A DNA stretch of 64,000 nucleotides from Clostridia bacterium (GCA_035628995.1 DASPIR010000023.1:558001-622000); one strand, 5' to 3'; counted from the first letter of the stretch, positions 1 through 64,000 are shown. Translations and numbers: made by a program. Notes: a model not told the origin generated them from the sequence alone.

Positions 1-1265
1 CCGTTCTTGCTTTGTCTCGTGCAGAGTTTTTCCAATAAAACATCCATATCTCTTGTAAATTCTTTGTACTCTTCTCCTGCTGCCTTGTATGGCACAATGC
101 CTGTATGCATCACTTCCCAGCCAAGATAACCGCAGCTGCTTATAAAAGCTATATCTTTAAAGGGTATGCCGGAGCTTTTAAGCTCATTGTATATAAACTT
201 GTGACTGGAAGATTTCACATTTGTGTTGTTAATGACCGCAAGTGTCTTTTCTGGTACAAAATCATCCTTTAGCTCTTCCAGCATGTTCATGTTCATATGG
301 TAGTGCATTATATCGCAGTCAAAAATCAGCAAATCATATATAGAGCTTTTTACCGCTAGTCTTGTCAAAGCTGATAAACCTGTCCTTGTGTCAATAATCG
401 TGATATCTGATTTAGTACGGATGCCATATAGAAGTTTAAGGAAATCATCGCCGCTGATTTCCTTTTCATCACCAAGCTTTCCGGTGATAATACTCAGGTT
501 TTTTCTTTTACAGCAGTTATCCAGTATATCCTTATGCATATTGTTTTGCAGGGTGAAATCAAGCAGATCATAATAAATGTCATCAATATCGAAAAACAGA
601 TTTGCAGAATAACCCCTGTCAATATTAATAAGGCTGGTGGCATACCCTCGTTTAGAGAGGCAATAGCCCAAATTCCATGCTGTATGGGATTTACCCGTGG
701 CTTGATTTGATACTATAGAAATGACTAGCTTCTCAACAGGAGCTCTCTTATAGTTGCCTGCCTTCAAAAAAGTCTTGAAGCCAGAATTGAAGAGTAAGCT
801 GCCGCTTAAGAAGGAACTGCTTTCTTTGGCATTCTGATTCTTATAACTAAAATACTGCTCATTGTCAAAACTGCTCTGAAGGTAACCGAAGGCCATTTCC
901 TTGCCGGCAGGTCTGAATATAAGTCTTTCAAGGTCTCTGGAGGTTATTTCATCTCCCACGTAGAAATCATAAACTCCATGGCCAATCAAAAACCTTATAA
1001 AGTTGTCGCAAATACTGTCATATTCCCCATATATAAATACTACCCTCTGCGTTTTAAATTCACCTGATGTCAGTAGTTCTATCAAATGTTCCATTTCTTC
1101 ACTGCCAGTGAGTTCTTTTGATAGTAGTACCAAGTCATATTGGAATGAGCCTGCAGTATCTATCAGCGACTTTTTATCCTTTACTATATCAACTGCTGTT
1201 ATTCCAGGCAAATAGTTTAGATATTCTTCAATATCCTCATAATTAATCGCAGATAGCAATCTCAT
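1..1265 (-). CDS. MinD/CpaE-like P-loop ATPase, partial (C-terminus beyond left edge)
   Basis: The reading frame is open from an ATG at 1265, preceded by a G-rich ribosome site, to the left edge, giving about 421 codons. Residues 1-130 look like a degenerate receiver-like domain of the type found at the N-terminus of CpaE proteins. Near residue 187 there is a P-loop SNQATGKS followed by HTAWNLGYCLSKRGY, which is the layout of MinD/ParA/CpaE ATPases. The usual KGGxGKT is replaced by NQATGKS, so the signature lysine of the deviant Walker A motif is missing. A later stretch (TIIDTRTGLSALT, about residues 290-302) fits the switch II strand. CpaE relatives position pili or secretion systems at the membrane, but no such genes are visible here, so the role is open. 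Confidence 0.7.
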   Translation of the reverse strand, partial: MRLLSAINYEDIEEYLNYLPGITAVDIVKDKKSLIDTAGSFQYDLVLLSKELTGSEEMEHLIELLTSGEFKTQRVVFIYGEYDSICDNFIRFLIGHGVYDFYVGDEITSRDLERLIFRPAGKEMAFGYLQSSFDNEQYFSYKNQNAKESSSFLSGSLLFNSGFKTFLKAGNYKRAPVEKLVISIVSNQATGKSHTAWNLGYCLSKRGYATSLINIDRGYSANLFFDIDDIYYDLLDFTLQNNMHKDILDNCCKRKNLSIITGKLGDEKEISGDDFLKLLYGIRTKSDITIIDTRTGLSALTRLAVKSSIYDLLIFDCDIMHYHMNMNMLEELKDDFVPEKTLAVINNTNVKSSSHKFIYNELKSSGIPFKDIAFISSCGYLGWEVMHTGIVPYKAAGEEYKEFTRDMDVLLEKLCTRQSKN

Positions 1266-1518
1266 ATATATCCCCCGCTTATGATTATTAATCGAAGCTT
1301 ATATTACATATCATCCTATTTATGTTTTTTTATTACATATTTACCATCTTTTATAGTCCGGTGATGTAAATTATACAAATTATGTTATTTTCTGTCAACG
1401 AATATTCGATAAACATACATATTTATCACTTGATTTGCAAATTAGTATTAATTTTGATAATATATGTGTCGAAAATACTATTGTAAGAAAACAATTACTA
1501 CAAATTCAGGTGAATGAT

Positions 1519-1776
1519 ATGAGAAGAAAAAGAAGAAATGATTCCAGTGAAAAAATGTTTGAACAGATTGGCTTCGGTGACATAAAGCTCAATATTGGAG
1601 ATAAGCTTTATAAGGACGGCAAGCTTTATGCTGAGGTCACAGGAGAAAGCGAAGAGCTGTATTTCCTTCAAAAGTCAGGAAGCAGCTGTGATTTGGCCAA
1701 CCCCTACTTCAAGAATACAGTCATAGAGAGCATATTATTCGGAAGGCTGCTTCTTGAGCAGATGAATTTTCAATAA
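1519..1776 (+). CDS. Small hypothetical protein, 85 aa
   Basis: I do not recognise this family. A longer frame can start at a TTG at 1435, but the ATG at 1519 is preceded by AGGTGA with 5-nt spacing and is preferred. The product begins with a basic, disordered-looking stretch (MRRKRRNDSSEK) and continues as a small mixed alpha/beta domain with no cysteines other than one near residue 63. It is monocistronic and ends just before a strong terminator. It is probably a real gene because it has both a ribosome site and a terminator. Confidence 0.6.
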   Translation: MRRKRRNDSSEKMFEQIGFGDIKLNIGDKLYKDGKLYAEVTGESEELYFLQKSGSSCDLANPYFKNTVIESILFGRLLLEQMNFQ

Positions 1777-1785
1777 AAAGCAAAA

Positions 1786-1815
1786 AACCCAAATCACCAG
1801 AATGCGATTTGGGTT
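1786..1815 (+). terminator. Rho-independent terminator
   Basis: A perfect 10-bp stem (AACCCAAATC with GATTTGGGTT), a 10-nt loop and a T-rich tail follow the small gene ending at 1776. Confidence 0.85.
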
Positions 1816-1910
1816 TTATTTTTCTTAACTTAATTATACCTGCCAGGCTCCAAACTCTGCGCTGATTAATATAATGGCTATAGCGTTTAAATAATTAGGA
1901 GGTCATGCTA

Positions 1911-2678
1911 ATGTCAGAGTTAAGAAAAGATATAGTCTTCTGGCTAGGTATAATGAGAGATCATGCGATGTTTCAGACCAATGCCTTCACAGTAAAAGAA
2001 ATGAGTTGTGTGCAAACATCAATGTATTACAAGAACTATTTCCAAAATGCAATAAAAAAGTTTGAGAATTGTAAAAACCTTGAGGAAGAAATGCTCTCGG
2101 ATCTCTTATCTGCATTGGAATCCTTCATAGAGTATAAGAAGGGAATCTTACGGAGTTTGCTGATGTGCAATATTCAGATGAACTTTCCACCCACCCTTAT
2201 AAATCATCAAATTAATGAGGCGATGGAATTCAGACATTTGTTTATGATGCCTGAAGAAAGCATTGTTGATACTCCTGCTGAGTTGGCAAGCCAAATAAAA
2301 ATATGGCTGGCAGACGCTTCAGGTCATGCTGCCGGATTAATGTCATTCCTTGACCCTGCAGAAGCCTTAATAACTACTGAGGTTCAAATGTTCAAGGAAA
2401 AATTTGATAAGCTTCTGATAAAAGCCTCAGAGCTTGAAATGATGCTTAACAGGGTGGGTTTGTATGATGGAGCCTTGATGCTGCTGGCTGAAGAGACTAT
2501 AGAATGGCTGGAGAATTTCACTGCATTTCTTGGAAAATTCAAAGAGCTTCGCACTAAGTGTAAGGTATTGGGTAACGGTACACTGTCACCCCTTATTCCT
2601 GACCACTTTATGAGAGAGCATATGTACTTCGTTTCAAAAATCAAAGCATATATGGCAAGTATAAAAAAACGGGATTAG
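1911..2678 (+). CDS. DUF2935 (hemerythrin-like) protein
   Basis: The 256-residue product has two similar helical halves. The first opens with FWLGIMRDHAMF and the second contains IKIWLADASGHAAGL; the paired W-L-x-x-x-x-x-HA signature is that of DUF2935, a family of predicted four-helix, possibly metal-binding proteins common in Bacilli and Clostridia. Conserved histidines and glutamates could ligate a di-metal site, but this is inference. An ATG six bases upstream (1905) lies only 2 nt from the AGGAGG site, so 1911 (8-nt spacing) is the better start. The gene is monocistronic and its stop codon lies inside the terminator stem. Confidence 0.8.
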   Translation: MSELRKDIVFWLGIMRDHAMFQTNAFTVKEMSCVQTSMYYKNYFQNAIKKFENCKNLEEEMLSDLLSALESFIEYKKGILRSLLMCNIQMNFPPTLINHQINEAMEFRHLFMMPEESIVDTPAELASQIKIWLADASGHAAGLMSFLDPAEALITTEVQMFKEKFDKLLIKASELEMMLNRVGLYDGALMLLAEETIEWLENFTAFLGKFKELRTKCKVLGNGTLSPLIPDHFMREHMYFVSKIKAYMASIKKRD

Positions 2679-2699
2679 TTATTTCAACTAATCCCGTTT
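2667..2699. terminator. Bidirectional terminator
   Basis: A 14-bp perfect stem (AAACGGGATTAGTT and its complement) with a 5-nt loop, A-rich on one side and T-rich on the other. It serves the convergent genes ending at 2678 (+) and 2709 (-). Confidence 0.9.
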
Positions 2700-2708
2700 G
2701 ATTCATTC

Positions 2709-3818
2709 TTAATTATATATTATTAGTTCTTTACCATTAAGCTTGTTCACATCCACATTTACCTTTTCACTTTCCGGTATTGCTACAGTGTCTGGATTTC
2801 CATCGCTTATATATCGCTTTTCCGGTTTCTTTTCGAAGTGTTGGAGCCAATCATAAATTCCCGTGCCCTCTGTTTTCATTTCACTGCCTCTCACTCTTGG
2901 GAGCCTTAACGGGTCAAATTTAACGTTCACCGGTGACAGAGCAGGATTGCTTCCCACCTTGAGTATCGCCCTATGGTTGTATTTGACACCCTCAAACTCT
3001 CCTTGAGCCGCATACTTATAGTTGTCTCCCTTGGGCCCTATTCCCAAAGGAAGTGCAAGAGCATACACATCATATTCCGGCAGATATTCCTGAGTGAGCT
3101 TCACGTTTTTTGCCAATACCTTCTGTACGTCTTCACCGCTAAGCTTTCCAAGGTTCTCATGTGTATAGGAATGGTTTCCTATATCATAGCCGTTCTGTAT
3201 AAGAAATTCATACTTTTCCTTAATAAGCTCCTTCTGTCTGAAAGGAATCGGATAATATATGAAAAAGCTGCCGCCGCTGCCAAAATCCGGATGCTCTTTT
3301 TTGAACTGCTCAATGATTCCTACTGCACAGTTAGGATCTATCTTTTTCTCTCCATTTTCCTCAATTATACTAAAATTATTCTGGTGACCGTCATCAAAGG
3401 TCATAACAAATGGTGTGTACCCTGCTTCAACCTTAATATTGTTCTCAACATAGTCTTTAAGGCTCACGAGCCTATATCCCTTGCCATACAGCGTCTTCAG
3501 GTCTTTCCTGAAGTTATCCGGTGTTCTCACCCATTCAGCTTCTTTATCACTAATGCCATGATACATAAGTATCATAACCTGACCGTTTTCATTGGCTTTA
3601 ATTTTTCCCAAATCAACTTCATCTACTTTGCTTTCATTATTATTCTGACTTGGGGTGTTATTTTGAGGCTCTTTAACCGGTTCCACAGGTGTTGGCGTTG
3701 GTTGGTTCTGCTCCGGTTTTTTGGGATCCTCTCCCACCTTCTGAGTTGTGCATCCAACAAAATTAAGTGCTATAACAAGTGCGACAAAAAGTACAAATAC
3801 CTGCTTCAGTTGTTTCAT
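2709..3818 (-). CDS. Polysaccharide deacetylase (NodB-type) lipoprotein
   Basis: The 369-residue protein starts at an ATG (3818) preceded by AAAGGAG. It has a lipoprotein signal peptide ending in FVGC (Cys23), then a Pro/Asn/Gln-rich linker to about residue 65, then a carbohydrate esterase 4 domain. Visible motifs are MYHG (85-88), the TFDDG motif (140-144), whose aspartates are the catalytic base and metal ligand in this family, and NHSYTH (215-220), which gives the two metal histidines. It is expected to be anchored outside the membrane and to remove acetyl groups from peptidoglycan or another N-acetylated glycan. The substrate cannot be told from sequence. An upstream in-frame ATG (3887) has no ribosome site and would bury the signal peptide. 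Confidence 0.88.
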   Translation of the reverse strand: MKQLKQVFVLFVALVIALNFVGCTTQKVGEDPKKPEQNQPTPTPVEPVKEPQNNTPSQNNNESKVDEVDLGKIKANENGQVMILMYHGISDKEAEWVRTPDNFRKDLKTLYGKGYRLVSLKDYVENNIKVEAGYTPFVMTFDDGHQNNFSIIEENGEKKIDPNCAVGIIEQFKKEHPDFGSGGSFFIYYPIPFRQKELIKEKYEFLIQNGYDIGNHSYTHENLGKLSGEDVQKVLAKNVKLTQEYLPEYDVYALALPLGIGPKGDNYKYAAQGEFEGVKYNHRAILKVGSNPALSPVNVKFDPLRLPRVRGSEMKTEGTGIYDWLQHFEKKPEKRYISDGNPDTVAIPESEKVNVDVNKLNGKELIIYN

Positions 3819-4005
3819 GTCCTGCTCCTTTCGATTTGTTATATCTAGATTATACCAGAAATTCTTATCCCTTTCGACAATATCCAATTCAAAGAAAAAA
3901 GTAAATTATTCATTTCATGCCATTATTCAACTCAAATTCCTGGATTTCAAATTTTATTTCAGGGCAAAATAATATTGTACTTCGAATTTTATTGGAGGTG
4001 AATAT

Positions 4006-4194
4006 ATGTCTAACAGGCGCAGCCACTTTACAAACATCCAAGGACATATGGTAGAATTCTCACGCGAACTGATATTGCCGCAAGAGAGACACTTCCACAG
4101 AGAAGCTACATCACAGAAACAGCAGCAGCAGGGCATCCACAGAAATGGTACCAACAAGGGAAGAAAGATTCCAATCAAAAGGAAAATGACATAA
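4006..4194 (+). CDS. Small basic Gln/His/Arg-rich protein, 62 aa
   Basis: A well-placed GGAGGTG ribosome site sits 5-6 nt before the ATG and a hairpin terminator follows, so this is likely a true gene. The product is strongly basic and rich in Q, H and R (a QKQQQQ run near residues 37-42), with no hydrophobic core and no cysteine, so it is probably disordered. Such composition is seen in small spore or nucleic-acid-binding proteins, and the neighbour at 4471 is a spore protein, but no family was recognised. Confidence 0.6.
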   Translation: MSNRRSHFTNIQGHMVEFSRELILPQERHFHREATSQKQQQQGIHRNGTNKGRKIPIKRKMT

Positions 4195-4209
4195 TAATGA
4201 TAAGAGTTG

Positions 4210-4236
4210 AGGGCAAGTGTTATTTCTACTTGCCCT
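4210..4236 (+). terminator. Hairpin terminator, weak T-tract
   Basis: A 9-bp stem (AGGGCAAGT with ACTTGCCCT) is followed by TTAAAATTTC. It lies downstream of the 62-aa gene. Confidence 0.65.
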
Positions 4237-4470
4237 TTAAAATTTCATTTTTTCATTTATCAACCATATGAATATTTTATTTCCTGAATCTATAATTATA
4301 TGCATCTGGTTATAATATTATTCATAAAAACATAATGTTCTAACATATTTTATTCACAAAAAGGTTAAATTAATAATGCAGCAGGGAAATAAGACTTAAA
4401 ATATCAGTATATAGAGCTTTAAAAAAACAAATTTAAATTATAATATGCTATATATAAGGAGGGTTTTTTA

Positions 4471-4698
4471 ATGGCTGCAGGAAGTGGAAGGTTTAATAAA
4501 GGATTAAAGGTACCAACAGCTCACAAGGCTCTTGATAATATGAAGTATGAAATAGCTTCAGAATTAAATTTGCCAGTACACCAAGGCTCCGAAGACTACT
4601 GGGGAAATCTATCGTCAAAGGATTGCGGAAGGGTCGGAGGAAGCATGGTGAAGAAGTTAATCACTCTGGCAGAACAACAGCTTGAAAACAAATCATAA
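4471..4698 (+). CDS. Alpha/beta-type small acid-soluble spore protein (SASP)
   Basis: The 75-residue protein carries the two signatures of the family: ALDNMKYEIASEL (about 20-32), which holds the site cut by the germination protease GPR, and the C-terminal GRVGGSMVKKLI (about 53-64). The YWGNLSSKDCG linker resembles clostridial members. These proteins coat spore DNA, force an A-like form that resists UV damage, and are degraded to amino acids at germination. It has an AAGGAGGG site and stands alone with its own terminator, as expected for a late forespore gene. The promoter could not be assigned with confidence. Confidence 0.93.
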   Translation: MAAGSGRFNKGLKVPTAHKALDNMKYEIASELNLPVHQGSEDYWGNLSSKDCGRVGGSMVKKLITLAEQQLENKS

Positions 4699-4710
4699 CT
4701 TAAGATAAAA

Positions 4711-4748
4711 AAACAAAAATCAGACTGAAATATGCCTGATTTTTGTTT
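4711..4748 (+). terminator. Rho-independent terminator after SASP gene
   Basis: A 13-bp stem (AAACAAAAATCAG and its complement) has a 12-nt loop and a T-rich 3' arm. Confidence 0.85.
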
Positions 4749-4761
4749 TTGCTTAATTATT

Positions 4762-4809
4762 TATTTCGCACTTAATCCTTAATAATGAAATTCAAATAAG
4801 TGCGAAATA
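4762..4809. repeat. Inverted repeat A (TATTTCGCACTTA arms, 22-nt spacer)
   Basis: Perfect 13-bp arms, TATTTCGCACTTA at 4762-4774 and TAAGTGCGAAATA at 4797-4809, are separated by exactly 22 nt. A related repeat with the same spacer length lies at 18639-18686. There is no T-tract, so it does not look like a terminator. Confidence 0.7.
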
Positions 4810-4853
4810 TTACAGTTAAAACCCGTAAGGTACTAAGTGTCCTTTCTGATAAT

Positions 4854-4880
4854 AACACATACACAAATCAAGTATGTGTT
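4854..4880. repeat. 9-bp inverted repeat upstream of DUF4364 promoter
   Basis: AACACATAC (4854-4862) and GTATGTGTT (4872-4880) are separated by 9 nt. It lies about 25 nt before the -35 of the next gene and could be an operator or a weak terminator. Confidence 0.5.
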
Positions 4881-4904
4881 TTCTAAAATAAAAAACTTAG
4901 TTCG

Positions 4905-4932
4905 TTACATGCAAAATCAACTGTGCTATAAT
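4905..4932 (+). promoter_or_regulatory. Promoter of DUF4364 gene
   Basis: TTACAT, a 16-nt spacer and a perfect TATAAT (4927-4932). It predicts a leader of about 60 nt when the start is taken at 4999. Confidence 0.6.
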
Positions 4933-4998
4933 TAGGATACTGTGGCAAAGAAAGACCAGTATAAAATGTTTTTCGCAAAACATATTGGAGATGAATTT

Positions 4999-5523
4999 AT
5001 GATTCTTGATAGCGGAGTTCTTGCTGATAAAAAACTAATGATATTATATCTCTTAAGCAAAATGGACATCCCACTTACCAAAACGCAGATTACCAGTGCA
5101 ATATTGGAAAACAACCTTATAGACTTCTTCACTTTCCAGCAGTGTATCTCCGATCTGGAAGAGGCCGGCATGATAAAGCTGGTTTTGCATCAGAAAAAGC
5201 AATGCTTTGCCACTACCGAAATTGGTAAGAATGCTGTTGAGGTTTTCTGGCAAAGGATTCCTAAAAACACCACCGGAATAATAGATAATTATATTGCTAA
5301 GAACAAAGACAGTCTGAAGAAAGAATCCCAAGTAATTGCAGAGTATAGCAAAATGAGTGACAAAGAATACATAGTAAGCCTGAAGGTAATTGAAAAGGAG
5401 CTTGTACTAATGGATCTCAAGCTTAGCGTAGTATCTGCGAAACAGGCCAAGCAGGTTTGTGAAAAGTGGAAAAACTCCTCAGAAAAGATTTACAGCCAGC
5501 TTATAAGCTCGCTCATAAATTAA
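4999..5523 (+). CDS. DUF4364 family protein
   Basis: The 174-residue product (MILDSGVLADKKLMILYLLSK...) has an N-terminal winged-helix-like segment: ADKKLMILYLL, IPLTKTQITSAILENNLIDFF and FQQCISDLEEAGMI. This is the order seen in DUF4364 proteins of Clostridia, which resemble small transcription regulators. The C-terminal half is charged and helical. A GTG at 4942 would give a longer form but lies almost on the predicted transcription start, whereas ATG 4999 has GGAG with 8-nt spacing. A short imperfect hairpin at 5530-5551 follows. DNA binding is inferred, not shown. Confidence 0.72.
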   Translation: MILDSGVLADKKLMILYLLSKMDIPLTKTQITSAILENNLIDFFTFQQCISDLEEAGMIKLVLHQKKQCFATTEIGKNAVEVFWQRIPKNTTGIIDNYIAKNKDSLKKESQVIAEYSKMSDKEYIVSLKVIEKELVLMDLKLSVVSAKQAKQVCEKWKNSSEKIYSQLISSLIN

Positions 5524-5580
5524 ACCAAAAGAAGCGCCGCAAAGTGCTTCTCTTATTTACTCCAAAATCTTACTAAAACA

Positions 5581-5630
5581 CGCGTAACTCGTAACTCGTA
5601 ACTCGTAACACGAAACGCGAAACGCGAAAC
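5581..5630. repeat. Heptamer array 1a (CGTAACT / CGAAACG units)
   Basis: About seven consecutive 7-nt units: CGTAACT repeated three to four times, then CGAAACG/CGAAACC variants. The period is exactly 7. It lies in a noncoding gap, directly before array 1b. Confidence 0.9.
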
Positions 5631-5652
5631 CACACCCTTTAGGAATACCCTA

Positions 5653-5714
5653 TCCCATTGCCCATTGCCCATTGCCTATTGCCCATTGCCTATTGCTTAT
5701 TGCCCATTGCCTAT
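5653..5714. repeat. Heptamer array 1b (ATTGCCC / ATTGCCT units)
   Basis: About eight to nine units of 7 nt, alternating ATTGCCC, ATTGCCT and one ATTGCTT. Array 1a is 22 nt upstream and has the same period but a different unit. Confidence 0.9.
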
Positions 5715-5728
5715 CTCCTAAAAACACT

Positions 5729-5756
5729 TTGATAATTGCTGATTTATTGCTATAAT
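5729..5756 (+). promoter_or_regulatory. ychF promoter
   Basis: TTGATA, a 16-nt spacer and TATAAT. It starts 15 nt after heptamer array 1b and about 90 nt before the ychF start. Confidence 0.7.
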
Positions 5757-5848
5757 TATAAATAGCATAGAGTTTATAAAAGGCTGCCTTGGTCGTTACA
5801 ATACTTTAAAGAAGGCCTTTATATAATATATGGTAGGAGGTAATAATC

Positions 5849-6937
5849 ATGAAAATCGGTCTGGTTGGTCTGCCATCGGTTGGCAAGACGACGTTTTTCA
5901 ATTTACTTACCCACGCCCATGCGGAGATATCAAACTTTTCTTCGGGAAAGCTAGCTTCAAACATAGGCTCTGCAAAGGTTCCTGATTATAGAATTGATTT
6001 TCTCTCCAAGCTTTACAAGCCTAAAAAGATAACATATGCCTTGATAGATTTTATTGACGTACCGGGCCTGGTCAGCGGAGCCAGCACTGGAAAAGGAGTA
6101 GGAAACCAATTCCTTGAAGATATCAGGAAGGTTGATACTCTTGTACATATTATCAGAGCTTTTGAGAACGCTGACGTGCAGCATGTGGATGGTTCAATAG
6201 ACCCTATGCGCGACATCGAGACAGTCAACCTCGAGCTGCTTTTCGCCGACCTTGGTATAATAGACAATAGGATATCAAGAATAGAAGGCAGTAAAAAGGT
6301 AACTAAGGAGAATCTCGCAGAGCTTGCAGTAATTAAAAAGTGCAAAAAAGGCCTTGAGGATGGGCTGCTGATACACCAGATAAGCCTGACCGATGAAGAG
6401 AGAGAGCTTCTGAAAACCTTCAGCTTCCTTTCGGAAAAACCGATGATACTTGTTATTAACGTAGATGAGAATTCCCTTAAGTCAGACAGCTATCCGCTAA
6501 AGGAAGAAGTTAAAAAGTATGCAGCTGAAAGGAATGTACCGGTTATAGAGGTATGCGCCAAAGCAGAGATGGAAATCAGCGAGCTTGAAGAGGAAGACAG
6601 GCTGATGTTCATGGAGGAGCTTGGCATCAAAAGATCCGGCATAGACATTCTTGCAAGCACCACTTATGACTTTCAGGGTTTGATTTCCTTCCTTACCGCA
6701 GGTGAGGATGAGGTAAGAGCCTGGACTATCAGGAAGGGTATAGATGCAAGAAAAGCCGCAGGTAAAATCCACTCTGATATAGAGAGAGGCTTTATTAGAG
6801 CCGAGGTAGTGAAATTCAAGGATATTGAAGAGCTAGGCCACATGGCAAAGGCCAAGGAAAAAGGCCTGTACCGTCTGGAAGGCAAAGAGTATATCGTTCA
6901 AGACGGAGATATAATAAACTTCAGATTCAATGTATAA
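5849..6937 (+). CDS. ychF: Ribosome-binding ATPase YchF
   Basis: The 362-residue protein has the order of the Obg/YchF family: P-loop GLPSVGKT (7-14), switch region DVPG (70-73), then NVDE (204-207) in place of the GTPase NKxD motif. That change is what gives YchF its ATP preference. A helical insert lies around residues 130-190 and a TGS-like domain at the C-terminus (AGKIHSDIERGF... and DGDIINFRFNV). YchF binds ribosomes and has been linked to translation of leaderless messages and to stress responses. AGGAGG lies 8 nt before the ATG. The gene is monocistronic with its own promoter and a perfect terminator. Confidence 0.95.
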   Translation: MKIGLVGLPSVGKTTFFNLLTHAHAEISNFSSGKLASNIGSAKVPDYRIDFLSKLYKPKKITYALIDFIDVPGLVSGASTGKGVGNQFLEDIRKVDTLVHIIRAFENADVQHVDGSIDPMRDIETVNLELLFADLGIIDNRISRIEGSKKVTKENLAELAVIKKCKKGLEDGLLIHQISLTDEERELLKTFSFLSEKPMILVINVDENSLKSDSYPLKEEVKKYAAERNVPVIEVCAKAEMEISELEEEDRLMFMEELGIKRSGIDILASTTYDFQGLISFLTAGEDEVRAWTIRKGIDARKAAGKIHSDIERGFIRAEVVKFKDIEELGHMAKAKEKGLYRLEGKEYIVQDGDIINFRFNV

Positions 6938-6938
6938 A

Positions 6939-6960
6939 AAAAGCGCGATATCGCGCTTTT
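6939..6960 (+). terminator. ychF terminator
   Basis: A perfect palindromic 10-bp stem (AAAAGCGCGA with TCGCGCTTTT) follows the stop codon directly and runs into CTTTTATT. Confidence 0.9.
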
Positions 6961-6968
6961 CTTTTATT

Positions 6969-6995
6969 GTACGGGCGAACAGTGTTCGCCCCTAC
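6969..6995. repeat. Palindromic repeat, copy 1
   Basis: The 19-bp palindrome GGGCGAACAGTGTTCGCCC (6973-6991) is framed by GTAC on the left and CCTAC on the right. Identical cores occur at 22482 and 23920. Confidence 0.9.
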
Positions 6996-7005
6996 CTTTC
7001 TTATA

Positions 7006-7050
7006 CCCCGAAACCAATTGCCTATAGCCTATTGCCCATTGCCTCGTGCC
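7006..7050. repeat. Heptamer array 2 overlapping the folC 3' end
   Basis: Units of 7 nt (CCCCGAA, ACCAATT, GCCTATA, GCCTATT, GCCCATT, GCCTCGT) run through the folC stop codon. The last codons of folC (ARGNGQ, stop) are written in this repeat. Confidence 0.85.
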
Positions 7051-8330
7051 AAATATTCATATGCACTGCCTGCAAGATATAACGACCCGCAGACACATAT
7101 CATGCTGTCCTTGTCATACAGCTCCTTTGCCTTCTCAATGGCTTTTATTATGTTTGGCTCCGGGCTTACACTGTTGCAATAAGGCTTCACAGCTTCTGCC
7201 ATTGCGCTGGCCGAAAGCGCTCTTTCGCTCACCGGTTCTGTAGCTATTGTATAATAGGCCATTGGCATAAGTTTTCTGATTGCATAGCCGTAATCCTTAT
7301 CCTTCAGCATACCTATTACAAATATTATTTTTCTGCTGCTGAAGTACTTTGAAAGTGCACTCTGCAAAGAATTTATACCGTCTTCATTGTGAGCCCCGTC
7401 TATTAGTATCAAAGGCTCAGTGCTCACTATGCTCAGTCGGCAGGGCCATTTGACACTCTCAATGCCCTTTCTCACGGCTTCAGCCTCTACTGAATGCCCC
7501 ATCTTGTTAAGCTCTGCTATAGCAGTGAGAGCAACCGCTGCATTGTTTAGCTGATGGTCTCCGATAAGTGGCAGTTTAATGTCATGTATATCATAACCCC
7601 TGTATTTAAAATCAATTATCTGCCCAGCCATGCTGAACTCCTTAAGTATCACTGAATTCTTGCCAGCCTTTATCAAGGTCGCCTTTTTCTCTCGGCTCAC
7701 CTCTTCCATAAGGTTGGCGGCATCAGCAAATAACTGCGGATACATTATCACAGTTGAGCCTTCTTTAATAATACCCGCCTTCTCATAGGCTATCTTTTCT
7801 ATTGAATCTCCCAGTATATCCATGTGATCATAGCTTATGGAGGTTATCACCGCCAGAGTCGGATCTATCACATTCGTGGCATCGTACCTTCCCCCCAGTC
7901 CTACTTCAATTACTGCAAAATCAACCTTTTTATTCTCGAAGTAAAGGAATGCCATTGCGGTATACATTTCGAACTGTGTTGGCTCCTCAAGTCCCTTTTC
8001 CTTCATGAGCTTCACCATAGCCATGACTTCCAGGGCATACTTGACAAAATCCTCTTCCGTTATCTCTATGCCGTCTATTGTCATCCTCTCAGTATTCTTG
8101 TAAAGATGAGGTGATATATACATTCCGGTGCTATATCCTGCACTGCTCAATACATTTGCTATCATCGCGGTGGTTGAGCCCTTGCCGTTGGTGCCTGCAA
8201 CATGTATCAGCCTTAATCTTTTATGGGGATTCCCCAGGAAAGCCAGAAGCTTCGCCGTTCTCTCAAGTCCAGGCCTGCATCCGAATCTCATGGAGGTTTC
8301 AATTAAATTTACTACTTCATTATAGTTCAT
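7029..8330 (-). CDS. folC: Folylpolyglutamate / dihydrofolate synthase
   Basis: The 433-residue protein has the Mur-ligase-type P-loop GTNGKGS (46-52), followed by a strand and an SPHL motif (76-79) typical of FolC, and a C-terminal ligase domain with LILIDGAHNEDG. It adds glutamate to folates, and in many bacteria also makes dihydrofolate from dihydropteroate. It lies 18 nt downstream of valS on the same strand and is probably co-transcribed under the valS T-box. The C-terminal residues come from a heptamer repeat array, so the tail is likely strain-variable. Confidence 0.95.
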   Translation of the reverse strand: MNYNEVVNLIETSMRFGCRPGLERTAKLLAFLGNPHKRLRLIHVAGTNGKGSTTAMIANVLSSAGYSTGMYISPHLYKNTERMTIDGIEITEEDFVKYALEVMAMVKLMKEKGLEEPTQFEMYTAMAFLYFENKKVDFAVIEVGLGGRYDATNVIDPTLAVITSISYDHMDILGDSIEKIAYEKAGIIKEGSTVIMYPQLFADAANLMEEVSREKKATLIKAGKNSVILKEFSMAGQIIDFKYRGYDIHDIKLPLIGDHQLNNAAVALTAIAELNKMGHSVEAEAVRKGIESVKWPCRLSIVSTEPLILIDGAHNEDGINSLQSALSKYFSSRKIIFVIGMLKDKDYGYAIRKLMPMAYYTIATEPVSERALSASAMAEAVKPYCNSVSPEPNIIKAIEKAKELYDKDSMICVCGSLYLAGSAYEYLARGNGQ

Positions 8331-8348
8331 GCCTAATACCTCGCCCCA

Positions 8349-11006
8349 TTACTTTTTAAGCGAATTCATCCTTTCAAGTACCTTTACCAACATATCTTCG
8401 TATTTCTTCTCCTTGGCCTTCTCTTCTTCTATTACACTCTGAGGCGCCTTTGCTACAAAGCCTTGGTTTCCAAGCTTCCCTTTGACTCTCTGAATTTCCT
8501 TCTCCAGATTATCCTTTTCCTTGTTCAGTCTTTCAAGCTCTTTTTCAAAGTCTACCAAATCCTCAAGAGGCAAGTATATCTCAGCGCCATTTATAAGCAC
8601 CGATACTGCACCCTCTGGTATGCCTATCTTTTCTGAAAGAACTACAACCTCCGAGGCAGATGCAAGTCTTTCAAAGTACATCCTGCCGTCCTCCATAGCT
8701 GCTTTAACGTCTTTTTTACCAGTTACTATCATTACCTTGGCTTTTCTTGATGGAACAACATTCATTTCGGCTCTTATGTTTCTTATACCCTTTATAGCCT
8801 CCATAACCATTTCCATCTTCTTCTCTTCCTCTGGTTTATATGACTTCTCATCATAAGCCGGCCACTTCGAAATCATTATTGACTCATATTCAGAGGGCAG
8901 ATGCTGGTATATTTCCTCAGTGATAAATGGCATGAACGGGTGCAGCAGCTGCATTGTTCCCTCTAATACATCGCAGAGGGTAACTTGTGCAATAACCTTG
9001 GTTTCCTCGTCCTCACCATAAAGCCTTGGCTTTACAAGCTCAATGTACCAGTCACAGAACTCTGACCACATGAAATCGTATAGCTTCTGTGCCGCAATAC
9101 CCAGCTCGAACTTCTCCATGTTTTCGGTAACTTCTTTTACAACAGTGTTGAATCTGCTTATTACCCATTTGTCTGCAGTAGTCAAGCTTGCTGCATATTT
9201 TGTCCTATCTGCCTTCTGTACTTTTTCAAAATCCAAGTTCATCAGAACAAACCTTGAAGCGTTCCAAATCTTATTTGCAAAATTGCTGTAAGCTTCTACC
9301 TTCTCCCAGAAAAATCTCATATCGTTTCCCGGAGAGTTCCCTGATATAAGGTTGAATCTCAAAGCATCAGCGCCGTATTTATCAATTACATCAAGAGGAT
9401 CTATTCCGTTGCCAAGGGATTTGCTCATTTTTCTACCCTCGGAGTCTCTTATTATTCCGTGTATGAACACATATTTGAAGGGCTCCTGCTGCATGTTCTC
9501 CATTGCTGAGAAAATCATTCTCGCTACCCAGAAGAATATGATGTCATAACCAGTAACCAAAACGCTTGTAGGATAGAAGTACTCCAAATCCTCAGTCTTG
9601 TCAGGCCATCCCAGTGTTGAGAAAGGCCACAGTGCAGAACTGAACCATGTATCCAAAGTGTCCTCATCCTGCTTCAGGCTTCCGCCGCATTTTCCACAGG
9701 TGCTCGGCGTTGTCTTTGATACTATTATCTCTCCGCAGTCCTGGCAGTAATATGCGGGTATCCTATGACCCCACCACAGCTGTCTTGAGATGCACCAGTC
9801 CTGAATGTTCTCCATCCAGTTATAATAAGTCTTTGAAAATCTATCCGGTACGAACTTTACCCTGCCATCCCTTACTACCTCTAATGCAGGTTCTGCAAGG
9901 GGCTTCATCTTTACAAACCACTGCTTGGAAAGTATAGGCTCTATTGTGGTATTGCATCTCTGGCAGTGTCCTACATTATGCTCATGCTCTTTTGTCTTGA
10001 CCAGTAGTCCTTGATCTTCCAAATCCTTGATTATCTGCTTTCTTGCTTCGTATCTGTCAAGTCCCTTGTACTTGCCGCCAAGACCGTTTATTGTGCCATC
10101 ATCATTCATAATCCTTGGCATTGGCAAATTGTGTCTCATACCTACTTCAAAGTCGTTAGGGTCATGTGCTGGTGTTATCTTAACTGCTCCTGTCCCAAAC
10201 TCCTTATCAACATAATTATCTGCTATTATGGGTATTTCCTTGTCCATCAATGGCAGTATCACCATCTTGCCAACCAAGTGCTTGTATCTGTCATCATCAG
10301 GGTTAACCGCTATTGCAGTATCGCCTAACATTGTCTCTGGTCTGGTGGTTGCAATCTCAATAAACTCATCACTGCCCTTTATAGGGTACTTGATATGCCA
10401 GAAATGGCCATTTTCTGTATCGTATATGGTTTCAATATCAGATATTGAGGTCTTGCAATTAGGACACCAGTTAATTATTCTCTCACCCTTGTAAATGAGA
10501 CCTTTTTCATACAGCCTTATGAAAACCTCCGTAACTGCCTTAGAACAGCCTTCATCCAATGTGAATCTTTCTCTGGTCCAATCACAGGAACTTCCGAGCT
10601 TTTTGAGCTGGTTCAGTATTCTTCCGCCATACTCTTCTTTCCATTCCCAAGCCTTCTCCAGGAATTTTTCCCTTCCAAGGCCATACTTAGTCTTGCCTTC
10701 CTTCGCAAGAGACTCAACTATCTTAGCCTCTGTAGCTATACTTGCGTGATCTGTGCCTGGAAGCCAAAGTGTGGCATAGCCCTGCATCCTTCTCCATCTT
10801 ATCAGTATGTCCTGTATTGTATTGTCCAGAGCATGGCCCATATGAAGCTGCCCGGTTATATTCGGCGGCGGTATCACTATAGTATAAGGTTCCTTGTTTT
10901 TATCCGCTACTGGTGTAAAGTAGCCCTTTTCCATCCAATTCTGATACAATGTCTCTTCTACTTGTTTCGGATCATAGGTTTTTGCGATATTCTTAGATTC
11001 ATCCAT
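8349..11006 (-). CDS. valS: Valyl-tRNA synthetase
   Basis: An 885-residue class I synthetase. The HMGH form of the HIGH motif is at 55-58 and KMSKS at 526-530. The editing (CP1) domain lies between them, with zinc-type cysteines CPNC (181-184), CQRC (348-351), CQDC (421-424) and CGKC (437-440). The C-terminus is a coiled coil (about 810-880) that grips tRNA-Val. It charges tRNA-Val in the cytoplasm. A T-box leader and a consensus promoter lie directly upstream, so expression should rise when uncharged tRNA-Val accumulates. Confidence 0.97.
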
Positions 11007-11039
11007 TAATGTCTCCTCCTTTAGTTAATAGTTTGCTCA

Positions 11040-11284
11040 AAAAATAGAAATCCTTCGCCCATGTTAAGGGCGAAGGTATATTTCGCGGTACCACCTTATT
11101 TCCGGCAAACACCGGCTCTTTGAACTGTAACGGGCAGACCCGCCTGTTGCTACTCTATTCGCAGCAGGAGCTCAGAAGCTACCTTCGATAGCACCATACC
11201 TGGAAAACCTTGCAGCCTGTGAGTTTTCCTCTCTAAAAGGCGGTGACTGTCTACTCCTCTTCCTCATTGCTTTTATTTAAATAT
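11040..11284 (-). ncRNA. T-box riboswitch, valS leader
   Basis: On the minus strand the leader carries the T-box core AAGGTGGTACCGCG (complement of 11084-11097) and then a terminator stem (11052-11076, CCTTCGCCC with GGGCGAAGG) with a T-rich run. Upstream are Stem I features, including AGTA and GAGAGGAAAACTCA. The likely specifier loop reads GAAGGTAGC, in which GTA is a valine codon. The UGGU bulge matches a tRNA with discriminator A. Confidence 0.93.
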
Positions 11285-11290
11285 ATTTAA

Positions 11291-11319
11291 ATAGTATTAA
11301 AGTTGTGCAGATTTGTCAA
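11291..11319 (-). promoter_or_regulatory. valS promoter
   Basis: TTGACA (complement of 11314-11319), a 17-nt spacer and TACTAT (complement of 11291-11296). The -35 ends 3 nt from the pgsA stop codon. Confidence 0.85.
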
Positions 11320-11321
11320 TA

Positions 11322-11861
11322 TTATTTTTTTATCAGGTCCATCTTATGCTGGCGTTTTATAGTTATGTAATTTTGCACATAAACCACCAATGCCACAATC
11401 GTCAATAGAACAAACCCGTCAAGAAATATTTGGCTGTATGCTAAATCAAAGGCTACGGCCAGAATGGCAATATAAAATGCGATAGTGGAAATCTTCCCGA
11501 ACCGGTTGGCAGGAACAACTATATCATGATTATTGAATAGCACAATTGCCCCCAGTATCAGCAGAGTTTCTTTAATTGCCACAACTATAATTATCCAGAA
11601 GGGTATTTGATTCTTCAGTGTTATGCTTATTAGAACTGCAAGAAGCATCAGCTTATCAGCAAGTGGATCAAGCACTATTCCCAATCTTGTGACCAGATTA
11701 TACTTTCGCGCGATAAAGCCGTCAAGAATATCAGTCAGGCCTGCCGCTACAAATATTACAATGGCTATTCTAACCCCATATTCCATTGGAGAAAAAAAGT
11801 AATAAACAAAACCCGGAATCAATAAAAACCTGATAATAGTCAACGCATTTGGAATATTCAT
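11322..11861 (-). CDS. pgsA: CDP-diacylglycerol-glycerol-3-phosphate 3-phosphatidyltransferase
   Basis: A 179-residue membrane protein with the complete CDP-alcohol phosphotransferase signature D47-G-x2-A-R-x8-G61-x3-D65-x3-D69. About five or six hydrophobic segments surround it. It makes phosphatidylglycerophosphate, the first committed step to phosphatidylglycerol and cardiolipin. The length is typical. Other members of the fold share the signature, but the N-terminus MNIPNALTIIR is characteristic of PgsA. Confidence 0.92.
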   Translation of the reverse strand: MNIPNALTIIRFLLIPGFVYYFFSPMEYGVRIAIVIFVAAGLTDILDGFIARKYNLVTRLGIVLDPLADKLMLLAVLISITLKNQIPFWIIIVVAIKETLLILGAIVLFNNHDIVVPANRFGKISTIAFYIAILAVAFDLAYSQIFLDGFVLLTIVALVVYVQNYITIKRQHKMDLIKK

Positions 11862-12075
11862 AGCTCACCTCTCTATAATACATCTACCTGCAAGCTGGTG
11901 TCTTTCATCAATGACTGCTTCTCGAATTGATATTCCCATTGGTTGTAATTGATTTCTGTTATGCTCAGTTAACGAGTTTCATAAAAGGCTTCCCTTTATT
12001 TATTCCCAACAACAAACATAAATATTTACCTTTACATCGTTCAATACGCTGGCATCATATTAATATATTACCATT

Positions 12076-12095
12076 TGTGGAATTATAATTCCACA
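12076..12095. promoter_or_regulatory. 20-bp perfect palindrome (possible operator)
   Basis: TGTGGAATTATAATTCCACA is a perfect dyad in the 353-nt gap between pgsA (-) and the solute-binding protein gene (+). No T-tract follows. The bound protein is unknown. The rest of the gap is AT-rich and I see no confident promoter or RNA in it. Confidence 0.55.
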
Positions 12096-12214
12096 TAAAA
12101 TGCTTTTGTACTATCACTGCAAAATCATAAAAACTTTAATGGACTGTCTCAAATCATTTATCACCACATAATATGAAAATAATAGAATGCAAATAAAAGC
12201 TAGGGGGGTATTTG

Positions 12215-13231
12215 GTGAGAAAATATACAAAACTCATATCTCTTATACTTGTTTCCTTAATTGTTCTATCCTCTGTTGCACTGTTGTCTACAGGATGCAG
12301 CAAGCAGGAGCTTACTACCGTCAAGCTGAATGAGGTTGTGCGCTCGATTTTCTACGCTCCACAATATGTTGCAATCAACAAAGGCTTTTTTGAAGAGCAA
12401 GGCTTGAAAATAGAGCTCACTACAGGCCAGGGTGCAGATAAGACAATGACCGCTTTGCTTTCTGGCCAGTGTGATATCGGCTTTGCAGGTCCAGAAGCCA
12501 GCATCTATGTTTATAATGAGGGTAAGGAAGATTATGCAGTAGTATTTGCACAGCTTACCCAGCGAGATGGTTCTTTCCTGGTCGCAAGAAACAATGAGTC
12601 TGAATTCAAATGGGAAAACACTAAGGGAAAAGTGATTATCGGCGGAAGGCCGGGGGGAGTACCAGAAATGTCACTTGAATACGCATTAAAAAAGCATGGG
12701 ATAATTCCAGGCAAAGATGTAGAAATAGTAACCAATTTGCAGTTCACAGCTACAGCAGGTGCATTCAAGAGCGGGACAGGAGACTATGTTGCTTTATTTG
12801 AGCCCACAGCCTCAATGCTTGAGAAAGAAAACGCAGGCAAAATTGTATCCTCCATTGGAGAAGAAACCGGCTTGATTTCTTACACAGCATATTTCACTTC
12901 AAAAAGCGTTATCGATAAAAATCCAGAAATGATTCAAAAGTTCACAAATGCTACCTATAAAGGCCAGCTTTGGGTCAAAAACCACACAGCAGCGGAAATA
13001 GCCAAGGAAATTAAGTCCTTCTTCCCTGATACCGAAGATGATATCCTAGTCACTGTCATTAACAGGTATAAAGAAATTGATGCTTTCTGCGACAACCCCA
13101 TCACTACTCCCGAATCCTTCGAATTGCTGCAGGATGTAATGCAATCAGCAGGTCAGCTGGATAAAAAAGTAGAGTATGACAAAGTCGTGACTCAGGAATT
13201 TGCTAAGAAGGCAATGGAAACAGTGAAGTAA
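12215..13231 (+). CDS. ABC transporter solute-binding lipoprotein (NMT1/SsuA/TauA type)
   Basis: The 338-residue protein has a lipoprotein signal peptide ending in LSTGC, followed by an NMT1/SsuA-like periplasmic-binding fold: FYAPQYVAINKGFFEEQGL, then TALLSGQCDIGFAGPEA. This family binds sulfonates, pyrimidine precursors of thiamine, riboflavin or nitrate-like ligands; the ligand cannot be chosen from sequence. A TTG at 12212 is only 3 nt from the GGGGGG site, so the GTG at 12215 (6 nt) is preferred. The gene has no ATPase or permease next to it; the matching pair is at 18769-20353. Confidence 0.85.
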   Translation: MRKYTKLISLILVSLIVLSSVALLSTGCSKQELTTVKLNEVVRSIFYAPQYVAINKGFFEEQGLKIELTTGQGADKTMTALLSGQCDIGFAGPEASIYVYNEGKEDYAVVFAQLTQRDGSFLVARNNESEFKWENTKGKVIIGGRPGGVPEMSLEYALKKHGIIPGKDVEIVTNLQFTATAGAFKSGTGDYVALFEPTASMLEKENAGKIVSSIGEETGLISYTAYFTSKSVIDKNPEMIQKFTNATYKGQLWVKNHTAAEIAKEIKSFFPDTEDDILVTVINRYKEIDAFCDNPITTPESFELLQDVMQSAGQLDKKVEYDKVVTQEFAKKAMETVK

Positions 13232-13233
13232 AA

Positions 13234-13271
13234 AATACAAGACCGGAGTTTCATTACTCCGGTCTTGTATT
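13234..13271. terminator. Bidirectional terminator overlapping mnmH 3' end
   Basis: A 16-bp perfect stem (AATACAAGACCGGAGT and its complement) with a 6-nt loop. The last mnmH codons and its stop lie in the right arm. Confidence 0.9.
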
Positions 13272-14285
13272 TTCCAGCCACTTTTCAATACTCAAGCAAG
13301 CTTCTTCCATGTTGTCAGTGTTGACTGTCAGCTCATATTCAAATTCCTTCTGTTCATTCTCGTACATAGGGTCATAATACCTAACCATAAGGTCTCTTGC
13401 TACTTCACTGTAATTATCTTCTTCTATACTTTTTGTATATTCTTCGATTCTCTTGGCTGAAATGTGTCTTCCCAGCTTCTCCAGTGAGTTCCTGATATCT
13501 GCCTTGCAATCCGCATGTTGGGTATATTCCTCAACAACCCTATGCATACGTTTGTCGAGGCTCCCCTCTGCAAGTATGTGCTTTCCGGCCTTCATACTCT
13601 CCATAATATAATGTGGAACCACAATATTTCCTATTCTGCTGCTTTCCCCTTCAACAAATACTACATCGGATTTTCTATCTTTTAATCTGTCATATACCAG
13701 TGATTCAAATTGTTTCTGGCTTACACGGCTTCCTAGTCCAACATCTCCAAGTAGCGATCCCCTATGGTTCGCATACCTTTCCAAGTCCAACACGTCATGG
13801 CCATTACCTTCCAGCATTTTCAACAACTCTGTCTTTCCTGTTCCTGTATACCCATGAACGACTATATAATTCACTCCGCTGTTCAGCTTCGGAAGCATGG
13901 CATTAACTACAGAACGGTAACCTTTATATCCTCCTCTGAGCTTTACAGCTCCGACGCCAAGAGAGCTTAGAAGCGAACATACCGAGCTGCTTCTCAAGCC
14001 TCCACGCTCACAAAACAATACTACCTTGTCATGGTCTTTTTTGAGTTTTGATATTTCTTCGTAAAGCACCGGAAGCTTTTTCGAAGCAAAATCAACTCCT
14101 ATTTTTTTAGCCTTTTCTACACTTTCATGATTGTATACAGTACCGATAAGCTTCCTTTCTTCATTGTCAAACAGTGGCAGGCTCACAGCACCGGGTATTG
14201 TGAAATCCGAATACTCTTCCGGACTCCTAAGATCAATTAGTATATAATCTCCATCAAGTTGTTCGTAATCAATAGTGTTGAACAT
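13254..14285 (-). CDS. mnmH: tRNA 2-selenouridine synthase
   Basis: A 343-residue fusion of an N-terminal rhodanese domain (1-125) with the active-site loop FCERGGLRS (Cys92) and a C-terminal P-loop domain (GYTGTGKT, 145-152). This order and length are specific to MnmH/SelU, which geranylates 2-thiouridine at the tRNA wobble position and replaces the sulfur with selenium from selenophosphate. It implies that the cell makes selenophosphate (SelD), although selD is not in this window. A GGAGGAAT site precedes the ATG. A small ferredoxin is divergently transcribed. Confidence 0.93.
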   Translation of the reverse strand: MFNTIDYEQLDGDYILIDLRSPEEYSDFTIPGAVSLPLFDNEERKLIGTVYNHESVEKAKKIGVDFASKKLPVLYEEISKLKKDHDKVVLFCERGGLRSSSVCSLLSSLGVGAVKLRGGYKGYRSVVNAMLPKLNSGVNYIVVHGYTGTGKTELLKMLEGNGHDVLDLERYANHRGSLLGDVGLGSRVSQKQFESLVYDRLKDRKSDVVFVEGESSRIGNIVVPHYIMESMKAGKHILAEGSLDKRMHRVVEEYTQHADCKADIRNSLEKLGRHISAKRIEEYTKSIEEDNYSEVARDLMVRYYDPMYENEQKEFEYELTVNTDNMEEACLSIEKWLENTRPE

Positions 14286-14403
14286 TTCTATTCCTCCAAA
14301 ATGTGTAAAGCCTATACATATGTAAGCCTGTTCAAGGCGAATTTATGCTTTCCTATGAATTATAGAATACTTTAAGTTATTTTGCCACAATTAATCCTTT
14401 ATA

Positions 14404-14432
14404 TTGACATTGATACAAAAAGATTATATAAT
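14404..14432 (+). promoter_or_regulatory. Consensus promoter of ferredoxin gene
   Basis: A perfect TTGACA (14404-14409), a 17-nt spacer and a perfect TATAAT (14427-14432). Such a strong promoter usually needs a repressor; see the site at 14433. Confidence 0.85.
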
Positions 14433-14449
14433 ATACCTATACGGGGTAT
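14433..14449 (+). promoter_or_regulatory. CsoR/CstR-like operator candidate
   Basis: ATACCTATACGGGGTAT directly follows the -10 box. Its ATACC...GGGGTAT layout resembles operators of CsoR-family copper or persulfide sensors. The dyad is imperfect and no csoR gene is visible in the window. Confidence 0.4.
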
Positions 14450-14467
14450 ATGTAAAGGAGTGATTGT

Positions 14468-14665
14468 ATGAAAAAGGCATGTTTGAATGATAAGAACTGT
14501 GACAAGTCACCCTTCTGCGGAGCTAAGAGAGTTTGTCCCACAGGAGCAATCAAATTTGAAAAGGAAGGGCTCTTCTCCGGGAAAATCGTTATTGATCATG
14601 AAAAATGCATAGGCTGCTCAAAATGCGTGGCTTACTGCCCACATAGCGCGATTTCTATGAAGTAA
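14468..14665 (+). CDS. Small 4Fe-4S ferredoxin-like protein
   Basis: The 65-residue protein has eight cysteines. The second motif is classical (C47-x2-C50-x2-C53-x3-C57-P). The first is atypical, with cysteines at 5, 11, 17 and 23, each five residues apart, before P24; it contains CDKSPFCGAKRVCPTGAI, a pattern seen in a subgroup of clostridial ferredoxin-like proteins. It should bind one or two 4Fe-4S clusters and pass electrons in the cytoplasm. The partner is unknown. It is monocistronic, with a consensus promoter and its own terminator. Confidence 0.85.
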   Translation: MKKACLNDKNCDKSPFCGAKRVCPTGAIKFEKEGLFSGKIVIDHEKCIGCSKCVAYCPHSAISMK

Positions 14666-14666
14666 A

Positions 14667-14690
14667 AAAAGAATCTTTACAGATTCTTTT
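14667..14690. terminator. Terminator shared by ferredoxin and amidohydrolase genes
   Basis: A 10-bp stem (AAAAGAATCT with AGATTCTTTT) and a TTAC loop, with T-tracts on both strands. It overlaps the end of the converging gene. Confidence 0.85.
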
Positions 14691-16269
14691 TTTCATATAC
14701 TTTTTTACCGCTTATATAAGTTGCCAATACTTCGGTGCTTAAAATTTCTTCAGCTGCTACTTCAGTTATATCTACTGACAGTACTGCAAAATCAGCCAGA
14801 TATCCTTTCTTCAGCTTTCCCAACTCCTTCTCCCTGCAATTCACATAAGCAGGATTCACCGTATAGCACTGTAATGCCTGGTCTGGAGTTACAGACTCAG
14901 ACTCATTCATCTGCTTGCAGCAGGCAGCATGAATTCCCAGTATCGGCTCAAACCCAATATATCTCGTTCCATCGGTTTTTTCAGGAAATACCTCTCCCCC
15001 ATATGGCCAATCGCTGTTAAGAACGACATTTATCCCCTGATCTATAAAGCTCTTGATTCTATAAACCCTTGGGAGCCTTTCTTTCCCCAACCTGGACTGC
15101 GTCAAATCCACTTCATAAAGGAATACCGGCTGAAAGGAAGCTGTAATGGAATTCTGCTTAAACCGTTCTATATCCTCATCTTTGATAATCTGTATATGCT
15201 CAATTCTGCATCTCAATCCTCTTTTATTTGCACCCTTGAGCTTATCAAAGGCATCCAGTATTATACTTACTGCTCTGTCTCCAATTGCATGAATGTTTAT
15301 AGGAATGCCTTTAGCTGCATTGCTGTCAATTATAGCTTCCAGCTCATCCTCTTCAATAAGCTGAAGCCCTATATTCCCCGGGTCATCGGTATACTCTTCC
15401 CACAACAGTCCGGTTCTGGAACCAAAGCTGCCATCCATAAAATACTTAGGGGGTCCTATTTTCAGCCTTTCATTCTGATTGCTTTTATTCATTTCAAACT
15501 CCTCAACCAAATCCTCATCCGCTCCATTTGGTGAGGCAGTAATCCTTAACTTAAGTTTTCCTTCCGCCCCCAGCTTTCTATATAGCTCCAGATATCTTCC
15601 GTATTGAATTGAAATATCATTTACCGAAGTAATCCCATTCTTAAAGAATAAATCCTGAGCGCTAAGTATTACTTTCTCTATGTAATTATCAGGAAACAAG
15701 CACTCTATGCTTGCAAGAATATCAGTCGCGGTGTTTTCAAAGAACATGCCGCTGGGCTTTCCATCTCCTCCCTGAGGTGCTTCCGCGGAGGACTCCAGGC
15801 CTTGAAGGCCCAAATGTTCTATAGCTGCAGTGTTTACGCACAGTGAATGGCCATCCATTCTCACCAGTACCATAGGATGGCTATTGCAAAGCTCATCCAG
15901 AACTAACCTATCTGGAAACTTACCCCCGAAAAGCTTTTTTTCATCCCAGCCATGCCCTATAACCCAGTCTCCGGGAGCAATTTTTTTACAATAAGCATAT
16001 ACTCTATCCTTCAGCTGCTTATAATTGCCACAATCCTTGAGGTTCAACTCCATAAGACTTCTCATTCCTGTAGCAATATGGAGATGTGATTCCCAGAAAC
16101 CGGGTATAACGACACTTCCATTGAGATCTACTTGCTTTGCACCTTCATATTCAGGTTTGATAATACCCGTTCCTACCTCCACTATTCTCCCGGAATCAAC
16201 TGCCATATAATCCCCATTGGACATTTCGCCATCCATTGTGATTATTCTGCAATTCCTATATATCTCCAT
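14677..16269 (-). CDS. Amidohydrolase family protein (YtcJ-like)
   Basis: The 530-residue protein belongs to the amidohydrolase-3 branch. It has the metal HxH motif in FWESHLH (His62 and His64), then NIHAIGDRAV, RIEHIQI and NSDWPYG, which supply the later metal ligands and the catalytic aspartate. A C-terminal composite beta domain (LAVDFAVLS-like) is present. Relatives hydrolyse N-substituted amides, formamides or exoenzyme substrates; the natural substrate of YtcJ is not established. GAGGTG lies before the ATG. A single-gene unit. Confidence 0.85.
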   Translation of the reverse strand: MEIYRNCRIITMDGEMSNGDYMAVDSGRIVEVGTGIIKPEYEGAKQVDLNGSVVIPGFWESHLHIATGMRSLMELNLKDCGNYKQLKDRVYAYCKKIAPGDWVIGHGWDEKKLFGGKFPDRLVLDELCNSHPMVLVRMDGHSLCVNTAAIEHLGLQGLESSAEAPQGGDGKPSGMFFENTATDILASIECLFPDNYIEKVILSAQDLFFKNGITSVNDISIQYGRYLELYRKLGAEGKLKLRITASPNGADEDLVEEFEMNKSNQNERLKIGPPKYFMDGSFGSRTGLLWEEYTDDPGNIGLQLIEEDELEAIIDSNAAKGIPINIHAIGDRAVSIILDAFDKLKGANKRGLRCRIEHIQIIKDEDIERFKQNSITASFQPVFLYEVDLTQSRLGKERLPRVYRIKSFIDQGINVVLNSDWPYGGEVFPEKTDGTRYIGFEPILGIHAACCKQMNESESVTPDQALQCYTVNPAYVNCREKELGKLKKGYLADFAVLSVDITEVAAEEILSTEVLATYISGKKVYEKKNL

Positions 16270-16355
16270 ATAGCACCTCGCATTATTATCTTCTATCCTT
16301 TTCCCACCGTCGTAAGAATTATAGCATAAAATTATGGCAAAGAGTGAGTGAAATG

Positions 16356-18476
16356 CTACGGGATTATTATCTGTTTGGGATCCTCAACGAAACTGGAATC
16401 TTTTCTGTCAATTCCCAGCTGCCCGTATTCATTGAATCCCCATGCCATGAGCTTTCCACCCGTTGTCAAAGCCAGAGTATAGCTTTCACCGCATGCAAGC
16501 TGCTTTATGTCAGCCAGGTAATCTACCTGCATGGGCTGTTTAATAATATTGCCTAAGCTCGGACCCAGTTGCCCGTTCATATTGTCACCCCACGCCCAAA
16601 GCATCCCATTTTTATCTAATGCGAAGCTGTGGTTGCCAGCAGCCGTCACCACTGCTATATCTCCCAGTCCCTCTATTGTTCTTGGGCTCATGAATTTTGC
16701 TGGAAGGTCGTTTCCTAACTGTCCATATTCATTGCTGCCCCATGACTTAACCAAACCGTCGCTGTCCAGTGACAGCACATGACCTTCACCTATGCTTACA
16801 CTGTCAATATAGCTGCATCCACTTACAACTCTGGGCTTTCCCCTCACATTGTCCTCCTTGTTTGGTGAAAACCCAAGCTGACCGCTGAAATTATTTCCCC
16901 AACCCCATACAGAGCCTCCTCTTTTTACCGCCATTGCACATTCATCCCCAGCCTCTATTTCTGCTATTGCCGAGAGTTCTTCCACTCTCAAAGGTTTTGA
17001 TGTATCCATTTTCTTTTTTGCCCGCTTAGGCTCATAGGAGCTGTTTCCCCAAACCCATACAGTTCCATTGCCCGCCAATGCCATCGAAAAGCCGTTTCCG
17101 GCGGATACCGACACTGACTTTTTCAATTCCGCTATATGTACAGGCAGCAGCCTGTCTTCATATGTACTATCTCCAAGCTCACCGCTGCTGTTGCTTCCCC
17201 ATGCCCATACAGTGCCGTCCTCCTTTAGTGCAAGGGTATGAGAATGACCAGTAGATATATATTTTACTCCTTCCATTCCTTTCACCTTCACCGGATGCAT
17301 GCTGCTTTCCCTGGTTCCATTTCCCAGCTGCCCATAGCCATTGTCTCCCCACATCCAAACAGTTCCATCCTGCATCAATGCAGCTGCAAAAGCAGAGGAT
17401 GCTGATACCATTTTCACATCCTTCAGCCCTGGCACTTCCAAAGGAGTCCTTTGAATATATTCTCCTCCATCCCCAAGCTGCCCATGGCTGTTATCCCCCC
17501 AAGTCCATACCGTTCCATCCTGCTTGAGTGCTGCTATATGGGAATTCCCTGCAGCAATATCCCTCACAGCTTCAATTCCCGTTATTCTACCAAGCTGCAT
17601 ATCTTTCTGATTCCACTTCCAAAGGAATCCTGACTTATCAAGAGCAATCATTTCATTAGCCCCGTAGGCTGCCAGTTTTTCAATCCCATAGACCCCTTCG
17701 AGCTTATTTGTGAATTGTCCGTTTATAGTCCAATACCATAAGCTGCCGTCCTTTGACACTGCATAGGTGAGTTTGCTGGATTCATATATAAGCATTATTT
17801 CTTCCAGGTTTTCTATTCCCTCCGGTTTATGCAAATACCCTCGCAAGAACCAAGCCCTAGAATTATTGTCTATTACAAAAGCATTATATCTTGATGCCGC
17901 TATGCTTGTAATACCTTTTGCATGATTTACCTTTCTGGGTGGATGCTTCTGCGTCTCTGACGCCTTGTATCTGTAATCACCCCATAAAAATACAGTGCCA
18001 TCGTTCTTAATTGCCATTGCATAGTTAATACCGGCAGAGACAGCTTGAATCTCAGTCAGCTCCTTGATCCTGGCTGGCTTTTTTATGCGGCTGCCGATCT
18101 TTTCCGGGTTTAATATTCCAAGCTCGTTATTGCCTGCTCCCCATACTGTGCCATCTTTTTTAACAGCAAGCAGATATCCGTTTCCCATAGAGATGGACCC
18201 AATATCTTCAAGTCCTTCAAGCCTTACCGGAGAAAAAACATATTTGTCCCTGGCTTCTCCCAGCATGCCGGAGCTGTTATCCCCCCAGCCCCACACTGTT
18301 CCATCGCTTTTTAGCACAACTGTGCTGTCCATGAAGGCTTCAACTTGGATTACTTCAATATTTGCAGTTCCAACCTTTGAAGTACCCTCTCCCCTCGTGA
18401 AGACAAGCGTACTGCTGCATATAATCAATAGAAAAAGCAAAATGGCTATAGCCTTTATTCTTGGAGTCCTTTCCAC
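16356..18476 (-). CDS. Exported RCC1-repeat (beta-propeller) protein
   Basis: The 706-residue protein starts at a GTG (18476) behind GGGGAGTG and has a signal peptide or N-terminal anchor (IKAIAILLFLLIICSSTLVF). The rest is made of about 14 RCC1/ATS1-type repeats, each close to G-T-V-W-x-W-G-D-N-x-x-G-Q-L-G followed by a S-x-G-x-x-x-x-x-A-L turn. Repeats 3-6 are degenerate. Fourteen repeats would make two seven-bladed propellers. Bacterial RCC1 proteins are mostly uncharacterised cell-surface binding proteins, and the ligand is unknown. No enzyme motif is visible. An upstream ATG (18530) lacks a ribosome site. Confidence 0.85.
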   Translation of the reverse strand: MERTPRIKAIAILLFLLIICSSTLVFTRGEGTSKVGTANIEVIQVEAFMDSTVVLKSDGTVWGWGDNSSGMLGEARDKYVFSPVRLEGLEDIGSISMGNGYLLAVKKDGTVWGAGNNELGILNPEKIGSRIKKPARIKELTEIQAVSAGINYAMAIKNDGTVFLWGDYRYKASETQKHPPRKVNHAKGITSIAASRYNAFVIDNNSRAWFLRGYLHKPEGIENLEEIMLIYESSKLTYAVSKDGSLWYWTINGQFTNKLEGVYGIEKLAAYGANEMIALDKSGFLWKWNQKDMQLGRITGIEAVRDIAAGNSHIAALKQDGTVWTWGDNSHGQLGDGGEYIQRTPLEVPGLKDVKMVSASSAFAAALMQDGTVWMWGDNGYGQLGNGTRESSMHPVKVKGMEGVKYISTGHSHTLALKEDGTVWAWGSNSSGELGDSTYEDRLLPVHIAELKKSVSVSAGNGFSMALAGNGTVWVWGNSSYEPKRAKKKMDTSKPLRVEELSAIAEIEAGDECAMAVKRGGSVWGWGNNFSGQLGFSPNKEDNVRGKPRVVSGCSYIDSVSIGEGHVLSLDSDGLVKSWGSNEYGQLGNDLPAKFMSPRTIEGLGDIAVVTAAGNHSFALDKNGMLWAWGDNMNGQLGPSLGNIIKQPMQVDYLADIKQLACGESYTLALTTGGKLMAWGFNEYGQLGIDRKDSSFVEDPKQIIIP

Positions 18477-18584
18477 TAAAATCACTCCCCAATAGGTGAT
18501 TTTGAAATTATCATATTTATATTTACTCAAGAATATTGATAGTGAGAACAGCCATGTTCATTTTTAGCATCATTTTACTCAAGT

Positions 18585-18623
18585 AAATCGCACGAAGAAG
18601 ATTATATCGAATAGATGCGATTT
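18585..18623. repeat. Short inverted repeat with GCGA core
   Basis: AAATCGCA (18585-18592) and TGCGATTT (18616-18623) are separated by 23 nt. It lies just before inverted repeat B in the same gap and may be a related element. Confidence 0.45.
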
Positions 18624-18638
18624 ATAACATCAATGAAA

Positions 18639-18686
18639 ATGTTTCGTACTATTGAACTATTATTTAATGGAATTAGTGCGAAACAT
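18639..18686. repeat. Inverted repeat B (TGTTTCGTACTA arms, 22-nt spacer)
   Basis: Thirteen-bp arms with one mismatch (centred on TGTTTCGTACTA and TAGTGCGAAACA) flank exactly 22 nt. It matches repeat A at 4762-4809 in arm core, arm length and spacer length. It lies upstream of the ABC ATPase gene. Confidence 0.65.
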
Positions 18687-18768
18687 ATAGTACTTATTTA
18701 TTTTTTAATCACTTATACCTCAACTTATGAATATTATGGAGTTATAAGAACTTACTGGGGGTGTGGCA

Positions 18769-19539
18769 GTGGACAAGGTAGTAGAGCTAAAAAACGTGAC
18801 TATGAGCTACCATACACTTGACGGTGAAACCCAGGCCATTAAAAACTTATCACTAGACGTAAGAAGGGGAGAGTTCGTGAGCATTGTAGGCCCAAGCGGC
18901 TGCGGCAAGTCAACCTTGCTTTCGCTTATTTCAGGGCTTCTAAAACCTTCCTCAGGTAAGATTTTTATAGATAATGAGCCTGTAACCGGAACATCAAGCA
19001 ATGTCGGCTATATGCCGCAAAGAGACCACCTATTCGAGTGGCGTACAATACTAAAAAACACAACCTTGGGGCTTGAAATCCAAAATAAGCTGAATAAGGA
19101 TACTTTGAAAAACGCAGAAAGGCTTCTTGAGGAATATGGGCTGGGTGAATTCAAGTATTACTATCCAAAGCAGCTTTCGGGAGGTATGCGTCAGAGGGCT
19201 GCCCTGATACGAACATTAGCGGCCAGTCCGGAAATACTACTTCTGGATGAACCATTTTCCGCTCTTGACTATCAGACGAGGCTAGCTATTTCAGAAGAAA
19301 TATGGGTAATAATAAAAAAAGAAAAAAAGACGGCAATTCTCGTTACTCATGATATTGCAGAAGCGGTTTCAATGTCGGACAGGGTGATTGTACTTACCCA
19401 AAGGCCCGGTGAAGTAAAGTCCGAGCATGATATAGCTCTGACAACCTGTGAATGTAAGACTCCAATAACCTGCAGAGAAGCTCCTGAATTCAGGCTGTAT
19501 TTTAATAAGATATGGAAGGAGCTGGATGTTCATGTCTGA
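18769..19539 (+). CDS. ABC transporter ATP-binding protein (SsuB/TauB type)
   Basis: The 257-residue ATPase has Walker A GPSGCGKST, a Q-loop (YMPQRDHL), the signature LSGGMRQR, Walker B LLLDEPFSALD and the H-loop VTHD. The YMPQRDHLFEWRTI segment is typical of the nitrate/sulfonate/taurine subfamily that pairs with NMT1-type binding proteins. The GTG at 18769 fits the GGGGGTG site better than the GTG at 18763. It overlaps the permease gene that follows and is likely the engine for the binding protein at 12215. Confidence 0.9.
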   Translation: MDKVVELKNVTMSYHTLDGETQAIKNLSLDVRRGEFVSIVGPSGCGKSTLLSLISGLLKPSSGKIFIDNEPVTGTSSNVGYMPQRDHLFEWRTILKNTTLGLEIQNKLNKDTLKNAERLLEEYGLGEFKYYYPKQLSGGMRQRAALIRTLAASPEILLLDEPFSALDYQTRLAISEEIWVIIKKEKKTAILVTHDIAEAVSMSDRVIVLTQRPGEVKSEHDIALTTCECKTPITCREAPEFRLYFNKIWKELDVHV

Positions 19540-20353
19540 AGGATATGCCTCATCGGCTTTCCAACACTCAAAAGAGCATGTGGAATTCATAAGAAAAGAG
19601 AAGGCAGCAAAAAGTGCTGTGTTTCTATCCAGAGTGGTTATATTGGTCGCTTTATTTGCATTGTGGGAAATTGCAGCCAGGCTGAAATGGATAGACCCCT
19701 TCATCATGAGCCAGCCTACCAGAGTTATAAAGACTATGGTTAATCTCTCAAAGGACGGCTCCTTGTTCCTTCATACAGGGGTTACAATATATGAAACTAT
19801 TATTGGCTTTCTGTCAGGCACAATTCTGGGTACTCTGATAGCCATTGTCCTTTGGTGGTCAGACTTTACTGCAAAAGTCCTGGATCCTTATCTTGTAGTG
19901 CTTAATGCTCTGCCCAAGACAGCTTTAGGACCAATAATACTCGTTTGGGTTGGCGGAACCACAGGTTCAATAATAGTTATGGCTCTACTTCTGTCCATCG
20001 TTGTTACCATACTTAACGTTTATCAGGCGTTTAAGAGCTGTGACGAGGATAAAATCAAGCTGCTAAAAACCTTCGGTGCAACAAAGCTTCAAATACTTAG
20101 AAAGGTTGTACTTCCATCCAGCATTCCCGAGATGATATCCACTCTCAAAATAAATGTGGGGCTATCTCTGGTGGGCGTTATTGTGGGTGAGTTTCTCGTA
20201 TCAAAGGCAGGCTTAGGCTATCTGATAATATATGGAGGTCAGGTCTTCAAGATGGACCTTGTAATGACCAGCATCATAATATTAGCTGTGGCCGCAGCGC
20301 TGATGTATTTATCGGTGACATGGGTGGAAAAAAAGTTTATGAAAATGCGATAA
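19526..20353 (+). CDS. ABC transporter permease (SsuC/TauC type)
   Basis: The 275-residue membrane protein has about six hydrophobic segments and the cytoplasmic EAA loop (LLKTFGATKLQILRKVVLPS) that contacts the ATPase. It overlaps the ATPase gene by 14 nt, or by 8 nt if the second ATG (19532) is used, so the two are translationally coupled. Together they form a half-transporter of the nitrate/sulfonate family. Confidence 0.9.
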   Translation: MFMSEGYASSAFQHSKEHVEFIRKEKAAKSAVFLSRVVILVALFALWEIAARLKWIDPFIMSQPTRVIKTMVNLSKDGSLFLHTGVTIYETIIGFLSGTILGTLIAIVLWWSDFTAKVLDPYLVVLNALPKTALGPIILVWVGGTTGSIIVMALLLSIVVTILNVYQAFKSCDEDKIKLLKTFGATKLQILRKVVLPSSIPEMISTLKINVGLSLVGVIVGEFLVSKAGLGYLIIYGGQVFKMDLVMTSIIILAVAAALMYLSVTWVEKKFMKMR

Positions 20354-20376
20354 AAAAGCGGCATTCGCCGCTTTTT
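20353..20376. terminator. Bidirectional terminator
   Basis: A 10-bp stem (AAAAAGCGGC with GCCGCTTTTT) and a 4-nt loop, between the convergent permease and HAD genes; it overlaps the permease stop. Confidence 0.9.
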
Positions 20377-21013
20377 ATCCTTTTATAACCCTCAATAACT
20401 CCTCTGTGTCATGCGCTACATAATCCGCCGAGGCATCATCCCCCTGGAAGCCTTGTGCTACACTCCATTTTACGAGTACTGCCTTGACTCCAGCCCCGTG
20501 GGCGCAGTGTATATCGAATACACTGTCTCCTACCATTATTGCATCACTCGGATGTGCATTCAGCAGCTCCAGGGCTTTTATAACCGGAGCAGGATTGGGC
20601 TTATGCAGCTCTGTATCCTCAAGTGCTATGAAAGCATCGAAATATTTCTTAATATCAAAAAGATCAAGTCCCATTAAGGCTGCCTTTCTCCTCTTGGAGG
20701 TTACCAGAGCTAAAGTGAAGCCCTGCTTTGAAAGCTCCTTCAGTAGTTCCTGAACCCCTTCAAATATTGTCACTGTATCGTCATGTCGCGATTCATTGTA
20801 ATCAATATATGTCTGATACATCTCATCGCCCTTCTCTTCTGAGTATCTTTTCAACGTGACTATAAGAGGCTCTCCAAAGTACTTGAGTATATCCTGTTCG
20901 CTTACATCCAGCCCCAGACAGGTCTTATATGTATATTTGAATGAATCAATAATTAGCCTGTTGGTATTAATAAGTGTTCCGTCAAGATCGAATAGTACAT
21001 ATTTATATGCCAT
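20375..21013 (-). CDS. ppaX: HAD-family phosphatase, PpaX-like
   Basis: A 212-residue HAD protein. Motif I is FDLDGTLINTN near the N-terminus; motif II is the VTSKR segment; motif III/IV is KPNPAPVIKAL with MVGDSVFDI. The start LFDLDGTLINTNRLIIDSFKYT closely follows PpaX, the pyrophosphatase that removes the pyrophosphate made when HPr-Ser-P is dephosphorylated. Phosphoglycolate phosphatase is the main alternative. ATG 21013 has AAGGAG; the upstream ATG at 21061 does not. Confidence 0.75.
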   Translation of the reverse strand: MAYKYVLFDLDGTLINTNRLIIDSFKYTYKTCLGLDVSEQDILKYFGEPLIVTLKRYSEEKGDEMYQTYIDYNESRHDDTVTIFEGVQELLKELSKQGFTLALVTSKRRKAALMGLDLFDIKKYFDAFIALEDTELHKPNPAPVIKALELLNAHPSDAIMVGDSVFDIHCAHGAGVKAVLVKWSVAQGFQGDDASADYVAHDTEELLRVIKG

Positions 21014-21187
21014 AAAATGCTCCTTTTTTATAAAAATTGTTCTTCTGAAATATTCTATCATATATTTACGTCTATATAAATCATGTATAAGGTTTTACAT
21101 CCACTTAATAGTGAATTTTACCCTATAGTAATGTATAATATAGTAATACTGGTAATTGCGGAATATTAATTAGAAGTTGGTGATACA

Positions 21188-22525
21188 ATGTTTGAAGTGC
21201 TTTCTTGGAGCTATAGATTCATATATATTTTCATTGCTGCAGGCTTTTCAGTTTCCTGCTACCTTGCATACTACAAGAACAAGCGTATATGCCAATACCT
21301 AGCTCCATTTTTGAATGTCATTCTTATTGCATTAAATTTTTCTTTGATTTCATATTATTATGAGCCGCTGGATTACAAAGCCTTATACATAGGCGGTGGT
21401 CTGGCAGTTTCCTATATAGTCTCCAGACTGCTGCTTGGAAAGCTTTTGAAGCCTGATAATCACTTGATAATCGACATGGTCTTCAACCTGCTTTCCATTG
21501 GCCTCAGCATTCTGTATCGGCTGAGCCCCGACTACGGCACTAAACAGGCATATTTTATACCTGTCGGGATAATTGCGTTCTTTGCAGTCATTATACTTAT
21601 GAAAAGATTTGAAATACATTATAAGCATCATTTGCTGCTTGGCGGTTTAATCCTTGCGCTTCTCATGGTTACCCAAATATGGGGTACTGAGATTAACGGC
21701 TCAAAGAACTGGATAGAGCTCCCCTTCGCAAATGTACAGCCCTCAGAATTCATAAAGCTGATATTTGTTTTCTTCATGGCTTGTCTGCTGAATGAAGAAT
21801 TAAATCTCAGGAGGTTTGTAATAATAGCTGCATCAATGCTCATAATTGTAGTATTTTTCGTCATGCAGCGGGATATGGGCTCTGCTTTTATATTCTTTAC
21901 AGTATTTCTTATGATGCTTTTCACTAAAGATATAAAGGGTTACTATACTGCAGCTTCAGCTGGCGCGGCAATTGGCGGAGCCTTCATAAGCTATTTTGCT
22001 TTTTCCTACATCAAGTTCCGTGTTCTTGCCTGGGTTAACCCCTGGAAATATGTATCGGGCAAATCCTATCAGATAACGCAATCATTGTTTGCAGTTGCCA
22101 CTGGTGGACTTATTGGTACAGGTATATTCCTTGGTGATCCTAAGTTCATACCCGCTGTTCATACAGATTTCATATTTTCTGCAATCTGTGAGGAAACCGG
22201 TGTGCTTGGCGGTATATTCTTACTGACCATTTACTCCCTGCTGAGTGTAATTGGCATGGATATTAGCTCAAAATGCAGCAGCCCCATATATTCCACGGCA
22301 GCATTGGGTCTTACTTCACTTAGTGTGATTCAGACACTTATAATTGTCTGTGGTGTTTTGAATATCATTCCCATAACTGGAGTAACCCTTCCCTTTATCA
22401 GCTACGGCGGCAGCTCACTGCTTTCACAGTTTCTGAACATTGGATTGCTGTATTATATTGGGTCGAGGAAACAGGAAGTAGGGGCGAACAGTGTTCGCCC
22501 AGTACGAGGTAATTCTTATGAATAA
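21188..22525 (+). CDS. SEDS family protein (FtsW/RodA/SpoVE)
   Basis: The 445-residue protein has about ten to twelve membrane segments and the SEDS hallmarks NGSKNWI, VQPSEFIKL, the extracellular loop VHTDFIFSAICEETGVLGG and the terminal PITGVTLPFISYGGSS. SEDS proteins polymerise lipid II into glycan strands together with a class B PBP, and the next gene encodes one. Compared with RodA it has an extra N-terminal block of about 140 residues with four or five membrane segments. The last residues (from about 435, VGANSVRPVRG) are encoded by a dispersed palindromic repeat. Confidence 0.88.
   Translation: MFEVLSWSYRFIYIFIAAGFSVSCYLAYYKNKRICQYLAPFLNVILIALNFSLISYYYEPLDYKALYIGGGLAVSYIVSRLLLGKLLKPDNHLIIDMVFNLLSIGLSILYRLSPDYGTKQAYFIPVGIIAFFAVIILMKRFEIHYKHHLLLGGLILALLMVTQIWGTEINGSKNWIELPFANVQPSEFIKLIFVFFMACLLNEELNLRRFVIIAASMLIIVVFFVMQRDMGSAFIFFTVFLMMLFTKDIKGYYTAASAGAAIGGAFISYFAFSYIKFRVLAWVNPWKYVSGKSYQITQSLFAVATGGLIGTGIFLGDPKFIPAVHTDFIFSAICEETGVLGGIFLLTIYSLLSVIGMDISSKCSSPIYSTAALGLTSLSVIQTLIIVCGVLNIIPITGVTLPFISYGGSSLLSQFLNIGLLYYIGSRKQEVGANSVRPVRGNSYE
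22482..22500. repeat. Palindromic repeat, copy 2 (inside SEDS gene)
   Basis: GGGCGAACAGTGTTCGCCC within the coding end of the SEDS gene, flanked by GTAG and AGTACGAGGT. Its flanks read as the inverted orientation of copies 1 and 3. Confidence 0.9.
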
Positions 22526-23900
22526 CAGAGTTAAAATAATTAAATATATTTACTTATCATTATTTGCTTTGATATGCTTGTATCTGCTTTATTTCAATCT
22601 GTTTGAATCCAGAGTGATATCATCAAATTCATATAACAGAAGGCTCCGGGAATCAAGCGAAAACATAATCAGAGGCAGCATACAGGACAAGAATGGAGAA
22701 GTGCTTGTAAAGAGTACAAAGTACAAATCTGGAGTAAAACGCAAATATATATACCCAAGGTCCTTTTCGCATGTAATAGGATATTCCAGCAAGAACCTCG
22801 GCTCTTCCGGACTTGAGGCCCTATACAACAAGGAGCTTATGAGTTCCAGTGACACTATTGAAGCCTTGCGGAGTAAAATAAATGATTACTATATCAGCGG
22901 CAATAACATAAAACTAACGCTGGACCGTTCACTTCAGGTATATGCTTCCGAGCAATTGCGAGGCAAACGGGGAGCTATAGTGGTGCTGCGGCCTGATACG
23001 GGTGAAGTGCTCGCAATGGTCAGCAAATCAGATTTTGATCCTTCAAATATTCAAAACGACTGGGAAAGCCTTATAAAGGATAAAAAAAGCCCACTCTTGA
23101 ATAGAGCTGCAGAAGGTTTATATGCTCCCGGTTCAATATTCAAGCTTGTAGTCACTTCCGCCATACTGAAAAACAATCTGCAGGATAGAGAAATAGAGTG
23201 CACCGGTGAAGTTAATATTGGCGGTTATATAATAAAAGATAATGACAATGAAGTCCACGGAAAAATAAAACTAAAAGATGCTCTGAAGCACTCCTGTAAC
23301 TCCTACTTCATAAAGCAGGGACTCCAACTTGGATATAGCAATATGAACAATGAAGCAACAAGATTCAAGCTAAATAAGAGTATACCGACAGATATTAAAA
23401 TCTCAGAAAGTGTTTTCCCAAACAAGAATGACAATAAGAATGTTGCACAGCAATCCATCGGGCAGGGTGAAGTTCTCATGACCCCGATGCATGCCTCATT
23501 GATGGCCGCTGCTATAGCAAACAAAGGTATTATGATGCAGCCTTATGTTGTGAGCAGCATAACAGATAGCGAAGGGAAAACATTAAAGTATTACAATCCT
23601 AAGCAGTTAGGCCAGGTAATGGACGAAAAAACTGCAGTGATAATAAAAGATCTTATGGTAGAGGTTGTGAAATCTGGAACCGGAACAAAGGCAAAAGTCA
23701 GCAAGGTCTTGGTAGCAGGTAAAACCGGCACCGCCGAGGTCAGTGGAGATCAGAGGTCCCATGCGTGGTTTGTAGGTTTTGCCCCTGCAGACCAACCAAG
23801 GGTTGCAATTGCAGTAATGATAGAAAATGGCGGTGGTGGCGGCAGTACAGCAGCACCAATAGCCTCAAAAGTACTAAAGAAAGCACTTAGTATAAAATAA
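22518..23900 (+). CDS. Class B penicillin-binding protein transpeptidase
   Basis: The 460-residue protein has one N-terminal membrane anchor (about 8-28), a short linker domain and a transpeptidase domain with S206-x-x-K (APGSIFK), S259-C-N (the SxN motif) and KTGTAE near residue 405. It is short for the class and has a reduced dimerisation domain. It should cross-link glycan made by the SEDS partner, whose gene it overlaps by 8 nt. The GAGGT ribosome site (22506-22510) is right at the edge of the palindromic repeat. Confidence 0.9.
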   Translation: MNNRVKIIKYIYLSLFALICLYLLYFNLFESRVISSNSYNRRLRESSENIIRGSIQDKNGEVLVKSTKYKSGVKRKYIYPRSFSHVIGYSSKNLGSSGLEALYNKELMSSSDTIEALRSKINDYYISGNNIKLTLDRSLQVYASEQLRGKRGAIVVLRPDTGEVLAMVSKSDFDPSNIQNDWESLIKDKKSPLLNRAAEGLYAPGSIFKLVVTSAILKNNLQDREIECTGEVNIGGYIIKDNDNEVHGKIKLKDALKHSCNSYFIKQGLQLGYSNMNNEATRFKLNKSIPTDIKISESVFPNKNDNKNVAQQSIGQGEVLMTPMHASLMAAAIANKGIMMQPYVVSSITDSEGKTLKYYNPKQLGQVMDEKTAVIIKDLMVEVVKSGTGTKAKVSKVLVAGKTGTAEVSGDQRSHAWFVGFAPADQPRVAIAVMIENGGGGGSTAAPIASKVLKKALSIK

Positions 23901-23915
23901 AAGGCTTCAAAGATT

Positions 23916-23942
23916 GTACGGGCGAACAGTGTTCGCCCCTAC
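23916..23942. repeat. Palindromic repeat, copy 3
   Basis: The 19-bp core at 23920-23938 has the same GTAC and CCTAC flanks as copy 1. It sits between the convergent PBP and mgtE genes, followed by CTCCTCGAAACCTC, which resembles heptamer units. Confidence 0.9.
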
Positions 23943-23964
23943 TCCTCGAAACCTCATAATCCTT

Positions 23965-25299
23965 CTATATTCCCATAATTATTTCTGCAATTTTAAAGTA
24001 AGACAGCAATGAAAGCGCATCCACCATAGTAGATATCAATGGACTTGCCATTATTGCAGGATCAAGATTAATTGCCTTTGCAAACAGCGGAAGTATTCCT
24101 CCTATCACTTTGGCAAGCATAATTGTTATAATAAGCGTTACACTGACAACCACGGATACCAATAGAGAATTGCCTCCCAGGAAGTATACCCTTACGAAGT
24201 TAACAAGTGCCAGTGATGTCCCTACCATAAGGCTTATTCGAAGCTCTCTCCATATTACCTTAAACACGTCATTTATTTCCACTTCTCCAAGGGCAATACC
24301 TCTTATTACAAGTGTCGAAGATTGAGTTCCCGCATTACCGCCTGTGCCCATAAGCATAGGTATGAATACCGCAAGCCCAACCGCTTTCTCCAGACTGCCT
24401 TGAAAGCTTTCGATAATACTTCCTGTGATAGTTGCAGAAAGCATCAGGAAAAGCAGCCAGAAAATTCTTTGCTTTGCCAGTGAGAATATATCTGCTTTTA
24501 GGTATTCCTCTTCGCTAGGCGCCAAACCATGCATGATCTGAATATCCTCTGACGCCTCTTCCTCAATTACATCCACGATATCATCTATAGTTATAATTCC
24601 GACTAACCTGTCTTCTTGATCCACAACGGGTATGGACAAAAGGTCATACTTTTTAAATAAGTTTGCTACTTCTTCCTGGTCATCAATGGTCATTACTGAT
24701 ATAGGGTCTGTCTCCATAATATCTTCTACAGTCTTATTTACAGCAGATGTCACTAAATCCTTCAGGGAGACTATACCCTCCAGCTTCCTGTTGCCGTCCG
24801 TCACATAGCAAGTATATATTGTTTCTTTATCTATAGCTGTTCGCCTAATGTGAAGGAGTGCTTCATCTATTGAAAACTCCTTTTTAAGGTCCACCAGCTC
24901 TATTGTCATCAGACTACCTGCTGAATTGTCAGGGTAGTTCAAAAACTGGTTAATCAGCTTTCGCTCTGTTTCTGGAGAATACTGCAATATCTTCTTTACA
25001 ACGCTTGAGGGCATTTCCTCAAGATAGTCGATTTTATCGTCAAAGTACAGCTCCTCCAAAATCTCCTTTAACTCATTCTCCTTTATCATAAGGGAGAAGT
25101 TTGTCTGCTGTTTTACAGAGAGATGTGAGAACACTTCAACTGCAGCGTCCTTGTGCAGCATTCTGAATACAAGAAGGCTGTTCTTAGTATCCAACTCTTC
25201 CAGGAGTTCTGCAATATCGGCTGGCTGGATATCCTCCAGCTCCTTTTTTATTGCAGAGTAATCCTTCACTTCAATATAACCCTTAATAAGGTTTTCCAT
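23965..25299 (-). CDS. mgtE: Magnesium transporter MgtE
   Basis: A 444-residue protein in the MgtE order: helical N domain (about 1-130, IQPADIAELLEEL), two CBS domains (about 130-255), a plug helix, and five membrane helices from about residue 280 with the pore-type segment GTGGNAGTQSSTLVIRG. It conducts Mg2+ inward and is gated by Mg2+ binding to the cytoplasmic domains. The ATG at 25299 has GGGAGG with 7-nt spacing. It is controlled by the M-box leader upstream. Confidence 0.96.
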   Translation of the reverse strand: MENLIKGYIEVKDYSAIKKELEDIQPADIAELLEELDTKNSLLVFRMLHKDAAVEVFSHLSVKQQTNFSLMIKENELKEILEELYFDDKIDYLEEMPSSVVKKILQYSPETERKLINQFLNYPDNSAGSLMTIELVDLKKEFSIDEALLHIRRTAIDKETIYTCYVTDGNRKLEGIVSLKDLVTSAVNKTVEDIMETDPISVMTIDDQEEVANLFKKYDLLSIPVVDQEDRLVGIITIDDIVDVIEEEASEDIQIMHGLAPSEEEYLKADIFSLAKQRIFWLLFLMLSATITGSIIESFQGSLEKAVGLAVFIPMLMGTGGNAGTQSSTLVIRGIALGEVEINDVFKVIWRELRISLMVGTSLALVNFVRVYFLGGNSLLVSVVVSVTLIITIMLAKVIGGILPLFAKAINLDPAIMASPLISTMVDALSLLSYFKIAEIIMGI

Positions 25300-25450
25300 A
25301 ATCTTTCCTCCCAACTATGGGGAAAGCAGCTGTCTTCCTGTGAAATAAACAGACTTTCCCCAATATTTTATCCATATTCTACTGTAATAATTACTGGGCC
25401 CTGAGTCCATTTAAATCACCTCTATTTCAATAAATTTAATCTTGGAAAAC

Positions 25451-25666
25451 AAAAAAACCTTTCACTTGAGTGAAAGGGAAATAAACAGTAACGTAATTAC
25501 TATTTTCATCTTCACTCGCAGAGCTTTGGCACTATACAGCTTTGGACCACATACATCCAGCTACATTAAGTAGAACCTTACTTCGGTAATACCTGTTGAC
25601 CCATTGGCATCTCTCGATGTTTCCGGGTAGCAGCGTGTATCCATATAGGAGCCTCACCTAACGAAG
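25451..25666 (-). ncRNA. M-box (Mg2+) riboswitch of mgtE
   Basis: On the minus strand the leader starts with CTTCGTTAGGTGAGGCTCC and contains GGATACACGCTGCTACCCGG and GCCAATGGGTCAACAGG, the conserved core of the ykoK/M-box class. It ends in a terminator (25458-25477, CCTTTCAC with GTGAAAGG) with a run of Ts. High Mg2+ should stop transcription before mgtE. Confidence 0.96.
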
Positions 25667-25684
25667 ATTAACTTGTCGTCTATT

Positions 25685-25713
25685 ATTATAGTCCAATATT
25701 TTTTTCTTTTCAA
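25685..25713 (-). promoter_or_regulatory. mgtE leader promoter
   Basis: TTGAAA (complement of 25708-25713), a 17-nt spacer and TATAAT (complement of 25685-25690), about 20 nt before the M-box core. Confidence 0.75.
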
Positions 25714-25850
25714 TACTTATAATATGAAAAATGACAAAAATAGTTCGTATTATATTAAATTTTGTATATTAGAGGATTTATCGCTGTATATTTGTCCATA
25801 TTTCGGTCTACTTCATATTTGCTCGTATTCTTAGCTTTTTATTGAACGCT

Positions 25851-26555
25851 TCATAAGAACACAGGTATCCTTTCATTCAATACTATCTCGTTCTCCTCCA
25901 CCCTGCAATTATAAGCAAGCACTTCTACCCCATCGTCGTGAGCAGCCGTTAAAGCCTCTGCGAATTGTGGATCCATAGGTGTGTTGGGTGCAAACTGTTT
26001 TACATTCTCCATTTGAATAAGAAATACTATCACAGCTCTATAGCCTTCCCTGTGTGCATCAGCCAATTCCTTCAAATGCCGGGCGCCTCTTTCTGTTGGA
26101 GCATCCGGAAACATTGCATTACCATCAACCTCCAGTGTGACTCCTTTTACTTCTATATAACAGGAATCCTCCTTTCCGCTTTGCTCTGTCTTTTTCAAAA
26201 ACAAATCAAATCTGCTGCTTTGGTAAAATACTTCTCTTTTAACATATCCATAATCCCCAATCTCTTTTGTGAAGCCCGCTTTTACAGCTTCCTCCACTAT
26301 CCGGTTCGGAGCTTGAGAATCCATAGATATCAGCATGTCACCCTTATATACCATTATCAATTCGTATGGGGTCTTTCTTGTCTTGCTCTCCCTTATTTCC
26401 AGAAGAACTCTGGCTCCCATAACAAGCAGCTCTCTGCAGCGTCCTGTATTGGGTATATGTACCAGCTCTTCCCTTCCATCTATCTCTACTACTCCTTCAA
26501 ATCGGTTCAATCGCTTTATAAAACTGCCTTTTATAATCTTATTGGTGATTTTCAT
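25851..26555 (-). CDS. sfsA: SfsA family protein (DNA/RNA nuclease-like)
   Basis: The 234-residue protein matches SfsA throughout: HIPNTGRCRELLV (33-45), DSQAPNRIVEEA, EVKGVTLEVDGNAMFPDAPTERG and the C-terminal FAPNTPMDPQFAEAL. The EVKGVTL part belongs to the PD-(D/E)xK nuclease fold. SfsA was first named for sugar fermentation stimulation; the biochemical role is still unclear. Length is standard. It stands alone, with a heptamer-repeat element in the gap upstream. Confidence 0.92.
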   Translation of the reverse strand: MKITNKIIKGSFIKRLNRFEGVVEIDGREELVHIPNTGRCRELLVMGARVLLEIRESKTRKTPYELIMVYKGDMLISMDSQAPNRIVEEAVKAGFTKEIGDYGYVKREVFYQSSRFDLFLKKTEQSGKEDSCYIEVKGVTLEVDGNAMFPDAPTERGARHLKELADAHREGYRAVIVFLIQMENVKQFAPNTPMDPQFAEALTAAHDDGVEVLAYNCRVEENEIVLNERIPVFL

Positions 26556-26663
26556 TTTATTCTCCTTGTAAGTTTGCCATTATTATGGTTAAAATATCAT
26601 TATACATATTTACTTTGTATGAATTATATCATACTTTATGTATGTATTGATATTGGTATGGTT

Positions 26664-26690
26664 GCGCGTTTCGTGTTTCGCGTTTCGCGG
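26664..26690. repeat. Heptamer array 5a (CGTTT / GTTTCGC units)
   Basis: About four 7-nt units, GTTTCGT and GTTTCGC. With array 5b it flanks a 33-nt core and is in opposite orientation to it. Confidence 0.85.
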
Positions 26691-26723
26691 CTATGGCAAA
26701 GTCTTCGAAGCCATACTTTCACA
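26691..26723. other. Hairpin core between inverted heptamer arrays
   Basis: The core holds TATGGC and GCCATA arms (26692-26697 and 26710-26715) around a TTCGAA centre. It is bracketed by arrays 5a and 5b. Confidence 0.6.
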
Positions 26724-26752
26724 CTCGTAACTCGAAACTCGTAACCCGTAAC
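26724..26752. repeat. Heptamer array 5b (CTCGTAA / CTCGAAA units)
   Basis: Four 7-nt units (CTCGTAA, CTCGAAA, CTCGTAA, CCCGTAA). On the other strand they read GTTACGA/GTTTCGA, i.e. an inverted relative of array 5a. It ends 7 nt before the ribosome site of the next gene. Confidence 0.85.
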
Positions 26753-26771
26753 TTTTTTAGGAGGTAAAAAC

Positions 26772-27203
26772 ATGGACAAATATAACATAATGGTACTTAT
26801 GCAAAAAGATAAGGAAACAGGCTTCTTTACTCAAACTGTGGATTCTTACAAAATAGGAGTGGGTATTGAGCTCATAGAAAATGCCTATCTATCCGAAGAG
26901 GATGAGGAATATTTCATATACCTTACCTTAACTACTGCCGATATCGAAGAGTACCAGTACTATGGCATATATGACTTATACAACGAGGAAATTTTCGACA
27001 GCTTAGGTGTTGAATTATTGGACGGTTCCGGTGAGTATAACCCTAGATGGATTGTTAAAATGAAATACCTGGAAGAACGAAGTGAAATGGAAAGGCTTAT
27101 TAACGAACTGGTTGATATACATAAAGCTGAACTTGAAAGAATACTTCCTTTAGTGGAAGCTGACAAGCAAAAGTATATGGAAGAAGTAGAAACGGAAGAG
27201 TAG
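26772..27203 (+). CDS. Hypothetical acidic protein, 143 aa
   Basis: The product is acidic, with many D/E/Y residues, no signal peptide and no membrane segment. The first 90 residues look like a mixed alpha/beta domain and the last 45 form a charged helix (ERSEMERLINELVDIHKAEL). A TAGGAGGT site lies 7 nt before the ATG. I believe it belongs to a small conserved clostridial family but cannot name it. The gene has its own terminator, whose stem includes the stop codon. Confidence 0.7.
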   Translation: MDKYNIMVLMQKDKETGFFTQTVDSYKIGVGIELIENAYLSEEDEEYFIYLTLTTADIEEYQYYGIYDLYNEEIFDSLGVELLDGSGEYNPRWIVKMKYLEERSEMERLINELVDIHKAELERILPLVEADKQKYMEEVETEE

Positions 27204-27221
27204 CATTTAACTCTTCCGTTT
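27190..27221. terminator. Bidirectional terminator
   Basis: A 12-bp stem (AAACGGAAGAGT and its complement) with an 8-nt loop, between convergent genes. It spans the end of the 143-aa gene. Confidence 0.85.
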
Positions 27222-27235
27222 CTTTATACACAATA

Positions 27236-29188
27236 TTATATTGTTCCGATATTCTGCTTTGCTGCTTTTTTCTTCTGATACACAAACAATAAACCTAGAA
27301 TAACTAAACCAATGACATCTGTCATTGCACCGGGATCTACAAGCATCAGACCGCCTATAAGGAATGCCACTCTTTCAAGCTTATTTGCATGTGTAATGAA
27401 GTAACCCTCCATTGCTGCACCAATACCAACCATTCCCAAGATAGAGGTTATTATTATCTGTACTACCTGAAGGGGTGTAGTATTTATAAGCAGCAGAGCT
27501 GGATTAAATACAAATACATATGGTATTATGAATGCCGCAATTGCTAGTTTGCTTGCTTGTATACCTGTTTTCAGCGGGTCGCTCTTTGCTATTGCAGAGC
27601 CTGCGAAGGCTGCAAGTGCTACTGGTGGTGTAATATCCGCTATAATTCCAAAGTAGAAAGTGAACATGTGTGCTGCGAGCACAGGTACCCCAAGCATTAC
27701 TATGGCAGGGGCAGCTATTGTTGAAGTTATTATATAGTTAGCTGTTGTAGGTGCTCCCATACCAAGAATCAAGGATGAAATCATTGTAAATATTAGTGTA
27801 AGTATAAGGTTTCCACCAGAAAGGCCTATAAGTCCATTTCCGAGCTTCAAACCCAAACCAGTCAGAGTTATAGTACCTACTATAATTCCCGCACATGCAC
27901 AAGCTACTGAAACTCCAAGGGCATTCCTTGCTCCGGTTTCGAGCGCTTCAAGGAAGTCCTTGAATGAAAGTCTTGTGTCTTTTCTTATAAAGCTGGCTAA
28001 TATAGCAAGACCCAAGCCGTACAAAGCTGCCTTGATTGGAGTTGATCCTTCAACAAGGAAGTATATTATACCTATAAGTGGAAGGAATAGATATCCCCTC
28101 TCCTTCATTACCTTAGAGAGCTTTGGCAGTTCATCCTTGCTAAGGCCCTTCATTCCTAGCTTCTTTGCCTCAAAATGCACCATAATCCATATACCTGTAA
28201 AATAAAGCAGCGCCGGAATTGCTGCAGCTTTAGCGATATCCATGTATGGCATACCAATAAATTCTGCCATCAAGAATGCCGCAGCACCCATTACAGGAGG
28301 CATTATCTGTCCTCCAGTAGAAGCAGCAGCCTCAACTGCAGCTGCAAACTCAGGCTTGTATCCCAGGCTCTTCATAAGCGGTATTGTGAAACTTCCAGAG
28401 CCTACAGTATTAGCAACTGAGCTTCCCGATATAGTGCCTTCAAGAGCACTTGTCAGGACAGCAACCTTGGCAGGCCCCCCTGCTGCATGGCCTGCAACAG
28501 AGTTTGCCAGATCTATGAAGAATCTTCCTATCCCCGTCTTCTCCAGAAAAGCTCCAAACAATATGAAAAGGAAAATGAAGGTTGCTGCTACGCCTAAGGG
28601 TACACCAAGTACCCCCTCTGTTGTATAATACATATGGCTTATAATTCGCTCAATGGAATAACCCCTATGGTTTAGGAATCCCGGCATATAAGGGCCAACC
28701 TTTGCATATAAAAGAAAAACTGAAGCTATTATTGCAATTGGAAGTCCAACAACTCTTCTAGCACCTTCAAGTACTAAGAGTATTGCGATTCCTCCTATGA
28801 AAAGATCGAGGGTTACATAATCCCCAGCCCTGTAAATCAATGATTCATAATTAAGAGTTATATACAAGGCACATGCTCCACCTAGCACTGCAAGAGCAAT
28901 GTCAATCCAATGGAAGCTGTCCCTCCTCATTTTGCTGCTTGAAGGATAAAGAAGATATACCAGTACAAATACAAATGTTAAATGTATTGATCTCTGCAGC
29001 TGCGCAGGCAGAATTCCCATTAAGCCCGTATAAATTTGGAATAAAGAAAAAAGTATTGCAATTGAAGAGACTAATCTCATCTGAAAGCCGCTAAGTCTTC
29101 TGAACGCTGACTCTTTATCATATTTTGCCATTATTTCATTAATATCTATTTCTTGAACTTGTTCTTTTAGAATTTTATCTTCATTCAT
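27236..29188 (-). CDS. TRAP transporter permease, 4TM/12TM fused
   Basis: A 650-residue membrane protein that joins the small (DctQ-like, about 35-190) and large (DctM-like, about 190-610) TRAP subunits in one chain, as in the TAXI subclass. Typical segments are LEGTISGSSVANTVGSGSFTIP, GGQIMPPVMGAAAFLMAEF and the second repeat LGMGAPTTANYI. It uses an ion gradient with a binding protein to import organic acids or amino acids. It is the third gene of the operon that begins at 30763. Confidence 0.93.
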   Translation of the reverse strand: MNEDKILKEQVQEIDINEIMAKYDKESAFRRLSGFQMRLVSSIAILFSLFQIYTGLMGILPAQLQRSIHLTFVFVLVYLLYPSSSKMRRDSFHWIDIALAVLGGACALYITLNYESLIYRAGDYVTLDLFIGGIAILLVLEGARRVVGLPIAIIASVFLLYAKVGPYMPGFLNHRGYSIERIISHMYYTTEGVLGVPLGVAATFIFLFILFGAFLEKTGIGRFFIDLANSVAGHAAGGPAKVAVLTSALEGTISGSSVANTVGSGSFTIPLMKSLGYKPEFAAAVEAAASTGGQIMPPVMGAAAFLMAEFIGMPYMDIAKAAAIPALLYFTGIWIMVHFEAKKLGMKGLSKDELPKLSKVMKERGYLFLPLIGIIYFLVEGSTPIKAALYGLGLAILASFIRKDTRLSFKDFLEALETGARNALGVSVACACAGIIVGTITLTGLGLKLGNGLIGLSGGNLILTLIFTMISSLILGMGAPTTANYIITSTIAAPAIVMLGVPVLAAHMFTFYFGIIADITPPVALAAFAGSAIAKSDPLKTGIQASKLAIAAFIIPYVFVFNPALLLINTTPLQVVQIIITSILGMVGIGAAMEGYFITHANKLERVAFLIGGLMLVDPGAMTDVIGLVILGLLFVYQKKKAAKQNIGTI

Positions 29189-29243
29189 AAACGCACCTCC
29201 TCTGATTAAATCTCAGTGTTTTAATATCCACCTCGATTGGATC

Positions 29244-29747
29244 TTATTTTTTGCTCCAATAAGACCTTATTAGTGTAATAAGTGATACTTTTTTAACTTC
29301 AAATGTTACCGGTGTTTGAGGTTTCACAAATTGCGAAAAAAATATCTCGCTATCATTGGTATTCAAGCTATGATTGGCATTGATTCCAGCAAATATTGTG
29401 AATTTCGGGAACACTTTATTAATATTGTCTATTTGTACCATGCCATTTATAATGCTTGGCTTACTACTCCCGTACTCCCCTGCTTCTGGCATTCCCGCCC
29501 CATAAGAATAGAAGGTCGCTTTTTGCAATACAAGCTTACCCTCTGATATTCTATAATATTCATTAACGGGTGTCCTGTTTACAGAGTGGGTGAAGCTGGT
29601 ATGAAACTCTCTATACTTTTCCACCCTATCCTGAAAAACTAAAGAACCGGATTTTTCATTTGTTATTGTAAACCGTTCAAATAGCGGCATGCTACCCGCT
29701 GCTGCCAATACAATAATCAAAAATAAGCTAATAATCCTATTTCTCAT
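29244..29747 (-). CDS. DUF1850 protein
   Basis: A 167-residue protein with an N-terminal signal or anchor (IISLFLIIVLAAAGSMPLF) and a conserved F-T-H-S-V-N-R-T-P-V-N-E-Y-Y motif near residues 52-65. DUF1850 genes are commonly found between TAXI binding protein and permease genes, exactly as here, so it probably serves as an accessory of the transporter. Its ribosome site is unusual: AAGGAGG lies 37 nt before the ATG with a hairpin in between. Confidence 0.85.
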   Translation of the reverse strand: MRNRIISLFLIIVLAAAGSMPLFERFTITNEKSGSLVFQDRVEKYREFHTSFTHSVNRTPVNEYYRISEGKLVLQKATFYSYGAGMPEAGEYGSSKPSIINGMVQIDNINKVFPKFTIFAGINANHSLNTNDSEIFFSQFVKPQTPVTFEVKKVSLITLIRSYWSKK

Positions 29748-29754
29748 TTAAAGA

Positions 29755-29791
29755 AGCCGGACCGGAAATATCCAGCCCGGCTATCCTCCTT
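29755..29791 (-). promoter_or_regulatory. SD-hairpin-start arrangement before DUF1850 gene
   Basis: AAGGAGG (complement of 29785-29791) is followed by a GC-rich hairpin (AGCCGG with CCGGCT, 29755-29782) and then the ATG. Folding the hairpin would bring the site close to the start codon. Confidence 0.5.
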
Positions 29792-29806
29792 ATGGTTTCA
29801 AGTCAG

Positions 29807-30763
29807 TTATTTTATAGCGCCCTTTTCTTTGTAATATTTCTCTGCTCCTGGATGGAAAGGAACTGATATACCTGTTACTGCTGATTCAAGGCTTAATGCC
29901 TTTCCTTTTGCATGTGCCGATGCTAATTCTGCTTGATTATCAAATAAAGCCTTTGTAAGCTCATATACAACTTTTTCTGATACTTCTGAGCCAACTACTA
30001 ATGTAGCATTAACCGCAACAGTCTTTACATCCGCATCCTGCCCTTTATATGTTCCAGCAGGTATTACGTATTCTGTATAGAAAGGATATTTTTCAATAAG
30101 CTTCTTTATTGTATCGTCTGAAATCGATACGAATTTAAGTTCGCTTGTTGCCGTGATATCTTGTATAGCAGCATTAGGTATTCCAGATGTGAACAGGAAG
30201 CCGTCAATATGCTTGTCTTTGTATGAATCTGAAGACTCTGCAAAGGAAAGATAATTTGCTGTAAAATCGTTGTATGTCATACCTAAAGTTTCAAATATCT
30301 GTCTTGCATTTGCTTCAACACCGCTGCCCGGGGCACCAACTGAGAATTTTTTCGACTTGATATCAGTAAGTGCGTTTATTCCGCTGTCTACAGATGCAAC
30401 TATCTGTATTACTTCTGGATAGAGAGTAGCAATAGCCCTTACATTTTCGACCTTGCCATCCTTGAAATTTTCCAAGCCCTTATAAGCATAATCTGTAGTG
30501 TCATTCTGAACTATAGCAAGTTCTGCTTCCTTCTTGCCTATAAGCTTAAGGTTCTCAACAGAAGCGCCTGTTGCCTGTGCTGTCACATTCATATTGGCTA
30601 CCTTTGTATTGAATATCTGCGCTATAGCGCCGCCAAATGGATAATAAGTGCCGGATGTACCTCCAGTTGCCAATATAAGATTAGTCTTTTGCGGAGCACA
30701 GCCTGTCAAAGCTACTGAACATATGAATACTACAACTAGTGCCAGTACTATGTATTTTTTCAT
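29807..30763 (-). CDS. TAXI-family TRAP solute-binding lipoprotein
   Basis: The 318-residue protein has a lipoprotein signal ending in ALTGC and then the TAXI hallmark TGGTSGTYYPFGGAIAQIF (about 34-52). SVGAPGSGVEANARQIFETLG (about 142-162) is the second conserved region. TAXI proteins deliver substrates such as glutamate, glutamine or dicarboxylates to fused TRAP permeases. It is the first gene of the operon with DUF1850 and the permease, and its start has GGAGGGG. Confidence 0.93.
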   Translation of the reverse strand: MKKYIVLALVVVFICSVALTGCAPQKTNLILATGGTSGTYYPFGGAIAQIFNTKVANMNVTAQATGASVENLKLIGKKEAELAIVQNDTTDYAYKGLENFKDGKVENVRAIATLYPEVIQIVASVDSGINALTDIKSKKFSVGAPGSGVEANARQIFETLGMTYNDFTANYLSFAESSDSYKDKHIDGFLFTSGIPNAAIQDITATSELKFVSISDDTIKKLIEKYPFYTEYVIPAGTYKGQDADVKTVAVNATLVVGSEVSEKVVYELTKALFDNQAELASAHAKGKALSLESAVTGISVPFHPGAEKYYKEKGAIK

Positions 30764-30887
30764 GGAATCCCCTCCTACTATTTATTATATTAATTTTATA
30801 ATCATACTAACAAATAATAACAGGAAAATACACAAATATACAAAAATAGAATTGAAAATTTAGATAATTGATGCCGCGCAATATCAA

Positions 30888-31781
30888 TCATGCATTCTGT
30901 TCCAGCATTACCAACAGTCTTTTTAGAAATGATTTAATATTTATTTTGCCGCTATACTTTGCCTTTCCTCTTATGTAGTCCATTTCAGCCTTCACATCCG
31001 CATAATCAAACAATGATGAGCTGTATAGAATGAACTTGTCATTACTGAAATCTTCTATCCCCATGGCTGCAATATTCTTCATAGCTTTGCCAACTGTTCT
31101 CCTCATTCTCATCTCAATTGCTTTGAAGTCACTTGCAGAACCTCTGCCTTCGGTCGAATATTTACTCTGCAGCAGCTTCAAAAGCTCGCTGAGCTGTGTC
31201 TCTTCCAGTGCTTCCTCCAGCTCAGCATCTTCAGATAATATGGTGCAGATTTTCATTATGTCTCTGCTCCCCAGGTCGCCCAATATGCCAAGGTCTGCCA
31301 TTATCTGATTCAACGCCCTTTTTGCAGTATCCGCCTTTTTATCACAGTTCTCGCCACTGCTTATTCCCAGATTCATAACTGTAGACTCAATAGCTTTAAA
31401 GGTCTTTTTCAATGCAACGTATTCCTTGACTTTTTTTATTACATTCACTACCTCAATAACATTTATAGGCTTGCTGATAAAAAACTCAATTCCATACTCA
31501 TAGGCCTTTGCTATCATGTCCTTGTCACTGACCTGTGAGATCATAATAAAAATGCTTCTTGCATTCAAGGATTTGACCTTTTTTATTATAGATATGCCAT
31601 CCTGAAGTGGCAGCAATAGGTCTATCATCACAATATCCGGTTTGTGCCTGAGAATAATCTCCTCACCCAAAAGTCCATTATCAGCTTCAGCGCACACAAC
31701 TCCAAGGTTGTACTGCTCTATTATGCTTGTAAGTACACGCCTGACCGTTATATCATCATCAATAACTATAAAGCTAGACAT
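30888..31781 (-). CDS. Response regulator with YcbB domain (GlnL-like)
   Basis: A 297-residue regulator. The receiver domain (1-120) has the acidic pair DDD near residue 8, phospho-acceptor Asp in IVMIDLLLP and Lys in FISKPINV. The C-terminal region (about 125-297) matches the YcbB DNA-binding domain of Bacillus GlnL. GlnL works with the kinase GlnK to induce a glutaminase and a glutamine transporter. ATG 31781 overlaps the kinase stop by 8 nt and has GAGGAAG; the earlier in-frame ATG at 31799 does not. Confidence 0.85.
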   Translation of the reverse strand: MSSFIVIDDDITVRRVLTSIIEQYNLGVVCAEADNGLLGEEIILRHKPDIVMIDLLLPLQDGISIIKKVKSLNARSIFIMISQVSDKDMIAKAYEYGIEFFISKPINVIEVVNVIKKVKEYVALKKTFKAIESTVMNLGISSGENCDKKADTAKRALNQIMADLGILGDLGSRDIMKICTILSEDAELEEALEETQLSELLKLLQSKYSTEGRGSASDFKAIEMRMRRTVGKAMKNIAAMGIEDFSNDKFILYSSSLFDYADVKAEMDYIRGKAKYSGKINIKSFLKRLLVMLEQNA

Positions 31782-33072
31782 CCCTATCTTCCTCCTCACA
31801 AATTACTGAATCTGCCGGATACTCCAATCTGAAATCAGTAATACCACTCGTGCCATTATTTAAACTGACTTTTCCCCTTAAATGCTCTGAAAGCATCTTA
31901 ATGTGTGTCAGCCCAAGGCCTGTTGAAACTTGTCCTGTCTCTGGGTTGAACTTTGTGGTATATCCCGGCTCAAAAATCAATTCCCGTTCCGTGTTCTTTA
32001 TGCCCTTCCCATTGTCCTCAATACAGAAAACTGCCATATTATCACGCAGATAGCATCTGACCTTCACATAAGAATCGCTCCTAAAGCATGCTTCAATTGA
32101 GTTTTGAATCATATTATTAAGTATGGACATTATAATGAAATACTCACTTGTTCTAAAATCCTTTTCAAGGTCTAAAACAAGCTTTACATCCTTGTTTATC
32201 ACTTCCAAGTATCTATTAAATATATCGCCTATAGTCTCAAATATTTCACTCATTCTCATTGTTTTGGAAACGTCACTTGCGGGCATGAGCTTTTCCATGC
32301 TTATCACAATTCTATTGTAATCCTTTTTTATTTCATGTATATCAATAGATAAATTCAGACAGTCTACTGTTATCTTGTTCAGTTCACCCTCGCCCATGGG
32401 GCTGTTTTCCTTAATTGTATTATAGATAGAATAGCTCTTGGCCATTGCACCCTCAATATCCTGCATTGACTTTTTAAGAAAGAAAATTTCAGATTTTAAC
32501 TTTGCGGTTAGCAGCAATAGTTCCTTATACCTCCTCTGGTGTTCCTCCTTAGTTATAAACAAACTATAATATTTAATTATCCAGAACAGTGCCAATACAA
32601 GGCAGCTCCTGATTACTGCAGCCAACATGATCATGGAAAAAATAACATCAAAGGACTTAGTATTGAACTGATTTCTAATTATCAGCTCAAATAAATTCGA
32701 GACTATATCTGCAGTTGTTAACGCAACAATGAAATATATGGGCTTTTCGAACAGCTTCCTAAAACCTGCTCCCTCAATTATAATGCCATAGGAAATATAA
32801 TACATAAGAGCAGGTATATGCTTATAAGCTGCTGCCTCAAAGCTCACTGCATTAGCAAACACATCTATGCCGACCCTTACAACTAAAACCGAAATTCCAG
32901 TTGCTATTGATGTGGCAACAATTGGCAGCGAGTGGAAATACAATAGCAGAAAAGTGAAAATTACAACCCCTACAGTGATTCTGAAATCTGTACCAAAAGG
33001 GTAGAAATTTACCTGTCCCATAAAAGCGGTAAATAAGCCGACCATCAACATTTCATTATATCTAATCTTCAA
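31774..33072 (-). CDS. Sensor histidine kinase (GlnK-like)
   Basis: The protein has about six N-terminal membrane helices (residues 5-180), a coiled-coil linker (about 185-260), and a C-terminal GHKL ATPase: NNMIQNSIEACF (N box), EDNGKGI (G1) and STGLGLTHIKML (G2). The membrane part lacks a large extracellular sensor, so it probably senses through the membrane or a transporter. TTG 33072 has GAGGT six nt upstream; the ATG at 33105 has no ribosome site. It pairs with the overlapping regulator gene and may control the adjacent TRAP operon. Confidence 0.85.
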   Translation of the reverse strand: MKIRYNEMLMVGLFTAFMGQVNFYPFGTDFRITVGVVIFTFLLLYFHSLPIVATSIATGISVLVVRVGIDVFANAVSFEAAAYKHIPALMYYISYGIIIEGAGFRKLFEKPIYFIVALTTADIVSNLFELIIRNQFNTKSFDVIFSMIMLAAVIRSCLVLALFWIIKYYSLFITKEEHQRRYKELLLLTAKLKSEIFFLKKSMQDIEGAMAKSYSIYNTIKENSPMGEGELNKITVDCLNLSIDIHEIKKDYNRIVISMEKLMPASDVSKTMRMSEIFETIGDIFNRYLEVINKDVKLVLDLEKDFRTSEYFIIMSILNNMIQNSIEACFRSDSYVKVRCYLRDNMAVFCIEDNGKGIKNTERELIFEPGYTTKFNPETGQVSTGLGLTHIKMLSEHLRGKVSLNNGTSGITDFRLEYPADSVICEEEDRDV

Positions 33073-33250
33073 AGAAACAACCTCATTATCCTTTTTTTGT
33101 TGCATTTAGATAATTTTAGCTCCAAAATGCATGATTTTATAGTAATTATATCATAATATGGTATAGAGAATAAAATACGAATATTATTGTATGAAGTTGT
33201 AAATTCTGCCCAAATTGGATTTTTGTCTTTCTTTTTTGGACAAATTGTTA

Positions 33251-33273
33251 TATAATTGTTACAGATGTGTTAC
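33251..33273 (+). promoter_or_regulatory. WalR-like box on the promoter of the NlpC/P60 gene
   Basis: A TATAAT -10 box (33251-33256) is followed at once by TGTTAC-N5-TGTTAC (33257-33273). This fits the WalR/YycF consensus TGTWAH-N5-TGTWAH. The target encodes a peptidoglycan hydrolase, the usual class of WalR-controlled gene. The position suggests repression. Confidence 0.6.
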
Positions 33274-33311
33274 ATCTATATTATTTAGCACGAATATAGG
33301 AGGTAGATACG

Positions 33312-34271
33312 TTGAAAAGTAAAATTAGAAGCTTCTCACTAACATTAATATTAGTATCTTCCATATTATTCATGCTGACAACTGCAGTATATGCCGATAT
33401 CGGCGACACTACTCTCAAGAAAGGCATGAAGCACCCTGACGTTGCGGCACTTCAGGAAAAGCTGAATATTCTAGGCTATTTCGATGAAGAAGAGTTTATA
33501 GATTCCTTTGGGGACAAAACAGAAGCGGCTCTTAAAGCCTTCCAGAAGGATGTCGGACTTAATCCGGATGCTATTGCAGGCAAAGAAACCTTTAGACTTC
33601 TCACTGTAAGAATCAAGCAGACCGAAATTATCCCTGAGAACTTTGAACCTATCAAAGAGGGAGACAGTGGGGATAAGGTAGTTGAATTAAAGAAAAAATT
33701 GAAGAATCTTGATATATATAAAGCTGAAATCAACTCCACTTATGACAAGGCTGCAGTAGCTGCCGTATTAGATTTTCAAAAGGCGAATGCACTTCCTCAG
33801 ACTGGCATTGTAGATAGTGCCACACTTATTAAGCTTAATACTGTTGCTGATAAAAAGATAGCTGATAGAGCAAGCGCAAGCCGCAGACTGGTAAATGCTA
33901 AAGCAGTTGCTTATGCCAAGAATTATCTGGGCGTCCCTTACAAATGGGGTGCATCTTCTGGAAAAGCTTTTGATTGCTCCGGTTATGTAGTATATATAAT
34001 GAAAAGATTCAATGTTAATCTGGAGCGAACTGCATCAAGCCAGTTTAATAGTGGAACGAAGGTTGACAGAGACGACCTTCAAGCAGGGGATTTAGTATTC
34101 TTTACTACCTACAAAAAAGGCCCCAGCCATGTGGGAATGTACATAGGTGACAATAAGTTCATACATGCAAGCTCCGGAGTTGACCGTGTAACTATTAACG
34201 ATTTGAATATGAGTTACTATAAGAAAAGATACTTGGGAGCCAGAAGATATAATTTAACAGACAGTAAATAA
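33312..34271 (+). CDS. NlpC/P60 endopeptidase with two peptidoglycan-binding domains
   Basis: The 319-residue exported protein has a signal peptide (cut near AVYA, residue 28), two PG_binding_1 domains (about 35-97 and 115-175), a short linker, and an NlpC/P60 domain (195-315). The catalytic Cys222 (FDCSGY), His273 (PSHVGMYIG) and polar His285 (FIHASS) are all present. It should cut the gamma-D-Glu-diamino acid bond of wall peptides. TTG start with AGGAGG. It is monocistronic, with a WalR-like box at its promoter. Confidence 0.93.
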   Translation: MKSKIRSFSLTLILVSSILFMLTTAVYADIGDTTLKKGMKHPDVAALQEKLNILGYFDEEEFIDSFGDKTEAALKAFQKDVGLNPDAIAGKETFRLLTVRIKQTEIIPENFEPIKEGDSGDKVVELKKKLKNLDIYKAEINSTYDKAAVAAVLDFQKANALPQTGIVDSATLIKLNTVADKKIADRASASRRLVNAKAVAYAKNYLGVPYKWGASSGKAFDCSGYVVYIMKRFNVNLERTASSQFNSGTKVDRDDLQAGDLVFFTTYKKGPSHVGMYIGDNKFIHASSGVDRVTINDLNMSYYKKRYLGARRYNLTDSK

Positions 34272-34291
34272 GGATAGCAAATGCTATCCTT
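34270..34291. terminator. Terminator after NlpC/P60 gene
   Basis: A 10-bp stem (AAGGATAGCA with TGCTATCCTT) with a 2-nt centre and TTTATT after it. It overlaps the stop codon. Confidence 0.85.
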
Positions 34292-34294
34292 TTA

Positions 34295-34675
34295 TTATGC
34301 CCATATTTTCAATAACAGCAGCCATATTACCGCTGCCCAGATCATTATAATTACTATTCCCGAAATCCAATTGTCAGGCCTCTTCCCCTCGTATTTTTCC
34401 TCAGCCTCCTTTCTGCACTCCTCTAGAACTTCACCAGGAATGAGCTTTACCATAAGTCCTATGCCCAAAGGCAGCAATACTAAATCATCAATATATCCCA
34501 ATACAGGTATAAAATCCGGTATAAAATCAATAGGGCTAAGCGCATAGCCGATAATTACAGCCGCAAGGAGCTTTACATGCCATGGCGTTTCAGGTCTTCT
34601 GCAAGCGATATATATAGCCATTATATCCCTTTCTAACACTTTAGCCTTTGCTTTAAGTTCATCTATATACTTCAA
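34295..34675 (-). CDS. DUF1232 (YkvA-like) membrane protein
   Basis: The 126-residue protein carries the DUF1232 signature YALSPIDFIPDFIPVLGYID (about 45-64) and two to three hydrophobic segments, the last one (IVIIMIWAAVIWLLLLKIWA) at the C-terminus. The function is not known. It starts at TTG 34675, 8 nt after GGAGGGAG. It converges with the NlpC/P60 gene. Confidence 0.85.
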   Translation of the reverse strand: MKYIDELKAKAKVLERDIMAIYIACRRPETPWHVKLLAAVIIGYALSPIDFIPDFIPVLGYIDDLVLLPLGIGLMVKLIPGEVLEECRKEAEEKYEGKRPDNWISGIVIIMIWAAVIWLLLLKIWA

Positions 34676-34753
34676 CTTTTAATCTCCCTCCAAAAAGTAT
34701 TCATATCACTAATATGCAACTACTATTATAGTACAAAGAGCTAATATAAATAA

Positions 34754-34885
34754 GTAACAATTATTAGCTTTGAATATGGAGTTACCGAGTTTCCTGCAGA
34801 GACCGTAGAATATGAAGAGCTTGTGAGACTTGCTGACGCACGAATGTATAAAGAAAAGAAAAAGAACAAAAAACCTATCCAGTGA
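34754..34885 (+). pseudogene. Remnant of a GGDEF (diguanylate cyclase) gene, C-terminal end
   Basis: An open stretch of 43 codons between stops at 34751 and 34883 translates to VTIISFEYGVTEFP, then EELVRLADARMYKEKKKNK. This is the last part of a GGDEF domain (GVxxFP... ELLxxADxxMYxxK). There is no start codon or ribosome site and the GGDEF core is absent upstream, so only the 3' end of the gene survives. Its original terminator is retained just after the stop. Confidence 0.7.
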
Positions 34886-34898
34886 TGGATAGGTTTTT
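34869..34898. terminator. Bidirectional terminator
   Basis: A 12-bp stem (AAAAACCTATCC and its complement) with a 6-nt loop, shared by the GGDEF remnant and the zinc-ribbon gene. Confidence 0.88.
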
Positions 34899-34910
34899 AT
34901 TTTTAAATAT

Positions 34911-35624
34911 TTACTTCATCAGAAGCTCAATTTGAGTGTCACAACTTGGGCATACCCCAATAAAACTGTCATTCACATTGAAAAGTTCAAAAGCTTCGTT
35001 GCATTTGCTGCATTTTACCACACACTTTTTCATATACAGAAGAGTCCCAATGTACTTAACTTTGCTTCCTTTATACTTGTCAACAACCCTATCATATGCC
35101 TTACTTTCATTCTTGTCATACATAAGTTCGTTGCGAAGTGTTACAAACTTGATATTTTCTCCCTGAAGTGATTTCCTTTTTGACTCCATTTCCTTTATCT
35201 CTTCAGCTATCTCAAAAATCCTGTCCTGATTATAATTTATTTTCTGGCTAAGCTCGGTCAATATGTCAATGTTCTTGTGGTAATTAAAATACAAGCGGTA
35301 CGCTTCCATATAATTTTCCTGATAGTTGAAATCATTGTGACAGAATCTGCACTGTTCAGCCTCAGGTATATCGAATTTCTCAACATAGGTGTTGCCTAAG
35401 CTGTCGCAGTATGGGCATACAATAATATATATTCTGTCAACAAAGTTTTCCTTCTCTAATTCGGAAAATAACCTGTCATGCTCTTCATTTGTAAGGTCCA
35501 ACTGCTCTATGGATTTATCATACAGTACATCGTTCTCTTCATAAGTGACTAAGAGCTCCATGAACTTGTCGGCTTTAGCCTGTGGAAGCACCTTTTGCTG
35601 TTTGAGATACTCTATAAGATTCAT
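34911..35624 (-). CDS. Zinc-ribbon hypothetical protein
   Basis: A 237-residue protein with four CxxC knuckles: CPYC and CRFC (about 70 and 92), then CSKC and CPSC near the C-terminus (about 206 and 228). Each pair likely binds one zinc. Between them is a helical, coiled-coil-like region (about 120-165). I do not recognise the family. A GGGGGGG-AAG ribosome site precedes the ATG. The gene has a long structured leader (35646-35770). Confidence 0.75.
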   Translation of the reverse strand: MNLIEYLKQQKVLPQAKADKFMELLVTYEENDVLYDKSIEQLDLTNEEHDRLFSELEKENFVDRIYIIVCPYCDSLGNTYVEKFDIPEAEQCRFCHNDFNYQENYMEAYRLYFNYHKNIDILTELSQKINYNQDRIFEIAEEIKEMESKRKSLQGENIKFVTLRNELMYDKNESKAYDRVVDKYKGSKVKYIGTLLYMKKCVVKCSKCNEAFELFNVNDSFIGVCPSCDTQIELLMK

Positions 35625-35645
35625 TTTTCTTCCCCCCCTAGCTTT

Positions 35646-35770
35646 TATGCATTAAAGCATACATTAATTTGTCCATTCGATGAAGCGCAGCTTCATTGCT
35701 GACAGGCAATACCTTGCCTGGAAGGGACATATGGTTCAGAGATTTGCGGATTATGCAAACCCAGAGTGTA
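35646..35770 (-). ncRNA. Structured leader candidate upstream of zinc-ribbon gene
   Basis: The gap 35625-35895 holds nested dyads: TGTCC/GGACA (35670-35674 and 35725-35729) enclose two hairpins, ATGAAGC-GCA-GCTTCAT and AGGCAA-TACC-TTGCCT. A further TATGC/GCATA hairpin lies nearer the gene. This is a three-way-junction layout. It matches no riboswitch class that I recognise. Confidence 0.35.
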
Positions 35771-35859
35771 TTTACTAATTCTGTATTCTATAAATAATTA
35801 AAATATCCTTTAAGTAAAGCCTATGTTAATAAAAAAATTTAATGCATGCATGAAAAAAA

Positions 35860-35886
35860 GGAGATATCCGGAATACAGCTATCTCC
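35860..35886 (-). terminator. Terminator after LysM-GH18 gene
   Basis: A 7-bp stem (GGAGATA with TATCTCC) with a 13-nt loop and, on the minus strand, a run of seven Ts. Confidence 0.7.
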
Positions 35887-35895
35887 TCCTTGCCT

Positions 35896-37173
35896 TTATA
35901 ATATTTTTCTAACATCATACAAGGAACTAAGCACAAGCCAGTTCTGTGGGAAGTAACGGCCAATGGTCCAGTAGCTTGCCCCGCCTAAATTGTACTGATT
36001 CAGCAGTCTCATTTTTGCTTCTATGCTGCGTGCATCGTCAAACCATACAACATGTTGCTTGCCATTATTATCAAAATAGTTGAAGAATGGTGCTTGGGAT
36101 CTCATATCGTACTGAATTATTGCCCCTTCCCTCCTTGCCAGTTCCACAGCTGCAACATTTGAAATAGTTGCTGCCCTGCTCCCTGGCACATAAGGTATTA
36201 CCCAATCGTAGCCGTAATTCGGTATGCCCATAAAAATCTTCTGCCTCGGAATAGCTGTCACCGCATAGTTAAGGACTTTTCTCACTTCTGTAATTGGTGC
36301 TACCGCCAAAGGCGGTCCAAAGGTATAACCCCATTCATACGTCATAAGAATCACATGGTCTGTAAGCGCCCCATGCACGGGATAATCATGAGCTTCATAA
36401 AGCAATCCCTTCTGCTCTGCTGAGGTTTTGGGTGCTACTGCCGTAGTAAGTGAATACCCAAGAGGATCCAAACGACTCTTGAGTTTTCTTAGGAAATTGT
36501 TATAGTCTTCTCTGTTTTCAGGATAAATATATTCAAAGTCCACATCCAAACCCGAATAATTTTTTGTTCTCATATTGTTTATTACATTAGTAATTAATGT
36601 ATTCTGAACCTGTTCATTAGTCAGTATTGTCCTTGCCAGGTCGCTGTCAAACCCGCCGCCCGCCCGAAGATTTGTAATAACCATTAGCGGGGCAACCCTT
36701 GCTGCTCTTGCTGCCGTAATAATAGGCACATCATTAAGTGTCCCTATGCTCCCGTCGGGCCTGACCTCATAACTGAAAATACTTACATAAGTAAGGTAGG
36801 GCAGTGTTTTTCTCAATACATCCATATTAATGTTCGGGAATGTATATCCATTCACTTCAATAGTACCCAGCTTCTCTATGCCGGATGGTATTGTCAGTAC
36901 CATTCCAATACTGATTGCCGCTGGATTGGTGATTCTATTCGCCGCCTGTATAGCAGCCACTGTCGTCCCATACTGTCTCGCTATTGAATACAGCGACTCT
37001 CCTGCCTTGACAGTATGTTGCCTTGTCCCCACCATGACAACAATGGTTTGGCCTATTACCAGGCTTTTGGTGATGTCTATCTCATTGTCCGAAGCAATTT
37101 TCGCCACTGGTACCCCATATCGCCTTGAAATTGAGTATAAGCTGTCTCCCGCTTTCACAACATGAATAACCAA
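35896..37173 (-). CDS. LysM-GH18 glycosidase, SleL/YaaH type
   Basis: The 425-residue protein has two LysM repeats (about 2-47 and 52-97) that bind peptidoglycan, then a GH18 domain. The catalytic motif GLDVDFE gives Asp210, Asp212 and Glu214. Relatives are spore proteins that cut cortex fragments at germination as N-acetylglucosaminidases. As in YaaH, the LysM begins almost at the N-terminus and there is no signal peptide. The TTG at 37173 has GAGAGGTG 8 nt upstream, better than the ATG at 37221. Confidence 0.88.
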   Translation of the reverse strand: MVIHVVKAGDSLYSISRRYGVPVAKIASDNEIDITKSLVIGQTIVVMVGTRQHTVKAGESLYSIARQYGTTVAAIQAANRITNPAAISIGMVLTIPSGIEKLGTIEVNGYTFPNINMDVLRKTLPYLTYVSIFSYEVRPDGSIGTLNDVPIITAARAARVAPLMVITNLRAGGGFDSDLARTILTNEQVQNTLITNVINNMRTKNYSGLDVDFEYIYPENREDYNNFLRKLKSRLDPLGYSLTTAVAPKTSAEQKGLLYEAHDYPVHGALTDHVILMTYEWGYTFGPPLAVAPITEVRKVLNYAVTAIPRQKIFMGIPNYGYDWVIPYVPGSRAATISNVAAVELARREGAIIQYDMRSQAPFFNYFDNNGKQHVVWFDDARSIEAKMRLLNQYNLGGASYWTIGRYFPQNWLVLSSLYDVRKIL

Positions 37174-37274
37174 ATGCCATACACCTCTCAACCATATAAT
37201 ATAAAACACATATTCGAACATAGTATTCGTTATAGTATATGTTCCATTATATGGAATTGTTACTGTGAGGCATA

Positions 37275-38114
37275 TTATTTTTCGTTCACTTTTAAAGTCT
37301 TAAAAAGCAGCGGAGCTGCTATAGTAATCCAGAGCAGCAGTATAAGGTATCTAAAAAAATCAGAAATTAGAATCTCAGGCAAAGCACTCTTCAAAGCCAG
37401 TCTTAAAGCATAGGCTACAGCTAAACCAAAAGATACCTTGAATATCTGCTGAAGAAAGCTCGCTTTCTCCTCGAATTTAATAAAGCGCGGTTCTATTAGA
37501 TAGCCTATGAGCAGTCCGGTTAGAGCTCCGACTACTTTGTAATAATTGGCATCTTTAAATTCAAGCAATCCTATTAGTGCTAATGCAACTGCGATTATTA
37601 GTATGCTTTTATTCTTTTGCTTCCTTGATATCTCATAGACAGAGCTCCAGACAATTACCCAAACCACACCAATTATCATGCCCCCTGCCACATCCAAAGG
37701 AGTATGTACTCCAAGATAGAGTCTTGATATACCTACAAGTACTATTATCAATATCCCTATCATGTACAGCCAAGCACGCCTGAACTGCAGCATGAAAAAA
37801 AACCAGAGTGTTGTAGTATTCTGTGTGTGTCCGCTTGGGAAAGAATACCCTTCCGCCGTTTGAACTCTAAGTGACCTGATACCAGGTTCTCCTATAGGCC
37901 TTGGAATCTTCAAAAGATCCTTAACCCCACAATTGACAGTAGCACTTGTCAGTGTTAGAAAACCAAGCTTATAGCCCAGCTCTTTATCTATGCACCAATA
38001 GATTACTGCTGTGATAAACATAAAGAAAATGTCTTCCCCCATCATAGTAATCAATTGAAAAACAATGTCCAAGAAAGGATTTGAAAAAGACTGAATCAGC
38101 TTAATTAGCTCCAT
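37275..38114 (-). CDS. PAP2 family membrane phosphatase
   Basis: The 279-residue protein has about eight membrane segments and the three PAP2 signatures: KDLLKIPRP (K-x6-R-P), FPSGHTQ (P-S-G-H) and SRLYLGVHTPLD (S-R-x5-H-x3-D). It should dephosphorylate a lipid phosphate such as undecaprenyl pyrophosphate or phosphatidate; the substrate is not clear. The ATG at 38114 follows GGGGGAGTGG. Confidence 0.88.
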   Translation of the reverse strand: MELIKLIQSFSNPFLDIVFQLITMMGEDIFFMFITAVIYWCIDKELGYKLGFLTLTSATVNCGVKDLLKIPRPIGEPGIRSLRVQTAEGYSFPSGHTQNTTTLWFFFMLQFRRAWLYMIGILIIVLVGISRLYLGVHTPLDVAGGMIIGVVWVIVWSSVYEISRKQKNKSILIIAVALALIGLLEFKDANYYKVVGALTGLLIGYLIEPRFIKFEEKASFLQQIFKVSFGLAVAYALRLALKSALPEILISDFFRYLILLLWITIAAPLLFKTLKVNEK

Positions 38115-38251
38115 ATCCCACTCCCCCGCCCTAAATAAAATCAAAATAATTGTTTCTAATGTATATGAAGATTCTACAATACTTCTCCTGCCACATCAAC
38201 CGGTACCTTATATTTGGTACTTATTTTCATTTAATTACACTAGCAATAAAG

Positions 38252-38273
38252 AAATCCGGCTTATACCGGATTT
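38252..38273 (-). terminator. Terminator after MFS gene
   Basis: An 8-bp stem (AAATCCGG with CCGGATTT) and a 6-nt loop directly after the MFS stop codon; a T-rich tail follows on the minus strand. Confidence 0.75.
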
Positions 38274-39547
38274 TACATAGCTTTGTTTATTTGATTAACT
38301 ACCCTCCTGTTGCACCTCTCCCGTACAAAAAACGCAGAGCTTCCTGCGAACCTTGCAACAGCTACCACATAAAGTGATATGTATATATTTGAATGCCTAA
38401 GCATAAAATCTCCAAACAGCGGTGCTACTGAAAGGGTTACGCTGGTCATAGTTGCATGAACCGCTACATACATGAGCCTGTTCTTATCCGGGGCTGCTTC
38501 AAGCAGCGAACTTAAAATAGTAGTTGTAGTACCCGATGTAAAAAAGCCCATTATTATACCTGCTACCGTCAGCACATACAGATTGGGTGACCACGCATAC
38601 ATTATCGGAGTTGCAGCCATTCCTGTAGTAGCCAGGGCGATTGCATAACAGTTGCCCTTCTTTGTGATAAGCCTTTCCCAGTATCCATAGCTCATGAACA
38701 TTGCAATACCCGAGGATACATTTGATATAGTTATCCACGCCTCTGAAGCCCCCAGATACTTAATCTGATAAATACTGAAAAGCGGCCATCCCATCTGCCA
38801 GCCAAAATGAAACAGCATAGAACAGGATAGGAATAACACAAATCCTTTATTCTTGAAAATCTCTTGCAGTGAGCTCTTAACATCAATCTTTTCTGTTTCT
38901 ACCGTATTGTTTTCCTTGATTTTCATCAGAGCTGCTATTTCATAAATTCCTAACAGGAAGGCAGCCACAAAGAATACCTGGTATATTACAATCGCTTTGG
39001 AATCAGTACTTCCCAGTCGTTCTATTACTTGTCCCAGAATCAGTAATGAAATGAAGCTCACAAGAGCAGAATATTTATTCTTTGATGCTATTGCAAAAGC
39101 TCTGTCCTTCTCCTTAAAAGCTTCTGCGGCAAAATTCTGCAATGCTGTAGTAGAAACAGACTCAGGAAAATTCATAAAACCTGCTAGCAGTACAAATGCC
39201 AAAGGCTTATATTGATCAGGAATAAAGGGTACAAACGCAAAGCTTAAAATAAAAAGTCTGCTCAAGAAAAAGAATATACCGGTGACCTTCTTCTTGCTAA
39301 CAGCTCTGCTCATGAATACTATGCCAGGTATGATAGCAAATACCGCAACCATTCCCGGAAGAGCATTAAATAACGATACATGAAACTCTGATCCATTTAA
39401 TCTGAATATGAATTTTTGTGCAAAGGGTTTATACATATTAGTTACTATAGTGAACAATACCCCATTTAATACATAATATTTAATATTGTTCGCCAACAGT
39501 TTATCTCCTGCAACCCTGCCTTTGATGCTCTGATGACGTTCCTTCAA
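38273..39547 (-). CDS. Major facilitator superfamily transporter
   Basis: A 424-residue protein with about 12 hydrophobic segments and a central charged loop (about 200-225), the plan of MFS exporters. It starts with a TTG behind GGGGGTAAG. It lies 40 nt after a MarR-type regulator gene on the same strand, a pairing typical of drug or toxin efflux systems with local regulation. The substrate is unknown. Confidence 0.82.
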   Translation of the reverse strand: MKERHQSIKGRVAGDKLLANNIKYYVLNGVLFTIVTNMYKPFAQKFIFRLNGSEFHVSLFNALPGMVAVFAIIPGIVFMSRAVSKKKVTGIFFFLSRLFILSFAFVPFIPDQYKPLAFVLLAGFMNFPESVSTTALQNFAAEAFKEKDRAFAIASKNKYSALVSFISLLILGQVIERLGSTDSKAIVIYQVFFVAAFLLGIYEIAALMKIKENNTVETEKIDVKSSLQEIFKNKGFVLFLSCSMLFHFGWQMGWPLFSIYQIKYLGASEAWITISNVSSGIAMFMSYGYWERLITKKGNCYAIALATTGMAATPIMYAWSPNLYVLTVAGIIMGFFTSGTTTTILSSLLEAAPDKNRLMYVAVHATMTSVTLSVAPLFGDFMLRHSNIYISLYVVAVARFAGSSAFFVRERCNRRVVNQINKAM

Positions 39548-39586
39548 ACTACTTACCCCCTAACTGCAAAAAAATCTGCGTATCCG

Positions 39587-40018
39587 CTACAACTTGCTGC
39601 TCATCATTTCCAGATATGCAGTAAGCTTTATCTTATCATCTGCCTTCATTTCTTTGGTAACCTCTTCGAGATATGTACAACGCCTTGCTATGACTTCGCC
39701 GATAAGTTTAAATCCCTTATCCTCCACTTTAATCTTAATCGACCGTCTATCCTTGTTATCCCTTATCCTGGTTACCAGACAATTCTTCTCCATCCTGTCC
39801 ACTAGATATGTAATAGTACTTGGAGCCAGGAAAAGCTTGCTGCTAAGGTCTCCAATTGTAAGTTCGCCTTCATCCTCAAGGACCTGAAGCGCATCAAACT
39901 GCGGCGGAGTTATATTAAAGTCCTGAAGTATTTCCCTGCCTTTTTTCTTTATGTTGAAACATATAGTGCGGAGTAGAATTTCCATTTTCTCAATATTTAT
40001 TTCACTTGTTCGGTCCAT
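39587..40018 (-). CDS. MarR family transcription regulator
   Basis: The 143-residue protein has the MarR winged helix: ITPPQFDALQVLEDEGELTIGDLSSKL, then the recognition helix APSTITYLVDRMEKNCLV and the wing RIRDNKDRRS. Flanking helices form the dimer interface. It probably represses its own operon with the MFS gene and is released by a ligand. The ATG at 40018 fits the AGGGG site; the GTG at 40036 overlaps it. Confidence 0.88.
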   Translation of the reverse strand: MDRTSEINIEKMEILLRTICFNIKKKGREILQDFNITPPQFDALQVLEDEGELTIGDLSSKLFLAPSTITYLVDRMEKNCLVTRIRDNKDRRSIKIKVEDKGFKLIGEVIARRCTYLEEVTKEMKADDKIKLTAYLEMMSSKL

Positions 40019-40088
40019 TACTATTTCGCCCCTCACATCTTTCTACTCTCTTATATTTCGTGCCTCTAAGTATTATATGACTTTTTGT

Positions 40089-40132
40089 GGCAATAGGCAA
40101 TAGGTACGAGGTGCGAGGTGCGAGGTGCGGGG
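40089..40132. repeat. Heptamer array 6a (GGCAATA / GGTACGA / GGTGCGA units)
   Basis: Six units of 7 nt, each starting with GG: GGCAATA twice, GGTACGA, then GGTGCGA twice and GGTGCGG. The unit changes within one array while the 7-nt phase is kept. Confidence 0.92.
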
Positions 40133-40143
40133 AGTATGTTTTT

Positions 40144-40169
40144 GGGCTCGAGGCACGTGGCTCGTGGTT
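40144..40169. repeat. Heptamer array 6b (GGCTCGA / GGCACGT units)
   Basis: Three units, GGCTCGA, GGCACGT and GGCTCGT, then GG. Same orientation as array 6a. Confidence 0.85.
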
Positions 40170-40200
40170 AAGCATGCCTTTGAAGAAAAGTCATTTGTAT

Positions 40201-40236
40201 AATAGAAGCTCCAGTATCTCTACCGAAGCTTCTATT
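40201..40236. repeat. Hairpin inside the 40.1-40.3 kb element
   Basis: AATAGAAGCT (40201-40210) and AGCTTCTATT (40227-40236) enclose 16 nt. It is the core between arrays 6a/6b and 6c. Confidence 0.6.
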
Positions 40237-40282
40237 ACATTAATATCGTGCTTATATAAGTCCTTCGAAGCCCTTCTATAAT

Positions 40283-40312
40283 CCTCGAACCTCGAACCAC
40301 GTACCCCGCACC
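40283..40312. repeat. Heptamer array 6c, inverted relative to 6a/6b
   Basis: Units CCTCGAA, CCTCGAA, CCACGTA, CCCCGCA. On the opposite strand they read GGTGCGG, GGTACGT..., like array 6a. The array touches the stop codon of the GAPDH-like gene. Confidence 0.88.
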
Positions 40313-41565
40313 TATATCATATTCTTATCTACATATACAGTTAGTTTCCCAAGACAGTTGACATAGTTGCCGAACTCGTTGTCATACCACCCAAATATCT
40401 TTGCGTGTGTGACAGGCAAATTGATGTCCTGTGTAGTATCTATGCCATACTCCCTTAAGGTCTCTGCATAAAGCGGCAAAAATCCCGTTCTTGTATGTGT
40501 TTCATGCCCCTCGATAATAGCTGCTGCCTGGCATCCTATCAAATCAGAGGATACATTCTGCTCTTCGCTGAATATAAGAAGGTCTTTCTGGGCGCCTGCT
40601 GCTGCCTTCCTATAAATACTATTAATAAACTCTCTGTTTATCTTCGGATCTCCGGTTTCGTTCAAGTCGGTCTGAAAGGTTATGTTTAACGAAATAAGTG
40701 ATACCGTACTTGTAGGCACCCTTACCGAGTCAGCCATAAACCCTACCTTCTTGATTTCGGGGAGTATCTCTTCCAAAGCAATGGCAGCGCCTGTTGTTGT
40801 AGGAATAATATTGTTGAATACTGACCTGTTTCGCCTAAGATCCTTGGTGCCTGCTTCAGGAGCCGCATCCAGTATGTTTTGATTGTTTGTAGCAGAATGC
40901 ACTGTAGACATTGATGCAGTTATTATCTTCGAAGTCTCTTCTGTCTCCAAAAGGGGCTTGATCATATGCGCCAACCCTGTTGTAGTACAGCTTGCCGCTG
41001 ACAAAATGTGATGCTTTGCCGGGTCATAGCTCGCATGGTTTACACCGTATACAAACAATGCACTGTCATCAGGCATCTTTTGTGAGGAATCCTTTATCTT
41101 AAAAGGAGCACTTGCAATTACTTTCTCAGCCCCTGCCTCCAAATGGCCTCTGATGCTTCCCCTTGGGTTATCAGCAGGCTGTGCCGGGTCTAAAAATACG
41201 CCGGTGCAATCTACAACCAATCTTACTCCTTCTTTTGCCCAATCTATATTCCTTGGATTTCGTTCCTTTTTTAGTATCTTAACAGTAATACCATTCATTT
41301 CAAGAATACATTCAGCTTCATCCAATACCTTAACATCACAGGAGTTACCTGTGTATCCATACAGAAACCGATCAAGAGAACCGTAGGTGGAATCTGTAGT
41401 AAGATAACGAATAATGTCTTCAACCTTCCGGCCTACTTCACGTCCGGCATTTATTACTATTCCGTCAAAATGCCTTAAATTAAGATGATTCCATAGTGTA
41501 AGCTTACCTATTCTGCCTACTCCGTTTATACCAAGCAATCTTTTGCTTTTTAAAGGTACATTCAT
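40312..41565 (-). CDS. Divergent long glyceraldehyde-3-phosphate dehydrogenase family protein
   Basis: The 417-residue protein has the GAPDH plan: NAD-binding INGVGRIG near residue 13, the active-site segment AASCTTTGLAH, STVHSATNNQ, NIIPTTTGAA, RVPTSTVSL and the terminal WYDNEFGNY. It is 80 residues longer than the usual enzyme and departs from the standard SNASCTTN (here SAASCTTT). It may be a paralogue with another aldehyde substrate or cofactor preference. No glycolytic neighbours are present. The stop codon coincides with the edge of a heptamer array. Confidence 0.85.
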   Translation of the reverse strand: MNVPLKSKRLLGINGVGRIGKLTLWNHLNLRHFDGIVINAGREVGRKVEDIIRYLTTDSTYGSLDRFLYGYTGNSCDVKVLDEAECILEMNGITVKILKKERNPRNIDWAKEGVRLVVDCTGVFLDPAQPADNPRGSIRGHLEAGAEKVIASAPFKIKDSSQKMPDDSALFVYGVNHASYDPAKHHILSAASCTTTGLAHMIKPLLETEETSKIITASMSTVHSATNNQNILDAAPEAGTKDLRRNRSVFNNIIPTTTGAAIALEEILPEIKKVGFMADSVRVPTSTVSLISLNITFQTDLNETGDPKINREFINSIYRKAAAGAQKDLLIFSEEQNVSSDLIGCQAAAIIEGHETHTRTGFLPLYAETLREYGIDTTQDINLPVTHAKIFGWYDNEFGNYVNCLGKLTVYVDKNMI

Positions 41566-41762
41566 ATAACCACTCCTTACTAGGTGAATTTGAAATTAAA
41601 ACATCCATTTTTCAAAATACCGTTAATCAATTATCACATTAATTCTATCATATAGCACATTGCTTTTCAAAACCCAATTTATGCATATCATTCCCTTATT
41701 ACCGCTTATTGTGCTATATCATTGAATTAATACTGTATGGTATAAATATCAATTGGGATAAA

Positions 41763-42021
41763 GCATTAACTTTGTATATCAGCGAACACTTATAAGTCTT
41801 TGGGTAACAGAATAGAGCTTGATACGTAGGAAAATCCGTAAGGTTTACGTGATGTAAACCTAGCACATACCATGATGTGGGCTACGCCCACTACTAGATG
41901 TAACCTTTTGCTTATGCAAAAGCTTTGGACGTTGGGTTTATGTGCGTTAGGATTTTACAAGTATCGAGCTCTAATTCTGTCCAAAGCTTATACTGTGTGA
42001 GTCGATATACAAAGTTAATGC
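41763..42021. mobile_element. MITE-like element, 259 bp
   Basis: The element starts and ends with perfect 18-bp terminal inverted repeats (GCATTAACTTTGTATATC and its complement). Similarity between the arms continues imperfectly for about 80-100 nt on each side. The centre holds three more hairpins (GGTTTAC/GTAAACC, GTGGGC/GCCCAC, CTTTTGC/GCAAAAG). It has no coding frame. It fills most of the 474-nt gap between the GAPDH-like and PPDK-like genes. No clear target-site duplication was seen. The rest of the gap (41566-41762) shows nothing I can name. Confidence 0.75.
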
Positions 42022-42039
42022 AGTTATTTTGCATAGATA

Positions 42040-45000
42040 TTATTCATATTGAATTTCGTATGCACCTGCATATACATTTCCAAGATTGCCGTCCACGGAT
42101 ATCTTATCACCAGAGCTGAAGCTTACTCCATTAATAGTACACCTTTTTTCTGCTTCATTGACCAGCAATCCCTTGCAGTTCACTACACATACTTTTCCCA
42201 GGCTTGCCGCAGTAACTGCAGCATGGGAGGTAGCTCCCCCCTTGCCGGTAACAAGCCCATCACAGTTGAATATCATCGGTATATCGTCAGGAACTGTGTC
42301 CGGCCTTACCAATATACGTTTTTCATCAGGATTCTTCCTAATGGACTCCATCAAATCATCCATGTCAAAGGACAGAACCCCGGTCATCGCACCCCCGCCA
42401 ATTCCAATTCCACGTCCCACCAGCTTCATTTCATCCGGGGCCGGTACAAATGTGGCAATGGTCTTTTGCTTTTTGAGCTTCTGGTTCCTTGTCTGAAGGA
42501 TGTATAAATCATCAGGATTGTCGGACTCGAATGTGAATTCAATCTCCTGGTGCACAAAACCATATCTTTCAATGAGCCGTGTGGACAAATCCAGCAAAGC
42601 CTTGTAAATGTTGGGGAAAGCTGACTGGAGTGATAAGCTGCAGTCGCTGTAAAACTCCCTGCGCTGGCTTTCAGAGATAGGCAGAGTATGCACAAGCCCC
42701 GACACTATATCCTCGCCCTGACTGCACAGTGTAAAATCACCGTATAGGTTTATGCCCGACTTATCGTTCAATGGGTTATGGGTAAATAATACTCCAGTTC
42801 CAGAGCCGGAAGATAAATTCCCCAGAGCCATTTTTTGAACTATGACCGCTGTGCCCCATTCATCTGCAATCTGCAGATGCTCTCTATAATATATCGCCCT
42901 TCGGGAGGACCATGACTCAATTACGTTGTGTATAGCCTGCTTTAGCTGCTTAAATGGATCTTTTTCAATTATGACTCCATAATCCCCCAGCACCTTCTTG
43001 TAAGAATAAGCTATATTCCTCATCTGCTCAGGAGTGAACTGTATTTTCTGCTCCACTCCGTACCTTTCCTTATGCTGAAGTATCACACTGTCAAATATAT
43101 CTCTATCGATTCCATAAGCCATGCCCCAGCTCTGAATAAAACGCCTGTAGCAATCCCAGGCAGTCCATGCGTGATCAGTCTTCTGGCTGAAAATCTCAGC
43201 TATTTCATCATTCATTCCCACATTCAGGAAGGTCCGCATAGCACCGGGCATCGAGATGGCTGTACCTGATCGGACCGAAAACAGCAGCGGATTCTTGGGA
43301 TTTCCGAACTGCTGCCTGGTAACCTTCTCCACCTCCCAAATATGATTGAGTATAAACTGGTCCATCTCCTGCTCCATAAACGGATGCTCCAAAACAGTGT
43401 TCTTATGCCTGAATACTTCCGTTGTGAGTACAAAGCCCGGAGGTATAGGGAAATCATATGAAATCATCTTCTTTAAAAAGTATGCCTTTGCTCCAAGAAA
43501 CACGGGATTATCCATCTCAACCGTTTCCTTGTAAAGAGGGCTAATAGTCAAATCAGGGTCATATGTCATCATATTATTTATAATATCTCCGGAGTAGCTG
43601 TCTATCATATTTCTTAAGGTGCTGATTATGTTGGTTATGAAATTATCCAGGTCCTGTACTAAGAAAGCAGAAAACAGGACTTCTCTTAAGAATTTCTCAG
43701 ATTCCATGTGATAAAGCTGCTTATTCTCCGGCTCTGATAATGACCCTTTAAAAGTGAGCACCTGAGGTATAACCTCTTTTAGCGGCCGTTCATAAACATC
43801 CAGAAAGTATTCGCTTATTATCTGCTTGATATTTTGCGCCATAAACTGGAATATATTTATATATTGATCCAGTGAGAAGCTTGGGGAAGTAAGGCTGTAC
43901 TTGAACATTTCGAAGTTGGAATTAAACCCCTGATTGTATATGCCATCCAGTTCAAGTCCTTCCTTGAAAAGCTCCAATACGTCGTAAACATGTCTGAAGG
44001 TCTTCGCCGTTATATACTCCAAGTTAACAGACTGCAGCAGTTCTACCATCATTTTTGATGCAGCCTTTTCAAGTCTGAACATCAACCCCAGCGCTTCAAA
44101 CTTTGGTTCAATATACTGCCCATACATCGAAGGTATTCCTATCGCTATATGACGTTTATAATATATGTTCTCCAAGGCTTCGCTTGTATCAGGGTCTACG
44201 ATTATCTTTTTCAGATGCTGCATCAGCTTATAGACATGACCAAGGGCTGCACCTATTTCATTTCTCTCCAGATTCTCCTGCAGCCCTTCTATATCCTTGT
44301 TGCTGAAAAATCTATAGCTCTTTAGCATTGATATTATATCTTCTGATTCCAATGTATATTTTTCCAGCAGCAGCGAGTGAAGCTCCAGTATATAGCCGAC
44401 TCTCTTTTTATCCCGGCTGTTGCTTGAAGAAATAGCAGAAATAGTTTGTTCAAGCTCATCTACATCTATTAGCAGCAGATGCATTGGGGTGGTTTCCTTC
44501 CTTAAGCAAAGCTCCGCGAGGATATCATGGACATGTATATACCATTCGCTCTTGATATCCAACTGTTCAATCACATCTTCCGGTACAACCTTCTTCAGTG
44601 GCTCAATATTCCCGTCATACCAGTACTGCACTATCTTCCTGGTTAGCTCTATATGCGTATTATTGCTCTCAGTATGTATCTGCTTCCTCAAAAAATGAAT
44701 GAGCCTGTCTTTTCTTCTGGATAGCTCATCTACGGCTGTAGTTACTTCCCTCAGCTTGCCTTCTGCGCCTATTTCCCTGAAATATACGGGAAATATTCTG
44801 GCAAGCTGCTTCATTTGCTTATATACAGGGGCTATGTCTGAGTTCAGAAGCTTTGTGACATCTCTCTGGAAAAGGTCTGTATCAGATATGAATATCCCAC
44901 CCAGCTTCAAATTTACTATAAGCGCAGACAAAAGCTCCCTCATGGCATCCGGCGAATACTCTACCAGCTCAAGCCAAACCCTTATGTTCTTGACATGATT

Positions 45001-46128
45001 GGTATCCACCTGTATTTGCCAATCATTGTTAACTGAAAGCTCACCGGGATATATAAAGCCGAATCTTATAAGCCCATTTACAAAATAAGAAATAACCTCA
45101 TGGTCTCCTGTATCTATGACCTCTCTGCCCAAGGTTTGAATGCAGTCCAATACCGTCCCCGCATGCTGTTCCTTCAGCTCTTCAAAAAGTGCAATTATAT
45201 TGGCAAGAAAAGTCATCGTATCATTTTCATCCAGCTCCTTCAGTACATTTCGGAGCAGCCTGTTCATATCATAAAGCAAGTGGTTGTTAAGCTGTGTCAT
45301 CCCAGGCAAATGAAGCAGATAGAATATGTAGTATATCTTCTCAAGAGAAGTATCAAACTGTTCGCTGAATCTGCGGAAGTAATTGGAAATGTCATTGAAA
45401 AAGAGCAGCTCGCACAGCTCCTTCCATTGAGTTGCGTCTGCAAGCTGTGCTCTAAGTCCATCAAAGAATGGTTTTCCTATAAGAATAATTTTGTCATTGT
45501 ATTCTGAATGAAATAGTGAGCTTTTTTCTTGGAACCATTTTTCTACATTTGAAGTGCTTTCCCAATAATCAATGCACTTCCCAAGCAATACCCCCGTCAT
45601 ATCCACTATAGTCTGGTTGTATTCCGGCAGCTCAGCTATTTTGTTCAGATAAGTTTTGAAGTATCCTGAGTTGCGTATATATAGAAGCTCATGCTTCTCC
45701 ATGTCAGCTTTGATTATATCTATGCATTGGTGAATAATGCTTTTGGGAAAATCCCTTAGCTTTGCAAGTCTGTCCATGAATTTTATTAGTGTTGTTATAA
45801 GAAGCTCTCTCTGACTCTCTTTAAGGTTCGCTTCAAAAAGCTTCTTAAATATGTTAACAAGTACAGTAAGTGCCTTTTCAGACTCTTCAAGAGAATTATA
45901 GAACCACAGGTCAGTCAGGCTTATATTATGCAGGTTCTCAATCACATACTGATAGTTGATATAGTGGTGGTTAAGCTCTTTTATGAATTCCTGTGTGCGC
46001 TTATATATTCCCCAGTAGGACTTGGAAAGCTCACCAAACCACTGGTGTTCCAGAGGTATGTCAATCTCCTTGTCGCGGGTCTGCGCAAGATTAACCTCCA
46101 GAGCTTTAGATGAAAAACTTTTCTCCAT
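42040..46128 (-). CDS. PPDK-like ATP-grasp/phosphohistidine protein with a large N-terminal helical region
   Basis: The 1362-residue protein ends in two domains of the pyruvate phosphate dikinase family: a nucleotide-binding domain (about 874-1225) with SVRSGTAISMPGAMRTFLNVG, and a swivelling phosphohistidine domain (about 1275-1355) with GGATSHAAV, His near residue 1302. The PEP/pyruvate TIM barrel that should follow is absent; the protein ends about 55 residues after the histidine. Residues 1-870 are a long helical region unlike any domain I know. By analogy to rifampin phosphotransferase and glucan water dikinase, the N-terminus may bind the acceptor. ATG 46128 fits the GGAGG site. Confidence 0.75.
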   Translation of the reverse strand: MEKSFSSKALEVNLAQTRDKEIDIPLEHQWFGELSKSYWGIYKRTQEFIKELNHHYINYQYVIENLHNISLTDLWFYNSLEESEKALTVLVNIFKKLFEANLKESQRELLITTLIKFMDRLAKLRDFPKSIIHQCIDIIKADMEKHELLYIRNSGYFKTYLNKIAELPEYNQTIVDMTGVLLGKCIDYWESTSNVEKWFQEKSSLFHSEYNDKIILIGKPFFDGLRAQLADATQWKELCELLFFNDISNYFRRFSEQFDTSLEKIYYIFYLLHLPGMTQLNNHLLYDMNRLLRNVLKELDENDTMTFLANIIALFEELKEQHAGTVLDCIQTLGREVIDTGDHEVISYFVNGLIRFGFIYPGELSVNNDWQIQVDTNHVKNIRVWLELVEYSPDAMRELLSALIVNLKLGGIFISDTDLFQRDVTKLLNSDIAPVYKQMKQLARIFPVYFREIGAEGKLREVTTAVDELSRRKDRLIHFLRKQIHTESNNTHIELTRKIVQYWYDGNIEPLKKVVPEDVIEQLDIKSEWYIHVHDILAELCLRKETTPMHLLLIDVDELEQTISAISSSNSRDKKRVGYILELHSLLLEKYTLESEDIISMLKSYRFFSNKDIEGLQENLERNEIGAALGHVYKLMQHLKKIIVDPDTSEALENIYYKRHIAIGIPSMYGQYIEPKFEALGLMFRLEKAASKMMVELLQSVNLEYITAKTFRHVYDVLELFKEGLELDGIYNQGFNSNFEMFKYSLTSPSFSLDQYINIFQFMAQNIKQIISEYFLDVYERPLKEVIPQVLTFKGSLSEPENKQLYHMESEKFLREVLFSAFLVQDLDNFITNIISTLRNMIDSYSGDIINNMMTYDPDLTISPLYKETVEMDNPVFLGAKAYFLKKMISYDFPIPPGFVLTTEVFRHKNTVLEHPFMEQEMDQFILNHIWEVEKVTRQQFGNPKNPLLFSVRSGTAISMPGAMRTFLNVGMNDEIAEIFSQKTDHAWTAWDCYRRFIQSWGMAYGIDRDIFDSVILQHKERYGVEQKIQFTPEQMRNIAYSYKKVLGDYGVIIEKDPFKQLKQAIHNVIESWSSRRAIYYREHLQIADEWGTAVIVQKMALGNLSSGSGTGVLFTHNPLNDKSGINLYGDFTLCSQGEDIVSGLVHTLPISESQRREFYSDCSLSLQSAFPNIYKALLDLSTRLIERYGFVHQEIEFTFESDNPDDLYILQTRNQKLKKQKTIATFVPAPDEMKLVGRGIGIGGGAMTGVLSFDMDDLMESIRKNPDEKRILVRPDTVPDDIPMIFNCDGLVTGKGGATSHAAVTAASLGKVCVVNCKGLLVNEAEKRCTINGVSFSSGDKISVDGNLGNVYAGAYEIQYE

Positions 46129-46155
46129 TTGGACATCCTCCAAGATATTATATAG

Positions 46156-46204
46156 TAATTAAAGAACCATGATATTCTAATATTATATCATGGTTCTTTA
46201 ATTA
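46156..46204. terminator. Long hairpin between GntP and PPDK-like genes
   Basis: A perfect 20-bp stem (46156-46175 with 46185-46204) and a 9-nt loop. It lies after the glycerate operon and 28 nt before the next start on the same strand. The T-tract is interrupted. Confidence 0.7.
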
Positions 46205-46269
46205 GTAACAAATTCATCGATGCAATAATCCTAAAGCTGGCAGAAGGTTTCTCCAACACAAACTGCGGC

Positions 46270-47625
46270 TTATAATAATATCAAAGAAAGTATAAACACA
46301 GTTAGTATGGTCACTACCCCTTGAAATAGTGTTGCTACCGTTTGAGTCTTGTATGCTGTCTTGACATCCATACCTCCGAACTGCGATACTACCCAGAAGT
46401 AACTGTCATTGGCATGAGAAACAGTCATTGAACCTGCACCTATGGCCATTACTACCAATACTTTTCCTATATCAGTAGCCAATCCCATTGATGGCAGCAG
46501 TGGAAATACTATGGCTGATGTTGTAACAAGCGATACTGTAGATGACCCCTGCGCAGTCTTTAAAGCTGCAGCAATAATAAAGGGAAGGAAGATTCCGACA
46601 TTTAAAGTTTGCAAGCTTTCGCCGATATAAGCTCCTATGGGAGTTGCTTTAATAACTCCGCCCAGTGAGCCGCCTGCCCCAGTAATAATCAGTATTATAG
46701 CAGCGCTTTTCAGTCCTTCGCTTATCCATCCATTTAAAGTCTCTTCATTAAGCTTGGGTAGCAATAAAAATGCAAATGCAACACCAAGCAGCAAAGCGTT
46801 TACCGGTGTACCAAGAAACACGAGGAAATTCTTAAATGCACCCTCACCAAAAGGATTACCCGGGAATTTAGCAATTGAACCCAGTGCCATAAATACTATA
46901 GGCATTACAATGGGCGAGAAAGCCTTCCAAGCAGAGGGAAGCTTGCCATACCTTGCAATTTCCTCCTCATAGGTTCTGCTGTCTTTTTCTGCATCTTCAG
47001 TGGACTTATATTTTGAAGCAACCTTATTTGCAAAGATATTACCCACAATCACTGACGGAATTGCTACAATCATACCTACAACAATTACCAGCAGGAGATT
47101 GTCAAGCTTCAGGTTAGCTGCAGCTGCTATAGGTCCTGGTGTAGGTGGTACAAGGGTGTGTGTGGCATACAATCCTGTCGCAAGTGCTATTGACATTGCT
47201 ACCAATGATGTTTTTGTTTTCTTCGCCAAGGTCTTGTTTAGTGATGAAAGGATTACGAAGCCGGAGTCGCAGAAAACCGGGATTGAAACGATGTAGCCTA
47301 TTATGCTCATTGCAATTGTAGGACGCTTATCTCCTACCAGCTTCAGTATAACCTCTGCCATTTTTATCGCAGCACCGGACTTTTCCAGAATTGTACCAAT
47401 GATAGTACCTGCGACAATGACAATTCCGATGCTTGTTAGAGTATCACCAAAACCCTTTGAAACCAAACCGCCGATTTCTGCAGCTTTTAAACCGGATGCA
47501 AAAGCAACGCCATAGGCTGCCAGCAGAAGTACCAGGAAAGCATTGATCTTTAGCTTGGAAGTGCCCAATACTATAAATATTATTGCAGCAAGAAGAATTA
47601 CTACTAATATTGGACCTTGTGCCAT
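46270..47625 (-). CDS. GntP family permease, probably for glycerate
   Basis: The 451-residue protein has about 12 membrane segments and GntP motifs such as ATHTLVPPTPGPIAAA and SHANDSYFWVVSQF. GntP proteins import gluconate or related sugar acids with protons. The gene directly follows a glycerate kinase gene on the same strand (47-nt gap), so glycerate is the likely substrate. GGGGGAA precedes the ATG. Confidence 0.88.
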   Translation of the reverse strand: MAQGPILVVILLAAIIFIVLGTSKLKINAFLVLLLAAYGVAFASGLKAAEIGGLVSKGFGDTLTSIGIVIVAGTIIGTILEKSGAAIKMAEVILKLVGDKRPTIAMSIIGYIVSIPVFCDSGFVILSSLNKTLAKKTKTSLVAMSIALATGLYATHTLVPPTPGPIAAAANLKLDNLLLVIVVGMIVAIPSVIVGNIFANKVASKYKSTEDAEKDSRTYEEEIARYGKLPSAWKAFSPIVMPIVFMALGSIAKFPGNPFGEGAFKNFLVFLGTPVNALLLGVAFAFLLLPKLNEETLNGWISEGLKSAAIILIITGAGGSLGGVIKATPIGAYIGESLQTLNVGIFLPFIIAAALKTAQGSSTVSLVTTSAIVFPLLPSMGLATDIGKVLVVMAIGAGSMTVSHANDSYFWVVSQFGGMDVKTAYKTQTVATLFQGVVTILTVFILSLILL

Positions 47626-47672
47626 TTCAATTCCCCCTTTAAATTATAATTAATCTGAACCTTGCATTAATT

Positions 47673-48812
47673 TCAAGGTTTCAAATAAGCTTTGACTATC
47701 CTCATAACGCTTTCGGAAGTCTTCTCCAAAAGTTCTGCACATTCTGACATAGCCTCTGTAAGCGTCATAGGCCTGTTAATAATCGAGAAAATACCACTAA
47801 AGCCCAAATCGTACAGTGCTTCTGCATTTTGCCCTACGCTTCCGACTATAGCTAATACGGGTATATTATATTTTCTTGCAACCTGAGCCACTCCATAGGG
47901 TGTCTTGCCATATTGTGTCTGGTAGTCCATCATTCCCTCACCGGTTATCACTATGTCTGCATCTTTTATTTTTTCTTCAAGACCCGTGGCCTCTATTACA
48001 ATATCGATACCTCTCTTAAGCTCTGCACCCAGAAATGCCAGCAGTCCTCCTCCCAGTCCCCCTGCCGCCCCGGCTCCCGGGTAGTCTTTAATTGAGATTC
48101 CTATAGTCCTCTCAACAACTTCCGCGTAATGTTCAAGATTCTTATCCAATATTTTCACCATTTCCGGATCAGCACCCTTTTGAGGACCAAACACGTTAGA
48201 AGCTCCCCTAGGGCCAATTAGCGGGTTATCCACATCACAAGCAGCAACTATCTTGCAGCTTTTAAGTCTTTCATCCATGCTGCTCAAATCTATGACTTCA
48301 ATTTTATCAAGGCATCCTCCACCGTAGCCTATATCATTTCCATCGTTGTCAAGAAGCTTAGCGCCTAAGGCTTTAATCATACCGGCCCCGCCATCATTAG
48401 TAGCACTGCCGCCTATCCCGACTATTATTTTTTTACAGCCCTTGTCTAAGGCATGCTTTATAAGCTCCCCAGTACCATAAGTCGTAGTTTTCATAGGATT
48501 TCTTTCATCCCCGCGAAGCAAGGGAAGCCCTGATGCCGCTGCCATCTCTATAACAGCTGTTATTCCGTCACCTAATATTCCATAGAAAGCATCTACCTCT
48601 TTTAAAAGAGGGCCTTTAACCTTGGTGTTCACTATTACCCCCTTTGTACTGTCTACCAGGGACTGAACAGTGCCTTCACCGCCATCAGCCATTGGAATAC
48701 TCAAGATATCAGCAGATTCAAATACTTTTCTTATGCCTTTTTCTATATTGACCGAAACCGCACTGGCAGACAAGCTGCCTTTGAAGGAATCAGGTGCAAT
48801 TACAATCTTCAT
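47673..48812 (-). CDS. glxK: Glycerate kinase (GlxK/GarK type)
   Basis: The 379-residue protein starts with MKIVIAPDSFKGSLSA and contains IPMADGGEGTVQ, IVGIGGSATNDGGAGM and PGAGAAGGLGGGLLAF, the hallmark blocks of the type I glycerate 2-kinase family. It phosphorylates D-glycerate to phosphoglycerate, feeding glycolysis. It is the first gene of the two-gene unit with the GntP permease. Confidence 0.93.
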   Translation of the reverse strand: MKIVIAPDSFKGSLSASAVSVNIEKGIRKVFESADILSIPMADGGEGTVQSLVDSTKGVIVNTKVKGPLLKEVDAFYGILGDGITAVIEMAAASGLPLLRGDERNPMKTTTYGTGELIKHALDKGCKKIIVGIGGSATNDGGAGMIKALGAKLLDNDGNDIGYGGGCLDKIEVIDLSSMDERLKSCKIVAACDVDNPLIGPRGASNVFGPQKGADPEMVKILDKNLEHYAEVVERTIGISIKDYPGAGAAGGLGGGLLAFLGAELKRGIDIVIEATGLEEKIKDADIVITGEGMMDYQTQYGKTPYGVAQVARKYNIPVLAIVGSVGQNAEALYDLGFSGIFSIINRPMTLTEAMSECAELLEKTSESVMRIVKAYLKP

Positions 48813-49067
48813 ATCTACATCATCCTTTCTTCTATAACTATATTATAAATAAATTCCCATATAATTACTATATGCAGACAATACAACGCATCATGCATAA
48901 TACCCTCTATCCCATATCAGATTTTTGCTTCTCTATTCCGGATTGTTTTTTTGCTTCTTGACTGTTGATACTTGAAGCAGTCCAAGGTACCAAATCTTTC
49001 ATTAAGGAACCTCCCAGATTGCATTATCCAGTATTTCTGCATGGACAGGGAAGGTTATTCATATAAC
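48813..49067. other. Intergenic gap without recognisable features
   Basis: These 255 nt upstream of the glycerate kinase gene are AT-rich. A weak TTGTCT-like -35 is visible on the minus strand, but no convincing -10, RNA or repeat. Confidence 0.4.
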
Positions 49068-49808
49068 TTATTTTGCCCCTGAAAATACCGGTGTATTTGG
49101 CATATAAGCAACCGGACCTTTTTTCAAATCCTCCCTGATTCTTTGTATGCCTCTTTCTATTGCATCATCAGATATCAGGTGGAACACCGAATATCCCTTC
49201 GTTTCTGCCACCTTTATCAGATAGTCCCCCGCATCAAGCCGTTCTTCACACTTAAGCTTTTCAAGCTTCGTATTCTTGAACCCACATTCTTTCATGGCTT
49301 CAAGAATCCGATCAGTTGACTGGTATCTTTCAAGCTCCACTTTTATTGTCTCCGGGAAGTATTTGCATGTCAGACGCTCATCTCTTATTTTTTCGTGCGT
49401 GTCAGTAAATACAAAAACCATTCCTTCCTTATTCAGTACTCGGTATATATTTCTGAACATCGTTGCAATATCCCCAATATGATGTATCACATCCACCATA
49501 TACACTGCATCAAAGCTTTCATCCTTTATACCCTCTAAGGTTACTGCATCCCCCTGAATAAAGTGTATCCTTTCACTCTTCTTTTCCGCTTTGCCAAGCA
49601 TTCCCCTTGATTGATCCAGACCATGCACCTCAGCTTCTGTTGCAGCAGCCATAAGTACAGTATTATTCCCCGAACCACAGCCTATTTCCAAAACCTTTGA
49701 CTCATGACCTAATAGCTTGTTTTCTAGTATATATGCTATAACTTCAGGATCACCCGACCTCACAGAATCATATAATTCCGATATCTTGTCATAATTGATT
49801 TTGCTCAT
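49068..49808 (-). CDS. Class I SAM-dependent methyltransferase
   Basis: The 246-residue protein has the Rossmann motifs I (VLEIGCGSGNN, about 37-47), II (VHGLDQS), III (IHFIQGDAVTL) and IV (FDAVYMVDVIHHIGD). The post-fold region has no diagnostic acceptor motif, so the substrate is unknown. GGAGGGG lies before the ATG. It stands alone. Confidence 0.85.
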   Translation of the reverse strand: MSKINYDKISELYDSVRSGDPEVIAYILENKLLGHESKVLEIGCGSGNNTVLMAAATEAEVHGLDQSRGMLGKAEKKSERIHFIQGDAVTLEGIKDESFDAVYMVDVIHHIGDIATMFRNIYRVLNKEGMVFVFTDTHEKIRDERLTCKYFPETIKVELERYQSTDRILEAMKECGFKNTKLEKLKCEERLDAGDYLIKVAETKGYSVFHLISDDAIERGIQRIREDLKKGPVAYMPNTPVFSGAK

Positions 49809-49994
49809 ATCATTGCCCCTCCATTAATTCTTACATCTGTCCAAATTATATTCCATCAATATTTCCACGTCAAGGTTGCTATGGAATATTTTATGCTATA
49901 AACATTTAATGAACATGCTCATTAAGAAAACAGCGGCTGGTCTTCCGTTTTACTACACAATGCTCCTATTTTTCCTTAGCAATTATATGTAAAA

Positions 49995-50027
49995 AGGCTG
50001 TTGACAAACTTTATTTGTCAGCAGCCT
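49995..50027 (-). terminator. Terminator after GntR unit
   Basis: A 14-bp stem with one wobble (AGGCTG...TGACAAA with TTTGTCA...CAGCCT) and a 5-nt loop, followed on the minus strand by five Ts. A second hairpin (GAAATTCTAT/ATAGAATTTC) lies beside it. Confidence 0.8.
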
Positions 50028-50053
50028 GAGAAATTCTATAATATAGAATTTCG

Positions 50054-50176
50054 TTATTCTAATTGGTATTGTTGGAGTCCATGTACAAGGTCTCCGCAAG
50101 GTTGCTTTCCATACCGAACAAGAGGCTCAAAACCAATTAGTCCTGTAACTGGGTCTGATGTATATCCATTAAACAT
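50054..50176 (-). CDS. 40-aa ORF overlapping the GntR stop codon
   Basis: An ATG inside the last codons of the GntR gene (8-nt overlap) opens a 40-codon frame that begins MFNGYTSDPVTGLIGFEP and ends before the terminator. The overlap would allow translational coupling, but no separate ribosome site exists. Composition is protein-like (G, P, Y, aromatic residues). It could also be the remnant of a longer gene. I do not recognise it. Confidence 0.35.
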   Translation of the reverse strand: MFNGYTSDPVTGLIGFEPLVRYGKQPCGDLVHGLQQYQLE

Positions 50177-50837
50177 ATTTTATCATCATTATTTCAGAGT
50201 CCATCAATTCCCAAAATACTCTTTCAGCCTTCTCACCCTCCCTATTCCTTATATGATCAAACATCCTCTTATGAAGCTTGAACTCATTCATTGCGCTTCC
50301 TATGCCCAGGGGATTGTTCCACATAATATCGAGAATGACATACAAGTTGTCCAACATATCTATAAGTATTCTGTTCTTGCTGGAATAGTATATTGCCTTA
50401 TGGAAAGACTTATCTTCTTCAGGGTCGCTCTCCCCCCTAGAGCTCTTTTCAGACATAATCTTCAGCACCCTTTCTATCTCAGCGATTTCATCATTTGTAG
50501 CCCTTTCAGCAGATAGCTTTACGGCAAGTCCTTCCATGCCTTTTCTCATCTCTAGCATTTCAAGCAGTGACCTTTTTTTATCCTCCATGCTTATATCAGC
50601 TTGAATCTTATAATTCTCGGTTTTCTTCATATAAATGCCTTTGCCGTTTTTTATTTCAACAGCATTGACAGCCTGGAGTATTTTAAGGGCTTCTCTTAGA
50701 GATGTCCTGCTTACCCCAAGCATTTCACAGAATTCTAGCTGATTGGGAAGCTTATCCCCGGGTTTGTAGTTGTTCTTCTGAATATAAAGCTTTATTTCCT
50801 CAACAATAGAATCACACAAGGTCATCCTTTTAATCAT
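50169..50837 (-). CDS. GntR/FadR family regulator
   Basis: The 222-residue protein has an N-terminal winged helix (YKPGDKLPNQLEFCEMLGVSRTSLREALKIL, about 25-55) and a C-terminal all-helical FCD ligand domain with the metal-type histidines (DKSFHKAIY, KLHKRMFDHI). FCD regulators sense sugar acids or organic acids. It lies between the methyltransferase and the sugar operon and may control the latter or the glycerate genes; the sequence does not decide this. Confidence 0.85.
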   Translation of the reverse strand: MIKRMTLCDSIVEEIKLYIQKNNYKPGDKLPNQLEFCEMLGVSRTSLREALKILQAVNAVEIKNGKGIYMKKTENYKIQADISMEDKKRSLLEMLEMRKGMEGLAVKLSAERATNDEIAEIERVLKIMSEKSSRGESDPEEDKSFHKAIYYSSKNRILIDMLDNLYVILDIMWNNPLGIGSAMNEFKLHKRMFDHIRNREGEKAERVFWELMDSEIMMIKYV

Positions 50838-51133
50838 CTGCAGCCCTCTCTAATAATCTTGTAATAGTCGAATCTGGCTTTCACTTCAATTGTCATCCTT
50901 TAACCGAACTTATGCTTATTATCACATAACCCCTATATTATGATTATTATATAATATAATCAATGCAACAGCAAATAAGTCAAGGGCTATGTTAAACGCA
51001 TCAAATAGTTTTCATGGAGTAAAAGCATTTAACGATACAAATGAAAGTGATATTGCGATATTCTGAAAGAAACAATGTAGTATGATTATCGCGAAACATA
51101 TTACATCTGTATATTATTCTCAGTACTTATATA

Positions 51134-51994
51134 TCAATCCTTCAGACCAGTGAGAGTTATTCCCTGTACGAAGTATTTCTGACAAACAAAGAAAAGCACT
51201 ATTATCGGCAGAATCACAACTGTGGAAGCTGCCATCAGGTAATTCCACTGTGCTGCATAATTTCCCTTAAACTGTGCAAGACCTATGGCAAGGGTGTATT
51301 TATTCGAATCGCCTAAATATATCAGCGGTCCAAGGAAATCATTCCATGTACCCATAAATGTAAAAATAGCTACAACTGCCAATGCGGGTTTCATCAAAGG
51401 CAGCAATATCAAAAAGAAAATCTGGAAATAATTCGCGCCGTCAATCAGTGCTGCTTCATCAAGTTCTTTGGGTATGGTCATAAAAAACTGCCTTAACAGG
51501 AAAATATTAAAGGCTCCTCCTCCAAACCAGGCGGGAACTATAAGCGGGACAGGGGTATTTGTGAAACCCAGCCAATGCCACAGTATGAAGTTGGGAATCA
51601 GTGTAACAGCATAAGGAAGCATCATAGTACTTAACAATAGATAAAACATCAGCTTTTTACCCGGCCAATTGAATCTTGCAAAGCTGTATGCAGAAAGAGC
51701 GCTGGTTAGCAGTGTGCCCCCCATTACGAACACCACAATAAACATTGTATTTTTTAGATAGATAAGAAACGGTGCTGCTTTCAAGGCATTCTTATAGTTT
51801 GACCACACAAATGGCTTTGGGATCCATTCCGGAGGAAAGGTAAAAATCTGCCTTGGCTCCATCAGTGAGCTCCTGATAAGCCAGATAAAAGGCACTGCCA
51901 TAATCATGCTTCCAATAATAAGCAATATATATGAAATAGTTTTCGTAATGGATTTTGTTTTTGAAATAGTTTGATTGTGCATTTTATAACTCAC
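51134..51994 (-). CDS. Sugar ABC transporter permease (MalG type)
   Basis: The 286-residue protein has six membrane segments and the EAA loop (KELDEAALIDGANYFQIFFLILLP) of the carbohydrate uptake-1 family. It begins with a GTG that shares a base with the stop of the preceding permease gene, so the two are coupled. It is the last gene of the operon that starts at 56365. Confidence 0.92.
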   Translation of the reverse strand: MSYKMHNQTISKTKSITKTISYILLIIGSMIMAVPFIWLIRSSLMEPRQIFTFPPEWIPKPFVWSNYKNALKAAPFLIYLKNTMFIVVFVMGGTLLTSALSAYSFARFNWPGKKLMFYLLLSTMMLPYAVTLIPNFILWHWLGFTNTPVPLIVPAWFGGGAFNIFLLRQFFMTIPKELDEAALIDGANYFQIFFLILLPLMKPALAVVAIFTFMGTWNDFLGPLIYLGDSNKYTLAIGLAQFKGNYAAQWNYLMAASTVVILPIIVLFFVCQKYFVQGITLTGLKD

Positions 51995-52896
51995 TATTTG
52001 CTTCCCCCCTCATAATAAATCCATTTATTTGAAGTCTTGAACACAATAATGGTAAGAATAAGAATAATAATAAATAGTATCCAAGCAAGTGCACTTGCAT
52101 ATCCGAATTCAGAATGAGTAAACGCTGTCCTGTAGAGATAAAACACATAAAAAAGGCTGGAATTGTTCGGTCCTCCGTCAGTCATTACATAAGCCTTGCT
52201 AAACACCTGCATATTATCGATTATAAGCATTACCATGTTGAAAAATATAGTGGGACTCATCATCGGTATGGTTACTATTCTGAACTTATCCCACCAATTC
52301 CCGCCGTCTATATCCACAGCCTCATACAGATATTCCGGTATGCCCTGAAGTCCTGCAAGAAATATTATCATGGTATTTCCCATACCCCACAGGTTCATCA
52401 TTATGAGAGAGGGTATGACCTGGTTTTCATCATATATCCACATAAGCTTATGCAGTCCCACAGCTTGAAGAGCATTGTTAAGCAATCCGAAATCAGGATT
52501 AAAAAGCCACATCCAGAGGACAGAGCTTGCGATAACAGGAGCTATAGAAGGCATATAGAAAACCGTTCGGAAAAACGGCATAAATCTTACTTTCTGATTC
52601 AATAATATCGCTACCAGAAAGGAAAAAATCAATATAAGCGGGACACTGCCCAAGGCGAAGTAAAGTGTTGCCCAAATTGACTTTGGAAAAAGCGGATCAT
52701 TTGTAAACATATGTATGTAGTTGTCAATGCCTATAAAGTTAGGTGTTCCGCCTATCTTCCAGTCAGTAAGGCTTATTAATAGGCTTGCAATCATAGGTCC
52801 TGCAGTCCATAGAAAAAAACCCAGAATTGCAGGAAGAGCAAAAATTATGCCCCATCTTGCTTCTTTTTTGTTGTAGTATGCCGTATTTTTGGACAT
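51994..52896 (-). CDS. Sugar ABC transporter permease (MalF/LacF type)
   Basis: A 300-residue membrane protein with six segments and the EAA motif (EYLYEAVDIDGGNWWDKFRIVTIP). It forms a heterodimer with the MalG-type product. No ATPase gene is in this operon, so a shared MsmK-type ATPase encoded elsewhere is expected. GGAGG precedes the ATG. Confidence 0.92.
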   Translation of the reverse strand: MSKNTAYYNKKEARWGIIFALPAILGFFLWTAGPMIASLLISLTDWKIGGTPNFIGIDNYIHMFTNDPLFPKSIWATLYFALGSVPLILIFSFLVAILLNQKVRFMPFFRTVFYMPSIAPVIASSVLWMWLFNPDFGLLNNALQAVGLHKLMWIYDENQVIPSLIMMNLWGMGNTMIIFLAGLQGIPEYLYEAVDIDGGNWWDKFRIVTIPMMSPTIFFNMVMLIIDNMQVFSKAYVMTDGGPNNSSLFYVFYLYRTAFTHSEFGYASALAWILFIIILILTIIVFKTSNKWIYYEGGSK

Positions 52897-52920
52897 CTAG
52901 CATTCCTCCATATTTTGAGC

Positions 52921-52950
52921 TCTCCTTCAGCAGTATACTGCTGAAGGAGA
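52921..52950. repeat. Perfect 30-bp palindrome between binding protein and permease genes
   Basis: TCTCCTTCAGCAGTA followed directly by its complement. It has no T-tract, so it is more likely an mRNA-processing or stabilising hairpin than a terminator. It lies in the 68-nt gap after the binding-protein gene. Confidence 0.8.
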
Positions 52951-52964
52951 ACGACCTTTAAGAG

Positions 52965-54338
52965 TTATTTTTCGTCATATCTTCCTTGTATCATAGGGGT
53001 AAGCTGCTCCTGAAGCTTTTGACAGGCACTTTGCGCAGATTCCTTACCCATCCAGACAGAATCAAGTGCTGCTGACATGGTTTCGGTAATCTTACCCCAG
53101 TTCTTCAGGTAGTATACTGGAGGCTGTTCTGATGAATTTAAAAATGCATCTACAACAGCAGTTTTATATTCCTGGGGATGTGCATCATTTTTCACCCACT
53201 TGTCCAAAAGCTCTTGCTTCTCATAATACTGCTTCTCCATCGGCATCCAAAGACCGTTTGCAAACAATTCCGTTGCTGTTTCAACCGAGTTGTGATACTT
53301 GTAGAAATCCCATGCCTCTTCAGGATGCTTGGTAGATGCAAATATTACCGTAGGTGCTCCAAAACCGATAGTAACAGGCTTATTGATCTTTGGAAGTACA
53401 CCTATCCCAAAAGGCACCTTGGATGCGTTGAAATCAAGGATTGACCATTGACCAGCTACAGCCATAGCTACCTGACCTGTCTGAAGGGCAGTAACTGTAC
53501 CGGGCATGCTTTTTCTCTGAGCAGGGTTCGGTGCCACATGGTATTTGTTCATAAGATCTGCTACCCTTTGCACAGCTTCATAGAACTCCGGCTTGTCAAC
53601 CATAGGAGTTTTGCCGTCTTCACTTGCAACACTGCCGCCATTACTAAGAACAAAGGGATAGAAGTATGTCCAATATGTACTGACGGTACATCCGTACTGT
53701 ATTATATTTTCAGGATCAAAGCCGGGATCATCAGGATGCTTGCCATTCTTGTCCACTGTAAGTTTTTTTGCTACTTCAACAAATTTGTCCCAGGTCCAGG
53801 CTTTACCGACTTCAGCAGGAGGAAGCTCTATGCCTTCCTTTTCAAAAGTTTCCTTGTTGTAGAAAAGCATTATAGATTCCATTGCTGTATTCATACCAAT
53901 AAGCTTGCTGCCGATATAATATTTGCCTTGGTCAAATCTGTCTTCAGGCTTTATGCTTGTGTCCTTTTCAAAATAAGGATTCAGGTCGAGAATTTTTCCC
54001 TGCTGGGCGTAATCAAAGGTCTGCTGCTCATTGCAGTATGCTATGTCCGGGGCTGTATCGCTGGCTACCAGTGTGGACATTTTTGTATCATAATTATCAT
54101 CAGGAACGTGAATTGCCTCAATAATAACATTGGGGTGTGTGTCCATATATTTTTTTACCATATTTGCAATTACATCCTTCTCAATGGTAGATCCGAAATA
54201 CATGAACTTCAAAGTCACCTTTTCCTTTTCTGCCTCTGCGGGTTTTGAAGTTTCACTGCTACCGCAGCCAGCTGTAATAGTGGTGAGCATAACTAATGTG
54301 AGTATTAATGAGATAGTCCTTTTGAGTTTTTTACTCAT
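52965..54338 (-). CDS. Sugar-binding lipoprotein of ABC transporter
   Basis: A 457-residue extracytoplasmic binding protein. Signal peptide with lipobox ITAGC, a Ser/Glu/Lys linker, then the family 1 fold (VTLKFMYFGSTIEKDVI at the start). The middle has AWTWDKFVEVAKKLT and the end has the hinge-region pattern EAWDFYKYHNS. It is placed directly after a GH127-like enzyme gene, so an arabinose-containing saccharide is a reasonable ligand. Confidence 0.9.
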   Translation of the reverse strand: MSKKLKRTISLILTLVMLTTITAGCGSSETSKPAEAEKEKVTLKFMYFGSTIEKDVIANMVKKYMDTHPNVIIEAIHVPDDNYDTKMSTLVASDTAPDIAYCNEQQTFDYAQQGKILDLNPYFEKDTSIKPEDRFDQGKYYIGSKLIGMNTAMESIMLFYNKETFEKEGIELPPAEVGKAWTWDKFVEVAKKLTVDKNGKHPDDPGFDPENIIQYGCTVSTYWTYFYPFVLSNGGSVASEDGKTPMVDKPEFYEAVQRVADLMNKYHVAPNPAQRKSMPGTVTALQTGQVAMAVAGQWSILDFNASKVPFGIGVLPKINKPVTIGFGAPTVIFASTKHPEEAWDFYKYHNSVETATELFANGLWMPMEKQYYEKQELLDKWVKNDAHPQEYKTAVVDAFLNSSEQPPVYYLKNWGKITETMSAALDSVWMGKESAQSACQKLQEQLTPMIQGRYDEK

Positions 54339-54400
54339 CGATATTCCCCCTTTTTTTATTGTAAGCCTTTGAGCTTGTATTCAAAGACTTTACATACTGT

Positions 54401-56365
54401 TTATCTTGCAATATATGGAAACTGCGTAATTCTGAGCCGTGCACTTCCATAAGGTACAAGCTCAATGTTTTCTTCAGCTTCTGATGAAAATACCGGACTA
54501 AACGGAGGCTCTCCGGCAGAATTGTACTCTAGAGTCCATTCTGGTATCTTTTTTGCCTTACAGATCAGCTTAACAGGAGCATTGGTCAGCTCAAAAGGCT
54601 GATATTCCATATCATACTTTACAACCTCAAAAGAGCCTTCCACGTCCTTGAAGTCAATATCAAGCCCATAATTCCAGTCAGTAGTCGGAAGTACTTCATA
54701 GTCTGAAAGCCATTTCCTCCTTTCAATCACATTCCACTGTTCTCCCAGGCCAAGAGAGTATATGAGCGGACCTCTTTCTACTGAGATGGAATTCCGGTAG
54801 TACTTTTTAATGCTGATTTTCATTGGAAGCTTGATTTCTATAATATCTCTGTCATTCCAAATCCTATCTACGCAGAAAAAGCTCTTTGCTTCAATACTGA
54901 GTTCTTCTCCGTTTATTCTTGCTTCCGGCATGCTGCACCACTCAGGTATCCTGAAGCGGATATCAAGCTTTTGCGGACTGTCTGCAGATATCTTTATCGT
55001 TACATTTTCCTCAAATGGATAATTTGTGTCTACGCTTAAGATAATCATCTCTCCGGATTCTGTTTTATAAGAGACCTCGCAGGGTGCATAAGAAATGCAT
55101 ACAAGTCCCCCGTCAACATCCTTCAGCCAAAGATTTTGGCAGAATTTAGGCCAACCCTGATGCATATTTGCGGTGCAGCAGCCAAAGTTAGGCTCCAGTC
55201 CGAAAATATTTGAATCTTCCTCATTGTTGTACCATTTCCGCTCAGCAACATTGCATATCACCTGATTGGCCTGTTGGACATACTGGTGACTGCGAAGGTC
55301 CGGACTTAACGTAGCTGGCAGTGCATTGAAGGCCAGCCCCTCAAGAATATCTCCATAAGAGCCGTCACCAGTAATGCAGATAATGTTCTCTAGACTGAAC
55401 ATATATTCAACAACCGCACACAACTCTGTGCCCTGAGATGGGCTAAGGCCGCTCAAATGCTCATCACCGGTAAACATACCATTAGCAGTTCCATGATATT
55501 TCATTACTTGATAAATACTTTCTCTTGCACTATCAAAATACTTCTTATCTCCCGTAAGTACATAGTCCATTAAGGGAGCTTTTATACCCATGGCAACATT
55601 AACAACATGGCTTGTATGAAAAGTCTTAAAAAGTTTTTCGGCTTCAGCCTTGGACAATTCAGTAGGATTCAATATATCATCCCATGCATATTTCATGAAA
55701 TACTGAAAATCCAGATAATTGCTGGTAGACTCCCTATAAGGAAACTCTTTGAAAAAGTTGTTCCATTCAAAGGCCTGACTTCGAACCTTACCAGCACACT
55801 CGAGTAAAAAACGGTCACCAGTCAGGTTATAGAGCCAGTATATTTCCAATAGGTTTTCGGCTCCTCTCATTTTTCCCCACATCATCAAAGGGTCATTCTC
55901 CAGATTTTTTAGCTGGTAGTTGAAAAACTTCCTTAAAAAGGTAATCACTCTTTCATCTTCTGTTACTTCATAATATTGGATAAGTGCCTTTATCATTATC
56001 ATTCTCGGCCACCAATCTCTATTCCCTTTGGGTCCGAAGAAACCATCCTCATTCTGACTATGAAGTGCCCATTCCACCCACTTCATGCTCTTTTCCATAA
56101 GACTCGGATCTCCTGTAAGATAAGCCAGTGGAATTAATCCATCACAATAATAAGGTCCCCTCTCCCAGCTCTCTGCCGAGCCACCCAGCCAGCCGTTGTT
56201 TTTCCCTACATCCTCCCACTCTTCTTCAATATGTCCTGTGAATCCGTCTGCTTGAAGCTCAAGCTGATGGAGCAGCCAGCCTTTTGGCTTGACGGATGTA
56301 AGTGGTAGTTTCGCAAATTTATTCTTAGACAATGGAGGTCTGTTAATATTCAGATTTTCATTCAT
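54401..56365 (-). CDS. GH127-like glycoside hydrolase (DUF1680), probable beta-L-arabinofuranosidase
   Basis: The 654-residue protein has an (alpha/alpha)6 barrel followed by beta domains. The zinc site typical of beta-L-arabinofuranosidases is visible: Glu314 and Cys316 (GTELCAV) and the Cys396-Cys397 pair (FGCCTAN), one of which acts as nucleophile in this clan. There is no signal peptide, so it works in the cytoplasm on imported sugars. It belongs to DUF1680; GH127 and the related GH146 cannot be separated by eye. It is the first gene of the transporter operon. Confidence 0.85.
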   Translation of the reverse strand: MNENLNINRPPLSKNKFAKLPLTSVKPKGWLLHQLELQADGFTGHIEEEWEDVGKNNGWLGGSAESWERGPYYCDGLIPLAYLTGDPSLMEKSMKWVEWALHSQNEDGFFGPKGNRDWWPRMIMIKALIQYYEVTEDERVITFLRKFFNYQLKNLENDPLMMWGKMRGAENLLEIYWLYNLTGDRFLLECAGKVRSQAFEWNNFFKEFPYRESTSNYLDFQYFMKYAWDDILNPTELSKAEAEKLFKTFHTSHVVNVAMGIKAPLMDYVLTGDKKYFDSARESIYQVMKYHGTANGMFTGDEHLSGLSPSQGTELCAVVEYMFSLENIICITGDGSYGDILEGLAFNALPATLSPDLRSHQYVQQANQVICNVAERKWYNNEEDSNIFGLEPNFGCCTANMHQGWPKFCQNLWLKDVDGGLVCISYAPCEVSYKTESGEMIILSVDTNYPFEENVTIKISADSPQKLDIRFRIPEWCSMPEARINGEELSIEAKSFFCVDRIWNDRDIIEIKLPMKISIKKYYRNSISVERGPLIYSLGLGEQWNVIERRKWLSDYEVLPTTDWNYGLDIDFKDVEGSFEVVKYDMEYQPFELTNAPVKLICKAKKIPEWTLEYNSAGEPPFSPVFSSEAEENIELVPYGSARLRITQFPYIAR

Positions 56366-56893
56366 TTTTTACCAATCCTCTTTCATAAAATTGTCACATG
56401 CGTTTTAACTGACGGTATAAAATCTGTTATATATTTCGCGATATTAATGTACTACTGTATACCTGTATGATAGCTCAACTAATATAGTTCTATATGTTTT
56501 TATAAAATCCTTCTAACTTTAGCAAAAATAATATTATTTTGAAAATATTAATACAGAACTTTGCGAAACCTTACAATTGCATTACTTCATGCTCTAGCGG
56601 TTTTAACACAACGCAGTCTAAGCAAGTTCACTTTCCCCTCCAAAAATAAAAATTCGGGGGCATCGAGCCCTTTTACTTATGGCAGATTCCGTATTCGGAA
56701 TGTCAAAAAATAAATACGCATACTTCTAACCTACCCTCCTTATACCCTCCTTTTCATATCTCCTCATTAACAAATCTCAATAATTTTCATAGACATTTAA
56801 TAATTTCAGATTTAAAATAGTATTTAGTATTTTTCATAATTAAAATAAAAATGTAAATACTCATTTTACATTTATGAAGAAGGTGCGACATTA
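56366..56893. other. Divergent regulatory gap between the two GH127 genes
   Basis: The 528 nt contain the promoters of both glycosidase genes. A motif TTTCGCGAT (about 56434-56442) and a GCGAAACCTTAC (56566-56577) resemble the arms of inverted repeats A and B. No catabolite (cre) site or recognised operator was found. Confidence 0.4.
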
Positions 56894-58807
56894 ATGGGGG
56901 ACTATGAAAATTCCAGAAGTGTATGCAGAGCAGTGTCCTTTACCGATGTGAAAATCCACTCGCTGTTCTGGGACCGAATTTTGAAGACACATCATGAAGT
57001 AACTATTCGTACGGTTATCAATCGCTGTTTTGAATCAAAGCGAGTAGAGAACTTCATTAAGGCAGAAAAGTACCTGCAAATAGGCCTGGAAAAGCCTTTA
57101 CCAAAAGAGTTGGAATTCGAAGGTCGCTTTTATGATGATTCAGATGTATACAAGGCAATTGAAGGAGCATCCTATAGCTTGCTGCAGTATGCCGACATTG
57201 AATTGGAAGAAAAGCTTGATGAAATAATTGACTCAGTTTCTTCTGCTCAATGGGCAGACGGATACCTAATGACCTTTTATACCATAGATCCTCAAAATAA
57301 AAGCCGACGCTGGACTGACATGGACCGACATGAAATGTATAACGGTGGACATTTGATTGAAGCAGCAATCGCATATTATCGTGCAACAGGCAAAAACAAA
57401 CTGCTTAATGTGGCTATTAGAATGGTTGAGCACTGGATTAGCATTTTCGGGTCGGATAAAAATCACTGGGTTGAAGGGCATCAAGAGCCGGAGCTGGCAT
57501 TAGTGAAGCTATATGAACTCACAGGTGATAGAAGGTATCTGAATTTTTCACTCTGGCTGCTTTCAGAAAGGGGTTCCGGACATTATATAAGTTCCACACG
57601 TCCTTATATTGACGATAAAAAAGAACTGTTTTATAAAAGTGAATACGCACAGGATCATCTCCCAGTCGAAAAACAATCCTTTGTATGCGGACATGCTGTA
57701 CGAGCAATGTATATGTATTCAGGAATGGCCGACGTCGCAAAGTATTTCAATAAAAAGGATTATATCGCTGCTCTAGAGAAAATCTGGGAGAATACTGTGC
57801 ATCGCAACATGTATATAACCGGAGGAATCGGATCAAGCTCGGAAAATGAGGGCTTTTCAGATGATTTTGATTTACCCAATGCTTCAGCTTATGCAGAGAC
57901 CTGTGCGGCAATCGGCATGGTTTTTTTCAATCATCGTATGAATCTTCTCCATAAAGATGCCAAATACGCCCACATAATCGAAAAGGAATTGTATAACGGT
58001 ATCTTGGCAGGAGTGTCTTTGAGCGGAGACAGATTTTTCTATGCCAACCCTTTGGAGGTAACCGGTCAAGCCTTCCTGGAGGGTGAACATAAAAGACGTC
58101 AGGAATGGTACAAAACCTCCTGCTGTCCCACCAATATCGCCCGATTCATACCCTGCATTTCAGAATATATATATGCAGAAGATCACGGGCAGTTATATAT
58201 AAACCAATATATCAGTTCAACAGGAAATATCAGAATCAACGACATTAATGTCAACATAACTCAGAAAACTGATTATCCATGGAATGGCAAAATAGAAATA
58301 AATTTCTCCGCCGAAGAAAATGTCAGTCCGACTTTATGCTTCAGAGTACCTGATTGGTGCGAAGAGTACTCATATAAGTATAGCGGCAAAACTGGTCCAT
58401 CAATTCATATGCAAAAGGGTTATGTCTGCATGGATGTAATATTAGAAAAAAACAGCACACTAAGTATCGACTTTGTTATGACAGTCAGAAAGACACATAT
58501 GGATCCTCGTGTTATAGAAGATTCTGGCAAGACAGCACTCCAGAGAGGACCGGTAATATATGCTTTTGAGAAAGCAGATAACCCTCTTGGAATTGATGAT
58601 ATTTATATAACACGATTCACTCGATTTGATACAATCTGGGATTCTCAAATGCTTGGAGGAATCATGAAACTGAAGGTCAGTACAGATGGAAAACAATGGC
58701 TGGCTATTCCTTATTATACCTGGGATAATCGCGAACCAGGTGCCATGAGGGTATTTGTTGATGAGGAAATAGATAATTCCCGATCCGCTATTATATACAA
58801 CAAATAA
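56894..58807 (+). CDS. GH127 beta-L-arabinofuranosidase
   Basis: The 637-residue protein matches the HypBA1 plan closely. Glu335 and Cys337 (YAETCAAIG) and Cys410-Cys411 (TSCCPTNIARF) correspond in order and spacing to the zinc ligands and catalytic cysteine of that enzyme. GRFYDDSDVYKAIEGASYSL and EGHQEPELALVKLYELTGD are also conserved. There is no signal peptide. It should release L-arabinose from beta-linked arabino-oligosaccharides. GAAGGTG precedes the ATG. It is transcribed away from the first GH127 gene. Confidence 0.92.
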   Translation: MGDYENSRSVCRAVSFTDVKIHSLFWDRILKTHHEVTIRTVINRCFESKRVENFIKAEKYLQIGLEKPLPKELEFEGRFYDDSDVYKAIEGASYSLLQYADIELEEKLDEIIDSVSSAQWADGYLMTFYTIDPQNKSRRWTDMDRHEMYNGGHLIEAAIAYYRATGKNKLLNVAIRMVEHWISIFGSDKNHWVEGHQEPELALVKLYELTGDRRYLNFSLWLLSERGSGHYISSTRPYIDDKKELFYKSEYAQDHLPVEKQSFVCGHAVRAMYMYSGMADVAKYFNKKDYIAALEKIWENTVHRNMYITGGIGSSSENEGFSDDFDLPNASAYAETCAAIGMVFFNHRMNLLHKDAKYAHIIEKELYNGILAGVSLSGDRFFYANPLEVTGQAFLEGEHKRRQEWYKTSCCPTNIARFIPCISEYIYAEDHGQLYINQYISSTGNIRINDINVNITQKTDYPWNGKIEINFSAEENVSPTLCFRVPDWCEEYSYKYSGKTGPSIHMQKGYVCMDVILEKNSTLSIDFVMTVRKTHMDPRVIEDSGKTALQRGPVIYAFEKADNPLGIDDIYITRFTRFDTIWDSQMLGGIMKLKVSTDGKQWLAIPYYTWDNREPGAMRVFVDEEIDNSRSAIIYNK

Positions 58808-58857
58808 TGTTATAAAAATCACCATGTCAACTAGTACATGGTGATTTTTATAACATT
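58806..58857. terminator. Strong bidirectional terminator
   Basis: A perfect 22-bp stem (58806-58827 with 58836-58857) and an 8-nt loop between convergent GH127 and etfA genes. It overlaps the GH127 stop codon. Confidence 0.92.
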
Positions 58858-58861
58858 ATTT

Positions 58862-60055
58862 TTAAGCTTCTTTTACCTTCTTTACTTCTTCAACCATCAT
58901 CGGTATTACCTTATGAAGGTCACCTACTATGCCATAATCAGCCACATCAAATATCGGAGCATCCGGATTCTTGTTTACTGCTATTATACAATCACTGCCC
59001 TGCATTCCTGCCAGGTGCTGTATAGCTCCCGATATTCCACAGGCAACATATATTTTTGGCCTTACAGTCTTTCCAGTCTGTCCTACCTGGTGGTCTTGGG
59101 ATATCCAACCGCTGTCAACTGCAGCACGGGATGAGCCAACTACCCCGCCCAGCTCCTTTGCAAGCTCTTCCACGAGCTTGAAACCGTCAGGTCCGCCAAG
59201 TCCTCTTCCCCCTGATACTATAATATCGGCATCTATAAGATTAACTGCCTGCTTTGCAGATTTGACCACTTCTTTTACTATTGTTCTTATATCCTTCTTT
59301 TCAAGCTTTACTTCAACCTTCTCCACTATGCCCTTCCTATTGCTGTCAGGTACCATCTTCTTCATAACTCCGGGTCTTACGGTGGACATCTGAGGTCTGT
59401 GCTTAGGCGTTATGATTGTCGCCATTATGTTTCCGCCAAAGGCAGGTCTTGTCTGAAGCAGGATCTTCTGCTCATCATCAATCTCAAGCTTTGTGCAGTC
59501 AGCTGTAAGCCCTGTGTCAAGCCTGGCAGCAATCCTTGGGCCTAAGTCTCTTCCTATGTTGGTTGCTCCTATCAGTATTATCTCAGGCTTCTTGCTGTTT
59601 ACAAGTTCAGTTATAACCTTTGTATAGCCATCGGTAGTGTAAAGCTTAAGCTCAGGATGATCTGCAAGTATTACCCTGTCTGCTCCGTGGTGAATCAGCT
59701 CGTCCGTCAGGCCGGCTACATTGCTTCCAAGAAGAAGTGCCGATAATTCGACTCCCAATTTGTCAGCAAGCTTTCTTCCTTCACCTAAGAGTTCAAAGGC
59801 TGTGCCCATCAGTTTGCCGTTCCTTTGCTCAGCAAATACCCAGACCCCCTTGTATGCAGACAAATCCTTTACCGGCTTCTCTACTTTTTCAACTTCTATA
59901 GCCTTAAATTTGCAAGAGGTTTCACAGGCTCCGCAGCCTGTACAATTATCATTTAAAACAGCCTTGCCGTCCTTTATCTCAATAGCATTGAAGGGACAGG
60001 ACTTCATACAAAGCTTGCAGCCTAAACATTTATCCGATAATATCTTAACACTCAT
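58862..60055 (-). CDS. etfA: Electron-transfer flavoprotein alpha subunit with N-terminal 2x4Fe-4S domain
   Basis: The 397-residue protein begins with a ferredoxin domain (1-55) bearing [12 protein letters not shown] and [12 protein letters not shown], then the EtfA domain (70-395) with the C-terminal FAD motif ([17 protein letters not shown]... and [19 protein letters not shown]). Extra ferredoxin domains occur in the EtfA of bifurcating complexes such as caffeyl-CoA reductase and lactate dehydrogenase, where low-potential electrons reach ferredoxin. It is the last gene of the operon with bcd and etfB. Confidence 0.93.
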
Positions 60056-60071
60056 TTTTTGCCCTCCAATC

Positions 60072-60860
60072 TTATATTATATATTTTTCTTTGAGTCTGC
60101 CGAAAAGGTCACATACTGTATCCTTATCACAACCAGGCAGCATTGTCCCCTTACCCTTAGGCTCAGGTGTAAAAGTCTTCCTGACATTTGTAGGGGAACC
60201 ATTCAGACCTATAATCTCAGGGTCTATCTCAATATCTTTTGCAGTCCAATTTTCAACTGTCTTTTCCCTGTACGCTTCAAATATACCTTTGACGCTTGCA
60301 TACCTTGGTGTGTTAAGCTCTTTTATTGTGGTAAGCACGCAGGGCATTTTGACCTCAATTACCTCATAGCCGTCTTCCAGTGCTCTCTGCACAGTTACTT
60401 TATCCCCGGTTACTTCAATTTTCTGAACGTATGTGACCTGAGGCAGGTCAAGCTTTTCCGCTACCTGCGGTCCAACCTGAGCTGTATCTCCGTCTATTGC
60501 CTGTCTCCCGCAGAATATCATATCAAAGCTGCCTATCTTCTTTATTGCAGCTGTAAGAGTATTTGAGGTAGCCCATGTGTCAGCGCCTGCAAATGCCCTG
60601 TCTGATACGAGTATCGCCCTGTCCGCCCCCATCGCAAGAGCTTCCCTAAGCGCCACATCTGCCTGAGGTGGGCCCATTGTAAGCAGCGTTATCTCTACAT
60701 CCTTATATCTGTCTTTAAGCTCAAGAGCCCCTTCCAATGCATTCATGTCATCGTGGTTTATTATGCTTGGAACTCCATCCCTTATAAGCGTTCCAGTTTT
60801 AGGATCCAGCTTAACTTCATTTGTATCCGGAACCTGCTTTATGCAAACAATTATTTTCAT
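60072..60860 (-). CDS. etfB: Electron-transfer flavoprotein beta subunit
   Basis: A 262-residue EtfB with the start [13 protein letters not shown], the [13 protein letters not shown] region and the conserved [15 protein letters not shown] (near 123-137). It dimerises with EtfA and binds the second flavin or nucleotide at the bifurcation site. A TAGGAGGT site lies 7 nt before the start, and 16 nt separate it from etfA. Confidence 0.95.
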
Positions 60861-60878
60861 ATTTACAACCTCCTATGG

Positions 60879-62021
60879 TTACTTCAGTACCTTCGCAGCA
60901 ATGACCATCTTCTGTACCTGTGAAGTACCTTCGTATATTTCAGTTATTTTTGCATCCCTCATCATTCGCTCTACCGGATAATCTCTTGTATATCCATAAC
61001 CGCCAAAAATCTGCACTGCTTTTGTAGTAACGTCCATTGCAGTCTCTGCGGCAAACAGCTTCGCCATTGCAGCCTCTGTGGAGAAGGTCAGCTTTTTGTC
61101 CTTCTTATCAGCAGCATTATATACAAGGAATCTGGCAGCTTCTACTCTTGTTGCCATATCCGCTATCATCCACTGCAAGCCCTGGAAGGATGAAAGCGGC
61201 ATGCCGAATTGCTTTCTTTCCTTCATATACTTAACAGCTTCATCTAAAGCACCTTCAGCAATTCCTAACGCCTGCGCCGCAATACCTATTCTTCCGCCAT
61301 CAAGTGTCTGCATCGCTATCCCGAAGCCCTTGTTTTCTTGTCCCAGAAGGTTTTCTTTAGGAACTATACAGTTTTCAAATATAAGCTCTGTCGTGCTTGA
61401 ACCTCTGATGCCAAGCTTTTCTTCCTTTTTGCCTATACTGAAGCCTATAAAATCCTTTTCTACTATAAAAGCACTAATGCCTTTGTTTCCTTTTGATTTG
61501 TCAGTCATTGCGAATACTATATATATATCCGCTTCTCCTCCGTTAGTTATGAATACCTTTGAACCGTTCAATATATAGTTGTCTCCGTCCAATACAGCAA
61601 CTGTCTGCTGGGCTGAAGAGTCAGTACCGGCATTAGGCTCTGTAAGACCAAACGCACCAACCTTTTCACCCTTGGCAAGGGGTACAAGGTATTTCATTTT
61701 CTGCTCTTCTGTTCCATACTGATATATTGGTTGAGCTCCAAGTGAAGTATGCGCTGAGAGTATTACACCGGTTGTTCCGCATACCTTTGACAGCTCTTCA
61801 ACCGCAATTGCGTAGGTCAGATTATCTCCACCAGCACCGCCATACTTTTTAGGGAATGGAATTCCCATCATATCAAAGCGTGCCATCTTTTCCACTGTCT
61901 CTCGCGGGAATCTTTCAGTTGCATCGATTTCTGCCGCCAGCGGCTTCACGACCTTTTCACTGAACTCCTTTAAAAGCTTCCTAACCATTTCCTGTTCTTT
62001 AGTCAGGCTAAAGTTCATAAA
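60879..62021 (-). CDS. Short-chain acyl-CoA dehydrogenase (butyryl-CoA dehydrogenase-like)
   Basis: A 380-residue flavoprotein with the ACAD motifs [17 protein letters not shown] and [20 protein letters not shown], and the catalytic Glu in IYEGTSQ near residue 365. It reduces an enoyl-CoA or oxidises an acyl-CoA with EtfAB as partner. No thiolase, crotonase or hydroxyacyl-CoA dehydrogenase gene is nearby, so the substrate is not fixed as butyryl-CoA. ATG 62021 follows AGGAGG; the ATG at 62036 overlaps that site. Confidence 0.93.
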
Positions 62022-62423
62022 TGCTTCCTCCTTCATTTCGGGACATGCAATTTCCCTTTTATAAAAACTTTTTATCAGCTATAAATAGTATTCTGAAGCA
62101 ATAGCTTTCATTGTTAAATATTTAGCAATTATCGTGCCAGCTTTTACAGCAACGTCTATTATATTTCTTTGTCAAAATATTATCATGAATTTCAACGCCT
62201 CAAAGCATCCTTGCGCCTATACAATAAAACCTGCAAAACGACAAAAAATGCAAGAGTGCCGGATAACCGGCACCGATTGATATATATTTAACATTTAATG
62301 TAATTGTGTTCAGTCTACTTAATTTTTGCTAAGCTATCAAGCTGGCATTAGTAAAGCATTTTCAAGCTTTTTGACATGTGCAAAACTTTGGGCACTAATT
62401 TTAGGCAGTCTTTTAAATTAATA
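62022..62423. other. Gap of 402 nt with one GC-rich hairpin
   Basis: Promoter region of the bcd-etfBA operon. A hairpin GTGCCGG-ATAA-CCGGCAC (62253-62270) lies 150 nt past the LOR/SDH stop; on the minus strand a T-run follows about 9 nt later, so it may end that transcript. Nothing else was recognised. Confidence 0.45.
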
Positions 62424-63434
62424 TTAAACAACTTGCAGCAGCTGTTTTTCTTTTAGTTCTTTAACCAACAGGTTTAAAAACAACCCGACATCCGTAACTA
62501 TTCCGGCAGCCTGACTGCTGCCTCTGTCGCTCAGCTTGGTCACAACCGCAGGATTTATATCTACACATACCATTTCTACACTTGCAGGAAGCATATTTCC
62601 GGAAGCTATGCCATGCAGCATGCTGCCTAGTACTATTACTATGTCCGAGTTTATAAGATGCTTTGAATAAGCTTCCTGTGCCTTTATCATGTCTGTTATG
62701 GTATCCGGCAGCGGTCCGTCATCCCTTAGGCTGCCTGCCAAAACAAACGGAATGCTGTGCTTAACACATTCATACATGATGCCCGAGTTTATTTCCCCTG
62801 CATCTACTGCTCCTTTTATGCTTCCATACCTGTTCACCTGATTAATAGCCCTCATATGATTGCGGTAACCCTGCTGCACTGATCTGCCGGATTTCGCACA
62901 TACTCCAAGGGAAGTTCCGTAAAGACTCTTTTCAATATCATGTACTGCAACAGCATTACCCGCAAGTATGCTCGAGACATACCCCTCCCGAATAAGCTCC
63001 CTAAGATATGCATCTCCTCCTGTATGTACCACAACAGGGCCTAATACAAGTATGACCTTCTTATTGTTATTGATAATGCTTTCTGCAAGCTCGCTAATAA
63101 TCAGCTCGTTTCTTCTCTCCGACGAAACACAATTGTTCATGAAACCAAAACTCTCCTTATCTCCGCCGTCCACCTGATCCAACACCCTAACTCCTGCATC
63201 TCCGCAGACCAGCCAATCTCCTTTTTTTATGTCACGCAGCTTCTTGCAGCATGCTCCACTCCCATTCACAACTATTATTGCATCCATCCTCTGGTTTTGA
63301 ACCGTTATCCAGCTTCCACCACTGAATATCATTGTAGTATGATTGGTTGTTGAGTAAAAATCATCGGGTACATATTTATCCATAATCGCTTCTTTAAGTA
63401 TTACCGAAGCTGTGTAATCATCATTATTCTTCAT
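62424..63434 (-). CDS. LOR/SDH domain protein (TIGR00300 type), probable ornithine cyclodeaminase
   Basis: The 336-residue protein matches the catalytic half of the LOR/SDH family: VILVLGPVVVHTGGDAYL, ILAGNAVAVHDIE, GTSLGVCAKSGR, GSLRDDGPLPDTITDM and VCVDINPAVVTKLSDRG. Archaeal and cyanobacterial relatives convert ornithine to proline using bound NAD. The N-terminal arginine-deaminating domain of the cyanobacterial fusion is absent. The T-box leader in front reads a proline codon, which supports a role in proline supply. ATG 63434 follows GGAGGT. Confidence 0.85.
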   Translation of the reverse strand: MKNNDDYTASVILKEAIMDKYVPDDFYSTTNHTTMIFSGGSWITVQNQRMDAIIVVNGSGACCKKLRDIKKGDWLVCGDAGVRVLDQVDGGDKESFGFMNNCVSSERRNELIISELAESIINNNKKVILVLGPVVVHTGGDAYLRELIREGYVSSILAGNAVAVHDIEKSLYGTSLGVCAKSGRSVQQGYRNHMRAINQVNRYGSIKGAVDAGEINSGIMYECVKHSIPFVLAGSLRDDGPLPDTITDMIKAQEAYSKHLINSDIVIVLGSMLHGIASGNMLPASVEMVCVDINPAVVTKLSDRGSSQAAGIVTDVGLFLNLLVKELKEKQLLQVV

Positions 63435-63479
63435 ATAAAATACCTCCAATATAAAAATATAAATCAGCAAAATAAAAAA

Positions 63480-63742
63480 CCTCCATCCCTAATAAAAGGG
63501 ACGAAGGCTATTCGCGGTACCACCCAATTTGAATATACATAAAAAACCCTCTCTAGAAAAGAGTTCAAATATATAATCCTCTTGAACGCCCATAACGCAG
63601 GTCTGCGGCAAGACTTTTCATCTGCAGCTTTAAGGGCGGGTTCAAGAAAAATAATCTCAGAAAACCTTTCAGCCGGTGAGTTTTCCTCTCTTTTAGAATC
63701 TTCTTCTCTACTGATCCTCTTCATCGCCGTAAAATGTAAATT
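63480..63742 (-). ncRNA. T-box riboswitch, proline specifier
   Basis: The minus strand carries the T-box TGGGTGGTACCGCG (complement of 63513-63526) and then a terminator (63480-63507) with a T-tract. Stem I features are AGTAGAGAAG and GAGAGGAAAACTCACCGGC. The specifier region is CTTGAACCCGCCC. Both possible registers after GAA, CCC and CCG, are proline codons. It controls the LOR/SDH gene. Confidence 0.92.
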
Positions 63743-63748
63743 TGTTTA

Positions 63749-63777
63749 ATTCTACACTGACGGGAGAGTTATGTCAA
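63749..63777 (-). promoter_or_regulatory. Promoter of the proline T-box leader
   Basis: TTGACA (complement of 63772-63777), a 17-nt spacer and TAGAAT (complement of 63749-63754). Confidence 0.82.
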
Positions 63778-64000
63778 GCATCATTTTTCCTAATTTTCAA
63801 ATTTTCAAATCCTTGCTATAATATAGTATTAGTAAATAGTAATTTAGTACATACTTGTAGAATAATGCGAAGTAGTAAATGGGGAACGGGTACCACGGAT
63901 TTCCTTCGGAAAAACACTGAAACCCACTGAATACACGGTGAAAAATTCTCTGAAGTATTAGTAATAATCGATAATGAAGTAAGTATCAAAATTCTCTAGC
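63778..64000. other. Right-edge noncoding stretch
   Basis: A TATAAT-like box (about 63819-63824) faces right. Downstream, CACTGAA occurs twice with a 10-nt period (63915 and 63925), and CACGG occurs at both ends of the block, which looks like a decayed short repeat or the 5' leader of a gene beyond the edge. No coding frame with a ribosome site is seen. Confidence 0.35.

What the first reader, a model, noticed from the sequence alone, without database searches (positions are those of the whole stretch)
42040..46128. PPDK-like dikinase without the PEP barrel, fused to 870 unknown residues
The ATP-grasp and phosphohistidine domains are intact, with SVRSGTAISMPGAM and TSHAA, but the PEP/pyruvate domain is missing and the N-terminus is a very long helical region. 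The order X-ATP-His suggests ATP-driven transfer of phosphate to an acceptor bound by the N-terminal part, by analogy with rifampin phosphotransferase and glucan water dikinase. The acceptor is unknown. This is the best candidate for an undescribed enzyme here.
Basis: partly seen in the sequence, partly recalled or inferred. Interest (0 to 1): 0.65.

Follow-up and report, generated by a model that had tools for sequence, protein, structure and literature searches.

The report
GAPDH-linked dikinase without PEP barrel
A large, widespread and apparently undescribed bacterial enzyme keeps the ATP-splitting half of pyruvate phosphate dikinase, has replaced its pyruvate-binding half with a new helical domain, and almost always occurs with its own special GAPDH, so it probably moves phosphate at the GAPDH/phosphoglycerate-kinase step of sugar metabolism.

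Summary
ORF 42040-46128 (-), ATG start, encodes 1362 aa: an ~863-aa N-terminus without Pfam or PDB match, then a PPDK-type ATP-grasp and phosphohistidine domain with every tested catalytic residue, and no PEP barrel. AlphaFold makes the N-terminus all-helical, so it is not a rearranged barrel: a solenoid-like repeat (about 1-375), then a domain whose invariant Arg/Lys/His/Asp/Glu residues survive at 34% identity between phyla, like an active site.

The next gene is a divergent 417-aa GAPDH with an NADP-like cofactor motif. The two genes occur in the same 6 of 398 genomes of the window's phylum and in 111 of 112 positives among 385 genomes of the Geobacteraceae phylum, usually adjacent, sometimes inside gap-dikinase-gap417-pgk-tpi operons.

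Best explanation (0.45): an ATP-grasp/His-swivel dikinase for 3-phosphoglycerate/1,3-bisphosphoglycerate, serving with gap417 as a separate, probably gluconeogenic, counterpart of gap+pgk. The acceptor is inferred, not shown. Main rival: a regulatory histidine kinase of GAPDH, as Mycobacterium VadK is for the methylcitrate cycle. I found no description of the family in the libraries searched.

The parts
42040..46128 (-). X-ATP-grasp-His dikinase, 1362 aa (ATG start)
45004..46128 (-). residues 1-375: solenoid-like helical region, lower conservation; its few invariant residues are mostly hydrophobic or structural
   Evidence: AlphaFold and fold searches; conservation
44629..45003 (-). residues 376-500: highly conserved part of X, 12 of 27 invariant residues charged; candidate acceptor site
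43819..44208 (-). residues 641-770: second conserved block (YYKRHxAxGIPSMYGxYxEPKFEALG, beta hairpin 652-673); candidate acceptor site
42454..43506 (-). ATP-grasp domain, residues 875-1225, PPDK-type, catalytic residues intact
42043..42426 (-). phosphohistidine swivel domain, residues 1235-1362; phosphorylatable His1302 (TSHAA) at 42223-42225
40312..41565 (-). partner gene: 417-aa divergent GAPDH with Cys/His active site and NAGR instead of NDLTD at the cofactor site
46153..46207 (-). hairpin, 23-nt arms, between gntP and the dikinase; possible terminator separating the unit from the glycerate kinase/GntP genes

Best explanation
A dikinase of the PPDK type with a new acceptor domain. Shown from sequence: ATP-grasp and swivelling His domains with all catalytic residues, no PEP barrel, a new N-terminal helical region with an invariant polar core, and strict linkage to GAPDH. 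Inferred: ATP phosphorylates His1302 through the ATP-grasp site, giving AMP and, with phosphate, pyrophosphate, as in PPDK. The His domain then swings to a site in residues 376-770 and passes the phosphate to an anionic substrate, most likely the carboxylate of 3-phosphoglycerate, giving 1,3-bisphosphoglycerate. The adjacent 417-aa GAPDH, probably using NADPH, reduces this to glyceraldehyde-3-phosphate. The pair would be a separate counterpart of glycolytic gap+pgk, as PPDK or PEP synthase is to pyruvate kinase. The direction is open: the reverse (1,3-BPG + AMP + PPi to 3-PG + ATP + Pi) would save energy in glycolysis.
For: Co-occurrence: dikinase and 417-type GAPDH are found in exactly the same 6 of 398 genomes and in 112 and 112 of 385 genomes with 111 shared, 33 expected. 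Adjacency: 62 of 72 named loci with readable flanks; 85 of 111 genomes in the second phylum. Operon context: gap-dikinase-gap417-pgk-tpi and dikinase-gap417-gap-pgk-tpi, i.e. two GAPDHs with two phosphotransferases. In the window's genome the other three gap genes are each followed by pgk and the fourth is paired with the dikinase. Neighbours fit a 3-PG or gluconeogenic role: phosphoglycerate dehydrogenase after GAPDH in 7 loci, glycogen synthase and CODH/ACS-related genes beside the unit. A true PPDK is present as well in all 18 genomes checked, so the PEP/pyruvate step is already covered. The invariant basic cluster in X (R460, R472, R481, K482, H485, K658, R659, H660, K676, R685) fits an anionic ligand. 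The 417-type GAPDH has N-x-G-R where canonical ones have N-D, suggesting NADP(H) and the reductive direction.
Against: No biochemistry and no ligand site was modelled. PGK is present in 45 of 47 dikinase genomes, so the dikinase does not replace it. The N-terminus is very large for a 3-carbon acceptor, and its solenoid suggests protein binding. Acetobacterium-type genomes have the dikinase without an adjacent GAPDH, and those checked lack the 417-type. Five Bacteroidales/Chlorobiota genomes pair it with an NAD-type GAPDH only. VadK shows that a barrel-less PPDK can be regulatory (PMC13400623).
Confidence: 0.45

Rival explanations
1. Regulatory histidine kinase. The ATP-grasp/His part autophosphorylates and the helical N-terminus binds GAPDH (or a glycolytic complex), changing flux according to ATP level, as VadK does for methylcitrate-cycle enzymes.
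For: VadK (Rv1127c) is a barrel-less PPDK derivative that autophosphorylates on His422, is encoded near prpC/prpD and co-precipitates with their products (PMC13400623). The N-terminus looks solenoid-like, often a protein-binding fold. Linkage to GAPDH genes is strict.
Against: The family is a clade separate from the VadK-like short forms sampled. VadK has no X domain. The X core carries about 20 invariant charged residues across phyla, more like an active site than a docking surface. The GAPDH partner varies between two types about 32% identical.
Confidence: 0.22
2. Dikinase with another small acceptor linked to triose phosphates (for example glyceraldehyde, dihydroxyacetone, glycerate or another phospho-acid), feeding or draining the GAPDH step.
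For: Same anatomy and linkage. Glycerate kinase lies upstream in the window, and X has an anion-binding-like core.
Against: The glycerate kinase/GntP neighbours are not conserved in relatives and a hairpin separates them from the unit. Nothing beyond linkage points to these acceptors.
Confidence: 0.22
3. ATP-driven phosphodonor for PTS-type proteins (an ATP-using enzyme I analogue), because its His domain is of the PEP-utilising mobile-domain family and some loci lie beside ptsN and EIIA-man genes.
For: L237 carries hpf-ptsN-rapZ-EIIAman-rimI upstream of gap-dikinase-gap417-pgk-tpi.
Against: This context is seen in only some loci of one phylum and not in the window. The GAPDH linkage is far more general.
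Confidence: 0.05

Closest known systems
Pyruvate phosphate dikinase (PPDK, TIGR01828)
   Same: ATP-grasp and swivelling His domains, same catalytic residues, best-scoring known family
   Different: PEP/pyruvate barrel absent; new ~863-aa helical domain placed before the ATP-grasp; a true PPDK coexists in the same genomes
VadK / Rv1127c and other barrel-less PPDK forms (NF004531)
   Same: PPDK derivative without PEP barrel, linked to genes of a metabolic pathway (PMC13400623)
   Different: VadK is ATP-grasp plus His only; this family has the X domain, is linked to GAPDH, and forms a separate clade from the short forms sampled
Rifampin phosphotransferase (RPH)
   Same: ATP-grasp plus His swivel plus a separate acceptor-binding domain (PMC4844700)
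   Different: 29 bits against a cut-off of 999 for NF041857; acceptor domain unrelated in position and sequence
Phosphoglycerate kinase (PGK)
   Same: Proposed to act on the same substrate pair and occupies the same place beside GAPDH
   Different: No sequence relation; predicted AMP/PPi-forming His-phosphate mechanism instead of direct ATP/ADP transfer

Membership tests
Pyruvate phosphate dikinase | ATP-grasp and His domains with catalytic residues K22, R92, D321, E323, Q335, R337, H455 | tested here: met
   Conserved in 83-84 of 84 members; D321 is Glu in 79 of 84
Pyruvate phosphate dikinase | C-terminal PEP/pyruvate TIM barrel | tested here: not met
   No such domain; N-terminus all-helical, no profile match to the barrel
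Pyruvate phosphate dikinase | Whole-protein score above TIGR01828 cut-off | tested here: not met
   367 against 843 bits
VadK-like short PPDK | ATP-grasp plus His only; NF004531 above cut-off | tested here: not met
   1362 aa; 299 against 456 bits; separate clade from six short forms
VadK-like short PPDK | Autophosphorylation and regulation of neighbouring enzymes | not testable with these tools
   Needs protein
Rifampin phosphotransferase | NF041857 score and ATP-RIF-His order | tested here: not met
   29 against 999 bits; X lies before the ATP domain
Glucan water dikinase | Phosphohistidine domain before the ATP-binding domain, starch-binding modules (own knowledge) | tested here: not met
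   Here ATP-grasp precedes His and no carbohydrate-binding family is found; GWD sequences were not compared directly
Phosphoglycerate kinase | PF00162 domain | tested here: not met
   No PF00162 match in the protein
3-PG/1,3-BPG phosphotransfer activity | 3-PG-dependent AMP/PPi formation | not testable with these tools
   Needs assay
GAPDH (partner gene) | Gp_dh_N and Gp_dh_C domains, catalytic Cys and His | tested here: met
   Both domains over cut-off; SCTT and VH motifs present
GAPDH type I (partner gene) | TIGR01534 above cut-off | tested here: not met
   313 against 367 bits: a divergent subfamily

The most novel reading that the evidence does not exclude
A 3-phosphoglycerate,phosphate dikinase: a second, AMP/PPi-linked way to make or use 1,3-bisphosphoglycerate besides PGK, acting with a dedicated NADPH-type GAPDH, present in many anaerobes of several phyla and with an acceptor domain of undescribed fold.
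Probability: 0.4. Interest if true: 0.9.

Novelty: new variant of a known kind. Interest (0 to 1): 0.72.

Why it matters
Lower glycolysis and gluconeogenesis are thought to be fully known. A conserved two-gene unit of unknown reaction, present in 29% of the genomes sampled from one phylum and sitting in gap-pgk-tpi operons, implies a missing reaction or regulator at the GAPDH/PGK step in acetogens, syntrophs and metal reducers. It would affect their energy budgets and metabolic models, explain why they keep a second, divergent GAPDH, and add a new acceptor domain to the PPDK/RPH/GWD superfamily. The hypothesis can be tested directly with two purified proteins.

Tried and rejected
Rearranged PEP barrel: rejected, since the AlphaFold models are helical with one beta hairpin and hhalign gives no match. 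Known fold for X: residues 1-450 resemble alpha-solenoids only generically; residues 355-863 alone gave no Foldseek hit at E <= 0.001 and only middling helical Z-scores, so the fold is unassigned rather than proven new. Pfam on 64 members of the 355-863 region: only scattered weak hits. Replacement of a missing PGK: rejected, PGK is nearly always present. Glycerate kinase/GntP as operon partners: rejected as a conserved feature. I first read the canonical GAPDH next to the Bacteroidales dikinases as an independent replacement of the partner; the gap-dikinase-gap417 clusters suggest instead that an ancestral cluster lost one GAPDH, so I do not use it as independent evidence. Helical DUF47 neighbour of a Methylocella short PPDK as a relative of X: no match. 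N-terminus on plasmids or phages: none. Literature: no paper on this family in the open-access library.

Full report
1. What is there. The ORF is real and its ATG start at 46128 is supported by a ribosome-binding site and by alignment of relatives. The protein has 1362 residues. Residues 875-1225 are an ATP-grasp domain and 1235-1362 a phosphohistidine domain, closest to PPDK by HMM and PDB searches. The PEP barrel is absent. The residues that do the chemistry in PPDK are conserved in 83-84 of 84 family members from several phyla; the one change is Asp321 to Glu in most.

2. The N-terminus. It has no Pfam or PDB sequence relative. AlphaFold with 64 relatives gives a confident all-helical model (pLDDT 86.8). 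The first part resembles alpha-solenoid repeats in general. Residues 355-863 modelled alone (pLDDT 86.3) gave no clear match. Conservation is uneven. In 84 sequences down to about 34% identity, residues 1-375 hold 10 near-invariant positions, 2 of them charged, while 376-500 hold 27 (12 charged) and 641-770 hold 19 (8 charged). This is what an active or ligand-binding site looks like, and it places the probable acceptor site in the middle of X. It is inference; no pocket was computed.

3. The partner. In the window the next gene on the same strand (40312-41565) is a 417-aa GAPDH with intact active-site motifs but below the type I cut-off. All complete 417-type sequences seen carry N-x-G-R where canonical GAPDHs carry N-D; loss of that Asp is, from general knowledge of GAPDHs, a mark of NADP use. 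In 80 named loci, 62 have a GAPDH directly beside the dikinase, 10 (Acetobacterium and close relatives) do not, and 8 are cut off. Of the 62, 53 are the 417-type downstream and 9 (Bacteroidales, Chlorobiota, Cloacimonas) are canonical GAPDHs.

4. Co-occurrence. Among 398 genomes of the window's phylum the dikinase N-terminus is in 6 and the 417-type GAPDH in the same 6. Among 385 genomes of the Geobacteraceae phylum each is in 112, with 111 in common (33 expected; hypergeometric P about 1e-95, not corrected for relatedness). 85 of the 111 pairs lie within about 1.2 kb, 16 of these on opposite strands; 23 lie on different contigs, and in two genomes (G756, G937) they are more than 2 Mb apart on one contig. 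The pair is therefore kept together even when the genes are not neighbours.

5. Pathway context. Two loci of that phylum show gap-dikinase-gap417-pgk-tpi and dikinase-gap417-gap-pgk-tpi. Others have glycogen synthase or CODH/ACS-related genes beside the unit. Seven Firmicutes loci have phosphoglycerate dehydrogenase after GAPDH. In the window's genome three other gap genes are each followed by pgk, and the fourth is paired with the dikinase. PGK is present in 45 of 47 carriers and true PPDK in all 18 tested, so the dikinase adds a function instead of replacing either. The glycerate kinase and GntP genes upstream in the window are not conserved in relatives and a hairpin separates them from the unit.

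6. Mechanism. PPDK makes AMP and PPi from ATP and phosphate through a His-phosphate and passes the phosphate to pyruvate (PMC8100219). The ATP half is intact here, so His phosphorylation is very likely (VadK, with the same two domains, does it: PMC13400623). What X does with the phosphate is the open question. The metabolites specific to the GAPDH/PGK step are 1,3-BPG and glyceraldehyde-3-phosphate; of the enzymes that use 3-PG, PGK and phosphoglycerate dehydrogenase appear beside the unit. The most economical reading is phosphorylation of 3-PG (or the reverse), with the 417-type GAPDH as a dedicated partner: a two-enzyme counterpart of gap+pgk. I give this 0.45.

7. Main rival. VadK, published in 2026, is a PPDK derivative without the barrel that autophosphorylates and binds enzymes encoded nearby. 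By analogy this protein could regulate GAPDH. Against it stand the separate phylogenetic position, the large X domain absent from VadK, and its active-site-like core. It cannot be excluded.

8. Novelty. Superfamily and chemistry are known; the acceptor domain, the architecture and the GAPDH partnership are not described in any source I could search. I file it as a new variant of a known kind, with a real chance of a new reaction in central metabolism.

Noticed in passing
41763-42021: A 27-nt inverted repeat with arms 205 nt apart lies between the dikinase and its GAPDH; the 474-bp spacer is longer than in the relatives measured, which suggests a MITE-like insertion.
   Followed up: partly
window genome C28:6068-7854, C29:15837-17609, C23:494998-496781 (outside the window): Three gap-pgk pairs in one genome, two of them divergent; the extra pairs have no assigned role here.
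   Followed up: no
L197:2053-5521: On a Methylocella tundrae plasmid a barrel-less PPDK paralogue directly follows a 631-aa DUF47 protein and acyl-CoA genes; possibly another pathway-linked barrel-less dikinase.
   Followed up: partly
L192:1471-4323, L194:1-2934: Barrel-less PPDK forms on Mycobacterium branderi and Diaphorobacter plasmids lie within about 0.7 kb of separate genes annotated PEP-utilizing enzyme, possibly split multi-protein dikinases.
   Followed up: no
L237:1436-4191: A PTS-Ntr-type cluster (hpf, ptsN, rapZ, EIIA-man, rimI) is directly upstream of gap-dikinase-gap417-pgk-tpi.
   Followed up: partly
window 16356-18530: RCC1-like repeat protein of 724 aa on the minus strand, far from the finding.
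   Followed up: no
L231:4932-9099: In G807 the dikinase reads as two overlapping ORFs (651 and 794 aa); a frameshift, sequencing error or natural split.
   Followed up: no
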